A stretch of DNA of 41,505 nucleotides from Candidatus Eisenbacteria bacterium (lineage in GTDB: Bacteria > Eisenbacteria > RBG-16-71-46 > CAIMUX01 > JAHJDP01): assembly GCA_018831195.1 (NCBI GenBank), contig JAHJDP010000004.1:117776-159280 (forward strand), read 5' to 3'. The notes beneath the pieces were generated by a model. The model saw only the letters and a program-made list of their open reading frames with translations. It had not been told where the DNA came from and did no database searches. Every line of letters begins with the position of its first letter. Within the stretch, counting starts at the first letter, position 1. Below, piece by piece: positions 1-41,505 of this stretch. Position numbers and translations under genes: made by a program.

Positions 1-480
1 GGTCTTCTCCATGGCGGCGCTTTCATAAATAAAGGGTCCGCCGAGACCGGCCGCCTCGCGCAGGCGGAGGTTTTCATTCTCAAGCGACCGGAATCTCTGG
101 GCGTTCCGCACCGCGACGAGAACCCGTTCCGCGGAGAGGGGTTTCTCAAGAAAATCCATCGCCCCTTCATGAATCGCCTTCACCGCCATGGCGATATCGG
201 CCTGCCCACTGATCATGAGGATCGGCAACGCCGGAAACCGCCGGCGGATCCATGGAAGAAATTCCACACCATGCCCGTCGGGCAGCCATACATCCAAGAA
301 GAGAATATCCGGGGAGCTCTCGGTGAGCGATCGGCGGCCCACGGCGAGGTTTTCAGCATGGATAACTTCGTGCCCATCCATTTCCAAGAGGGTGGCGATG
401 GTTTGCCGGATCGGCGCCTCGTCGTCAATGATCAGGATCCGGGAGGTTGTCTCGGCCGGGGTTTTGTAACTTACATTCAT
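1..480 (-). CDS. NtrX-like response regulator, C-terminal part outside window
   Basis: Translation of the minus strand from the ATG at 480 stays open to the window edge (160 codons). The visible part is a CheY-like receiver domain: acidic pair D19-D20, phosphoacceptor Asp63 in 'LFLDVWLPDG', Ser91 in 'MISGQAD' and Lys113 in 'FLEKPL'. The wording of the last two motifs is typical of NtrX-type sigma-54 activators, which continue with an AAA+ domain and a Fis-type helix-turn-helix. That part is not visible, so the sigma-54 role is inferred. The gene lies 46 bp downstream of an NtrY-like kinase, its probable partner. No strong ribosome binding site precedes the ATG. The receiver call is secure; the exact subfamily is less so. 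Confidence 0.88.
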   Translation of the reverse strand, partial: MNVSYKTPAETTSRILIIDDEAPIRQTIATLLEMDGHEVIHAENLAVGRRSLTESSPDILFLDVWLPDGHGVEFLPWIRRRFPALPILMISGQADIAMAVKAIHEGAMDFLEKPLSAERVLVAVRNAQRFRSLENENLRLREAAGLGGPFIYESAAMEKT

Positions 481-526
481 ATCCGTACGTTACCAAAATT
501 TTGACACCCTGTCGAAAAGGTGGAAC

Positions 527-2113
527 TCATTTTTCGACGGCGGGGAATTCTACAATAAAAAGGACACCTCCCGCGGAGGCGTTTTCCGCCTGAATCCGCC
601 CCCTCATTCGGCTCACCAGTTCCCTCGCGATAGCCAAGCCCAAACCCTGTCCCCCCGGTTTTGTTGAAAGCCCCTTCTGAAAAATCTCCTCAATCATCCC
701 ATCGGGGATGGCCGGACCGCTGTTCCAGACCCGGAGTGCGGCGGTTGCATCGGAGAGGGCACAAGAAACTTCAACGCTTCCGCCGGGTCCGGCCGCTTCC
801 CGCGCGTTCCTGATGAGATTTTGTACAATGCGATCCAAGTGCCCGGTATCAATCCGTACGGGAATCGGTCCCTCATGGCTTGGCTTAAATGTAACCTTTG
901 GGGATTCATCAGCGGGCCAGGTTTCCACAATCGATTGAACGGATTGATTCAGGTCCTCGATCCTCAAGATCCCCTCCGGCAGTCGTGCGAAATGTGAAAA
1001 CTCTTCCACCAGGCGCTGGACTCTCTCCAGCGATCCTTGGGCGGCTTGCAAGGCCGGCGCCAGCCGGGGATCTTCACTTTTTATCGCCAGGGTCCCCACG
1101 GTGAGGCGCAGCGGGGTCAAGGCATTGCGGATATCATGACCCAGCGCCCGGCCGACATCTTTCCATCCGGCGACGATGGCCATTCTTTCCGCCTGCCCCG
1201 CCAGCGCCAAGGCCTCTTCACTAAGAGCGCGCAGCAGCGCCTCGGGCGAGGGGGTCTTCCCGCCATCCTTGTGAAGACCGGACAGGCCCTGCGTCCGGCG
1301 CCAGGCGCCCTCGGCTTCCTGCTCGATCCGATTCCAGGTCCTCCGCAGCGGCAGGAGCAGGATCCAGCCGATCAGGGCGAGTATCAGACCGCCCGCCAAG
1401 GCCGGCCCCAGCATCTTCAGATGGGATGGCTGTTCCGCGGTGGAGACGCCCCCCGCTGGATGGGACACCGCGAAGACCGGAGCGCCCTCCGCCGAATGGA
1501 TGATGACGGCCCCGGGGGCGGGATCCTTCCCCCCGGCATCCGTTGCGCGGCTGGAGGACGGAAGGATCTCAATCCGGCCCAGGCTCGGGTCCCACCGCCA
1601 AACCCATTCAGCTTGAAGCCATGGGCATTCGGGGAGCGGTCGCGAGACGATCCACACCGGTTCGAGCTGATCCCTTTGCGAAGGATCGGATAAGCCGGCA
1701 AAAAGACCCTCTATGTCTGTGGCCTGCGGCGCGGGGAGCTGACCGCCGAAAGAGGCGCGGTCCCGCAGACCGGCGACAAGGCGCCGTCCGGAACCCAAGA
1801 TGCGGATCTCCTCGGCGTTCGACCGGGCGGCGAGTTTTTCAAGCCAGTCGAACCAGGCTTTGTCCCCGGCGGCATGCGAACAGGGCGCGGAGGACGTCAC
1901 CGGATCGTCTCTCAGGACGTCGATCCGGGCTTCCAGTCGATGGAAATGATTAATGATGGAATTTTGTACAAGGATCCGGCTCAGCCGGCTTTCTTCTTTG
2001 CCTATTTCGACTGATAAATTTTGTACAACCAGTGTCCCGGGGATATAAACGGCGAGAAATCCCCCCACAAAGAGAATGGCCAGGATGATGCGCCATCGAC
2101 ATCCGGCTGACAT
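527..2113 (-). CDS. NtrY-like membrane sensor histidine kinase
   Basis: 528 residues. A first membrane segment lies at about residues 8-30, followed by an extracytoplasmic region of roughly 200 residues and a second hydrophobic segment near 235-255 ('GGLILALIGWILLLPL'). The dimerisation/phosphoacceptor box is 'GHDIRNALTPLRL' (His near 330), preceded by 'GWKDVGRALG', which matches the NtrY pattern W-x-x-V-A-R. The ATPase domain shows an N box ('QNLIRNAREA'), a G1-like box ('VWNSGPAIP') and a G2 box ('GGQGLGLAIARELV'). It probably autophosphorylates on the His and passes the phosphate to the regulator at 480-1. It starts 20 bp after the alanine racemase gene, consistent with one transcript. The acceptor motif has Asp where most kinases have Glu after the His. 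The ligand is unknown. Confidence 0.9.
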   Translation of the reverse strand: MSAGCRWRIILAILFVGGFLAVYIPGTLVVQNLSVEIGKEESRLSRILVQNSIINHFHRLEARIDVLRDDPVTSSAPCSHAAGDKAWFDWLEKLAARSNAEEIRILGSGRRLVAGLRDRASFGGQLPAPQATDIEGLFAGLSDPSQRDQLEPVWIVSRPLPECPWLQAEWVWRWDPSLGRIEILPSSSRATDAGGKDPAPGAVIIHSAEGAPVFAVSHPAGGVSTAEQPSHLKMLGPALAGGLILALIGWILLLPLRRTWNRIEQEAEGAWRRTQGLSGLHKDGGKTPSPEALLRALSEEALALAGQAERMAIVAGWKDVGRALGHDIRNALTPLRLTVGTLAIKSEDPRLAPALQAAQGSLERVQRLVEEFSHFARLPEGILRIEDLNQSVQSIVETWPADESPKVTFKPSHEGPIPVRIDTGHLDRIVQNLIRNAREAAGPGGSVEVSCALSDATAALRVWNSGPAIPDGMIEEIFQKGLSTKPGGQGLGLAIARELVSRMRGRIQAENASAGGVLFIVEFPAVEK

Positions 2114-2133
2114 CGCTCCACCCGCCTTTCCAG

Positions 2134-3309
2134 CTACAGGCCGCAGACCCTTCTATCGAGATGGCCGCCGATCCGGGTCACGATTTCATAGACAATGGTC
2201 TGGCAGAGGGAGGCGAGATCCTGCGCCGAGATTTCTTCATCCCCCTGCTTTCCCAATAAAACCGCCTCATCCCCGACGGCGGCTCCCTCGATATCGGTGA
2301 GGTCGACCATAAACATATTCATACAAACCCGGCCCAGGACCGGCGCGCGCCGCCCGCGCACCAGAACATGCCCCACGCCGGACAGACGGCGGTCATAGCC
2401 GTCGGCGTATCCCACGGGCAAAATGGCCAGCCGTGTCGGGTGGGTGGTACGGAATGTACAACCATAACCGATGAAGGATTGCGCCGGCACGGTCTTGATC
2501 TGCGCGACCTGGGTTTTCCAGGTTAGAACCGGGCGGAGAGGGAGTCGTTCAGATCCGCCGCTTCTGGCGGAGACCAGCGTCTCCCGGCTGGGCCAGAGCC
2601 CGTATGTCGCGATCCCGAGTCGCACCATATCCAGGTGCGTCTCCGGCATGACAATGGTCGCCGCGCTGCAGGCGGTATGGCGCAGGAGCGGCTGAATTCC
2701 AAGGGCGTGGAGATCCCGCTCCACTTTGTGAAAGATCTCGATTTGCCGCCGCGCATAGGTGTGATCCGTCGTGTCCTCGATATTGGCAAAATGAGTGGAC
2801 AGCCCGCTCCATTGAAGCTCGCTGTGATCGGCGAAGAACCGCGCCACCGACGGGATCTCCTCCGGCATAAAACCCTGCCGGTGGCAGCCGGTCTCGACCT
2901 TGATGTGGCACTGCGGCCGGATGCCGCTTTTGCCGGCGCCGCGCGCCAGGGCCTGTAAGGATTCGAAGGTGGAAAGGGTGAATTCCAGGGGCAGGCCGGC
3001 CGCCGCTGGCAGCGCCTGCATGGGGATGGGTCCCAGAAGATGAATGGGTGCGGAGAGTTCCAAGGCCAGCAGCTCCAGCGCCTCATTCAATGAATTCACG
3101 CCCAACCGGTCCGCGCCGAAACGCAACGCCAAGGGTGCGATCTTCTCCAGACCGTGGCCGTAGGCATTCGCCTTAACGACTGCCATGAGCTTTCTGTCCG
3201 GTCCGATCAGCCGCCGGAATTCAGCGAGGTTGTGTTGATAGGCGCCGGCATCGATCTCCAACCATGAAAGGGATGGGGCGGATGGGGTTGCATGATTCTG
3301 TGATGTCAT
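2134..3309 (-). CDS. alr: Alanine racemase (PLP-dependent, fold type III)
   Basis: 391 residues, the usual length. The enzyme interconverts L- and D-alanine in the cytoplasm, supplying D-Ala for peptidoglycan. The N-terminal 'WLEIDAGAYQHNL' and the PLP-lysine motif 'AVVKANAYGHG' are clear. The second catalytic base is the Tyr of 'FIGYGCTF' near residue 270, and the substrate-loop motif is 'GRVCMNMFMVDLTD'; the Asn there replaces the more frequent Asp, a change seen in other family members. The C-terminus has 'YEIVTRIGGHLDRR', the usual ending region. The ATG at 3309 has a GGAGG about 12 bases upstream, slightly far. It lies 108 bp downstream of the solute-binding protein gene and 20 bp upstream of the NtrY-like kinase. 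Confidence 0.95.
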   Translation of the reverse strand: MTSQNHATPSAPSLSWLEIDAGAYQHNLAEFRRLIGPDRKLMAVVKANAYGHGLEKIAPLALRFGADRLGVNSLNEALELLALELSAPIHLLGPIPMQALPAAAGLPLEFTLSTFESLQALARGAGKSGIRPQCHIKVETGCHRQGFMPEEIPSVARFFADHSELQWSGLSTHFANIEDTTDHTYARRQIEIFHKVERDLHALGIQPLLRHTACSAATIVMPETHLDMVRLGIATYGLWPSRETLVSARSGGSERLPLRPVLTWKTQVAQIKTVPAQSFIGYGCTFRTTHPTRLAILPVGYADGYDRRLSGVGHVLVRGRRAPVLGRVCMNMFMVDLTDIEGAAVGDEAVLLGKQGDEEISAQDLASLCQTIVYEIVTRIGGHLDRRVCGL

Positions 3310-3417
3310 GATGGATCGCTGCCTCCGAGTGCTTCAACAGACCGTCCGGCTGAATTGAGATTGGACGCCGGAATTCCGAGAATCAAGAATTCCGTCGTCG
3401 ATAACGAGGAGGTGTTT

Positions 3418-5025
3418 CTAGGGTTTGTGCAAAAGGAGCTCGAGAGGACGAACGAGTTCCACGATCCGGCGCTTGATGTCGTTGGGATCCTTGCCGGGAT
3501 CCTTATTGGGATCACTGTTGGAATCTCTAGCGGAATCGCCGCCCCGGATCATCAGGCGCGTCGTCATCCAAGCCAGGGGAAAAACCACGGCATTTTCCAT
3601 CAACCGCTTTTCGAGGCGGCGCGCCTGCGTTTCCGCCGGGATCGGATCGGCGGGCAGGGCCAGCCAATCTTCAAAGAGGGCGCCTTCCAGTTTCCCGAGG
3701 ATCGCGTCGTTTAGATGAGGTTCGAGGAAGCCGACCGTAATGCCCGCCGCTTCCCAAGGAATCGCGGCCATGACCGGCACCGCCATGAGGATGAGATCAA
3801 ATGTCCCTTGCCGCAGAGATGAATGCAGCGCCGTTCGCGGCATTCCCATGATCTGGTATCGCCCCGCCTCCGCGGCGAGGATTGGAATCCGGGCCGCCGC
3901 ACAGGAGAGAATAGGATCGCCGCTGGGATAGAAGAGACGGATCGGACGTTTCGTCTCGGTCGCGATTGTCTGACTTTTCCACAACCGCTGCAGCAGACTG
4001 CTCCGGTATCCCTCGGGATTCTCAAGAATCCCCTCTGCATTCCAGATCCCCTCGGCATGGGGAAGCAGGGTTGCGGGCCCGGCCAGGCCCTGGAAAATCT
4101 TCTCACGAATGGCTTGAGTCAAACCCCAGGTCCCTTCGCCCTCCGGCTGCGCGATGAGAAGAAGAAGAGACCGACTCTCCGCGACCGTCACACCCTGCGC
4201 CACGCCCGGTATGCAGTAGGCCGGAAGGTCTGGACCGGTCAGAACAAGCCGGGGTCCCGGCTCATCGGTGTCAACCACCGGTTCGGGGTAGCACTCGAGC
4301 CTGATGGGGAAGGGTGTCATCGACTCCAATGTCGTCGGGATCACCTTCTGAACCGGGGCAATGTTAAAAATCCACCGGACCGGATTCAGGCCGGATGGGT
4401 GGGGCCGCCCGAATTGGGGATCCCAATAGATGGGACCCGACGGCGGGTGGTGAGGATGGCGCCGCCCCCAATGGATCAATCCGGCGGCGGGGTGTTGGAA
4501 ACGTTGCGGGAACTCGGGATCCGATTCCCGCAGGAGGATTTGCAGCGTCACGGGATCCAGCGTCACGAGACCGCTGATCTGCGCGGCCGATCCATTACGG
4601 AATTCGGTCAAACCGAGGATATGCCGGAAGAGGATGGCGTAGGGGCTCCGTGTCGGCTGGGCGAGTAATCCCTCGAGGGAATGAATAAAATCCTCCGGCC
4701 GGACCGGGTCCTCGTCACCGCCCCAGAAAAGATCCCCGGCAAAGCGGACCGTCCAGAGACGGCTATCCTGGGATCCGCTCCATTCAGTGTGGGTGCGTGG
4801 TGAGATGAGCGGCGGGAAAGCCGTTATCGAGGCGATGCATTGGATCGGGTCGGCGACGGCGGTCGGATAGGGGTGACCCCAGCCCGCGGCGCCCGATTCC
4901 GCTTCGAGCCGGAGGGTTAGGATCTCTTCCGGTGGAGCCGCCGGCGCTGGAAGGGACGCTGCCAGCACCGAGAAGGCGATAAGCGCCGGGGCGAGCGGGA
5001 AGCGTGTGCGGTGGGGCTGCATCAT
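3418..5025 (-). CDS. Extracellular solute-binding protein, family 5-like
   Basis: 535 residues. A signal peptide is clear (basic start, hydrophobic stretch ending 'ASLPAPAAP'). The body resembles peptide/nickel-type ABC transporter binding proteins (SBP_bac_5): 'WTVRFAGDLFWGGDEDPVRPEDFIHSLEG' is split here for length but carries the family pattern of a predicted-strand 'W-x-F', an acidic loop and 'x-DF-x-x-S'. A later part ('ILSCAAARIPILAAEAGRYQ') resembles the usual region before the C-terminal lobe. No permease or ATPase genes are adjacent, so the transported ligand is unknown. The C-terminus ends in an Asp-Pro-rich low-complexity stretch (about residues 498-515). It starts 39 bp after the exonuclease-WYL gene, suggesting co-transcription. 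The fold call is moderately sure. Confidence 0.72.
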   Translation of the reverse strand: MMQPHRTRFPLAPALIAFSVLAASLPAPAAPPEEILTLRLEAESGAAGWGHPYPTAVADPIQCIASITAFPPLISPRTHTEWSGSQDSRLWTVRFAGDLFWGGDEDPVRPEDFIHSLEGLLAQPTRSPYAILFRHILGLTEFRNGSAAQISGLVTLDPVTLQILLRESDPEFPQRFQHPAAGLIHWGRRHPHHPPSGPIYWDPQFGRPHPSGLNPVRWIFNIAPVQKVIPTTLESMTPFPIRLECYPEPVVDTDEPGPRLVLTGPDLPAYCIPGVAQGVTVAESRSLLLLIAQPEGEGTWGLTQAIREKIFQGLAGPATLLPHAEGIWNAEGILENPEGYRSSLLQRLWKSQTIATETKRPIRLFYPSGDPILSCAAARIPILAAEAGRYQIMGMPRTALHSSLRQGTFDLILMAVPVMAAIPWEAAGITVGFLEPHLNDAILGKLEGALFEDWLALPADPIPAETQARRLEKRLMENAVVFPLAWMTTRLMIRGGDSARDSNSDPNKDPGKDPNDIKRRIVELVRPLELLLHKP

Positions 5026-5064
5026 AAGGCGAAGGGCCTCAGCGGTGGATGGCCGTTCATGAGC

Positions 5065-5949
5065 CTACGAATCCGATGCGTCATTATGTCCCGAGGGGAA
5101 GATCGATGTGATCCGATCCAGCCGGAAGGAGCGGACGGCGCGATCCCCACTCAATCGGACGCGGAGAAAAATCCGGCGGCCTGTCCGTTCCAACTTCAAG
5201 GGCGTGACAATGACGATGGTTTCTCCGTTGCGGGCGAGGTAGGCGATCCTGATCGGCCGGCCCGCGCTCAGGGCTTCCTTGAGCGGCTCCAAGGCCGGGC
5301 GGATGGCGCCCTCTTCCTCCGCCCGCTCCCAACTTATATCGGGGGGATCCAGCAGTCTCAGAAGATCATTAAGGCGCTTCGGCCTCTCCGGCGCCCGCTC
5401 GATGAGGTACCACAGCAGATTGTGTGTCGTCTTGACATCGGCCAGAGCCCTATGCGCCGGACGATTGGGCAATGAGAGCGCATCGGCGAGATAGTCGAGG
5501 GAATACCGGTCGAGATCGATGAGATTGCGCGCTAATGTCAAAGTGTCGACAACCTTCATCGTCGGCATCCGCCCTCCCAGAAGTTTCCACTCCCGGGTGA
5601 GAAATGAAATGTCAAAGGGGGCGTTGTGCGCGACGAGGACCGCGCCCTTTAACAATGTCGTCAGCTCAGGCGCGATAGAGGAGAAGAACGGGGCCTCCCG
5701 CACCGCCTCTTCCTTTATCCCATGGATGGTGACCACTTCCTGCGGAATCGGTGTTTGGGGATTCACCAGCCGGCAGAATTCCTCCCGCTCGAGCGGGCCC
5801 TTTGTTATAAGACAGGCCACCTCGAGGACACGGTCATGACTGTCCAATCCCGTTGTCTCCACATCGACAATGGCAAAGCGGGTTTCCTCCAGAGTGGGGT
5901 TTCCCAATTCTTCGGAAAATAAATCCCCGGAGGTCGGATTCTCGAACAT
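5065..5949 (-). CDS. DnaQ-family 3'-5' exonuclease fused to a WYL-like domain
   Basis: 294 residues. The N-terminal 190 residues form a DEDDh exonuclease: ExoI 'IVDVETTGLD' (Asp29, Glu31), ExoII 'HNAPFDISFL' (Asp near 113) and ExoIII 'HRALADVKTTHNLL' (His and Asp near 168-173). This set predicts two-metal cleavage of DNA or RNA 3' ends, as in the polymerase III epsilon subunit. The last ~75 residues have the WYL pattern: 'IRIAYLARNGE', 'VTPLKLERTGRRIFLRVR' and 'VRSFRLDRITSI'. WYL domains are generally regulatory and thought to bind nucleic acid or nucleotides. It is probably not the replicative proofreading subunit. It heads the minus-strand gene series. The exonuclease call is firm; the WYL call is good by pattern. 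Confidence 0.86.
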   Translation of the reverse strand: MFENPTSGDLFSEELGNPTLEETRFAIVDVETTGLDSHDRVLEVACLITKGPLEREEFCRLVNPQTPIPQEVVTIHGIKEEAVREAPFFSSIAPELTTLLKGAVLVAHNAPFDISFLTREWKLLGGRMPTMKVVDTLTLARNLIDLDRYSLDYLADALSLPNRPAHRALADVKTTHNLLWYLIERAPERPKRLNDLLRLLDPPDISWERAEEEGAIRPALEPLKEALSAGRPIRIAYLARNGETIVIVTPLKLERTGRRIFLRVRLSGDRAVRSFRLDRITSIFPSGHNDASDS

Positions 5950-6206
5950 TTCCAGTGGGCATCCTTCTCAGATGGAGAACCGGATTTTCAGGGTGGCTTC
6001 GGATATCACAACGCGTCGATTCGTGACCATTCACGCTGGAGGTCTGTCACGCAACGCGAGGGCCAATCTAAGATTCTCTTTACAGCTTACCCGCCTCATG
6101 GGTCGCGGGACAAGTCCGGTCTCGAATGCGGGAGATCCCGAATAAAGCGTTTGCACATCATTTCTTGAATCCCGAAGATGAGTGAATCGAAAGGGGGAGA
6201 TGTTTC
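5950..6206. other. Divergent intergenic region without a clear promoter
   Basis: This 257-bp stretch separates the minus-strand exonuclease operon from the plus-strand CoA-binding protein gene and must hold promoters for both. I could not find a convincing TTGAC/TANNNT pair on either strand. The only clear signal is the purine-rich ribosome binding site (AAAGGGGGAGA, 6189-6199) before the ATG at 6207. Short ORFs that cross the region look like chance readings. Confidence 0.5.
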
Positions 6207-6578
6207 ATGAGTCAAATTATCGCTATTATCGGCGCGAGCCCTGATCGCAAACGGTACGCCAACAAGGCGATCAGGGCCTGGCAAAAGCAGGGGTGGACGG
6301 TCATCCCGGTGAACCCCACCTACGAAGAGATCGAAGGCTTGAAAACCTATCCGACCCTTGCTGATATTCCCGGACCCGTCAATGTGGCGAGCCTCTATGT
6401 CTCGCCCCGGGTAGGAATCACCATTCTTGATGCGATCGCCGCAAAGGGGATCAAGGATGTCTATGTCAATCCCGGCGCGGAGAGTGATGATCTGGTCAAG
6501 AAGGCCGTATCCCTGGGGTTGCAGCCGATCGTCGCCTGTTCGATTCTCGCCATCGGCGAACATCCGGATGCCTTTTAA
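6207..6578 (+). CDS. CoA-binding domain protein (YccU-like)
   Basis: 123 residues, the length of stand-alone CoA-binding proteins. The Rossmann start 'IAIIGASPDRKRYANKA' and later 'VIPVNPTYEEIEG', 'TYPTLADIPGPVNVASLYV' and 'VNPGAESDDLVKKA' match the family. These proteins bind CoA or related nucleotides through the glycine-rich loop; the physiological job is not well defined. The ATG is preceded by a strong AAAGGGGGAGA. A lipoprotein gene follows after 16 bp. Confidence 0.9.
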   Translation: MSQIIAIIGASPDRKRYANKAIRAWQKQGWTVIPVNPTYEEIEGLKTYPTLADIPGPVNVASLYVSPRVGITILDAIAAKGIKDVYVNPGAESDDLVKKAVSLGLQPIVACSILAIGEHPDAF

Positions 6579-6594
6579 CCCGAGGTTCTCCGGC

Positions 6595-7416
6595 ATGCAG
6601 AAGGGCGGCATCCATCTCCCGATTCTCTTTCTCTGCCTGGCGCTGGCGGGTGGTTGTACGCGCGCCCCGGCGCCAGCGCCTTTCCCCGGCGAAGCCGCCG
6701 GGCTCGATCCCGCGATTCCCGCGGCCTATGAGGCCCGTCTGGCGGTTCGCTATCAGCGGGAAGGTGATCCGGCCAAGGCGGTGCAAGCCCGCTGGAGGGC
6801 CGGGCCGGAGGGTACGCTGCTGGTCTCGGCGCACTACGGTCCCCTCGTTCCCCTTCTGGCGTTGGCGGTGCATCCCGATTCCTTTTATCTCAATCTGACG
6901 CGCGAAAATCTCTTCGCCCGATCCGACAGCCTTTATCTTTTAAGAGGCGGATCGGGACGATTCTCCGCTGGGAAGGCCGGGCTTTGGATGCGGGCGATCC
7001 TCGAACCGCACACCCTTGCCGCACTACTCTTTCGGCCGCACTCATCGGAGCGGAACGGCATGAGAATCCTTCGTGGGCTGGCGGATGGCCCTTCGGGCCG
7101 GCTGGTGGCCGAGGTTTGGCGCGATGGCGCCACAGGACGGATCCGGCAGTGGTCGATCGATGATGTCGACGGCCGCCGCTATCTTATTGTGGAGTACCCC
7201 GATGATGCCTGGGGCGATGGAGATTTCCTGCCGGCCCGGGTGATGCTCTTCTGGCCCGGGGAACAGAGCCGTCTGTGGATCCAAGTCAGCCGGGTCAAGG
7301 GACTGGATCCGCCTCCCCTGATCGAGCAATTTCGTCTCAGAGAACCCCCGGATTCGGAACGGATCGATCTGAAAAACCCGATGGATCCGATGCTGCTGGA
7401 TTCCCCGGATAGATAA
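6595..7416 (+). CDS. Putative lipoprotein, LolA/LolB- or DUF4292-like
   Basis: 273 residues from the ATG at 6595, chosen because GAGG sits 8 bases upstream and the product then begins with a compact lipoprotein signal: hydrophobic 'LPILFLCLALAGGC' with lipid-acceptor Cys21. A proline-rich linker follows. The mature part starts 'AAYEARLAVRYQREGD' and alternates strands ('VQARWRAGPEGTLLVSAHY', 'FYLNLTRENLFARSDS'), resembling the lipoprotein-localisation/DUF4292 beta-sheet fold; this is inference from pattern. It probably sits in the periplasm, anchored to a membrane. An alternative ATG at 6568 would overlap the previous gene by 11 bases. No precise function can be given. Confidence 0.72.
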   Translation: MQKGGIHLPILFLCLALAGGCTRAPAPAPFPGEAAGLDPAIPAAYEARLAVRYQREGDPAKAVQARWRAGPEGTLLVSAHYGPLVPLLALAVHPDSFYLNLTRENLFARSDSLYLLRGGSGRFSAGKAGLWMRAILEPHTLAALLFRPHSSERNGMRILRGLADGPSGRLVAEVWRDGATGRIRQWSIDDVDGRRYLIVEYPDDAWGDGDFLPARVMLFWPGEQSRLWIQVSRVKGLDPPPLIEQFRLREPPDSERIDLKNPMDPMLLDSPDR

Positions 7417-7470
7417 AGAGCCCTATCTCCTGAATGAACAATCGATTCCGGAGGCCGGCCGACTTTCACC

Positions 7471-7500
7471 TTGACCTCTGAGGGAACTCCCTGATAGGGT
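7471..7500 (+). promoter_or_regulatory. Candidate sigma-70-type promoter for etfBA
   Basis: TTGACC (7471-7476), 18-bp spacer, TAGGGT (7495-7500). It fits the TTGAC-N17/18-TANNNT pattern of the other promoters in this window and lies in the 261-bp gap before etfB. It leaves a leader of about 170 bases, in which I see only weak inverted repeats around 7519-7547. Confidence 0.45.
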
Positions 7501-7677
7501 GACGCGGTGAGCCAAATGGCCTCTCCCAAGCGGTGCGTCAGCCTTGGGCGAGACTGAGCCCCCCAGGAGCGGGGTTGAATCGAGTTCTTGTGCACCCGCC
7601 CTGGGTCGCAGAGGCTCGTTTTATTTTGCCTTTCGTAGCATCCTGATTCTTTGGCCGTCGAGGTAAGGAGGGGTAGC

Positions 7678-8466
7678 GTGAAAATCGTGGTTTGCATCAA
7701 ACAGGTTCCCAGTTCGGAGGCCCGCGTTCAGATCAATGCTGACGGAACCTCTATTGAGAGCGGGGAGCTGGAACTCGTCGTCAATCCCTACGATGAGAAC
7801 GCCGTTGAGGAGGCGCTTCAAATTAAGGAAGCCAAAGGGGGTGAAACGATCGCCCTTACCGTGGGCTCCGACAAGGCGGAAGCCGCGCTCCGCGCTTGTC
7901 TCAACCAGGGCATCGACAAGGCCATGATCGTGAAGGATCCCTCACTGCAAGGGGGGGATTTCCTGGGAACGGCAAAGATTCTCGCCGCCGCACTCAAGCA
8001 GATCAATCCCGATTTGATCCTTTTGGGCAAGCTGTCCATCGATGAGGAGAACTCAGCGGTTGGACCGGCGCTGGCGGAGCTGCTCGGTCTTCCGCATGTC
8101 ACCGTCGCCTCCAAATTGGAATGGATCGATGATACCAGCCTCAAGGTGTCGCGCGAAGTGGAGGGGATCACAGAGATTTTAGCGCTCTCGCTCCCCGCGG
8201 TTATAACAGCCAACAAAGGGCTCAATGAACCGCGCTATGCCAGCCTCCGCGGTATTATGGCGGCAAAAAAGAAACCGATCGAAGCCATCGATCCGACCGG
8301 CTTGGGATTGGATCCCAATGTCGTTGGGGCGGCCGGCCGGAAGATTTCAATTCTTAAGATGGAGCCCCCGCCTCCACGGGCTGAAGGGAAAGTGCTTCAA
8401 GGGGAACCCCAAGAGACCGTGCCTGAATTGGTGAGGCTCTTGCGGGAAGAAGCCAAGGTATTGTGA
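7678..8466 (+). CDS. etfB: Electron transfer flavoprotein, beta subunit
   Basis: 262 residues from the GTG at 7678, chosen because AAGGAGGGG lies just upstream and the product begins 'MKIVVCIKQVPSSEARV', the classic EtfB start. Other family marks are 'VVNPYDENAVEEAL', 'LILLGKLSIDEENSAVGPALAELLG' (AMP/nucleotide-binding loop, quoted in two parts of the same region), 'LSLPAVITANKGLNEPRY' and 'SLRGIMAAKKKPI'. It pairs with EtfA to carry electrons from acyl-CoA dehydrogenases or related flavoenzymes to the quinone pool or other acceptors. It is followed by etfA after 25 bp, so both are surely one operon. No acyl-CoA dehydrogenase or bifurcating partner is in the window. Confidence 0.97.
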   Translation: MKIVVCIKQVPSSEARVQINADGTSIESGELELVVNPYDENAVEEALQIKEAKGGETIALTVGSDKAEAALRACLNQGIDKAMIVKDPSLQGGDFLGTAKILAAALKQINPDLILLGKLSIDEENSAVGPALAELLGLPHVTVASKLEWIDDTSLKVSREVEGITEILALSLPAVITANKGLNEPRYASLRGIMAAKKKPIEAIDPTGLGLDPNVVGAAGRKISILKMEPPPPRAEGKVLQGEPQETVPELVRLLREEAKVL

Positions 8467-8491
8467 GAGGGTATTGTGAGGAGGAGGGATC

Positions 8492-9484
8492 ATGGGGCAC
8501 ATTCTGGTTTTTATTGAACGAAGGAACAACACATTCAAAAAGGGCTCTCTAGAGGTTCTGGTACGGGCGCGGCAGCTGGCGGATGAGAAGGGGCGGGAGG
8601 TTCACGCCGTCTGCGTTGGGAGCGGCTGCTCCGCTGCGGCGAAGGATCTCGGCGCGTGGGGTGCGAAGACCGTTCATGCTCTCGATGACGGCGCCTTCGA
8701 CCGCTATACACCGCAGGCTTTTGTTAAACTTCTTTCCCGGGTCATGGATGAGACCGGCGCCGATCTGACCCTGCTCTGCTCCACGGCCATGGGCCGCGAT
8801 CTAGCGCCCCGCGTGGCGGCGCTCAAAGATCTGCCCCTTTTGACCGAGGCGCTGGAGATTGACTGGCCGGAAGGAAAGAAAATCCAGATTCGGAAATCGA
8901 TGTACGGTGGAAAGGTCTTCGCCACGTGGGTGACCCAAGCAGGACCGCCCTTCATGGCGACGGTGCGGCCCGGGGCGTATCCTTTCTCGGCCGAGCCGTT
9001 CGCCGGCGCGGCGGCGGAGGTTTCTCCGCTTTCGGCGGCCGGCGAGATGGAGGGCGCCGGCGCCATTGGGATCGACGAATTGAAGCCCGAAGGCGGCATG
9101 GTCGATCTTCAGGAAGCTGATATCATTGTTTCGGGCGGACGGGGTCTGAAGGCGCCTGAAAATTTCAAACTGACCTATGAGTTGGCCGAAGCGATCGGGG
9201 GAGCCGTCGGCGCCAGCCGAGCCGTCGTCGATGCCGGATGGATCGAGCACAGGCACCAGGTTGGGCAGACCGGTGTGGCCGTCAGCCCGGGTCTCTATAT
9301 CGCCGTGGGCATTTCCGGCGCCATCCAGCATTTGGCGGGGATGCGGACATCGAAATGTATCGTCGCGGTGAACAAGGATCCCGAGGCTCCCATTTTCAAA
9401 ATGGCGGATTACGGAATCGTCGGCGATCTTTTTGCCGTGGTCCCGATTCTCACCGAAGAGATCCGCAAGGTGCGGTCGGCCTAA
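8492..9484 (+). CDS. etfA: Electron transfer flavoprotein, alpha subunit
   Basis: 330 residues, the normal length. The N-terminal domain runs 'GHILVFIERRNNTFKKGSLE' and the C-terminal FAD domain shows the family signature: 'VSGGRGLKAPENFKL', 'GAVGASRAVVDAGWI', 'QVGQTGVAVSPGLYIAVGIS', 'GAIQHLAGM', and 'VAVNKDPEAPIFKMADYGIV'. It forms the heterodimer with the upstream EtfB and holds the redox-active FAD. The ATG has GAGGAGGAGGG upstream. A thioesterase gene begins 10 bp later, which hints at a role in acyl-CoA or branched-chain amino-acid breakdown; that context link is inference. Confidence 0.97.
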   Translation: MGHILVFIERRNNTFKKGSLEVLVRARQLADEKGREVHAVCVGSGCSAAAKDLGAWGAKTVHALDDGAFDRYTPQAFVKLLSRVMDETGADLTLLCSTAMGRDLAPRVAALKDLPLLTEALEIDWPEGKKIQIRKSMYGGKVFATWVTQAGPPFMATVRPGAYPFSAEPFAGAAAEVSPLSAAGEMEGAGAIGIDELKPEGGMVDLQEADIIVSGGRGLKAPENFKLTYELAEAIGGAVGASRAVVDAGWIEHRHQVGQTGVAVSPGLYIAVGISGAIQHLAGMRTSKCIVAVNKDPEAPIFKMADYGIVGDLFAVVPILTEEIRKVRSA

Positions 9485-9493
9485 TAGAATATC

Positions 9494-10036
9494 ATGGCCC
9501 GCAATCAACCCGGGGCACGGGCACAGAAAAAGAATACGGCGCGAGGACGGCTTGCGGGGAACCCTGTATCCACTTCGTGTATTGTTACGACAATGCTGGT
9601 CCAGCCCAATGATTCGAATATTTTGGGATTTTTGCACGGCGGCCAGCTTTTACATTGGGTGGATGTCACCTGCGCCATGGCGGGACAGCGCCATTCGCGC
9701 CGGAGCGTTGTGACGGCGTCGTTTGACCGGGTTCATTTTCTTCATCCCGCAAAGATCGGCCAGCAGATTATTGTACAAGCAAGTGTGAATGCTGTTTGGG
9801 CTACGAGTATGGAGGTGGGGGCGAAGGTTGAGGCTGAGGATCCTCATACCGGAAGAAGGGTTCAGACGGCCTCGGCCTACGGCACCTTTGTCGCCCTTGA
9901 TTCGAAGAACAAACCGGTGAAGATCCCGCCGCTCATCCTAGAGACGGAGACGGACCGGCGGCGCAACAATGAGGCGCAGGAACGCCGGCGGGTTCGTTTG
10001 TCGGAACGCGCGGCCCGAAAGAATCGGGTCCATTAG
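9494..10036 (+). CDS. Acyl-CoA thioesterase, hotdog fold
   Basis: 180 residues. The core matches the YciA/ACOT acyl-CoA hydrolase family: 'MLVQPNDSNILGFLHGGQLLHWVD' spans the substrate site (quoted in part: 'NILGFLHGGQLLHW'), followed by 'VVTASFDRVHFLHPAKIGQQI' in the central helix-strand region and 'ASAYGTFVALD' near the end of the fold. It should hydrolyse acyl-CoA to free acid and CoA. The C-terminal 30 residues are highly charged (Arg/Glu-rich), beyond the fold. The ATG at 9494 lacks a good ribosome binding site; coupling to etfA (10 bp upstream) may explain this. A start at 9593 would remove family-conserved residues, so I kept 9494. Confidence 0.92.
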   Translation: MARNQPGARAQKKNTARGRLAGNPVSTSCIVTTMLVQPNDSNILGFLHGGQLLHWVDVTCAMAGQRHSRRSVVTASFDRVHFLHPAKIGQQIIVQASVNAVWATSMEVGAKVEAEDPHTGRRVQTASAYGTFVALDSKNKPVKIPPLILETETDRRRNNEAQERRRVRLSERAARKNRVH

Positions 10037-10066
10037 GATGAGACTTTGATAAGGACTGGTGATCCC

Positions 10067-10085
10067 GGCCGGGTTTGTCCCGGCC
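10067..10085 (+). terminator. GC-rich hairpin, possible terminator or mRNA-stability stem
   Basis: GGCCGGG (10067-10073), loop TTTGT, CCCGGCC (10079-10085). An outer ACTGG/CCAGT pairing may extend it. There is no T-tract, so a rho-independent function is doubtful. It sits in the 89-bp gap between the thioesterase and the isomerase-like gene. Confidence 0.35.
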
Positions 10086-10125
10086 CCAGTGGAGAATCCG
10101 GCCCGTGTGAGTGGAGGAAAGAAAC

Positions 10126-10908
10126 TTGAAGTTTCCCGTATCGTTTTACCAAGATCTGAAAGTTCTGGAAGAGCAAGTCCCCTTCCATAAGCAGGTGGGT
10201 GTTCATGTCGAAGTGGCGCTGGCCGACACCGCATTCAATCAGGAAATCTCGGTTCGACAACTTGAAAAGTTGGCGGTTATCCTTCGGGAAAACGAGCTGA
10301 AGGTTACGGCGCACCTCCCTTTTCATGATCTTCGTCTCGCGAGTCGCGACCGGCATATCGTGGAGTATTCCATGGATGTCCTCACTGAAGCACTCGAGAT
10401 CGGAAAGATCCTCGGCGCCCGCATGGCGGTCCTTCACACCGGCTACACCCCCCAGGTGCCGACCGGTGACATGGAGAAGTGGATGGAGGAAGCCGCCGGC
10501 AATTTAAGGGATCTTGCTGAAAGGGCCGCCGAGGAGGATATGCTGATCGCCCTCAGAAATCTCTGGGAGCCCGACGCCGATCTTTTCAAAGGCCTTTTTG
10601 AGCGCGTGGGCAATGAAAGCCTTGGGATGTGCCCCGACTTGGGACATGCGGCCTGTTACTCATCCCTCGCTCCGGAGGAGTGGATCACCGTCTTCAACGA
10701 CCGCCTCTTTAATATTCATTTCCACGACAATGATGGCATGGAAGATCAGCACAATTCCTGCGGAGAGGGCGTCGTCGGCTATGACACGATCTTGGAGGCG
10801 ATGCAGGGGCTTAAGGAGCCGCTGAATATTACCCTCGAAATGGCGCCCGAGGGGATTTTACCCTCATTGGATCATCTTAGAGAAATGGGATTTGACTTGG
10901 ATATTTAG
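10126..10908 (+). CDS. Xylose isomerase-like TIM-barrel protein (AP endonuclease 2 family)
   Basis: 260 residues from TTG at 10126, chosen because GGAGG ends 8 bases before it and the protein then starts 'MKFPVSFYQDLKVL'; a GTG at 10111 overlaps that binding site. The fold is the sugar-phosphate isomerase/epimerase barrel: 'AHLPFHDLRL', 'AVLHTGYTP', 'LGMCPDLGHAACYS', 'NIHFHDNDGMEDQHNSCGEG' and 'NITLEMAPEG'. His and Asp metal ligands are present at the expected strands. The strand that normally reads 'L-x-E-N' with a metal-binding Glu reads 'LIALRNLWEPD', so Arg replaces the Glu. Substrate unknown. A strong hairpin follows the gene. Confidence 0.82.
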   Translation: MKFPVSFYQDLKVLEEQVPFHKQVGVHVEVALADTAFNQEISVRQLEKLAVILRENELKVTAHLPFHDLRLASRDRHIVEYSMDVLTEALEIGKILGARMAVLHTGYTPQVPTGDMEKWMEEAAGNLRDLAERAAEEDMLIALRNLWEPDADLFKGLFERVGNESLGMCPDLGHAACYSSLAPEEWITVFNDRLFNIHFHDNDGMEDQHNSCGEGVVGYDTILEAMQGLKEPLNITLEMAPEGILPSLDHLREMGFDLDI

Positions 10909-10936
10909 CGGATAAACAAATCAGAAGAATAGACTC

Positions 10937-10970
10937 AGCGCGGCGCCGGGTGGCGCCGCGCTTCAGTTTA
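10937..10970 (+). terminator. Strong hairpin terminator after the TIM-barrel gene
   Basis: A perfect 11-bp stem, AGCGCGGCGCC (10937-10947) and GGCGCCGCGCT (10952-10962), with loop GGGT, followed by the T-rich TCAGTTTA. It lies 28 bp after the stop of the isomerase-like gene and before the convergent speD gene, where a terminator is expected. The T-tract is imperfect. Confidence 0.7.
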
Positions 10971-11067
10971 CATTATCTGTTTTTGGGTATTTCTACCCTA
11001 CACCGACCGGAATGGGTCGTTGAGAACTTCCGGATATGACCCGATCCGGGCCTTCACTCCATTGCAG

Positions 11068-11529
11068 TCAATCCGGAGGAGACGTCTGAAGCTCTTCCAA
11101 GGTGGATTTGCTGTTGGGAGCCATCTTCTTTCCACCCAAACCATTACCTTTTGAAGGGTGCAAAGGCAGTATGATTCGGGGGACCTCGTTGGAGCTGACC
11201 TCCCGGGCTCTCAAACCGACCTTCAGCGCCTCAAAAGCCACCCAGGGATCGACACTGTCACCGCAAGTGAAGACATCCACCGCGGCATGGCCGTATTCAG
11301 GCCATGTGTGAATCGCAAGGTGAGACTCGGCGATGACGACAACGCCGCTGACCCCTTGTGGATTGTAAGAGTGGAAGACCGCTTGCACGATGGTCGCGCC
11401 ACAAGCATTGGCGGCGTCCATCATGATATTTTGAATGGTGACCGGATCGCTGAGGCGATCCACATCGCAATGAAAAAACTCAGCCAGAATATGACGACCC
11501 AGAGCTCTCAATTTGCATAAACCCTCCAT
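11068..11529 (-). CDS. speD: S-adenosylmethionine decarboxylase proenzyme
   Basis: 153 residues from the ATG at 11529. The protein begins '[18 protein letters not shown]', which aligns with the usual short (class 1B, SpeH-type) start. It self-cleaves at Glu68-Ser69 in '[19 protein letters not shown]' to form the pyruvoyl group; His74 and Cys89 ('FTCGD') are the other catalytic residues. The enzyme makes decarboxylated SAM for spermidine synthesis. An upstream GTG at 11577 would add 16 residues but has no ribosome binding site. The C-terminal 35 residues are a Gly/Lys/Ser-rich extension not typical of the family. No spermidine synthase gene is adjacent. Confidence 0.95.
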
Positions 11530-11659
11530 CGGGCGGTATTGACCCTTAACGCGTGGGACCTTCCAAAATATTGACACGCGAAAACCAAAACTACCAGATC
11601 CTCACCCTTCCCGCCAAGCGAAAAATCACCCAGGACCGCGATTGATAACCCTACTCATA

Positions 11660-13849
11660 TCAGGGTGTTGCCGGAGCCAACAAAATGGCTTGGCTGTCCA
11701 ATCGATCCGGAACCGGAACGCTGAGGAGATTGAGCACCGTGGGGCAGAGATCCCCGATTTGAGGCTCCCGTTCCTCTTGGAACTTCCAGTTGGAAAAGAA
11801 GATCCCTTTGACAAGCTCCGGCGACAGACTGCAATGGTCGCCGCTCCATTTGTCGGTATGAATTTCGAACAAGTCTTTTGGAACGCCCCCGAGGGATGTT
11901 TGCCATGAGACCCGATACCCCAGGTTGTTCCCTGCGCGGAGGTCGGGGATCAGGTTGGCATCGAAATCCGAGTAGATATCTTTGCGGTTAAAGACCTTGT
12001 GGACGGGGCATATCCCCGTTTCAGGATCGACGAAAGCCTCGAGCTTCGCCGTAATTTCAGCGCAGAGCTCCTCATACTCGGCCCCCGGCGTCACGATCCC
12101 ATTCGCTTCCCGCCCCAAGAGGTTGATATAGATGCAGCCGAGACCCAAGGCGTAGGCCCGGGTCCGATCCCAATCCACATTCTCCCAGAAGGTGCCGGAG
12201 ACAAAGAGATCATCGAGATTTTTCAGATCGGAATCGGTATCGTTTTTAAGCGCCAAGAAACCATTTTGCCGCAGCCAGGTGTTGATATTGAAAGACCATT
12301 TCCATGTGGAGAAACCATGATCGGAACAGATCAGGATCGCGCCGTCCTCCGGCAACCGATCCATGGTCCAGCCGACAATGTCATCCATCTTTTGATAGGC
12401 CACCAAGATCGCATCGCCGAATTTGTCGGCGAGCTCCTTGTTATAGGCCGGGTGTTCTGTATCCATCAGCCTCCAGAACATATGGGCGACCCGGTCGGTA
12501 AAGTAGAAGACTTGTACATAAAGTTGCTCGTCGGGGGTTTCCAGGAATGTATGTAGAATTTCTTCGAACTTGGCGACCGTGACGTCGTACGTGTCATGAA
12601 GGAAGGCGTCTTCGTCTATGACCTCTTCATCCATCGCCCAGGTGTCGAGCGCCCACCCGAGTGTTTTCCAATAGCCGATCTCGTCATAGATCTCTTTGGA
12701 GAAGCCGCTGGGGTAAGTGATATCAAAGACAGGGTCCTTGGGGTCAAAGTTCACCGAAGACATGTAGAGTTTAAAATCCGGCTCCATGCCGATCAGATAA
12801 AACCGGCTGATGCCGCGGACTTTAATAAGGGAGTTAATCGGGAATGTTAAAGGGACCCAGTCGCTCCAGCCGCCCGGCTGCAGCTGGATTGATTTTCCGG
12901 CGACCTCTATCGTTGTCGTTTTTTGGTCCCAGTCAAAACTCAGGGACAGTGGAATATCTATCTCGGGTGGTTCCGGGAATAATTTGTTAAAGGGTCCGTA
13001 CAGGAATGTCTCGACCGATTCGACGCCGGGATAAACATCCAACGGAATGACCTTTCCGCCCTTTTCTGTGTTCGTTTCGAAATCAAATATCTCGGATGTG
13101 TAATAAGAATAAGTGCCGAAGGTGCCACGGATATCGGGAACGCCCAACCCTGAGAGTATCCGCCCGTTGGGGTAGGGACCCGGGGGAAAAGAGGCGGGGA
13201 CGCGGATGACGGTCGATTTGATTTGGTGTTGCCCGGCGACATCCCAAAAGGGAATTCCCTGGCGGTTGTTGACCGGCAGGGGTTTTTTCACCGGGATATT
13301 CTCTGCGATGAAACCGCTACCGAAGACGTAGACGGCCGCGCCAAGGATCAGGGCGATGGGAAGGACGATCAGGAAACGGCGGATAATTATCAATCCGAGG
13401 ATGAAGAGAACGAGCGCGACGGCTCCGCCGGCAATAAGCCCCAATATCTTCGGATTCTTTTCGCCATAGAGGAAAGGTTCTTCCTTTAGGGAGATCATGG
13501 CGAAATCAGGGAAATAGGTCCGGGGGTCTCTCTTTAAAAAGTCAAAGATCGTTGTTCGTCCGGGATCAAGACCGGTGGCGAAGGTTGACCAGGAGACTGG
13601 TGTCTGGGGTGGATTCGTCGGCAGAAGCCTTGAATAACTGCCCTCCTTCCGGAGGCGATCGAGATGGGGCAGCAGGCCTTCATCCATCCATTGCTCCACG
13701 AGCCTCGCGTCGGCCCCATCGAAGCCAAGGACGACCACCTTGGACGGCGGAGAATCGCCGGCTCCCTGGAGTTGTACAAAAATAGGAGGCAACAAAACCC
13801 CAAGAAGGAGTAGGGCCGCCAATACGGTCAATATTCCTGAACGCTTCAT
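11660..13849 (-). CDS. Membrane-anchored type I phosphodiesterase / alkaline-phosphatase-superfamily protein
   Basis: 729 residues from the ATG at 13849 (AGGGGG about 10 bases upstream; the longer GTG start at 13867 reads through that site). It has an N-terminal signal/anchor ('VLAALLLLGVLLPPIFVQL'), then metal motif 'VVVLGFDGADARLVEQW' and the nucleophile region 'TNPPQTPVSWSTFATGLDPG'. Two hydrophobic segments interrupt the domain near residues 140-195. The remaining metal ligands are in 'FTDRVAHMFWR', 'ILICSDHGFSTWKW' and 'SGDHCSL'. These match PF01663-like phosphodiesterases/nucleotide pyrophosphatases. The catalytic part is probably extracytoplasmic. Substrate unknown; candidates include nucleotides and phospholipid- or glycan-linked phosphodiesters. 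It is followed by speD after 130 bp. Confidence 0.88.
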   Translation of the reverse strand: MKRSGILTVLAALLLLGVLLPPIFVQLQGAGDSPPSKVVVLGFDGADARLVEQWMDEGLLPHLDRLRKEGSYSRLLPTNPPQTPVSWSTFATGLDPGRTTIFDFLKRDPRTYFPDFAMISLKEEPFLYGEKNPKILGLIAGGAVALVLFILGLIIIRRFLIVLPIALILGAAVYVFGSGFIAENIPVKKPLPVNNRQGIPFWDVAGQHQIKSTVIRVPASFPPGPYPNGRILSGLGVPDIRGTFGTYSYYTSEIFDFETNTEKGGKVIPLDVYPGVESVETFLYGPFNKLFPEPPEIDIPLSLSFDWDQKTTTIEVAGKSIQLQPGGWSDWVPLTFPINSLIKVRGISRFYLIGMEPDFKLYMSSVNFDPKDPVFDITYPSGFSKEIYDEIGYWKTLGWALDTWAMDEEVIDEDAFLHDTYDVTVAKFEEILHTFLETPDEQLYVQVFYFTDRVAHMFWRLMDTEHPAYNKELADKFGDAILVAYQKMDDIVGWTMDRLPEDGAILICSDHGFSTWKWSFNINTWLRQNGFLALKNDTDSDLKNLDDLFVSGTFWENVDWDRTRAYALGLGCIYINLLGREANGIVTPGAEYEELCAEITAKLEAFVDPETGICPVHKVFNRKDIYSDFDANLIPDLRAGNNLGYRVSWQTSLGGVPKDLFEIHTDKWSGDHCSLSPELVKGIFFSNWKFQEEREPQIGDLCPTVLNLLSVPVPDRLDSQAILLAPATP

Positions 13850-14055
13850 TCGTTCTGTCCCCCTCACCGAATAAAGACTCGAGTCAACTCAGAGATCTAA
13901 ATATGGAATGAAAAGAAGATCCCCCTTAATCCATCGGCTCTCTGAAAGCCGGCCCCATCCATCGATGCAGGTTTTCCCAATATAGGTCGACGTTATGGGG
14001 AAAGGAATTGTTGTTTCCTAACCCACAATACTATCATTTAGTTATAGTTCCAGTC

Positions 14056-14072
14056 CAGATCAGCCTGATCTG
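14056..14072. promoter_or_regulatory. Perfect 17-bp palindrome, operator candidate
   Basis: CAGATCAG (14056-14063), central C, CTGATCTG (14065-14072). It lies in the 270-bp divergent gap, 48 bp upstream of the sensor-kinase start. The symmetry suits a dimeric regulator; no T-tract follows, so it is not a terminator. No firm promoter could be assigned around it. Confidence 0.45.
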
Positions 14073-14119
14073 TGGTGCGATAGCGGAGTTTCGAAATCCC
14101 CCTCGGGAGGAGGAGAAAC

Positions 14120-15538
14120 GTGCTGAAAGTCCCCGGTTCCAGAAACCGGCCCCGAGGCCTAACCCGTATGAGGCATCGCGGGCGCCTCCGGATTTCGGGG
14201 ATCCTCTTTCTACTGCTGGCCCTGGCCGTTCAGAATATCAGCTCATGGCTCACCTATCAGGCGGTTCGTCGTTCGCTCGATACCCAGTTGGGGGAGAGGC
14301 TGCTTGCCGTGGCGGGGGCCGCGGCGGCCGGATTGTCACCCGATGGGGTGCGGTCGGTCAGCAGCGAGGGTGAGGCTTCTCCCCACTGGTCTGAATTTCA
14401 GGAACGAATCAACCGAGTTTCAGAACAGACCCTTGTGGGGAACATCTTTCTCTTCGACACCGAGAAAAGAAACCTCTTCGATCGGCGGGAGAGATTTCCC
14501 CTGGGCTTTGTTAATCCCCTGCTGGATCTCCACTATGCCCCAGTGACGGCGGCCCTGGCCGGTGTGCCGGCGGCGACCCCTCTCTATCAGGTGGGGTCGG
14601 TTTATCTCAAAGCTGGTTTTGCTCCCGTTTTGGACGGCCACGAGGTTGTTGCTGTCCTGGGCGTAGAAGGAGATGCCGCCTTTTTCTCGGTTTTAGCCGA
14701 TCTGAAACGCACCTTCCTCTGGACCGGATTGCTCGGCTTCCTCAGCATGCTGGTGCTCGGCTTCCTCTTTCTCCGCGTCCTGCGTGGATTGGGCAAGGCT
14801 GAGGATACGGTGGCCCAGACATCGGCCTTGGCCGTCGCCGGGGAGTTGGCCGCCATGGTGGCGCACGAGATTCGAAATCCTCTGGCTGTGATCCGCTCTC
14901 GGGCCGAACGGGTGAAGGCAAAAATCGATCGCGGTGCGGACCGGGAAGAGATCCTCGAGTGGTTTGAGGTCATCCCCAAGGAAGTCGATCGACTCAATGC
15001 CGTCCTCTCGAATTACTTATCCTTTGCGCGGCCCGCGGCCGAGGAAGCCCCTGGCGGCCGCGTCGTTGTGGCGGTGGAAGCGGTCCGCGGATTGATGGAA
15101 GGAGAGTGTGCGCGAAAGGGAATAGAGTTGCGAATCAAGATGGCCCTCCCGCCGGATCTCTCCGTGACCCTCCCAACACACGACATCCAGCAGATCCTGG
15201 TCAATTTGCTCCTCAATGGCGTGCAGGCGATGGAGACGCATGGAGGAAGGCTCGACATCAGCGCCAGGTTGGTCAATGAGGAGGTCCGTCTTTGCGTGAA
15301 AGATACCGGTCCCGGATTTGATCCCCGTCTTGCGGAGACGATCTTTGATCCCTTTTATACATCAAAGACCGCCGGTTCAGGTCTGGGTCTTGCCATCGTG
15401 AAAATGCTGGTTCAGAGGGGAGGCGGGACGATTCGCGCCTCGGCCGCCAAGGAAGGGGGCGCTCTCTTCGAGGTCGCTCTTCCGGCTCTCTCAGCGGAGA
15501 ATGGGTGGGTAACGAAGGATGATGATGAAGAAAGATAA
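14120..15538 (+). CDS. Membrane sensor histidine kinase
   Basis: 472 residues from GTG at 14120 (GGGAGGAGGAG just upstream). Membrane segments lie near residues 27-43 ('ISGILFLLLALAVQNIS') and 199-219 ('LWTGLLGFLSMLVLGFLFLRV'), flanking about 150 extracytoplasmic residues with a PAS/Cache-like look. The HisKA box is 'ELAAMVAHEIRNPLAVIRSR' and the ATPase domain has 'ILVNLLLNGVQAM', 'VKDTGPGFD', 'FDPFYTSKTAGSGLGLAIVK'. It should phosphorylate the sigma-54 regulator encoded 31 bp downstream. No HAMP or cytoplasmic PAS is obvious between the second membrane segment and the His. The signal sensed is unknown; a periplasmic helical protein and a beta-barrel follow, suggesting an envelope signal. Confidence 0.94.
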   Translation: MLKVPGSRNRPRGLTRMRHRGRLRISGILFLLLALAVQNISSWLTYQAVRRSLDTQLGERLLAVAGAAAAGLSPDGVRSVSSEGEASPHWSEFQERINRVSEQTLVGNIFLFDTEKRNLFDRRERFPLGFVNPLLDLHYAPVTAALAGVPAATPLYQVGSVYLKAGFAPVLDGHEVVAVLGVEGDAAFFSVLADLKRTFLWTGLLGFLSMLVLGFLFLRVLRGLGKAEDTVAQTSALAVAGELAAMVAHEIRNPLAVIRSRAERVKAKIDRGADREEILEWFEVIPKEVDRLNAVLSNYLSFARPAAEEAPGGRVVVAVEAVRGLMEGECARKGIELRIKMALPPDLSVTLPTHDIQQILVNLLLNGVQAMETHGGRLDISARLVNEEVRLCVKDTGPGFDPRLAETIFDPFYTSKTAGSGLGLAIVKMLVQRGGGTIRASAAKEGGALFEVALPALSAENGWVTKDDDEER

Positions 15539-15569
15539 TGAAGGGCGATGATGAAAAGGGGTTAAAACC

Positions 15570-16958
15570 ATGAGTCCGGCAGGTCCATTCCAAATTCTGG
15601 TTGTTGATGATGAGGTGGAGCTTCTTAAAAACCTGAAGGACCTCCTCTGTGATCAGGGATATCTGGTCACCACGGCCGCATCAGGCCCTGAAGCCGAAGA
15701 GAAACTCGCCGGATCGGTTTTTGATCTCATCCTCACCGATTTGAAAATTCCACCCCCCGACGGATTGGAGCTTCTCCGCCGGATCAAGGAGAAGGACCCC
15801 GAAACGGCCGTTATTCTCATGACCGCCTTCGCATCCCGTGAAACGGCCCGCGAAGCGATCCGGGATGGAGCTCAGGACTACATAGAAAAGCCATTCTCCG
15901 AGATGGAGGTTCTCTACCGTATCGATCGGATTCGGGAACGCTGGGGTCTGAAGAATGAGCGGGATATCCTGGCCCGACGTGTTGAGGCTCTCATAGAGGA
16001 GACCTCGGCCGGTGAGCGAATGGAGGGTCTTATCGCCCGCGCCCCGATCATGAGTGAGATTTTCTCCCTTGCCCGCCGGGTGGCCGCAACCGATGCCACA
16101 GTCCTCTTGCAGGGGGAAAGTGGGACGGGGAAAACATCCCTCGCTCGAGCGATTCATGCCGCCAGCCCCCGAAAAGAAGCCCCTTTTCTTCGTCTCAATT
16201 GCGGCGCCATTCCAGAAAGTCTCATTGAATCGGAGCTCTTTGGTTACACCAAGGGGGCCTTCACCGGGGCGGTACAGAACAAGGCCGGTTTGCTCGAAGC
16301 GGCCGATGGCGGGACCTTGCTCCTCGACGAGATTGGTGAACTCCCCCAAAATGTCCAGGTCAAGCTCCTGCAAGTCATGGAGGAAAAGAGCTTCATTCCC
16401 GTCGGGGGTCTCCGACCCCACCAGGCGAATGTCCGCTTTATCGCCGCCACGCATCGGAATCTGGAGAAGGCGGTGGAGGAGGGCGAGTTCCGGGCGGATC
16501 TCTTCTACCGGATTCATATCTTCCCTATCTACATCCCCCCGTTGCGCGAGCGGAAAGAAGATATTCCCCTCCTTATGGAACGGTTCTTGAAAACTAAGCA
16601 GATAGAATCGGACCGGATCACGCCTGAGGCGATGCGGAAGCTTTTGTCGCATTCGTTTCCAGGGAATGTGAGAGAGCTGGAAAACATACTGGAGAGAGCC
16701 TTGATCCTGGCCGGAAGCCAATCGATCGACCCCGAGCATCTGCCGGGGGTGACATCAGCAGAAGGCAAAGGGTTCCATAGTGATAAGCACCTTTTCCGTC
16801 TGCCGGATGAAGGTCTCTCACTAGAAGCCCTGGAACGGGATCTCATCATCCAGGCCCTGGAGAAGGCGGATGGGAACAAGTCCCGGGCCGCACGCCTCCT
16901 CGGTTTGACGCGGAGAACACTCTATTCAAGGATGGAGAAGCATAATTTAAAATCTTGA
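15570..16958 (+). CDS. Sigma-54-dependent response regulator (NtrC family)
   Basis: 462 residues. A receiver domain comes first: 'ILVVDDE', phosphoacceptor Asp57 in 'LILTDLKIPPPDG', 'MTAFAS', and 'YIEKPF'. The AAA+ domain has Walker A 'GESGTGKTSLARAIH', the sigma-54 contact loop 'GYTKGAFTGA', Walker B 'GGTLLLDEIGELP' and sensor residues in 'RFIAATHRNLE' and 'SFPGNVRELEN'. The C-terminus is a Fis-type helix-turn-helix ('GNKSRAARLLGLTRRTLYSRM'). Its complete motifs predict ATP-driven activation of sigma-54 promoters when phosphorylated by the upstream kinase. The ATG has AAAAGGGG 9 bases upstream. No convincing -24/-12 site was seen near the following genes, so its targets may lie elsewhere. 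Confidence 0.96.
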   Translation: MSPAGPFQILVVDDEVELLKNLKDLLCDQGYLVTTAASGPEAEEKLAGSVFDLILTDLKIPPPDGLELLRRIKEKDPETAVILMTAFASRETAREAIRDGAQDYIEKPFSEMEVLYRIDRIRERWGLKNERDILARRVEALIEETSAGERMEGLIARAPIMSEIFSLARRVAATDATVLLQGESGTGKTSLARAIHAASPRKEAPFLRLNCGAIPESLIESELFGYTKGAFTGAVQNKAGLLEAADGGTLLLDEIGELPQNVQVKLLQVMEEKSFIPVGGLRPHQANVRFIAATHRNLEKAVEEGEFRADLFYRIHIFPIYIPPLRERKEDIPLLMERFLKTKQIESDRITPEAMRKLLSHSFPGNVRELENILERALILAGSQSIDPEHLPGVTSAEGKGFHSDKHLFRLPDEGLSLEALERDLIIQALEKADGNKSRAARLLGLTRRTLYSRMEKHNLKS

Positions 16959-17029
16959 TGAGAATGCACCTATGGGGTCACCGTCACGTACCGCGGGGTT
17001 CATCCCGGAAGGCAGAAGAGGAGAGAAAG

Positions 17030-18115
17030 ATGAGAGGCCATATAAGAATCATCCTGGCTGTCGGGCTTCTCGTCGCCATCTCGACGACGCCTCTTGCGGC
17101 CGTCCCCCCCCCTCACCCCTTGAGCGCTTCAGGAGGTATGAAGGAGACCGAGCAGGTTCTCCTTCAAACCGACCGGGTTATCGAAAGGGCCCGCGATCTT
17201 GTTCGGGATGCCGGTTCCATCCAAAGGACGGCTGTCGCCATCCAGGCCGAAGCCTTCATGGATAGAGCCCAACAATCCCAGCGGGATGCCTGGGGAGACT
17301 TTCGCCGGCAGCGCTGGGCTCAGGCAGCCAATATCTCGCTGAAGGCGAGGGAATATGCACTGAAGGCGATTGAGCTTTCACAGGTTGAATTCAAGGCACA
17401 CGAAAGCCTGGTCACCCTGTTGGAGCAGACTCGGGAAATGGCGGTTGAAGCAAAGGCGGAGATTCGCGAGAGCGGCCGGCCTGAAGCCATCCAATGGCTG
17501 CAGACGGCGGAAGACCAGCTCCGACGGGCTCAGGAAGCCTACCGGGAGACACGGTTGCGGCAATCGATACGTTTCGCCGTCGTGGCGCGTGATCTGATCC
17601 GCCGAGCGCTGGATGCCTCCCGCGGCAGCGGACCCGACGAGGTGGGGCGAGTCCGATCGGATCTTGAACAAACCGATGGCTTGCTCCTGGAGGTGGAGGC
17701 GTCACTCCGAGAAGGATTGGGGGGATCGGATCTCCAAACCATGGTACAGCGGGCCAAAGAGGTCCAGGATCGCTCGTGGAGGGCCTATCGGGATGGAAAA
17801 CCGAAGCAGGCGTCGCGTTTAACAAATATCGCCCGCGAGCGCGCCCTGGCCGTTCTGCTTCATCTCCAAGCCGCCCCCGACCCACAGGATTTGCAGGCCA
17901 GTCTGAACCTGCTTTCCTCGCTCTACGAGTCGATTCAATCGGCGGCCGCATCAGTGGATGATGAATCCATCCGCCAACTTCTCCTGCGTGGCCGGGAGCA
18001 TCTCCTGAAAGCGGAGCGGGAGATGGCGGCTGGCAAGATAGAACGGGCCCTCAATGAGGCGCGGGCATCGGAAGCACTCCTCCGCGAGGCATCCGAGCGG
18101 ATCCCGTCGCCGTAA
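17030..18115 (+). CDS. Periplasmic helical protein with four internal repeats
   Basis: 361 residues from the ATG at 17030 (GAGGAGAG upstream). A signal peptide is clear ('IILAVGLLVAISTTPLAAV'). The mature protein is almost entirely predicted helix and shows four repeats of about 70-80 residues: 40-115, 124-195, 208-278 and 287-353. Each contains a polar helix, then a core such as 'RAQEAYRETRLRQSIRFA', 'RSWRAYRDGKPKQASRL' or 'KAEREMAAGKIERALNEA', and an Ala-rich helix ending 'ARE-x-A'. The core resembles TPR-like helical hairpins. No family was recognised. It lies between the two-component pair and a beta-barrel-like gene, 71 bp after the regulator, so an envelope role is likely. Confidence 0.75.
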   Translation: MRGHIRIILAVGLLVAISTTPLAAVPPPHPLSASGGMKETEQVLLQTDRVIERARDLVRDAGSIQRTAVAIQAEAFMDRAQQSQRDAWGDFRRQRWAQAANISLKAREYALKAIELSQVEFKAHESLVTLLEQTREMAVEAKAEIRESGRPEAIQWLQTAEDQLRRAQEAYRETRLRQSIRFAVVARDLIRRALDASRGSGPDEVGRVRSDLEQTDGLLLEVEASLREGLGGSDLQTMVQRAKEVQDRSWRAYRDGKPKQASRLTNIARERALAVLLHLQAAPDPQDLQASLNLLSSLYESIQSAAASVDDESIRQLLLRGREHLLKAEREMAAGKIERALNEARASEALLREASERIPSP

Positions 18116-18156
18116 TCCCGGGGTGACACGGCGCCATCCAACCCCTGGGAACCGAT

Positions 18157-19557
18157 ATGGAACGGGAGAGCATCACATTGTCTCAATCCCCGCCTCCGCG
18201 CAGACCCAGGTTCGCCCTTCCGATATATACTTTAACATTCCTCTTTGTCATTTTCGCCGGCGGAGGTCCGTCTGGTCCCTCGCATGCCGGTGAGTGGCGT
18301 CTCGAAGGGGATCTGGGCTTTGAGGTCGAGTCGGTGACCGAGACCTTCAGCGTTCCCGATACAATGATCGATACGGTTCATGTCGATCCGGACACGCCGA
18401 TAGAAGAGCAATTGGAGTCGGTGCGGTTCCGAGACCACGACGCCCTGACGGACGGGCTGCTTCGACTGGAGCTGTCCTACCTCAATCCGGTCTGGGATCT
18501 CTCTTTCCAGAGCCGGCTGGCCACGGGTTCCGGGCGGACCCGCGAGATCCTTGAATGCGAAATGATCAGCAATCGCCCCCAAACGGGCCGGCTGATCCTG
18601 CGAAATGATTTTTATGGGCAATCGGGGGGGGGCGAGAGCCAGGACGGCTTTCAGAATGAGACGAGCCTGAGCTGGCATCCGCCTGGATTGCACGACGGAT
18701 GGGATCTGCGCTGGCGCAATCGATGGGAGCATTCCAAGAGCTGGGGGGATTCCATAAGCCGTGTCTTTAATTATGACCGGGCTCGAACGGGGATGAGGCT
18801 TCGGAAGAATTGGGGATGGTCCCGAGAGCTTTGGCTCGAGTTGGAATGGGGTGGCAAATGGTTGGATGAAAGCACGGTGGGATCCTACAACTCCCTCATC
18901 ACCCGAATGGGGACGGAGTTGAGCATGGCGTCAAACCTCCCTCTTTCCGCTACCTATTCATTTGAGCGGAGGCGTTATAAAGGCTCAAACGCCCTCACGA
19001 ATTCGTTCCGGGAGCATATTCTGGATCTCTATATCACCCGCCGCGCCCTCGGAGAGTCCCATCTCGAATCCCGGATGAATTTCCACTATACAGACTATGA
19101 CACGACCGGGACCATCTTTTTTGATAATGTTCAATGTGAAGGCTCGATCCTTCTCCGGCGTCACCTTTTTGGTGATTGGAGTTTAAAAACCGGGCCCGGC
19201 GGCGGGTGGCTCACACAGGTCGAATCGGGGGGCGCCGGATCGTATCAAACGGCCTACCTCCAATTGGAAGTATCTTATGAGCCGATACGACACGGCTGGT
19301 TCAATGCAACGACGCGCTGGGGACGCCGTGACTATACGGAGGCGTCATCGAGTCAGATTATTGTTTTCGAGGGTTATAACCTGAGTCTGGCTCGCAGCGA
19401 TTACACTTTTGCAAGTCTCAGCCTGTTGGGCGACGTGGAGCTCGGCTGGGGTCTTTCCATCGAGGGGTTCCTCCAGTACGACCTGGAGTGGCATGATAGC
19501 GCCGATGATGATTTCAAGCTCTCGACCCTTACACTGAGGATAGCCCGCGATCTTTGA
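18157..19557 (+). CDS. Probable outer-membrane beta-barrel protein
   Basis: 466 residues. A signal sequence with a long polar start precedes 'YTLTFLFVIFAGGG' and likely cleavage near 'SHAGEW'. The mature part is rich in alternating aromatic/polar strands: 'LLRLELSYLNPVWDLSFQSR', 'LWLELEWGGKWLDES', 'YSFERRRYKG', 'HLESRMNFHYTDYD', 'WSLKTGPGGGW', 'WFNATTRWGRRDY'. It ends 'LSTLTLRIARDL', a strand-like finish, though not with the classical terminal Phe. About 16 or more strands seem likely. No specific porin or transporter family was recognised. It is 41 bp downstream of the helical-repeat gene and probably co-transcribed with it. Confidence 0.72.
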   Translation: MERESITLSQSPPPRRPRFALPIYTLTFLFVIFAGGGPSGPSHAGEWRLEGDLGFEVESVTETFSVPDTMIDTVHVDPDTPIEEQLESVRFRDHDALTDGLLRLELSYLNPVWDLSFQSRLATGSGRTREILECEMISNRPQTGRLILRNDFYGQSGGGESQDGFQNETSLSWHPPGLHDGWDLRWRNRWEHSKSWGDSISRVFNYDRARTGMRLRKNWGWSRELWLELEWGGKWLDESTVGSYNSLITRMGTELSMASNLPLSATYSFERRRYKGSNALTNSFREHILDLYITRRALGESHLESRMNFHYTDYDTTGTIFFDNVQCEGSILLRRHLFGDWSLKTGPGGGWLTQVESGGAGSYQTAYLQLEVSYEPIRHGWFNATTRWGRRDYTEASSSQIIVFEGYNLSLARSDYTFASLSLLGDVELGWGLSIEGFLQYDLEWHDSADDDFKLSTLTLRIARDL

Positions 19558-19588
19558 CGATTAGCCCGGCAGGATCAGATGACTCGTG

Positions 19589-19618
19589 TTGACGCGGTTT
19601 TCTACCGATGACTATACT
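19589..19618 (+). promoter_or_regulatory. Candidate promoter for the YbbR gene
   Basis: TTGACG (19589-19594), 18-bp spacer, TATACT (19613-19618), in the 121-bp gap upstream of the YbbR gene. The hexamers are near consensus. Transcription would start about 55 bases before the ATG at 19679. Confidence 0.6.
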
Positions 19619-19678
19619 AGTCGAAGAGATCCATTGGACCGTCACTCCATAACCTCAACCCTCCAAAGAGTCCAATAA

Positions 19679-20617
19679 ATGCTGGGTGGGATTCGAAGGC
19701 TGGTTTTACAAAACATCGGGTTGAAATTTACCTCACTCGTCCTGGCGATTGCGTTCTACCTCCATGTCTTCTCCATACAGGTCCAAGAGTTCTCGATGTC
19801 AATCCCGCTCCGGCTGACGGATATACCCAGCGAAATGACCTTGACGGGAGAGATTCCAGCCACCGTTGAGATCATGGTTCAGGGATCGGGAAAGGAACTC
19901 CTAAAGCTCCGCGCCCGCCGGTTGTGGACTCAAATCAGCGTGGCCGACGCGGGGGAGGGAAGGTTCCAGCGCCCTATCGTCGCCGGCGACATAAGCCTGC
20001 CCCCGGATATTGAGGCCCAGACGGTGGAGGTCATCCGTCCGAAAGTGCTGGACCTTGTCTTTGACCGGCTGGAGGAAAAGCGAGTGCCGGTCTTTCCCAC
20101 CATCACCGGCGCCCCCTCATCCGGTTTCTTGGTCAACGGCCCGGTGCAGGTTGAGCCGGATTCGGTGACCCTGCGGGGTCCCCGCAGGCTTCTCGACCGG
20201 TGCGAGTTTTCCAGAACCCTGGATCTGGGAATTCAGGGAGCGACCGGTCCGCTGCGGGCAGAGGTCCAGCTCGGCACGCCGGGTGGCGTGATCGCTGATC
20301 CCCCCAAGGTGATGGTTGTCGTTCCGATCGAACGTTTGATAGTCCGCTCGATTCAGGGATTGCCCATCGAGGTTTTAAGGAGCAGTTCTATTCGTCATGT
20401 TCAATTAGAGCCGGAGACGGGTAGCGTTGAGGTGCTGGGGCCCGAGAGCGTCGTCGCTCGGTTGCGGCCCGAGGATCTCGTATTGAGGATCGATGCCCGG
20501 AACTTGAGAGCGGGGACCCACATGCTCATGGTCAGTGTGGTTCTAACGCGTGATGTTGAGGATCTGGTTTCGGTCGAACCGAGTTACCCGGAAAGATTTA
20601 AAGTCACACTTGAATAA
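19679..20617 (+). CDS. YbbR-domain protein (CdaR-like)
   Basis: 312 residues. An N-terminal 'NIGLKFTSLVLAIAFYLHVF' is the typical YbbR membrane anchor, followed by repeats of the YbbR beta-fold: 'VQEFSMSIPLRLTDIPSEM', 'VEIMVQGSGKELLKL', 'VPVFPTITGAPSSGFLVNG', 'VEPDSVTLRGPRRLLD' and 'IEVLRSSSIRHVQLEPE'. In Firmicutes, the YbbR protein CdaR modulates the diadenylate cyclase CdaA, encoded just upstream. Here no cyclase gene is adjacent; the upstream neighbour is the beta-barrel-like gene. Its role in c-di-AMP control is therefore inference. No strong ribosome binding site precedes the ATG. Confidence 0.86.
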   Translation: MLGGIRRLVLQNIGLKFTSLVLAIAFYLHVFSIQVQEFSMSIPLRLTDIPSEMTLTGEIPATVEIMVQGSGKELLKLRARRLWTQISVADAGEGRFQRPIVAGDISLPPDIEAQTVEVIRPKVLDLVFDRLEEKRVPVFPTITGAPSSGFLVNGPVQVEPDSVTLRGPRRLLDRCEFSRTLDLGIQGATGPLRAEVQLGTPGGVIADPPKVMVVVPIERLIVRSIQGLPIEVLRSSSIRHVQLEPETGSVEVLGPESVVARLRPEDLVLRIDARNLRAGTHMLMVSVVLTRDVEDLVSVEPSYPERFKVTLE

Positions 20618-20692
20618 TATTTTTATGAACCTGTTCCTCGCTAGAGGGCTGCAAAGAGCCGTGCCATCGGAACGGGAGACAAGGAGGATCCC

Positions 20693-20893
20693 ATGGAAAA
20701 GCAGGAGTTTCCCTACTGCCCCATATCGCGGCAACTCTGCCAGCAGGGAAAGGTTTTCGCTGATTCCCAATCCCAGAAGGATTTAACGTTCTGTGCCTTT
20801 TGGCATCTCGCTGAACACCGCTGTGTCTTCCGGATGGTAGAATATGATCTCTTTAATATTGCACGATCAATGGATGAGATCCGCAGCCGATAA
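20693..20893 (+). CDS. Small four-cysteine protein, unknown function
   Basis: 66 residues with an excellent ribosome binding site (AAGGAGG, 20680-20686, before the ATG at 20693). Cysteines are at 9, 16, 34 and 44 in 'YCPISRQLC' and 'FCAFWHLAEHRC', a C-x6-C-x17-C-x9-C pattern that could bind zinc or an iron-sulfur cluster; the metal is inference. No signal peptide or membrane segment is seen. The 'C-A-F-W-x6-C' half resembles small cysteine proteins of several Gram-negative phyla, but I cannot name the family. It lies 75 bp after YbbR and ahead of the HU gene, with its own promoter region after it. Confidence 0.7.
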   Translation: MEKQEFPYCPISRQLCQQGKVFADSQSQKDLTFCAFWHLAEHRCVFRMVEYDLFNIARSMDEIRSR

Positions 20894-20943
20894 CCGGCTC
20901 CATGAGCCTATTCGGGATACGGGGCAGGAACGTCAAACGGCCC

Positions 20944-20971
20944 TTGACGTTAGTTGAAAAAACCCGATAAT
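20944..20971 (+). promoter_or_regulatory. Candidate upstream promoter of the HU/IHF gene
   Basis: TTGACG (20944-20949), 16-bp spacer, GATAAT (20966-20971). It overlaps nothing coding and precedes a second promoter-like pair 34 bp downstream, suggesting tandem promoters for the DNA-binding protein gene. Confidence 0.5.
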
Positions 20972-20977
20972 TTTCTG

Positions 20978-21006
20978 TTGACGGCCATTCGATGGGTTGC
21001 TAAGGT
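20978..21006 (+). promoter_or_regulatory. Candidate downstream promoter of the HU/IHF gene
   Basis: TTGACG (20978-20983), exactly 17-bp spacer, TAAGGT (21001-21006). It lies about 110 bp upstream of the ATG at 21115 and forms a tandem pair with the preceding promoter-like site. Confidence 0.55.
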
Positions 21007-21114
21007 GTAACCACTTCTCCCTGACGGACTTCTGTGAGTTTCAGGGGCGAGGCTGGGTTTTCATCTTTCCACGGCAGTCAAGAGAGATCGTTTCACAGAG
21101 GATCAGGAGGGGCC

Positions 21115-21399
21115 ATGACGAAGGCGGACCTGGTGGATGAAATCGCCGATCGCACAGGCTTGACGAAAAAAGATGTTGCTGAGACGGTGGATCAGTTCTT
21201 GGAGGCTGTCTCTAGATCTCTGATCAACGGCAAACATATTGAAATCAGAGGATTTGGGACGTTTAGGGTCCGTGATCGGAAGCCACGCATGGCTCGCAAT
21301 CCCCGAACTGGGGATTCGGTGCCTGTCCCGGCCCGGCGCGTACCTGTCTTTAAGGTTTCCAAAGAACTGAAAGAAAAGGTCGCGAACGCCGAATCCTAG
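21115..21399 (+). CDS. HU/IHF-family nucleoid DNA-binding protein
   Basis: 94 residues, the standard length, from the ATG at 21115 (AGGAGG 5 bases upstream); the longer reading from 21034 lacks family residues. It begins 'MTKADLVDEIADRTGLTKKD', has the dimer helices 'VDQFLEAVSRSLINGKHIEI', the conserved 'RGFGTFRVRDRKPRMARNPR' leading into the DNA-binding arm, and ends 'VFKVSKELKEKV'. It bends and wraps DNA as a dimer. The longer arm and 'RNPRTGD' pattern suit either HU or IHF; the two cannot be separated by eye. Confidence 0.95.
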   Translation: MTKADLVDEIADRTGLTKKDVAETVDQFLEAVSRSLINGKHIEIRGFGTFRVRDRKPRMARNPRTGDSVPVPARRVPVFKVSKELKEKVANAES

Positions 21400-21427
21400 G
21401 ACCCTGGTGGCGCCGAGGAGCGGGGTT

Positions 21428-21444
21428 GGGCCTATTCTAGGCCC
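21428..21444 (+). terminator. Short GC-rich hairpin after the HU/IHF gene
   Basis: GGGCCTA (21428-21434), loop TTC, TAGGCCC (21438-21444). It lies between the HU/IHF stop and the rsmI start. No T-tract follows, so it may be a weak terminator or an mRNA-processing stem. Confidence 0.35.
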
Positions 21445-21480
21445 GGTTGATCTTCCGTTTCCGGCCGAAAGGGTGCCGCG

Positions 21481-22236
21481 TTGCCGCGAGAAAAATCTGC
21501 TCGAGACACTAGGGGGCAACACCAAGGTGGGGCGCCTGGTGTACTCTATATTGTGGCGACCCCCATGGGTCATCTCCAGGACATAACCCTGAGAGCCATT
21601 GAGGTTCTCAGGGATGTTTCCTTTATTGCCGCCGAAGACACCCGAAGAAGCCGAACGCTCCTTTCCGCCCATGGTCTCACCGGAAGGCTTGTCAGTTACC
21701 ATGAGCACAATGAACGGCAGCGGACCCCCGGTCTTCTTGAAGAACTTCTGCAGGGACGGTCGGTAGCCCTTATCAGTGATGCAGGCAGCCCCCTCATCAG
21801 CGATCCTGGCTACCATATTGTTCAGGCGGCCATCCAAGAGGGGATTCCGATTCAGGTCATTCCCGGGCCCTCATCTGTTATCGCAGCCCTTCAAGTAGCG
21901 GGATTTACGGCCGACCGGTTTATCTTTCATGGGTATGCGCCGCGCACATCGGGCCGGAGAGAACGGTTTCTGGATGAAGTGGCGGCCGATCCACGAACAC
22001 AGGTTTTCTTTGAAACGCCGCACCGCATCCGGCGGACATTGGATGCAATGACAAGTCGGTTCCCCCGCCGGGATATGGTACTCTGCCGAGAACTCACAAA
22101 AGTCTATGAAGAGACATTGAGAGGGACGCCCGAAAAAATCCTGGAGAGGATCGGTGAGCGGTCCCTGAAGGGCGAAATGGTTCTTGTCGTCGGTCCGCAA
22201 TCGAAGGAAGGCCGTGGAAGGAGCGCCGGTTCATGA
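21481..22236 (+). CDS. rsmI: 16S rRNA (cytidine-1402-2'-O)-methyltransferase RsmI
   Basis: 251 residues. The family motifs are all visible: 'LYIVATPMGHLQDITLRAIE', 'IAAEDTRRSRTLL', 'VSYHEHNE', 'ISDAGSPLISDPGY', 'IPGPSSVIAALQVAG', 'FFETPHRIRRTL' and 'LCRELTKVYEE'. It 2'-O-methylates C1402 of 16S rRNA in the decoding centre using SAM. The start is TTG at 21481, with GAAAGGG upstream; the first 19 residues are a polar extension before the first strand. The C-terminal domain found in longer homologues is missing or very short. It overlaps the next gene by 4 bases (ATGA). Confidence 0.94.
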   Translation: MPREKSARDTRGQHQGGAPGVLYIVATPMGHLQDITLRAIEVLRDVSFIAAEDTRRSRTLLSAHGLTGRLVSYHEHNERQRTPGLLEELLQGRSVALISDAGSPLISDPGYHIVQAAIQEGIPIQVIPGPSSVIAALQVAGFTADRFIFHGYAPRTSGRRERFLDEVAADPRTQVFFETPHRIRRTLDAMTSRFPRRDMVLCRELTKVYEETLRGTPEKILERIGERSLKGEMVLVVGPQSKEGRGRSAGS

Positions 22237-22859
22237 TGTCTTCCATTAAAAGGGGCGCCCGTTCCACCATCGCCCCCCTTGCCGGCTGGCTGGGCAAAAG
22301 GGGTGTGCATCCCAACACCTTGACCCTGCTGGGCCTCCTTTTCGCCGGGATCACCGCGGTTCTTTTGGCCCAGGGCCGCCTGCGCCTGGCGCTCATCCCT
22401 TATACATTAAGCGGATTGGCCGATATGCTGGACGGCGCTGTGGCGCGGGCGACGGGCCGCGGTTCGGCCTTTGGCGCGGCCTTGGACTCCACCGTCGATC
22501 GTGTCGCCGAGGGCGTTGTTCTCGGCGGTCTTCTTCTCGGTCTGCTCAATGCGCCGCCCGGGGGCACGGTTCTCTGCGTTTCGTCGATCCTCCTTTTTCT
22601 CATCAGTTCTTTTCTGGTCAGTTATACCCGGGCGCGGGCTGAGGGCCTGGGACTCGAATGCACCGTCGGTTGGATGGAGCGTCCCGCCCGGTTGGTTCTG
22701 CTGGCGATCCTTCTACTTCTGGGCCGGTCGGTCCTTCTTCCGGGACTGATCATCTTGGGTCTCCTGACGACGTGGACGGTGATTCAGAGGATGATTCATA
22801 TTAGCCATGAGGTGGGGCGGCTCGCTCGAAATGAAAAGACCCGCAAGGTCGCGCCATGA
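22233..22859 (+). CDS. CDP-alcohol phosphatidyltransferase
   Basis: 208 residues, multi-pass. The diagnostic CDP-alcohol motif D-G-x2-A-R-x8-G-x3-D-x3-D is intact in 'DGAVARATGRGSAFGAALD' followed by 'STVDR'. Upstream 'HPNTLTLLGLLFAGITAVL' is also typical. The 'DSTVDRVAEG' ending resembles phosphatidylinositol-phosphate synthase/archaetidyl-type enzymes more than plain PgsA, so the acceptor could be inositol phosphate or glycerol phosphate; this is a tentative reading. It acts at the inner membrane in phospholipid synthesis. It overlaps rsmI and tmk by 4 bases on each side, so translation is coupled. Confidence 0.9.
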   Translation: MMSSIKRGARSTIAPLAGWLGKRGVHPNTLTLLGLLFAGITAVLLAQGRLRLALIPYTLSGLADMLDGAVARATGRGSAFGAALDSTVDRVAEGVVLGGLLLGLLNAPPGGTVLCVSSILLFLISSFLVSYTRARAEGLGLECTVGWMERPARLVLLAILLLLGRSVLLPGLIILGLLTTWTVIQRMIHISHEVGRLARNEKTRKVAP

Positions 22860-23545
22860 GCCGAGGGGTTTTTATCTCCTTTGAGGGGGGCGAGGGATCG
22901 GGGAAATCGACTCAGATTTTGAGGCTGGCCGAGTCGTTGAAATCTTCGGGATTCCAGGTCGTTGTCTGTCGCGAGCCGGGGGGAACACCGCTCGGCGAGG
23001 CGGTTCGCGACCTGCTTCTCAAGATCCGCAAGGATCCGCCCGCGGCCCTGACCGAATTGCTTCTTCTTGAGTCATCACGATCCCACCTCGTCCAGCAGGT
23101 CATCCTCCCCGCACTGAAAGAAGGTCGGATTGTTCTCTGCGACCGTTATGCCGATGCGTCGATGGCCTATCAGTGGGGGGGAAGAGGTTTGGCTTCGGAT
23201 CTTGTTAGGAATCTCAATAAAACAGCGACCGGCGGTCTGACCCCTGATCGGACGGTTCTTCTTGATATGGATCCAAGCGAAGGGCGGCGGCGCCAGGGCC
23301 GGGCGGGCATGGATACCGATCGCATGGAGAGCGAGAATCTGGAGTTTCATAGTAAAGTGCGCTGTGCCTATCTCTCTCTTGCGAAAGAAGAGCCTGGACG
23401 ATTCATCGTGGTTGATGCAGCGCAGGGGATAGATCAACTGGCGGAAGAGATCCTCCGACAAGTACAACCTTACTGCCTTGAACGGTTGACACCATCCGGG
23501 AAGACTTTTGGGAAAACTGAGGGAGGCATCCATCATGCACCCTGA
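22856..23545 (+). CDS. tmk: Thymidylate kinase
   Basis: 229 residues. Phosphorylates dTMP to dTDP with ATP. The P-loop is 'FISFEGGEGSGKSTQ', followed by the DR(E/P)-type substrate motif 'VVVCREPGGTPLGEAVR', 'LLLLESSRSHLVQQVILPAL' (ordinarily 'FxAxRxQH'), 'VLCDRYADASMAYQ' and the lid 'GRRRQGRAGMDTDRME'. The last 25 residues are an extension beyond the family end. It overlaps the phosphatidyltransferase by 4 bases and larB by 11. Confidence 0.95.
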   Translation: MSRGVFISFEGGEGSGKSTQILRLAESLKSSGFQVVVCREPGGTPLGEAVRDLLLKIRKDPPAALTELLLLESSRSHLVQQVILPALKEGRIVLCDRYADASMAYQWGGRGLASDLVRNLNKTATGGLTPDRTVLLDMDPSEGRRRQGRAGMDTDRMESENLEFHSKVRCAYLSLAKEEPGRFIVVDAAQGIDQLAEEILRQVQPYCLERLTPSGKTFGKTEGGIHHAP

Positions 23546-24374
23546 TCGCATGCGGCAGATACTTGAAGATGTCCAATCGGGCGTGATGACGGCTGATGCT
23601 GCGATGAGCGCCTTCCGACGGCTCCCCTTTGAGTCGCTGAACGACCTGCGATTGGATCATCATCGGCATCTTCGCTGCGGTTTTCCGGAAGTTGTTTTTG
23701 GACTGGGCAAAACGCCGACCCAGGTGCTGGATGCGGCCAAGGGTCTTCAGGCATCCGGCAGTCCTCTTCTCGTCACCCGTGTTGATCCAGAGACAGGACC
23801 TCTTCTGCAGAAGCAGTTTCCAGCAGGGCGCTGGAATCGCCGCGCCCGCTGCTTCATTTTGGCCGGTGAGTCTCTCATTCCCCCGGCCGGTCTTGTAGGC
23901 ATCTTGTGCGCCGGGACGAGTGACCTCCCTGTTGCGGAGGAGGCTGTTGAAACGGCCCGCGCCATGGGAGCCGAGGTGGAGTTTACGGCCGATGTGGGGA
24001 TTGCCGGGCTCCATCGTCTCAGCGATAAAAAGGAGCTCCTCCTATCGGCGGATGCCCTCGTTGTTGTCGCGGGCATGGAAGGGGCTCTGGCGAGTGTCGT
24101 GGGAGGACTTACCGACAAGCCCGTGATCGCGGTTCCGACCAGCGTCGGCTACGGCGCATCCTTCAAAGGTCTAACCGCCTTGTTGGCCATGCTCAACAGC
24201 TGCGCTTCCGGGGTTGTCGTCGTCAATATCGACAATGGTTTCGGCGCGGGTTACACCGCTGCCCTGATTGGACGGGGTCGATGCGCCGCAATGAAGGATG
24301 TCCGTCTTCCGGAGAAGCAACTGAGGAAACAACCGGAGAAGCCGCCGAAGAAACGACCGGGGAAAGAACAATGA
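23535..24374 (+). CDS. larB: LarB: pyridinium-3,5-biscarboxylate mononucleotide synthase
   Basis: 279 residues from ATG at 23535 (GGGAGG 8 bases upstream). LarB carboxylates and hydrolyses nicotinate adenine dinucleotide in the first step of nickel-pincer cofactor synthesis. The protein shows an N-terminal helical region, then 'GFPEVVFGLGKTPTQVL' and the PurE-like core 'VGILCAGTSDLPVAEEAVETA', 'ADVGIAGLHRL', 'VVVAGMEGALASVVGGLTDKP', 'VIAVPTSVGYGASF', 'LLAMLNSCASGVVVVNIDNG' and 'GFGAGYTAALI'. These are family hallmarks. The C-terminal ~20 residues are a Lys/Pro-rich tail encoded by short near-repeats. It overlaps larC by 4 bases. Confidence 0.94.
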   Translation: MHPDRMRQILEDVQSGVMTADAAMSAFRRLPFESLNDLRLDHHRHLRCGFPEVVFGLGKTPTQVLDAAKGLQASGSPLLVTRVDPETGPLLQKQFPAGRWNRRARCFILAGESLIPPAGLVGILCAGTSDLPVAEEAVETARAMGAEVEFTADVGIAGLHRLSDKKELLLSADALVVVAGMEGALASVVGGLTDKPVIAVPTSVGYGASFKGLTALLAMLNSCASGVVVVNIDNGFGAGYTAALIGRGRCAAMKDVRLPEKQLRKQPEKPPKKRPGKEQ

Positions 24375-25588
24375 GGATTTTATACGTTGATCCGATAGGG
24401 GGACTGAGCGGGGACATGTTTCTCGGCGCCCTCGTCGACTTGGGCTGGCCCCTGGCCTCGTTGGAAAGGGAGCTCCAGGAGATCGGAATTTCGGACATCC
24501 GATTGGATGTGGAGACGCGGATCCATCGACATCTTTCCTCGAAGGGGATTCTTGTGACCACCGGTGAAAAAGGAGTTCACCGACACTTGCCGGACATTGA
24601 GAAGATTCTTGGAGTCGATCGAACGGAGATGGATGCGATCCCGCCGCACCGTCGGAAGGCCTATGGGGCGTTCCGCCGCCTGGTTGAGGCGGAAGCCCGC
24701 ATCCACGGACAACCGATCGAGAAAGTCCATCTTCATGAGGTGGGAGGTTTGGATTCCATCGCCGATATCCTGGGCGTCTGTCTCGCTATCTCTGATCTTG
24801 AAATCGAGCGGGTCTTTGTTGGACCCCTGCCTTTGGGGACGGGATGGGTCGATATGGCGCATGGGCGATTTCCAATCCCCGCCCCGGCCACCGTTGAGAT
24901 CCTGAAGGATGTTCCGGTTGTCTGGACCGGTGAATGCGGGGAGAAGGTGACCCCGACAGGAGCGGTCTTGGCGGTAACCCTCGCTGATCAATTCGGATTT
25001 CCTCCACCGATGATCCTTCGGTCGACCGGTTGGGGTGGCGGCAGCCGCCCTACGGCGGAGGGTGAAACTCCCAATCTCGTCCGGCTCATCCTTGGGGAGA
25101 CCGAGGACGAAGCGGTGAATGAAGCGGGTGAGGGTCTCTGGGACCGAGTCGGCGTCCTAACGACACATATCGATGACATGACATCAGAAGAGATGGCTTA
25201 TCTCACTGAAAAATTAAGGATTGGGGGGGCGCTCGATGTTTTTGTCACACCGGGATTGATGAAAAAGGGACGGCCGGCCTGGGCTTTAACCGTGCTTTGC
25301 GGGCCCGCCATGATGCCCTCTCTTCGCACCCTCCTCTTCGAAGAGTCATCCACATTGGGGATTCGGATCCGGTGGGAGGAGCGTTGGGTGCTGAATCGCC
25401 TCTTGGAGACCTTGGAAACGCCCTATGGGCCCATCCAGGTCAAATGGGCGCGCCGGGGGGAGCGATGGGAGGCGGCGCCCGAGTTCGAATCCCTGAAATC
25501 AGCCGCCGACTCCTGCGGGATCTCTTTGAGAAAAATCGCTTTGGAGATCTCACGACTCCTGCCTGAGGTGCCAAAAACCTCCTTTTAG
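24371..25588 (+). CDS. larC: LarC: nickel-insertion enzyme for the nickel-pincer cofactor
   Basis: 405 residues from the ATG at 24371 (overlaps the larB stop; the longer reading is spurious). Family marks: 'YVDPIGGLSGDMFLGALVDLG', cited in part, 'VHLHEVGGLDSIADILGVCLA', 'GPLPLGTGWVDMAHGRFPIP', 'APATVEILKDVPV', 'KVTPTGAVLAVTLADQFG', 'STGWGGGSRP' and 'THIDDMTSEEMAYLTEKL'. LarC inserts nickel with CTP use. In lactobacilli it is made by frameshifting between two ORFs; here it is one continuous frame. LarE and the racemase LarA are not in the window. The stop is followed by the long non-coding gap. Confidence 0.95.
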   Translation: MRILYVDPIGGLSGDMFLGALVDLGWPLASLERELQEIGISDIRLDVETRIHRHLSSKGILVTTGEKGVHRHLPDIEKILGVDRTEMDAIPPHRRKAYGAFRRLVEAEARIHGQPIEKVHLHEVGGLDSIADILGVCLAISDLEIERVFVGPLPLGTGWVDMAHGRFPIPAPATVEILKDVPVVWTGECGEKVTPTGAVLAVTLADQFGFPPPMILRSTGWGGGSRPTAEGETPNLVRLILGETEDEAVNEAGEGLWDRVGVLTTHIDDMTSEEMAYLTEKLRIGGALDVFVTPGLMKKGRPAWALTVLCGPAMMPSLRTLLFEESSTLGIRIRWEERWVLNRLLETLETPYGPIQVKWARRGERWEAAPEFESLKSAADSCGISLRKIALEISRLLPEVPKTSF

Positions 25589-25614
25589 AAATCAATTTTA
25601 AGCGCTAATGGGTC

Positions 25615-25643
25615 TTGACGACAGTACCAGCCGCGGCTATACT
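25615..25643 (+). promoter_or_regulatory. Near-consensus promoter
   Basis: TTGACG (25615-25620), 17-bp spacer, TATACT (25638-25643). This is among the best promoter matches in the window. The predicted start near 25650 leaves about 410 bases of leader before the secreted protein, or a short RNA of about 185 bases ending at the hairpin at 25806-25835. Confidence 0.72.
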
Positions 25644-25649
25644 CCTGAC

Positions 25650-25835
25650 AGCGTGTAGTAAGGGTAGTTATCCCATAACATGCCACGTCTGGACTCCCCC
25701 CTCTGACGAGACGTGCAGCTTGGGGATTGCATCAATTGGTGGAGGATCGAACTCGTCAAAGAATTCTCCTTCTCCGTTTTGCGGTGAAGTTGTACGCCGA
25801 CTAGTATCCGGTGGGTATTTGTATACCGGATTTTT
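25650..25835 (+). ncRNA. Candidate structured RNA or attenuating leader
   Basis: The stretch runs from just after a strong promoter to a terminator-like hairpin. Stem 1 is CACGTCT (25684-25690) with AGACGTG (25709-25715). Its loop carries TCCCC (25695-25699), able to pair with GGGGA (25722-25726), giving an H-type pseudoknot with loops of 4, 9 and 6 bases. I could not match it to 6S, tmRNA, SRP, RNase P or a riboswitch I know. It could be a small RNA or the first part of a leader controlling the following gene. Conservation is untested. Confidence 0.35.
25806..25835 (+). terminator. Terminator-like hairpin inside the leader
   Basis: ATCCGGT (25806-25812) pairs with ACCGGAT (25825-25831), directly followed by a T run (25831-25835). 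The 12-base loop contains a competing stem (GGTAT 25814-25818 with ATACC 25823-25827), so two mutually exclusive folds are possible. Confidence 0.5.
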
Positions 25836-25840
25836 CAGAG

Positions 25841-25880
25841 GGGCTCCCTGATCGAGGAGGTGATGGGAGTCAGGGAGTTC
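25841..25880 (+). repeat. Inverted repeat in the leader
   Basis: CTCCCTGA (25844-25851) and TCAGGGAG (25870-25877) form a perfect 8-bp stem, extendable by two G-U pairs and one G-C pair. The loop contains GAGGAGG and an ATG (25863) opening a 27-codon ORF to 25946, but the spacing between them is only 2 bases. Confidence 0.4.
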
Positions 25881-26060
25881 GCGGGCAGTATCGGAAATAT
25901 GTTAAAGTCTTGCACCGTCCAGGGGTTGACCCGGGACAGGTTTTGATGGTGCAACCGGCGTCGGCGGTGTCATCCCCGATGCCGGGGGGAGAGAGGGGAT
26001 CTCAGAACTGGCAGAATGAGATTCTCTCTGATCACGAGAAGGACAACCATGGAGGCAAAA

Positions 26061-29000
26061 ATGAGGAAGAGCTTCTTAATCCTGGCCTGCTTGTGTCTTT
26101 TGGCGGTCACGGTGAATGCTCATGCGGTAACACCTCGCAGCGATATGTTCCTTCGGACCTCGAAGGCTGCTGTGAATGAGTCGCTGAGCGATGCGCCGAA
26201 GGTGACCTATGCAGGCACACGGGCTGATACATTCTGCTATGGCGGCCATGATGGTAGTGGCTATGCCGTTCTTGGTGGAATCTGGGATTTCGCCGATGGC
26301 ACCATGCAGGGTTGGTACAGTCTTGACCAAACATTGAATTCCGGCGCGACTTGGTGGGCTCGCTATGACGCCGACGACTACGAGTACCCGGCCGCCGCTC
26401 CGATGACCAATGCGTCGGCCGGACACCTTTGGTGTGGTGGGGAGAAATCCCGTGCTATGGAAGGGTGTTGGGCTTGTGATGCCGGCGTTGAAAATGAAAG
26501 CTATGGCTATATTGCCAATTTGTGCCAGAGAACCACGGGTGAGCTTTTGGCGCTTGGCGCTGGTGATATCTCCATTGGCATGCAGTACTACACCGACTCC
26601 GAAGGCGGTGTTTTTGACTACTCAAAGGTTCAGCTTGTCTGCTACGATGGCGCCAATGAGCTAGAAGTTCTTACCGTCGACAATCTCGATGCCGGTATTG
26701 AGGGTGCGCCCGGCGCTCCGATCACCTATGCGGGCCAAATCTTCGGATTCGAGCTTCCTGATGGCACCGATGGCGTGCGGTTGCGCTTTGAGTTCGTTGC
26801 CGACGGCGGCTGGTCTGATGATGATGGGCTGTACTGTTCCACATACGGTCCCATCGGTCTCGACAATGTGGTTCTCAGCGGCGCCGTCTCGGCGTCGTAT
26901 AACTTTGAGAATGACGATGAAGGTTTTGTTGCCGCGCATTGTCCCGGGATCGGTAACTGGGTCGCCGTTAACCACGTCGACAATTATACCATCCTTGATC
27001 CCTGTGCTTGCGAGTTGAGCAACTATGTTCTCTCGTTCCACGATGACAACCTCGAGCATGGTGATCCGTCCAGTGCTCAGAACCAGAACAATATAGCGAT
27101 AAGCCCGATTGTTGATCGCACGGCTTATCCGTCCCCTGCCTACAACTCAATCTTCGCTCAGTGGGACATGTATGCCTGGCTGCCGAAGGCCAACGGTGTC
27201 CTTTATCGTCCGGGCTGGTTCTATGATCCTTGGGAATGTGAATTCACGGGCGCCACAGGTTGGTCCCCGCGTGTCGGGCAGGCCACATGGCACTATGTTG
27301 GAACCGATCCTGTTTGTTACGGTTCCAACAACTCCGCCACCAGCAACGAAGTTCCGGGCACGGCAAACTACTATCGCTTCTGTCTTGAAGTGCTGGCTTG
27401 CTGTGACTGCTTCGGCATCACGAATTGCACCGGTACCAGCAATGAAACCCCGCTGTTTGACAACATCGAGGTGTGCGTGACCGGCGTTGCCGATGCTCCT
27501 GTGGCGGGTTACGGCCCTGCAGATGGCAACTATTATCAGGATGCCTTCAGCCAGAGCATGTTCCTTGATCCGAGCGCAACCGGCCGTTGCGATTCCTGGG
27601 ATGTTGGCGGCGGCGCTGCGCCTCCGTATATTCTAGCCGACTCCCTGGCGATCACCGGCCCCGCGGTTACGGGTCCCACTCCGTCTTGGGAAGCCTACCT
27701 ATGGGTTCATGTCCCGCGTGTCGGCCCTGGGATCGATACGGGCGCTTTTGCTGCTTGGAAATCACGATTCACGGGCGATGCGGAGACGGGTTTCGTTAAG
27801 GCGAGAATGGACTCGAGTGAGACCGTCGCGGCCTTCTCGAACAAGTTCTGCTCCTACTTCAACGAATTAGACGGCGGGTTCAACAATGCGTTCGGCGAAT
27901 TGACCGAAGAGAACGAGATTCTCCCGGATGATTTGTTCACGCCGGGTACCCTGATTCAGTACTTCGTAACCACAAACTATGTTGGGAATCCGGAATTCGC
28001 CTTCTTGGAAGACACCACCAATGGCTTCTTCCGTGACATCGAGTTCCTTCCCAGCATGCGCAATGACTCAAAGTCGCGCTCGATTGTTTGGCCTTGCGTT
28101 CTTTACGTCGATGCCTACAACCGCGGCGCCGAAAACTTCATTCAGCCGGCACTTGACTACTTCCTGCAAGAAGTTCCGGGTGTTGGACCGAATAATGACC
28201 GCTACGATGAGAACGGAGCTTCCTCGAACTACAATGCGAGCTCCTTCTATCGGAACGGTAACAACGGGGCGACGTTGCCTCAGCTGTTGGGCTACAGCTG
28301 TATCCTCGTCAACTCCGGCGCTCTCAGCGATGCAGCCTTGGATGAGACAGACGTCATCGGTCTCGAAGACTGGTTGCTGACCTCGATCTGCGATTTCAAC
28401 AATGAGCGCCAGGGATTGATCCTGAACGGTGATGAGATGCCTGCTGTCATCCAGTTGAATCGTCCCTCCTTCCTGTTCGGCGCCCTCGGTGCCGGGCTGG
28501 ACTGCACACCTTACCGTGATGCCGGCTGCCCGAGTGGTTCCGAGGAGGACACGACCTATTGCGTTCAGATCATCGACGTTGACACGCCGGTCTTCCCGAC
28601 CTCGACCGATATCTGGGCCTATGGCAACGGATGTCCGAACATCTTTACTTACTCCGTTATGTTCCCGCAGGGCACGGGTCTTGGGAACCGCAGCTGGTTC
28701 GACTATGACTTCAGTGGCCCCAAAGGCGTCGTAGAGTTCGCTCAGATCGTCAATGAAGATCTCGGATTGGGTAACTATCGCTCCTCGATCGAGGGCTATA
28801 GCTATCACCACATCACGACCTCCTTCAACGGGACGACAGGACAGTGCGTCGCCGATAGTGCTGGTATCGTCAGCGCGGCAGCCTCTGAGATCGTTAACAC
28901 CCTCGACTGGATGTTCAACGGTCCTCCGCCGTCATTCTGCACCAATCCGTGCACTATCACAGATGACGTTCCGGACATCGGTGGTGTTGATGTGCGTGTG

Positions 29001-29273
29001 AACCGTCTATTCCAGAACCGCCCGAACCCATTCAACCCCCGCACCGTCATTTCCTTCTCGGTAGCGCAGCGCGGCAAGGTTGAGTTGGCCATCTATGATG
29101 TCTCCGGCCGCCTGGTTCGCCAGTTGCGCAATGATGTCATGGACGCCGGTCAGCAGAACGTGGTCTGGGATGGTACGGATGATGCCGGTCACAAGGTCAC
29201 CAGCGGGATCTACTGGTCTCAGCTGAAGATCAATGACTACATGTCCACAAAGAAGATGGTGCTTATCAAGTAA
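26061..29273 (+). CDS. Large cysteine-rich secreted protein with FlgD-like C-terminal domain
   Basis: 1070 residues from the ATG at 26061 (GGAGG 5 bases upstream), giving a compact signal peptide ending 'LLAVTVNAHA'. The mature protein holds about 30 cysteines, suggesting disulfides outside the cytoplasm. The first ~450 residues look like beta-sandwich modules ('YNFENDDEGFVAAHC' and 'FAQWDMYAWLP' recall MAM/lectin-like folds). Residues ~675-810 resemble a Rossmann/amidotransferase-like module ('CVLYVDAYNRGAENFIQPAL', 'LLGYSCILVNSG'). The C-terminus (about 983-1070) has 'FQNRPNPFNPRTVISFSVAQ', 'LAIYDVSGRLVRQL' and 'SGIYWSQL', the FlgD-like/T9SS sorting-type ending. It is followed by a perfect terminator. 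No enzyme active site was recognised; a structural or adhesive surface role is likely. Confidence 0.82.
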   Translation: MRKSFLILACLCLLAVTVNAHAVTPRSDMFLRTSKAAVNESLSDAPKVTYAGTRADTFCYGGHDGSGYAVLGGIWDFADGTMQGWYSLDQTLNSGATWWARYDADDYEYPAAAPMTNASAGHLWCGGEKSRAMEGCWACDAGVENESYGYIANLCQRTTGELLALGAGDISIGMQYYTDSEGGVFDYSKVQLVCYDGANELEVLTVDNLDAGIEGAPGAPITYAGQIFGFELPDGTDGVRLRFEFVADGGWSDDDGLYCSTYGPIGLDNVVLSGAVSASYNFENDDEGFVAAHCPGIGNWVAVNHVDNYTILDPCACELSNYVLSFHDDNLEHGDPSSAQNQNNIAISPIVDRTAYPSPAYNSIFAQWDMYAWLPKANGVLYRPGWFYDPWECEFTGATGWSPRVGQATWHYVGTDPVCYGSNNSATSNEVPGTANYYRFCLEVLACCDCFGITNCTGTSNETPLFDNIEVCVTGVADAPVAGYGPADGNYYQDAFSQSMFLDPSATGRCDSWDVGGGAAPPYILADSLAITGPAVTGPTPSWEAYLWVHVPRVGPGIDTGAFAAWKSRFTGDAETGFVKARMDSSETVAAFSNKFCSYFNELDGGFNNAFGELTEENEILPDDLFTPGTLIQYFVTTNYVGNPEFAFLEDTTNGFFRDIEFLPSMRNDSKSRSIVWPCVLYVDAYNRGAENFIQPALDYFLQEVPGVGPNNDRYDENGASSNYNASSFYRNGNNGATLPQLLGYSCILVNSGALSDAALDETDVIGLEDWLLTSICDFNNERQGLILNGDEMPAVIQLNRPSFLFGALGAGLDCTPYRDAGCPSGSEEDTTYCVQIIDVDTPVFPTSTDIWAYGNGCPNIFTYSVMFPQGTGLGNRSWFDYDFSGPKGVVEFAQIVNEDLGLGNYRSSIEGYSYHHITTSFNGTTGQCVADSAGIVSAAASEIVNTLDWMFNGPPPSFCTNPCTITDDVPDIGGVDVRVNRLFQNRPNPFNPRTVISFSVAQRGKVELAIYDVSGRLVRQLRNDVMDAGQQNVVWDGTDDAGHKVTSGIYWSQLKINDYMSTKKMVLIK

Positions 29274-29303
29274 CTCCCTTCTTTGCGAGTCATCGACTCT
29301 CAG

Positions 29304-29340
29304 GTGGGTCGCTCCCTTGCGGAGCGACCCACTTGCTTTA
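29304..29340 (+). terminator. Rho-independent terminator after the secreted protein
   Basis: A perfect 12-bp stem, GTGGGTCGCTCC (29304-29315) with GGAGCGACCCAC (29321-29332), loop CTTGC, then TTGCTTTA. Located 31 bp after the stop, it should end transcription of the 1070-residue gene as a separate unit. Confidence 0.88.
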
Positions 29341-29474
29341 TTGCGAATCAAATTTCTCTTCGATCGAATTCCGTCTGAAAATGCTTTTATCCTTATGGGA
29401 TGGATCCCGTCTAGAAGCCTTACTTAAGATGAGTTACCGAGATTCTGACAACTCACGCCATCCCTTTCAGGTCG

Positions 29475-29503
29475 TTGACAGTGAGGCCCGGCTCTGTTAC
29501 TTT
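29475..29503 (+). promoter_or_regulatory. Near-consensus promoter for the lipoprotein cluster
   Basis: TTGACA (29475-29480), 17-bp spacer, TACTTT (29498-29503). The lipoprotein ATG follows at 29550, giving a leader of about 40 bases. With the terminator at 29304-29340 this separates the genes from 29550 onwards into their own transcript. Confidence 0.7.
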
Positions 29504-29549
29504 TTGCCCATGGGCCGGGGTGGAGTGGGCTCACTGCCAGGAGGATCTA

Positions 29550-31178
29550 ATGACCCATCGCGCGGAGGGCCCGGGGAATCCCCGGCCGTTTTCGTCATTT
29601 CTCTTTTTTCCCCTTCTAATCGTTGTGCTCTCTTTGGCCAGCGGTCTTCTGACCCAGGCCTGCCGTGAGCAGACAACTCAGGAAATTGACCGGAATCAAC
29701 CGCCTGAGACGGTTTTGACCGGGGCTCCCGGCGACAGCACGACAACCTTCTATTTTACCCATCTCTATTGGTATGGGGTGGATCCTGATGGAAAGGTCAT
29801 TGCCTTTGAATTCGCGGTGACCGATTCCATCCCTGAAGCGATGGATGAAATCGAATGGCATCGAACGACGCGCCGGGACAGCCTTTTCGCTCTCCCTGTC
29901 GGTGAAACCCAAGAGATTATGGGCCGTCGGTTTTATATCCGGGCCATTGATAATAATAACCGGGTCGATGAAACCCCGGCTTGGACCTTTTTTACGGTGC
30001 GGGATAATGCCGCTCCAACCATTGAATTCACCCGCTCAGTCGGCATCGGACCCAACGGCGAAGAGGTGCCGATCACTTCGATCAGCGACGTTACACCGAC
30101 TGATACGATTCCCACCGGCTGGGATGTCGAATTCAAATGGCGTGGTTTGGATCGTGATGTGGCTCTCTACGAAGATGGCGTCCGCGACACCGTCGGGCAT
30201 GTCGTCGGATATTCCTATCATCTGGCTCCTATTGAATCGAGTTACCTTGGGGGTACCCTGAGGAATACGTCGGCATCATACCGCAATCTCATCAGCGGGT
30301 CTTACATCATGTTTGTTCGAGGCATGGATGATGCCGGTTTCGCCGCCCTGAACCCGACTATTCGCAGTTTCGTTTGGAATCGAGACCCACAAACCTGGTT
30401 TACCCGGGGCGATCCCGATTCCAGCGGTCCCGCCGACTCCCTCGCTCACTTCTTTGATGTGGAGGGGAACGAGTACTTTAATGGGGATACCCTCAATCGC
30501 GCATCGGGGGCCGGCCATACCATCACTGCCTGGGTGAGGGGATCCGATCCTGATGATCCGGAAGGCTTGGGTCGCGTCAGGGATTTTGAATTTAGGAAGC
30601 GTCAGGACGGCGGCGGATTACCATGGGCGCCGATCCAGACATTGGATAACTCGGTGGTCTGGGCGCGCCTTCTCACCGGCGACTACGACCTGCTCGCCCG
30701 ATGTTCCGATATTCTCGGCCGTGTAGACGGCTCCCCGGCCAAGTTGACCTTCTACGTTAATAAATCGCCCCGTTTCCGCGCATCCCTTCAGGTCGGACCC
30801 ACCCTCATCGAGCAGACACCTCAAGAGGGCCAGGTTTTCCCGGTTGATGAGGTAGCCGATGGTTTACCCTGCAGATTCCTAGCCTATGATCCGGATCGAC
30901 AGAATTCAGATTTGAGGCCTCGGTTCTTTTATAAATTCACGGGTCCCAGAGACTATCATGAGACGTTTTGGCGTCCCATGGTGCAAGCTCAAGCCTTGAG
31001 CGCCAGCGTCTATTTTGTACAGGATGTTCTTGTGCCGGAGCGATATGACGGGCGGTTGATGGTTAAAAGCGAGCCGTATGAGATTACGATTCAGGTCATT
31101 GAGACTTTTCAGGATGGAAGTTCGGAGAATCCAAGGAAGACAGAGCTTATCATCCATTTCTATATTACCAGCGGTTGA
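29550..31178 (+). CDS. Lipoprotein with fibronectin/Ig-like repeats
   Basis: 542 residues from the ATG at 29550 (AGGAGG 4 bases upstream; the longer reading starts inside the promoter). The signal has a long hydrophobic stretch ending in a lipobox-like 'GLLTQAC'. The mature protein contains beta-rich repeats: 'LYWYGVDPDGKVIAFEFAV' near residue 65-85, then 'RFYIRAIDNNNRVDE', and a second copy beginning 'VEFKWRGLDRDVALYED' with 'SYIMFVRGMDDAGF'. These resemble the 'W-x-G-x-D-x-D-G' fibronectin/Ig-like modules common in secreted proteins with FlgD tails. The gene immediately downstream encodes a relative. It is probably an envelope-anchored scaffold; no active site was seen. Confidence 0.78.
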   Translation: MTHRAEGPGNPRPFSSFLFFPLLIVVLSLASGLLTQACREQTTQEIDRNQPPETVLTGAPGDSTTTFYFTHLYWYGVDPDGKVIAFEFAVTDSIPEAMDEIEWHRTTRRDSLFALPVGETQEIMGRRFYIRAIDNNNRVDETPAWTFFTVRDNAAPTIEFTRSVGIGPNGEEVPITSISDVTPTDTIPTGWDVEFKWRGLDRDVALYEDGVRDTVGHVVGYSYHLAPIESSYLGGTLRNTSASYRNLISGSYIMFVRGMDDAGFAALNPTIRSFVWNRDPQTWFTRGDPDSSGPADSLAHFFDVEGNEYFNGDTLNRASGAGHTITAWVRGSDPDDPEGLGRVRDFEFRKRQDGGGLPWAPIQTLDNSVVWARLLTGDYDLLARCSDILGRVDGSPAKLTFYVNKSPRFRASLQVGPTLIEQTPQEGQVFPVDEVADGLPCRFLAYDPDRQNSDLRPRFFYKFTGPRDYHETFWRPMVQAQALSASVYFVQDVLVPERYDGRLMVKSEPYEITIQVIETFQDGSSENPRKTELIIHFYITSG

Positions 31179-31231
31179 GTGCTCCGAAGATTTTCTATGA
31201 ATCCGAAGTTGGTTGGGGGAGGTATTGATTC

Positions 31232-33364
31232 ATGAAACGGCGAGTCTGGTTGACGGCATGCTTTATTGTACTCTGTTTAAGTCAGATACAATGTCTGTTG
31301 ATACCCAGTGATCAGGAGAGTGGAAGCAGAGCGCCCAATCAGAATCCGCATGTTCGGATTACCGGTGGGGTTTTCAATTCAGATCCCGAGGGGGTTGATT
31401 ACCGTGTCAATCTAAAATGGCATGGCTGGGATGATGATGGTGTTGTGACGGCCTTCGAGTGGGCCATCGACGACACAACTCTCGAGCGGGCTTGGCATAC
31501 CACCACGGACTTTGGCAATCTCTTCAGCTTTCAGGCTACGGTACATGATGTCGCTGATTCCAGTTTTTATGATTGGCATCGTTTCTTCATCCGGTCGATT
31601 GATAACGAATTCGCCCGGTCCCCCATAGATTCACGCTACTTCAATGCGCGGACCATCGCACCGAAAACACGGATCACCTTTCCGGTCTTTAGCCCGGCCC
31701 AATTCATCCTGCGCCGGCCCCGTTCCTTTAATATTAAATGGGAGGGCGAGGATCTTGATTCCTCCCAGCCTGAAAGAACTCCCGTTGCCTATGACTACAA
31801 ACTCGTGAAATTCAATATCACCAATGATGTGGACCAGCTGATTGAAGATCTCATTACTAATGAAAACGTCTTCCTGGATACATTACAGTATGGGGATAAG
31901 ACGGCCTGGATTCGAATCCCTTCCGATATCACCACACTGCGGCTTTCTGAACTCCCGCTCGGGGATCTTTATATATTCGGGATCCGGGCCATTGATGAAG
32001 CGGGCGCCATAGAACCGTCCTTGGATATTGGTCAAAACTTCTTCCCCTTTGAGGTGACGGCTGAGGAGTGCCAGCCCATCGTGACGATGCGTGAAAACCG
32101 TTTGGGAAGGCATGTTTTTCCGAGCGAGGGAGAAACGTGGAACGTGGAGGTTCCCAGCAATACGGACCTGCGTTTCACCTGGACGGGGGATGCGGCCTTC
32201 TGTGGAAGCCTGCCCGGAAATGTCAATTATGGTCTCGATCTCGAGGACCCGGGTGATGAGAATGACAACGCTCCGAACGGGATCGGCGGATGGATCGGAT
32301 GGGGTCTATGGGAAGAGGTCCAAACACCCTTCAGTTTCCCCGATCGCGATGACGGGAAGACCCATAATTTCTACCTTAAGATGATGGATCAATCCAATAA
32401 TCCACGATCCGAGAGATTTTGCTGGGTCGCTATTAAGGTTGTCGCCTTCCCGATGAACAAAACAGCGCTCATCGTCGATGATGCGACGCCAAGACCATAT
32501 ATGTTTGGGACGGATCCGGTTCATGACGCGTTCAGGGACCGCGTTCTGAGAAGTGTTTATCAGTTCTTGGAGCCCGGTGAAGAACCCGGAATCTTTAACA
32601 TGTTCCGGACAAACGAAGGCGGCTTTAATCCCGAATCGATGCCCTTGGAACTCGTCGCCGCCTACAAAATGATCATATGGAACACATTTTTCTTTGGGAC
32701 GTCTTCATCAGGGTTGAATGATAATGAGTTTGAGAGACATATCCTCACGAGTTATATCGGTGCGGGCGGACGTCTCTACCTGTACGGATCCTCGCCGATC
32801 GGCTGTCTCGCGGGTGATAATTTCAACTATGGTGGTGACGGGCTCTGTCCCGATGTACCGGGCGCTGATGAACCGGCCTGGGATGACGAAAGCTTCATTT
32901 GGACCTTCCTGCATCTGACGAATTGTGTCACAGGTACCTCGGGAACGGGCCAGCAGATCGATGGCTGGGTCGGATCCAAGTCGGTGCATCCCCTCTATCC
33001 TGATTTGGATCTCAATACTTCGGTATGGAATCCTTGGCGGCCGCGGGTAGGGGATGGACTACCGGTCGGGGGAACCGTCTGGTTCGAGGTTTACAAAAAC
33101 AGCCGCAGCATTGCAATTCAGCCGGAGCCCGGGATGGATACCCTCTATGTCCTGAAGACCTTCAATTATCAAGGAGTTCAATCGCGGCTTGAGGGATATC
33201 CCATCACGCTGCGTTACCAGTCCACTCCTGAAGATTCGGCTCTGGGTATCGATCAAGGACGGGTCTTCCTGCAGATGTTCCCGTTCTTCCCTTGTCATGA
33301 AGGACCGGCCACGGAAGCGGCGACCAAGGCCATCACCTGGGTGATGACCGGGCGTGATGAATAA
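31232..33364 (+). CDS. Lipoprotein with Ig-like repeats and amidotransferase-like module
   Basis: 710 residues. The ATG has GGGGGAGG upstream and the signal ends in lipobox 'LSQIQC' (Cys21). The first repeat, 'VNLKWHGWDDDGVVTAFEWA' and 'HRFFIRSIDNEFARSP', clearly parallels the previous lipoprotein; further Ig-like parts follow ('SFNIKWEGEDLDSSQP', 'LRFTWTGDAAFCGSLP'). From about residue 405, 'KTALIVDDATPRPYMFG', 'LVAAYKMIIWNTFFFG' and 'YIGAGGRLYLYGSSPIG' have the look of a glutamine-amidotransferase/ThuA-type Rossmann module, as in the 1070-residue neighbour. No catalytic Cys-His pair is obvious. It is separated from the preceding gene by 53 bp. Confidence 0.76.
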   Translation: MKRRVWLTACFIVLCLSQIQCLLIPSDQESGSRAPNQNPHVRITGGVFNSDPEGVDYRVNLKWHGWDDDGVVTAFEWAIDDTTLERAWHTTTDFGNLFSFQATVHDVADSSFYDWHRFFIRSIDNEFARSPIDSRYFNARTIAPKTRITFPVFSPAQFILRRPRSFNIKWEGEDLDSSQPERTPVAYDYKLVKFNITNDVDQLIEDLITNENVFLDTLQYGDKTAWIRIPSDITTLRLSELPLGDLYIFGIRAIDEAGAIEPSLDIGQNFFPFEVTAEECQPIVTMRENRLGRHVFPSEGETWNVEVPSNTDLRFTWTGDAAFCGSLPGNVNYGLDLEDPGDENDNAPNGIGGWIGWGLWEEVQTPFSFPDRDDGKTHNFYLKMMDQSNNPRSERFCWVAIKVVAFPMNKTALIVDDATPRPYMFGTDPVHDAFRDRVLRSVYQFLEPGEEPGIFNMFRTNEGGFNPESMPLELVAAYKMIIWNTFFFGTSSSGLNDNEFERHILTSYIGAGGRLYLYGSSPIGCLAGDNFNYGGDGLCPDVPGADEPAWDDESFIWTFLHLTNCVTGTSGTGQQIDGWVGSKSVHPLYPDLDLNTSVWNPWRPRVGDGLPVGGTVWFEVYKNSRSIAIQPEPGMDTLYVLKTFNYQGVQSRLEGYPITLRYQSTPEDSALGIDQGRVFLQMFPFFPCHEGPATEAATKAITWVMTGRDE

Positions 33365-33437
33365 TCGCGCTTCCGGGAATGGATCCCGGGCAAGTCTGCG
33401 GGGGTTGTATAATTACTGGCATTCTTGGGGAGGTGTG

Positions 33438-35276
33438 ATGAGGAAAGGTTTGTTGTGCTGCTTTCTCCTCGTACTTATAGGCTCTGTTCCGGCATGGGCC
33501 CAGGTTGCGAAATTTATGGAACCTCCCGAGGTATCTGATCAGCGTGTTTCCTGGAAATGGGCCGCTATCGATTCAGATCCAATCTATACAGGCAACTCGA
33601 CATTAAAACGGGTCAGGCCGATCAGCGAACATCCATTCCACGACAGAACCATTGCCAAGGTATTACTTGATCAAAGTGGATTGTTCGGCTTTTCACTCAG
33701 TGAGGATGGGCAACAGGTCTACAAATGGGAGCTCGATTCAGGCCTTCTCGTAGAGGAATATGTGCCCATTCCCGCGCCTGCTGTTGTTCTTAATGCCGCG
33801 CTTCATCGGGACGGATTGAGCCTGGCGGCTGTTTTGGATGATGGACGCATTGCCATCTGGGATCTCCAGAGACCGGATACGCTCTGGTCCTTTCCCGTTT
33901 CACCCGGCCCCTGCTATGACATTCTCTATCTACCCGGCAGCCTCAATCACCGATTTTTGACGGCAGGGTCTGATGGCAAGGTTCGCAAGTGGGATATTGA
34001 GCTGGAGCCGGGAATGAGCCCACCAGAACCGGCTCAAACGGTCATCACCTTCGCTGCCGCTGAAGCCCGGTCTTTGGCCATCAACACGACCGGCCGTTTT
34101 CTTGCCGCCGGCTCCAGCAGGGGGGAGATCAGAAAATACAACCTGGTCGAGAATTATATCACCTCCATCTTTCAGGCCCGCCCTTCATCTATTGAGAAGA
34201 TCATCATCGGTTTCACCGGCCGGTCGATGGTAACCATTGATGAGCTCCATGGCGTAGCCATTTGGAATTTTAATAATGATAATGCCGGACAAGTGCCTCT
34301 GGTTGAGATTCCACCCGGAAATCACGGCGATGTGCGGATGGCATTGACGCCGCCGGACGACCTGCTGCTGATTCTCTCCTATGACGACGGATTGCTTCAG
34401 GTTCGAAGCGGAGCCACGGGTCAGGTTTTTCAGGTTGGTCAGGAACCGTATCCCACATCTTCTTTCATTTCCCATCCCGATGGAAGTCGCGCGATCTTGG
34501 GTCGGCTCGATGGGGATTTGGTGCTCTGGTCGGCCGGCTTCTGCCGGCCGTCGCCCGGTGATATACGCTGCTTCGGCGGGTATAAGATCTGGAGGGGTTT
34601 GCGACCGGAAAGAGTGTCCAATGATGGAGAGGCTGACGGCGACGAAATGGAATTATTGCGAACCTACAGCTATGGAGACAGCAGTTGGACATTCGCGGGG
34701 ATTGATACCCTTCGCTATTTTATAGATCCTGATTCCATCTCCGACCGGGGGATGGGATTCGAGGGGATGCTTCCAGGACCCGTCAATGGATTTCCCTACT
34801 ATTACGCCATCACGCAGTTCGATCGGGTATTTGAGGACGGCAGTGTCTTTGATGTGAATGTCTGCGAACCGCAGGATAGCTGCGTTATTCGAGGGATTTA
34901 CCGCGATCCAGAAACCGGGGAAATGATCTCGATCATTCCCCGCCGCTCTCCGCGAACGGAGAAGCCCATATTGGGAAAGGTGTGGGTCATACCGAATCCC
35001 TACGAGAAGAACCGCGTTGATTGGGATGATTATACATTCCCTCATGTCCGTTTCGTAAATCTGCCGAGTGAAGCGGAGATTCGAATATACACATTGGCCG
35101 GCGACCTTGTCCGTATCATCCAACATGGTCGTGATTCTTTGAACCAGTTGTCAGGCGAGGAAAATTGGGATCTCAAGAATGGTGACGGGGAGAATGTTGT
35201 CTCTGGTGTATACTTCTATACCGTCAGGACTCCCGAAGGAAAAGTCTCTCGAGGGTTTTTAACTCTTATTTTATAA
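33438..35276 (+). CDS. Secreted WD40-like beta-propeller with FlgD-like C-terminus
   Basis: 612 residues from the ATG at 33438 (GGGGAGG upstream; the longer reading is removed because this start gives a clean signal peptide ending 'GSVPAWAQ'). Propeller blades of the WD40/quinoprotein type are visible: 'LSEDGQQVYKWELDSG', 'AAVLDDGRIAIWDLQRP', 'LTAGSDGKVRKWDIELE', 'LAAGSSRGEIRKYNL', 'ILSYDDGLLQVRSG', 'AILGRLDGDLVLWSA'. The last ~100 residues have 'VIPNPYEKNRVDWDDY', 'EIRIYTLAGDLVRIIQ', 'WDLKNGDGENVVSGVYFY', a FlgD-like/T9SS-type ending. It probably sits on or is exported past the outer membrane; partner unknown. The next gene starts 3 bases later. Confidence 0.82.
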   Translation: MRKGLLCCFLLVLIGSVPAWAQVAKFMEPPEVSDQRVSWKWAAIDSDPIYTGNSTLKRVRPISEHPFHDRTIAKVLLDQSGLFGFSLSEDGQQVYKWELDSGLLVEEYVPIPAPAVVLNAALHRDGLSLAAVLDDGRIAIWDLQRPDTLWSFPVSPGPCYDILYLPGSLNHRFLTAGSDGKVRKWDIELEPGMSPPEPAQTVITFAAAEARSLAINTTGRFLAAGSSRGEIRKYNLVENYITSIFQARPSSIEKIIIGFTGRSMVTIDELHGVAIWNFNNDNAGQVPLVEIPPGNHGDVRMALTPPDDLLLILSYDDGLLQVRSGATGQVFQVGQEPYPTSSFISHPDGSRAILGRLDGDLVLWSAGFCRPSPGDIRCFGGYKIWRGLRPERVSNDGEADGDEMELLRTYSYGDSSWTFAGIDTLRYFIDPDSISDRGMGFEGMLPGPVNGFPYYYAITQFDRVFEDGSVFDVNVCEPQDSCVIRGIYRDPETGEMISIIPRRSPRTEKPILGKVWVIPNPYEKNRVDWDDYTFPHVRFVNLPSEAEIRIYTLAGDLVRIIQHGRDSLNQLSGEENWDLKNGDGENVVSGVYFYTVRTPEGKVSRGFLTLIL

Positions 35277-35279
35277 GCC

Positions 35280-37427
35280 GTGAAGATTTTTGAATGTTTA
35301 CATAATGGCCGGGGGAAGGGATACCTGCTTCTCCTGGCTGTTTTGCTGATTGGCTTGTTAAGACTGGCCTATTTTTATAATTATTCGCATCAACTCCCCT
35401 ATCTGCAGTCCCCGATCGTCGATGCCCAGGTCTATGATGAATGGGCTCAGACTTTGGCAAACGGAGATTGGGCGGGAAACAAGGCCTTTTACCGCGCGCC
35501 CCTCTACCCGTACGTTCTGGGGATAATTTATTTTTTTTCCGGGCCGGAAAAGGGCCGTGTTGTCGCTGTCCTCCTTCAACTGGCCCTCGGCATTCTGAGT
35601 GTGATCCTTCTTTATCGTACCGGATGCCGCTTGTTGGACCGGCGGGCCGCTTCAGCCGCCGCTCTGCTCTTCGCCTTTTGCGGCCCCATCGTATTTTATG
35701 AGACAAAGCTATTACCCACATCCACCGGAATTTTCCTCCAAATCCTAACCCTTTCCATCTTCGTCAGGGCCTGGTCAAGCCACCGGAAAGGAGACCTGTT
35801 CAGCGCCGGGCTTGCAGCGGGGGTCTATGCGCTGGTGCGGCCCAATGCCCTTCTTTTTGCCGGCCTTCTATTTCTTATCGGTATGTGGAGAGAGGTATGC
35901 CGGAATGACAGGGGGAGTGTGCTCCGCTGGCTGTGGATGCCTGTGGGATGCCTTTTAATCTTGTCGCCTGTAACAATACATAATTACATCGCTTCAAAGG
36001 ATCTGGTGCTGATCTCTTCAAACGGCGGGATGACCTTTTACCAGGGAAACAATGAGGAAAGTCAAAGCGGGCTCATGACGGTTCCCCAAAGACTCCATTC
36101 CTTTGCTAATGCTCAACAGCAGGAGGCGCTGGAGGAGTACGTCACCCAGCACGAAGTCGGCCGTTCACTGAAACCTTCGGAGCGTTCCCGCTATTGGCTT
36201 CAACAAGGACTTCGATTTTGGCGTGAGAATCCCCTCCGGGCGCTACGGCTGGTGTCACTGAAAGGGATTAAGGCCCTGGGCCTTTACGAGTACCCCAACA
36301 ATTATTCCTTTCAGATCGAGAGGAAGTTCGTTTGGACTCTGAAGGGGTACCCTGTTCCCTTCGGCTTCATTCTTTTTCTGGGCACTTTAGGCTGGCTCTG
36401 GTTGCCCCGCCGCCATCCGGCCGCGAAGATCCTGCCCGCCGCTGTTGCGGTGGGGCTGCTGACCAATCTCATTTTCTTTGTAACATCAAGGTACCGCCTT
36501 GAAATGATTCCCGCGCTTGCTCTCCTCGCCGGATGGGGGTGTGTCGAGTCGGTCCGCCGCATCAGAAACGGGAGGATCGGCTGGAGAGAAGGGCTGGCTG
36601 TCGCTGTTCTGGCGGGTCTCTTCTTGCTTCCACCCGGCGCCGGACGGCGTTCTCAAGAGTCGATCATGTGGTTGCATCTGGGCGTGATGCATTATGAGGC
36701 GGGCCGGTTGTCCGAGGCGGAACCCGCCCTACGAAGGGCGCTGGAGCTGCAGCCTGAAAATGTACAGGCAAGATCCCAATTGACCATGGTGTTGACGGCG
36801 GCCGGCCGATTCGGGGAGGCGGAGCAGATTTTGAGTCCTGCTCTGGCGGCCGGCGCCCCCCATCCCACAGCTCTATGGGCGGCGGGGGAGTTGCGGGCCG
36901 CGATCGGAGATACCCTCGGTGCGACCGCTGCGCTCCGCGAAGCCACCCGCAGGGCCCCCCGGCTCGAGCCGGTCCACTTGGCGCTGGCCCGTCTTCAAAC
37001 CCGTTCCGGACAGATTGACGATGCGGTATCTCAGCTGAAGGCGGCCCTGAAGGCCGGCGCGGCAACCCGGGAGATCGGCCTCCAGCTCGGCGACCTTCTT
37101 CTACAAAGCGGGCGGACGGCTGAAGCTGAAAGCCTTCTTGTCAGTTTGAGGGAAGAGCATCCGCACGATGCCGAGATCCACAGGCTTCTTTTGAAAGCAC
37201 TCCTCACCACTGGTCTTAAGGAAAAGGTTCGTTCATACTGGAGTTATCCGGCCCTTCCAGCCGATTGGCCGCGGGCTCGGGCCGATCGCCTCTTGGAGAT
37301 CTTGTTGATGATGGACGATCCTCCTCAGAGGATGGACGATTTGAGTGCAGAGGAGTGGTCACTCTTTCAGGAAATTCTCCCGCGTCGAGCGGGGTCGGAG
37401 GGGGGTGCCGAACGGCGGCTGCCTTGA
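35280..37427 (+). CDS. Glycosyltransferase-39-like membrane protein with TPR domain
   Basis: 715 residues, start GTG at 35280, 3 bases after the previous stop with no ribosome binding site, suggesting coupled translation. The N-terminal ~440 residues are multi-pass; 'SPIVDAQVYDEWAQTLAN' and 'FYRAPLYPYVLGIIYFF' resemble the catalytic first loop of PMT/ArnT/GT39 enzymes, which use lipid-linked sugars. The C-terminal ~250 residues hold TPRs: 'LHLGVMHYEAGRLSEAEPAL', 'TMVLTAAGRFGEAEQIL', 'LARLQTRSGQIDDAVSQL'. The TPR part probably faces the periplasm and may bind acceptor proteins; that is inference. It could glycosylate the neighbouring surface proteins. Confidence 0.82.
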   Translation: MKIFECLHNGRGKGYLLLLAVLLIGLLRLAYFYNYSHQLPYLQSPIVDAQVYDEWAQTLANGDWAGNKAFYRAPLYPYVLGIIYFFSGPEKGRVVAVLLQLALGILSVILLYRTGCRLLDRRAASAAALLFAFCGPIVFYETKLLPTSTGIFLQILTLSIFVRAWSSHRKGDLFSAGLAAGVYALVRPNALLFAGLLFLIGMWREVCRNDRGSVLRWLWMPVGCLLILSPVTIHNYIASKDLVLISSNGGMTFYQGNNEESQSGLMTVPQRLHSFANAQQQEALEEYVTQHEVGRSLKPSERSRYWLQQGLRFWRENPLRALRLVSLKGIKALGLYEYPNNYSFQIERKFVWTLKGYPVPFGFILFLGTLGWLWLPRRHPAAKILPAAVAVGLLTNLIFFVTSRYRLEMIPALALLAGWGCVESVRRIRNGRIGWREGLAVAVLAGLFLLPPGAGRRSQESIMWLHLGVMHYEAGRLSEAEPALRRALELQPENVQARSQLTMVLTAAGRFGEAEQILSPALAAGAPHPTALWAAGELRAAIGDTLGATAALREATRRAPRLEPVHLALARLQTRSGQIDDAVSQLKAALKAGAATREIGLQLGDLLLQSGRTAEAESLLVSLREEHPHDAEIHRLLLKALLTTGLKEKVRSYWSYPALPADWPRARADRLLEILLMMDDPPQRMDDLSAEEWSLFQEILPRRAGSEGGAERRLP

Positions 37428-37452
37428 CACCCCGATGGCCGGGATCTATGCT
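37424..37452 (+). promoter_or_regulatory. Consensus promoter for ppdK
   Basis: TTGACA (37424-37429), 17-bp spacer, TATGCT (37447-37452). The -35 hexamer overlaps the stop codon of the glycosyltransferase-TPR gene. Transcription would begin about 60 bases before the GTG at 37517. Confidence 0.68.
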
Positions 37453-37516
37453 GCCCAATGCATTCTCCCGATAGACCCAATTTGTAAGATCATCTGCAGC
37501 CAGCAAGGAGAGAAGG

Positions 37517-40240
37517 GTGGAGAAGAATATATATGTATATAGTTTTGGCGACGGCGGCGCCGATGGCAACGGCGGCATGCGGGATACCCTTGGCGGGAAA
37601 GGCGCAGGGCTGGCGGAAATGGCCCGTACCGGCGTTCCCGTACCACCGGGCTACACAATTTCCACGGCGGCTTGTCTCCATTTCATTCGTACCCATGGCG
37701 AGATCCCCGAGGAAATGATCGGGCAGGAATCCAAGGCCCTCGCGCTCTTGGAGGCCCGGACCGGAAAAAAATTCGGGTCCGTTAAGAATCCTTTGCTGGT
37801 TTCCGTCCGTTCCGGCGCCAAATTCTCCATGCCCGGTATGATGGATACGATTCTGAATCTGGGATTGAATGACGAGACCGTCGCCGGACTGGAGAAGCTG
37901 TCGGGCGATGCGCGATTTGCCTACGACACTTACCGCCGCCTGCTCCAGATGTTCGGCGATGTTGTTCTGAACATCGAGCGCCGCTATTTTGAAGTCGAAA
38001 TGACAAATCTCAAGAAGGCGAAGGGTGTCTCTTCGGATCTGGGTCTGGATGCTGATGACTTAAAAACGCTGGCCGGACGGTTCAAAGAGATCATCCGCGA
38101 ACACACGGGGAATGATTTTCCAAGCGATCCTCTTCAGCAATTGCAAATGGCCCGCGATGCCGTCTTCAAATCCTGGAACAATGACCGCGCTATTTATTAT
38201 CGCAAACAGGAGAAGATTCCAAACGATCTCGGTACAGCTGTTAATGTACAAGCCATGGTTTTCGGCAACCTCGGCGAGGATTCGGGAACCGGAGTCGGTT
38301 TTACGAGGGATCCTTCAACCGGCGCAAAGATTCTCTATGGCGAATTCTTAATGAATGCGCAGGGAGAGGATGTGGTGGCTGGCGTCCGCAATCCGGAGCC
38401 GTTGGAAAAACTAAGAGAGTTGCGCCCGGATATACACCGCCAGATTGTCGAGATCTCGACAAATCTCGAGAAACACTTCCGCGATATGCAGGATTTTGAG
38501 TTCACCTTTGAAGGCGATCGCCTCTATCTGCTCCAAACGCGATCCGGGAAGAGAACCGGTGGCGCGGCGGTCAAGGTTGCCGTGGATATGGTCGAGGAAG
38601 GCCTGCTGACGAAGGATGAAGCTCTTCTCCGCGTTGATCCTCTCCAACTCGATCAACTCCTCTTTCCTCGCATCGATCCCTCTTCGCCGGCCAAAGTCGT
38701 CGCACGGGGTTTGGGCGCCTCACCCGGCGCCGCCGTTGGTGTGATTGTCTTCGACCCGGATGAGGCGGTGAAAAGGGCGGAAAAGAATGAGCGGGTGCTT
38801 CTGGTAAGAGATGAGACCTCTCCGGACGACATCCATGGAATGGATGTGGCGCAGGGGATCCTCACCGCGACCGGTGGCAGAACCTCCCATGCCGCGGTGG
38901 TCGCGCGCAACATGGGCCGACCCTGTGTCGTTGGGTGCTCCCACCTGGATATCCAGGAGAGCAAACGGGTGATGATCATTGGGAAGCAGATATTCAAGGA
39001 AGGAGACCTGCTGGCGATCAATGGCACGACCGGGGAAGTTCTCACCGGTGAAGTCCGCACGATTGACGCTGAGATTGGCGATGAATTCGGAACGCTCCTC
39101 TCCTGGGCTGATAAGCGCCGCCGGCTGCGCGTCCGCACAAACGCCGATACTCCGAAAGAGGCTGCCATCGCCAGGAAGTTCGGTGCACAAGGGATCGGTC
39201 TGTGCCGCACAGAGCATATGTTCTTTGACGACGACCGCCTTCCCTGGGTTATACAAATGATCCTGAGCGCCGGCGCAGCAGCGAAATCAAAGAAAATGGG
39301 TAGTGCTCCGGATTTGCCGCCGGCAAAAGACCAAGAGCGGTATCATGAAGCCCTCAGCAAACTTCTTCCGATCCAGAGAGAGGATTTCCGGGGGATTTTT
39401 CGGGCGATGGACGGTTTGCCGGTCACGGTGCGACTTCTCGATCCGCCGTTGCATGAGTTCCTGCCGCGCCGTGAAACCCTTCTGGTTGAAATCGCGCTCA
39501 TGAAGGAGCGGAAGCAAGATCCCGTAAAAATCGAGGAAATGGAGACGCTTCTCCAGCGTGTGGAGGAACTGCATGAGTGGAACCCAATGATGGGACATCG
39601 CGGCTGCCGGCTGGGTATCACCTATCCTGAAATCACCGCCATGCAGACGCGCGCCGTGATGGAGGCTGCCTGTTCCCTCCAGAGTGAGGGTATCACTGTT
39701 CTGCCGGAGATCATGATCCCCTTGATTGTCACCGCGAATGAATTGAAAAACCAAAGGGCGGTAGTTGTTACCACTGCAGAACAGGTTATCAAGGAAACAG
39801 GAACAAAAGTGAATTATAAAGTCGGAACGATGATCGAAGTTCCCAGGGCCGCTCTCATGGCCGGGAATATCGCGGCTGAAGCCGACTTCTTCTCATTTGG
39901 AACCAACGATCTGACACAGATGTGTTTTGGATTCTCACGGGACGACGTCGGAAAATTCCTGCCGGAATACTTTAATCAAAATATTCTTTCGCAGGATCCC
40001 TTTGTGTCTCTCGATGTCCGGGGAGTGGGACAGTTGGTGCGTATGGCGGTCGAACGGGGCCGTGCGACCCGACCCGGCCTGAAGATGGGTATCTGCGGCG
40101 AGCATGGTGGTGAACCCAGCTCTATACATTTCTGTCACGAGATCGGATTGGACTATGTGTCCTGTTCGCCATTCCGCGTTCCGATCGCCCGGTTGGCCGC
40201 GGCGCAGGTCGTCATCAAAGAGGAACAAAACACCGGTTAG
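37517..40240 (+). CDS. ppdK: Pyruvate, phosphate dikinase
   Basis: 907 residues, full length. Converts pyruvate, ATP and phosphate to PEP, AMP and pyrophosphate, reversibly, so it can serve gluconeogenesis or PPi-driven glycolysis. GTG start with AAGGAGAGAAGG upstream; the protein opens 'YVYSFGDGGADGNGGMRD' and 'LGGKGAGLAEMARTGVPVPP'. The phosphohistidine domain is 'LTATGGRTSHAAVVARNMGR' (His near 457). The PEP/pyruvate domain has 'GIGLCRTEHMFF', 'MMGHRGCRLGITYPEI', 'GTMIEVPRAALMA', 'FFSFGTNDLTQMCFGFSRDD' and 'GICGEHGGEP' with the catalytic Cys. All expected domains are present. Confidence 0.98.
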   Translation: MEKNIYVYSFGDGGADGNGGMRDTLGGKGAGLAEMARTGVPVPPGYTISTAACLHFIRTHGEIPEEMIGQESKALALLEARTGKKFGSVKNPLLVSVRSGAKFSMPGMMDTILNLGLNDETVAGLEKLSGDARFAYDTYRRLLQMFGDVVLNIERRYFEVEMTNLKKAKGVSSDLGLDADDLKTLAGRFKEIIREHTGNDFPSDPLQQLQMARDAVFKSWNNDRAIYYRKQEKIPNDLGTAVNVQAMVFGNLGEDSGTGVGFTRDPSTGAKILYGEFLMNAQGEDVVAGVRNPEPLEKLRELRPDIHRQIVEISTNLEKHFRDMQDFEFTFEGDRLYLLQTRSGKRTGGAAVKVAVDMVEEGLLTKDEALLRVDPLQLDQLLFPRIDPSSPAKVVARGLGASPGAAVGVIVFDPDEAVKRAEKNERVLLVRDETSPDDIHGMDVAQGILTATGGRTSHAAVVARNMGRPCVVGCSHLDIQESKRVMIIGKQIFKEGDLLAINGTTGEVLTGEVRTIDAEIGDEFGTLLSWADKRRRLRVRTNADTPKEAAIARKFGAQGIGLCRTEHMFFDDDRLPWVIQMILSAGAAAKSKKMGSAPDLPPAKDQERYHEALSKLLPIQREDFRGIFRAMDGLPVTVRLLDPPLHEFLPRRETLLVEIALMKERKQDPVKIEEMETLLQRVEELHEWNPMMGHRGCRLGITYPEITAMQTRAVMEAACSLQSEGITVLPEIMIPLIVTANELKNQRAVVVTTAEQVIKETGTKVNYKVGTMIEVPRAALMAGNIAAEADFFSFGTNDLTQMCFGFSRDDVGKFLPEYFNQNILSQDPFVSLDVRGVGQLVRMAVERGRATRPGLKMGICGEHGGEPSSIHFCHEIGLDYVSCSPFRVPIARLAAAQVVIKEEQNTG

Positions 40241-40257
40241 AAAACGGGGGCGACGGG

Positions 40258-41220
40258 TTGAGCCTTTGGAAAAATTGGTATTTCTGGGTGACCGGCACTT
40301 CCGGCGCCCCGATTCATACCGTTCCCGCCTTCCACTGGATTCGGGGCCGCGTCGGACAGCGCCAAAATCCCGATGGGATGAGAAGCCTGATTCATTACGG
40401 CGTCTCATTCGCGCTACTGTCTCTAATCGCGGATTGGTTGCTGGTCTATCCGGCCGGTCCTTATCCCTTCATTATTATGGCGGCGGTGCACTCTCTTTGG
40501 ATCTCCGCCCTGCTGATGCTGCTCGTTTTCAATGTGGGGTTTCTCGAGACGCTTGACGGTCGACCCTTGGGGCGCCTGAACGGGGCGAATATCCTGACCC
40601 TGGGAAGACTGCTTCTCTTGCCGTTGCTGGCCTATTTGATAGGTGTCCGGCAGTTCAGTTTGGCGGCTCCGCTCTACCTGATTCTGGCGGCCACCGATGT
40701 CTTGGATGGGCTATGGGCCCGCTGGAAAAAGCAGATCACCAAGCTGGGTATTGTGCTCGATCCCCTTGCCGATGTCGCCTTTCACCTATGGGTCTTCGGC
40801 GCCCTGTCTTGGGCCGGGCTCATCCCGCCATGGATCTTGGTTCTGGTTCTTATCCGTTATGCGCTTCTCATCGGGGGCGGCATTTTTCTCTATTTAACAA
40901 AAGGTCAAATCCGTGTTCTGCCCACACCCTTTGGAAAAGCAACCGGTGTCCTTATCACCGCCGCCACGATGGTCTTGCTCGTGAGCCCAGCTTCATCGAA
41001 TGGGTGGCTTGACTGGATCGTCCGCGGTCTTGGGGTCATCCTTCTGCTGACGGTGCTCCATGTCATCGCCATCGGATGGGTCAATCTAAGACTTCCACTT
41101 CAGACCGACCCGGCGCCAACACAGGTGCGGGGGCGCTGGGCTCAATCCCTAAAAAAGCAAGGCGAGGATCGGGAGGTGGATGCATCACATCCCGGAGAAT
41201 CAGGATCCAAGAAGAAATGA
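40258..41220 (+). CDS. CDP-alcohol phosphatidyltransferase family membrane protein
   Basis: 320 residues from a TTG at 40258. The catalytic motif D-G-x2-A-R-x8-G-x3-D-x3-D is complete in 'DGLWARWKKQITKLGIVLD' and 'PLAD'. Upstream 'NGANILTLGRLLLLPLLAYL' is also typical. About 110 residues precede the CDP-alcohol domain, with two membrane-like segments ('HYGVSFALLSLIADWLLVY' and 'FIIMAAVHSLWISALLMLLV'), longer than simple PgsA proteins. The C-terminal tail (~30 residues) is charged. An ATG at 40378 is a plausible shorter start. The alcohol substrate cannot be told from motif alone. It follows ppdK by 17 bp and overlaps the sirtuin by 4 bases. Confidence 0.87.
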   Translation: MSLWKNWYFWVTGTSGAPIHTVPAFHWIRGRVGQRQNPDGMRSLIHYGVSFALLSLIADWLLVYPAGPYPFIIMAAVHSLWISALLMLLVFNVGFLETLDGRPLGRLNGANILTLGRLLLLPLLAYLIGVRQFSLAAPLYLILAATDVLDGLWARWKKQITKLGIVLDPLADVAFHLWVFGALSWAGLIPPWILVLVLIRYALLIGGGIFLYLTKGQIRVLPTPFGKATGVLITAATMVLLVSPASSNGWLDWIVRGLGVILLLTVLHVIAIGWVNLRLPLQTDPAPTQVRGRWAQSLKKQGEDREVDASHPGESGSKKK

Positions 41221-41505
41221 CCATAGATCGTGAAACGCGGGCGCGTCAGCTCATCGCTGGAAGCCGTTCGCCCGTTATTCTCACCGGAGCCGGTTTTTCC
41301 GCGGAGAGCGGTGTGCCGACTTTCAGAGGGGCCGGCGGTTTATGGGAGGGTTTCCAGGCCGAGGAACTGGCGACGCCGCAAGCCTTCGCAGCCGATCCTG
41401 AAAAGGTCTGGCGATGGTATGCGTGGAGAAGAGGTAAGGTTGATGAAGCCCGGCCCCATGCCGGACACCGATCATTGGTTCAATGGCAACGGCGGTTGCC
41501 ATCCC
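41217..41505 (+). CDS. Sirtuin (NAD-dependent deacylase), C-terminal part outside window
   Basis: The ATG overlaps the previous stop codon (ATGA) and the frame is open to the window end (96 codons). The N-terminal NAD-binding motifs are clear: 'VILTGAGFSAESGVPTFRG', 'GGLWEGFQAEELATPQAF' and 'KVWRWYAWRRGKV'. The Tyr/Arg pair in 'WYAWRR' is the class III signature linked to desuccinylation as well as deacetylation. The catalytic His and zinc Cys region lie beyond the window. CobB/SIR2 call is firm; substrate preference is inferred. Confidence 0.93.
   Translation, partial: MTIDRETRARQLIAGSRSPVILTGAGFSAESGVPTFRGAGGLWEGFQAEELATPQAFAADPEKVWRWYAWRRGKVDEARPHAGHRSLVQWQRRLPS

What the first reader, a model, noticed from the sequence alone, without database searches (positions are those of the whole stretch)
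25615..25835. Promoter-to-terminator unit with a possible RNA pseudoknot and no protein
A TTGACG-17-TATACT promoter is followed, 163 bp later, by a T-tailed hairpin. In between, a 7-bp stem (25684-25690/25709-25715) has a C-rich loop able to pair with GGGGA at 25722-25726. No ORF has a credible start. This could be a ~185-base small RNA or an attenuator for the 1070-residue secreted protein. I do not recognise it as a known RNA class. The stems are seen directly; the function is inference, and a 5-bp second stem could be chance.
Basis: partly seen in the sequence, partly recalled or inferred. Interest (0 to 1): 0.62.

Follow-up and report, generated by a model that had tools for sequence, protein, structure and literature searches.

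The report
Conserved long mRNA leader in Eisenbacteria
The promoter and folded RNA are the first half of a roughly 410-base untranslated leader of a large secreted-protein gene, kept at the same place across a poorly known bacterial class, and it carries a conserved, unusually strong ribosome-binding sequence about 200 bases too early to start translation.

Summary
The promoter is confirmed and is conserved in every relative that has the locus. The 7-bp stem and the T-tailed hairpin exist. The local pseudoknot (GGGGA 25722-25726) and the terminator are not conserved in relatives. Conservation continues past 25835, so the unit is best read as the 5' part of a ~410-nt leader (about 25650-26060) of the 1070-aa secreted protein, not a 185-nt sRNA. 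The order larC - promoter - leader - secreted-protein orthologue recurs across Candidatus Eisenbacteria. The outstanding feature lies just outside the reported interval: AGGAGGTGAT at 25855-25864, a near full-length complement of the 16S rRNA 3' end, ~206 nt before the start codon. 11 of 13 leaders from six families carry it at -196 to -234, always stronger than the real ribosome-binding site. One related family has a distinct, strongly covarying leader RNA (18 of 32 pairs with double changes) absent from Rfam. I propose a ribosome-docking leader, similar in layout to cry3A STAB-SD. The defining RNase J of STAB-SD was not found in any of 47 genomes of the class, so it is not filed there. Whether the own-species hairpin attenuates transcription is open.

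The parts
25615..25643 (+). sigma-70-type promoter, TTGACG-17-TATACT; transcription start inferred near 25650
   Evidence: the same promoter lies 4-117 nt after larC in the order relatives and opens all 13 comparable leaders
25650..26060 (+). about 410-nt 5' leader of the secreted-protein mRNA
   Evidence: conserved order larC-promoter-leader-orthologue; leader folds better than shuffles
25684..25715 (+). 7-bp stem with C6 in the loop; C-runs recur here in relatives but the stems are not significant as a set
25722..25726 (+). GGGGA, proposed pseudoknot partner; not conserved
25806..25835 (+). T-tailed hairpin, possible species-specific attenuator
25855..25864 (+). AGGAGGTGAT, remote complement of the 16S rRNA 3' end, about 206 nt before the start codon; only exact copy in the window
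26051..26055 (+). GGAGG, the actual ribosome-binding site
   Evidence: conserved ATGGAGGC just before the start codon
26061..29273 (+). 1070-aa secreted protein with FlgD-like C-terminal domain
24368..25588 (+). larC, nickel insertion protein, upstream syntenic neighbour

Best explanation
The reported unit is the 5' part of a long, conserved, untranslated leader of a secreted FlgD-tail protein mRNA. Shown: the promoter, the class-wide gene order, and a remote complement of the 16S 3' end at about -206 that does not look like a start site. Inferred: a 30S subunit docks on that remote element, which either keeps ribosomes near the real start site (standby) or protects the long mRNA from 5'-dependent decay, so that the secreted protein can be made in quantity. 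In this species only, the T-tailed hairpin 20 nt upstream of the element may additionally stop part of the transcripts early and leave a ~185-nt short RNA.
For: Gene order larC - TTGACA/TATACT - 400-500 nt - orthologue in nine order genomes including this one, with downstream proteins 28-53% identical over their length; a tenth order genome, Bin_233, has promoter, leader and orthologue, but its contig starts too near to show larC. In families f5 and f6 larC and the orthologue share a contig. The remote element has a duplex energy of -18.3 to -20.6 kcal/mol with the 16S tail in 11 of 13 leaders, at -196 to -234, against -9.3 to -13.1 at the real site; each is matched by at most 1.5% of shuffled leaders. 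The 16S tail GGATCACCTCCTT was confirmed in this genome. Only 7 sites this strong lie on both strands of 279 kb, about 0.5% expected for one leader. The AUG that overlaps the element is missing in f5, f6 and f9 and the following reading frames are not conserved, so it does not look like a start site.
Against: No transcript or ribosome data. The two f3 leaders lack a strong element (-11.8 and -14.1). RNase J, the nuclease in the STAB-SD model, was not found in any of 47 genomes. In this species the predicted fold pairs part of the element. The order leaders apart from this one fold no better than shuffles.
Confidence: 0.5

Rival explanations
1. Independent small RNA of about 185 nt, ending at the hairpin 25806-25835, acting in trans.
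For: Promoter plus T-tailed hairpin; such a hairpin in 2% of shuffled leaders; the genome uses intrinsic terminators.
Against: Terminator absent from the relatives; conserved elements continue to the start codon; 192-nt unit not unusually stable.
Confidence: 0.15
2. Transcription attenuator: the hairpin 25806-25835 is a conditional terminator of the secreted-protein gene in this species, possibly linked to the competing long-range helix CCCCTCTGA 25698-25706 / TCAGAGGGG 25835-25843.
For: 9-bp perfect long-range complement that the full-length fold uses; hairpin above chance.
Against: C-run to downstream pairing is not better than shuffles in relatives and only p 0.067 here; the long helix can form only after the terminator is transcribed, so it cannot prevent termination; not conserved.
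Confidence: 0.2
3. Translated upstream ORF: the remote element is a normal ribosome-binding site for a short leader peptide.
For: Strong 16S complement directly before ATG 25863 in this species and in most order genomes.
Against: Spacing of about 2 nt; no ATG there in f5, f6 and f9; frames of very different length without common sequence.
Confidence: 0.12
4. Metabolite-sensing riboswitch or protein-bound leader with SD masking, as the f10 leaders suggest.
For: f10 leaders are strongly covarying multi-helix RNAs with invariant loops, single copy before a secreted-protein gene.
Against: The f10 model does not match this leader; found before one gene family only, which is unusual for a metabolite switch.
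Confidence: 0.2

Closest known systems
STAB-SD 5' mRNA stabiliser of Bacillus thuringiensis cry3A (PMC4113751, PMC13001229)
   Same: Long leader with a distal start site (-558 there, about -410 here), a Shine-Dalgarno-like sequence far from the start codon that does not start translation and can pair with 16S rRNA.
   Different: RNase J1, the exonuclease it blocks, was not detected in this class; position about -206 instead of near -129; stability and processed 5' end not measured.
Ribosome standby sites in structured 5' UTRs (PMC3936740, abstract seen)
   Same: Upstream place where 30S can bind before reaching a start site in a long structured leader.
   Different: Here the site is a strong 16S complement about 200 nt away, conserved in position; accessibility and effect on translation not measured.
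Long leaders of S-layer or other major surface-protein genes (own knowledge, not tested)
   Same: Long leader before a large secreted-protein gene.
   Different: No sequence relation tested; abundance and surface location of this protein unknown.

Membership tests
STAB-SD 5' stabiliser | SD-like sequence far upstream, complementary to the 16S 3' end | tested here: met
STAB-SD 5' stabiliser | does not direct translation initiation | tested here: inconclusive
   ATG not conserved at the element and no conserved peptide; no ribosome data
STAB-SD 5' stabiliser | bound 30S blocks RNase J1 | tested here: not met
   TIGR00649 found in 0 of 47 genomes of the class, in 10 of 14 control genomes
STAB-SD 5' stabiliser | processed stable mRNA 5' end at the element | not testable with these tools
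   needs 5' end mapping
6S RNA | match to Rfam RF00013 | tested here: not met
   6S of this genome is on contig C28; no match here
Any Rfam family | score at or above gathering threshold | tested here: not met
   best permissive hits are chance-level
f10 leader RNA (this work, model R1) | match to the covariance model | tested here: not met
   no match in this genome
H-type pseudoknot as proposed | second helix conserved or covarying | tested here: not met
   partner GGGGA not conserved
Intrinsic terminator | GC-rich hairpin followed by T-run, function in termination | tested here: inconclusive
   hairpin of 7 bp or more and T5, 2% of shuffles, such hairpins used in this genome; not conserved

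The most novel reading that the evidence does not exclude
A class-wide family of long leader RNAs in Candidatus Eisenbacteria controls a secreted FlgD-tail protein through a fixed, remote 30S-docking site that works without RNase J, and in one family has become an elaborate covarying RNA with invariant loops: an RNase J-independent ribosome-docking leader not described before.
Probability: 0.3. Interest if true: 0.7.

Novelty: new variant of a known kind. Interest (0 to 1): 0.5.

Why it matters
Remote Shine-Dalgarno sequences that do not start translation are known mainly from Gram-positive bacteria with RNase J. A positionally conserved one in an uncultured class without detectable RNase J would ask what a docked ribosome does for an mRNA when that exonuclease is missing. 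The related f10 leader is a new candidate structured RNA with strong covariation, which gives a concrete target for structure and ligand tests.

Tried and rejected
6S RNA: found elsewhere in the genome. Rfam classes: none. tRNA/tmRNA: none in the window. DNA-level homologues of the unit in the class: only the own copy; the other hits are short chance-level matches. First genome-contig scan with the LarC protein gave nothing. f10 covariance model on order genomes: no convincing match. C-run hairpin as a covarying element of the order: tempting by eye, but not significant in a free-search test. C-run pairing to a downstream G-run: not significant. Own-genome paralogues of the secreted protein (C92, C42, C119; 63-71% identical) have leaders that do not align with this one. 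A G008 hit to the f10 leader (L087) has no such leader around it and was set aside.

Full report
Observation. The promoter TTGACG-17-TATACT (25615-25643), the 7-bp stem 25684-25690/25709-25715 with a C6 loop, GGGGA 25722-25726 and the T-tailed hairpin 25806-25835 are all in the sequence as described. Taken alone they are weak: the 5.5 kb around them has about the number of promoter-like and terminator-like sites expected by chance, and the 192-nt unit folds no better than shuffles (z -0.93). Rfam gives nothing at gathering score, and only chance-level hits in a permissive scan.

Context. The unit lies between larC (24368-25588, Pfam Ni_insertion) and a 1070-aa secreted protein starting at 26061 with an FlgD-like C-terminal domain. 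DNA searches of 47 genomes of the class found no other copy, but following larC did: in eight relatives of the same order the stop codon of larC is followed within 4-117 nt by a TTGACA/TATACT-type promoter, then 400-500 nt without a conserved ORF, then an orthologue of the secreted protein (protein alignment A1). A ninth relative (Bin_233, L102) has promoter, leader and orthologue on a contig that starts too near to show larC. Named contigs show that these are Candidatus Eisenbacteria. The intervening sequence diverges too much for BLAST, yet short blocks recur in order: a C-run about 45-70 nt after the start site, GGGGAGGAGGTGATG or a variant about 200 nt before the start codon, and ATGGAGGC or ACGGAGGC just before it. 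Conservation therefore runs through 25835 to 26060, and the unit is the 5' part of a leader of about 410 nt. The full leader of this species folds better than shuffles (z -2.98; -3.2); those of the other order genomes do not.

What fails. The pseudoknot partner GGGGA aligns with GGAGT, GGCGT, GGCAT and GGAGC. Stems around the C-run can be drawn in every relative, but a free search with shuffled flanks gives 86/1000 for the set, so I do not claim covariation there. Pairing of the C-run with downstream G-runs is no better than shuffles. The T-tailed hairpin is above chance here (6/300 shuffles) and this genome uses such terminators (13 of 195 gene ends against 2 shuffled and 0 mid-gene), but apart from a weaker hairpin at another place in G008 none of the 12 other larC-type leaders has one. 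It may be a species-specific attenuator.

The remote element. AGGAGGTGAT at 25855-25864 is the only exact copy in the window and complements the 16S tail GGATCACCTCCTT, which is present in this genome. Scanning 13 leaders from seven families (f1-f6 and f9, counting Bin_233 with f4) with the 16S tail, the best upstream site lies at -196 to -234 in 11 of them, from six families, with duplex energies of -18.3 to -20.6 kcal/mol, while the real ribosome-binding site has -9.3 to -13.1; each is reached by at most 1.5% of shuffled leaders. The two f3 leaders are exceptions (-11.8, -14.1). In 279 kb of this genome only seven sites this strong exist on both strands. An ATG overlaps the element in most order genomes, but the spacing is about 2 nt, it is missing in f5, f6 and f9, and no peptide is conserved.

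The f10 family. In this family of the same class, leaders between larC, or one further gene, and a secreted protein are alignable. The 146-nt core has 32 consensus pairs, 18 with changes on both sides; covariation score 0.470 against 0.215 in shuffles (0 of 500) and at most 0.178 in slid versions. It has a hairpin with a near-invariant 11-nt loop GAACTGCCTAA on a covarying stem. A covariance model finds it with E below 1e-6 in 14 genomes, all f10, and in none of the others among 290. It has no Rfam match at gathering score. It does not match this leader. The f5 leader L189 links the two types by eye: a C-run hairpin, AAAGGAGGTGG at -201, GGAAAGGAGGGAT at -148 and the f10-like site GCGACGGCGGAGGTAGC. 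Common descent of all these leaders is likely from position and motifs, but not proven by a model.

Mechanism. The layout resembles cry3A STAB-SD: a distal start site, a remote SD that does not start translation, a bound 30S subunit that blocks RNase J1 (PMC4113751; PMC13001229). RNase J (TIGR00649) was found in 0 of 47 genomes of the class against 10 of 14 control genomes, so the defining nuclease is not met and I do not file it there. A docked 30S could still act as a standby reservoir (compare PMC3936740, abstract seen) or protect against another 5'-dependent decay route. Docking is inference; order of likelihood: docking or standby leader, then attenuator or protein- or ligand-controlled leader, then free sRNA, then leader peptide.

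Limits. No transcript data, no genome of the same family, all comparisons across families; the RNase J result rests on one profile; several relatives are incomplete metagenome bins; the transcription start is inferred from the promoter.

Noticed in passing
L074-L086 (f10 leaders; core aligned in A2): New candidate structured leader RNA in family f10 of Eisenbacteria, 18 of 32 pairs with double changes, loop GAACTGCCTAA and a GCAG loop that could pair with its CUGC; no Rfam match.
   Followed up: partly
whole class: RNase J (TIGR00649) not detected in any of 47 Eisenbacteria genomes, although it is found in 10 of 14 control genomes.
   Followed up: partly
G000 contigs C92, C42, C119 (L163-L165): Three paralogues of the secreted protein (63-71% identical) with different leaders; C92 has a long leader with a C7 run, C42 a short one in which CAATCTC can pair either locally or with the GAGATTG at the start site.
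   Followed up: partly
L092 (G009:C48:8155-8198): Paralogue with the 5' and 3' ends of the leader kept but about 350-400 nt of the middle missing; the sequence held ends there, so an assembly effect is possible.
   Followed up: no
L098, L107, L096 upstream of start: Paralogues in G002 and G007 have a C6 run about 75-95 nt before the start and a GGGAGGG or GGAGGG ribosome-binding site that could pair with it.
   Followed up: no
19589-19618: A second TTGACG-18-TATACT promoter, before a YbbR-domain gene (19679-20617).
   Followed up: no
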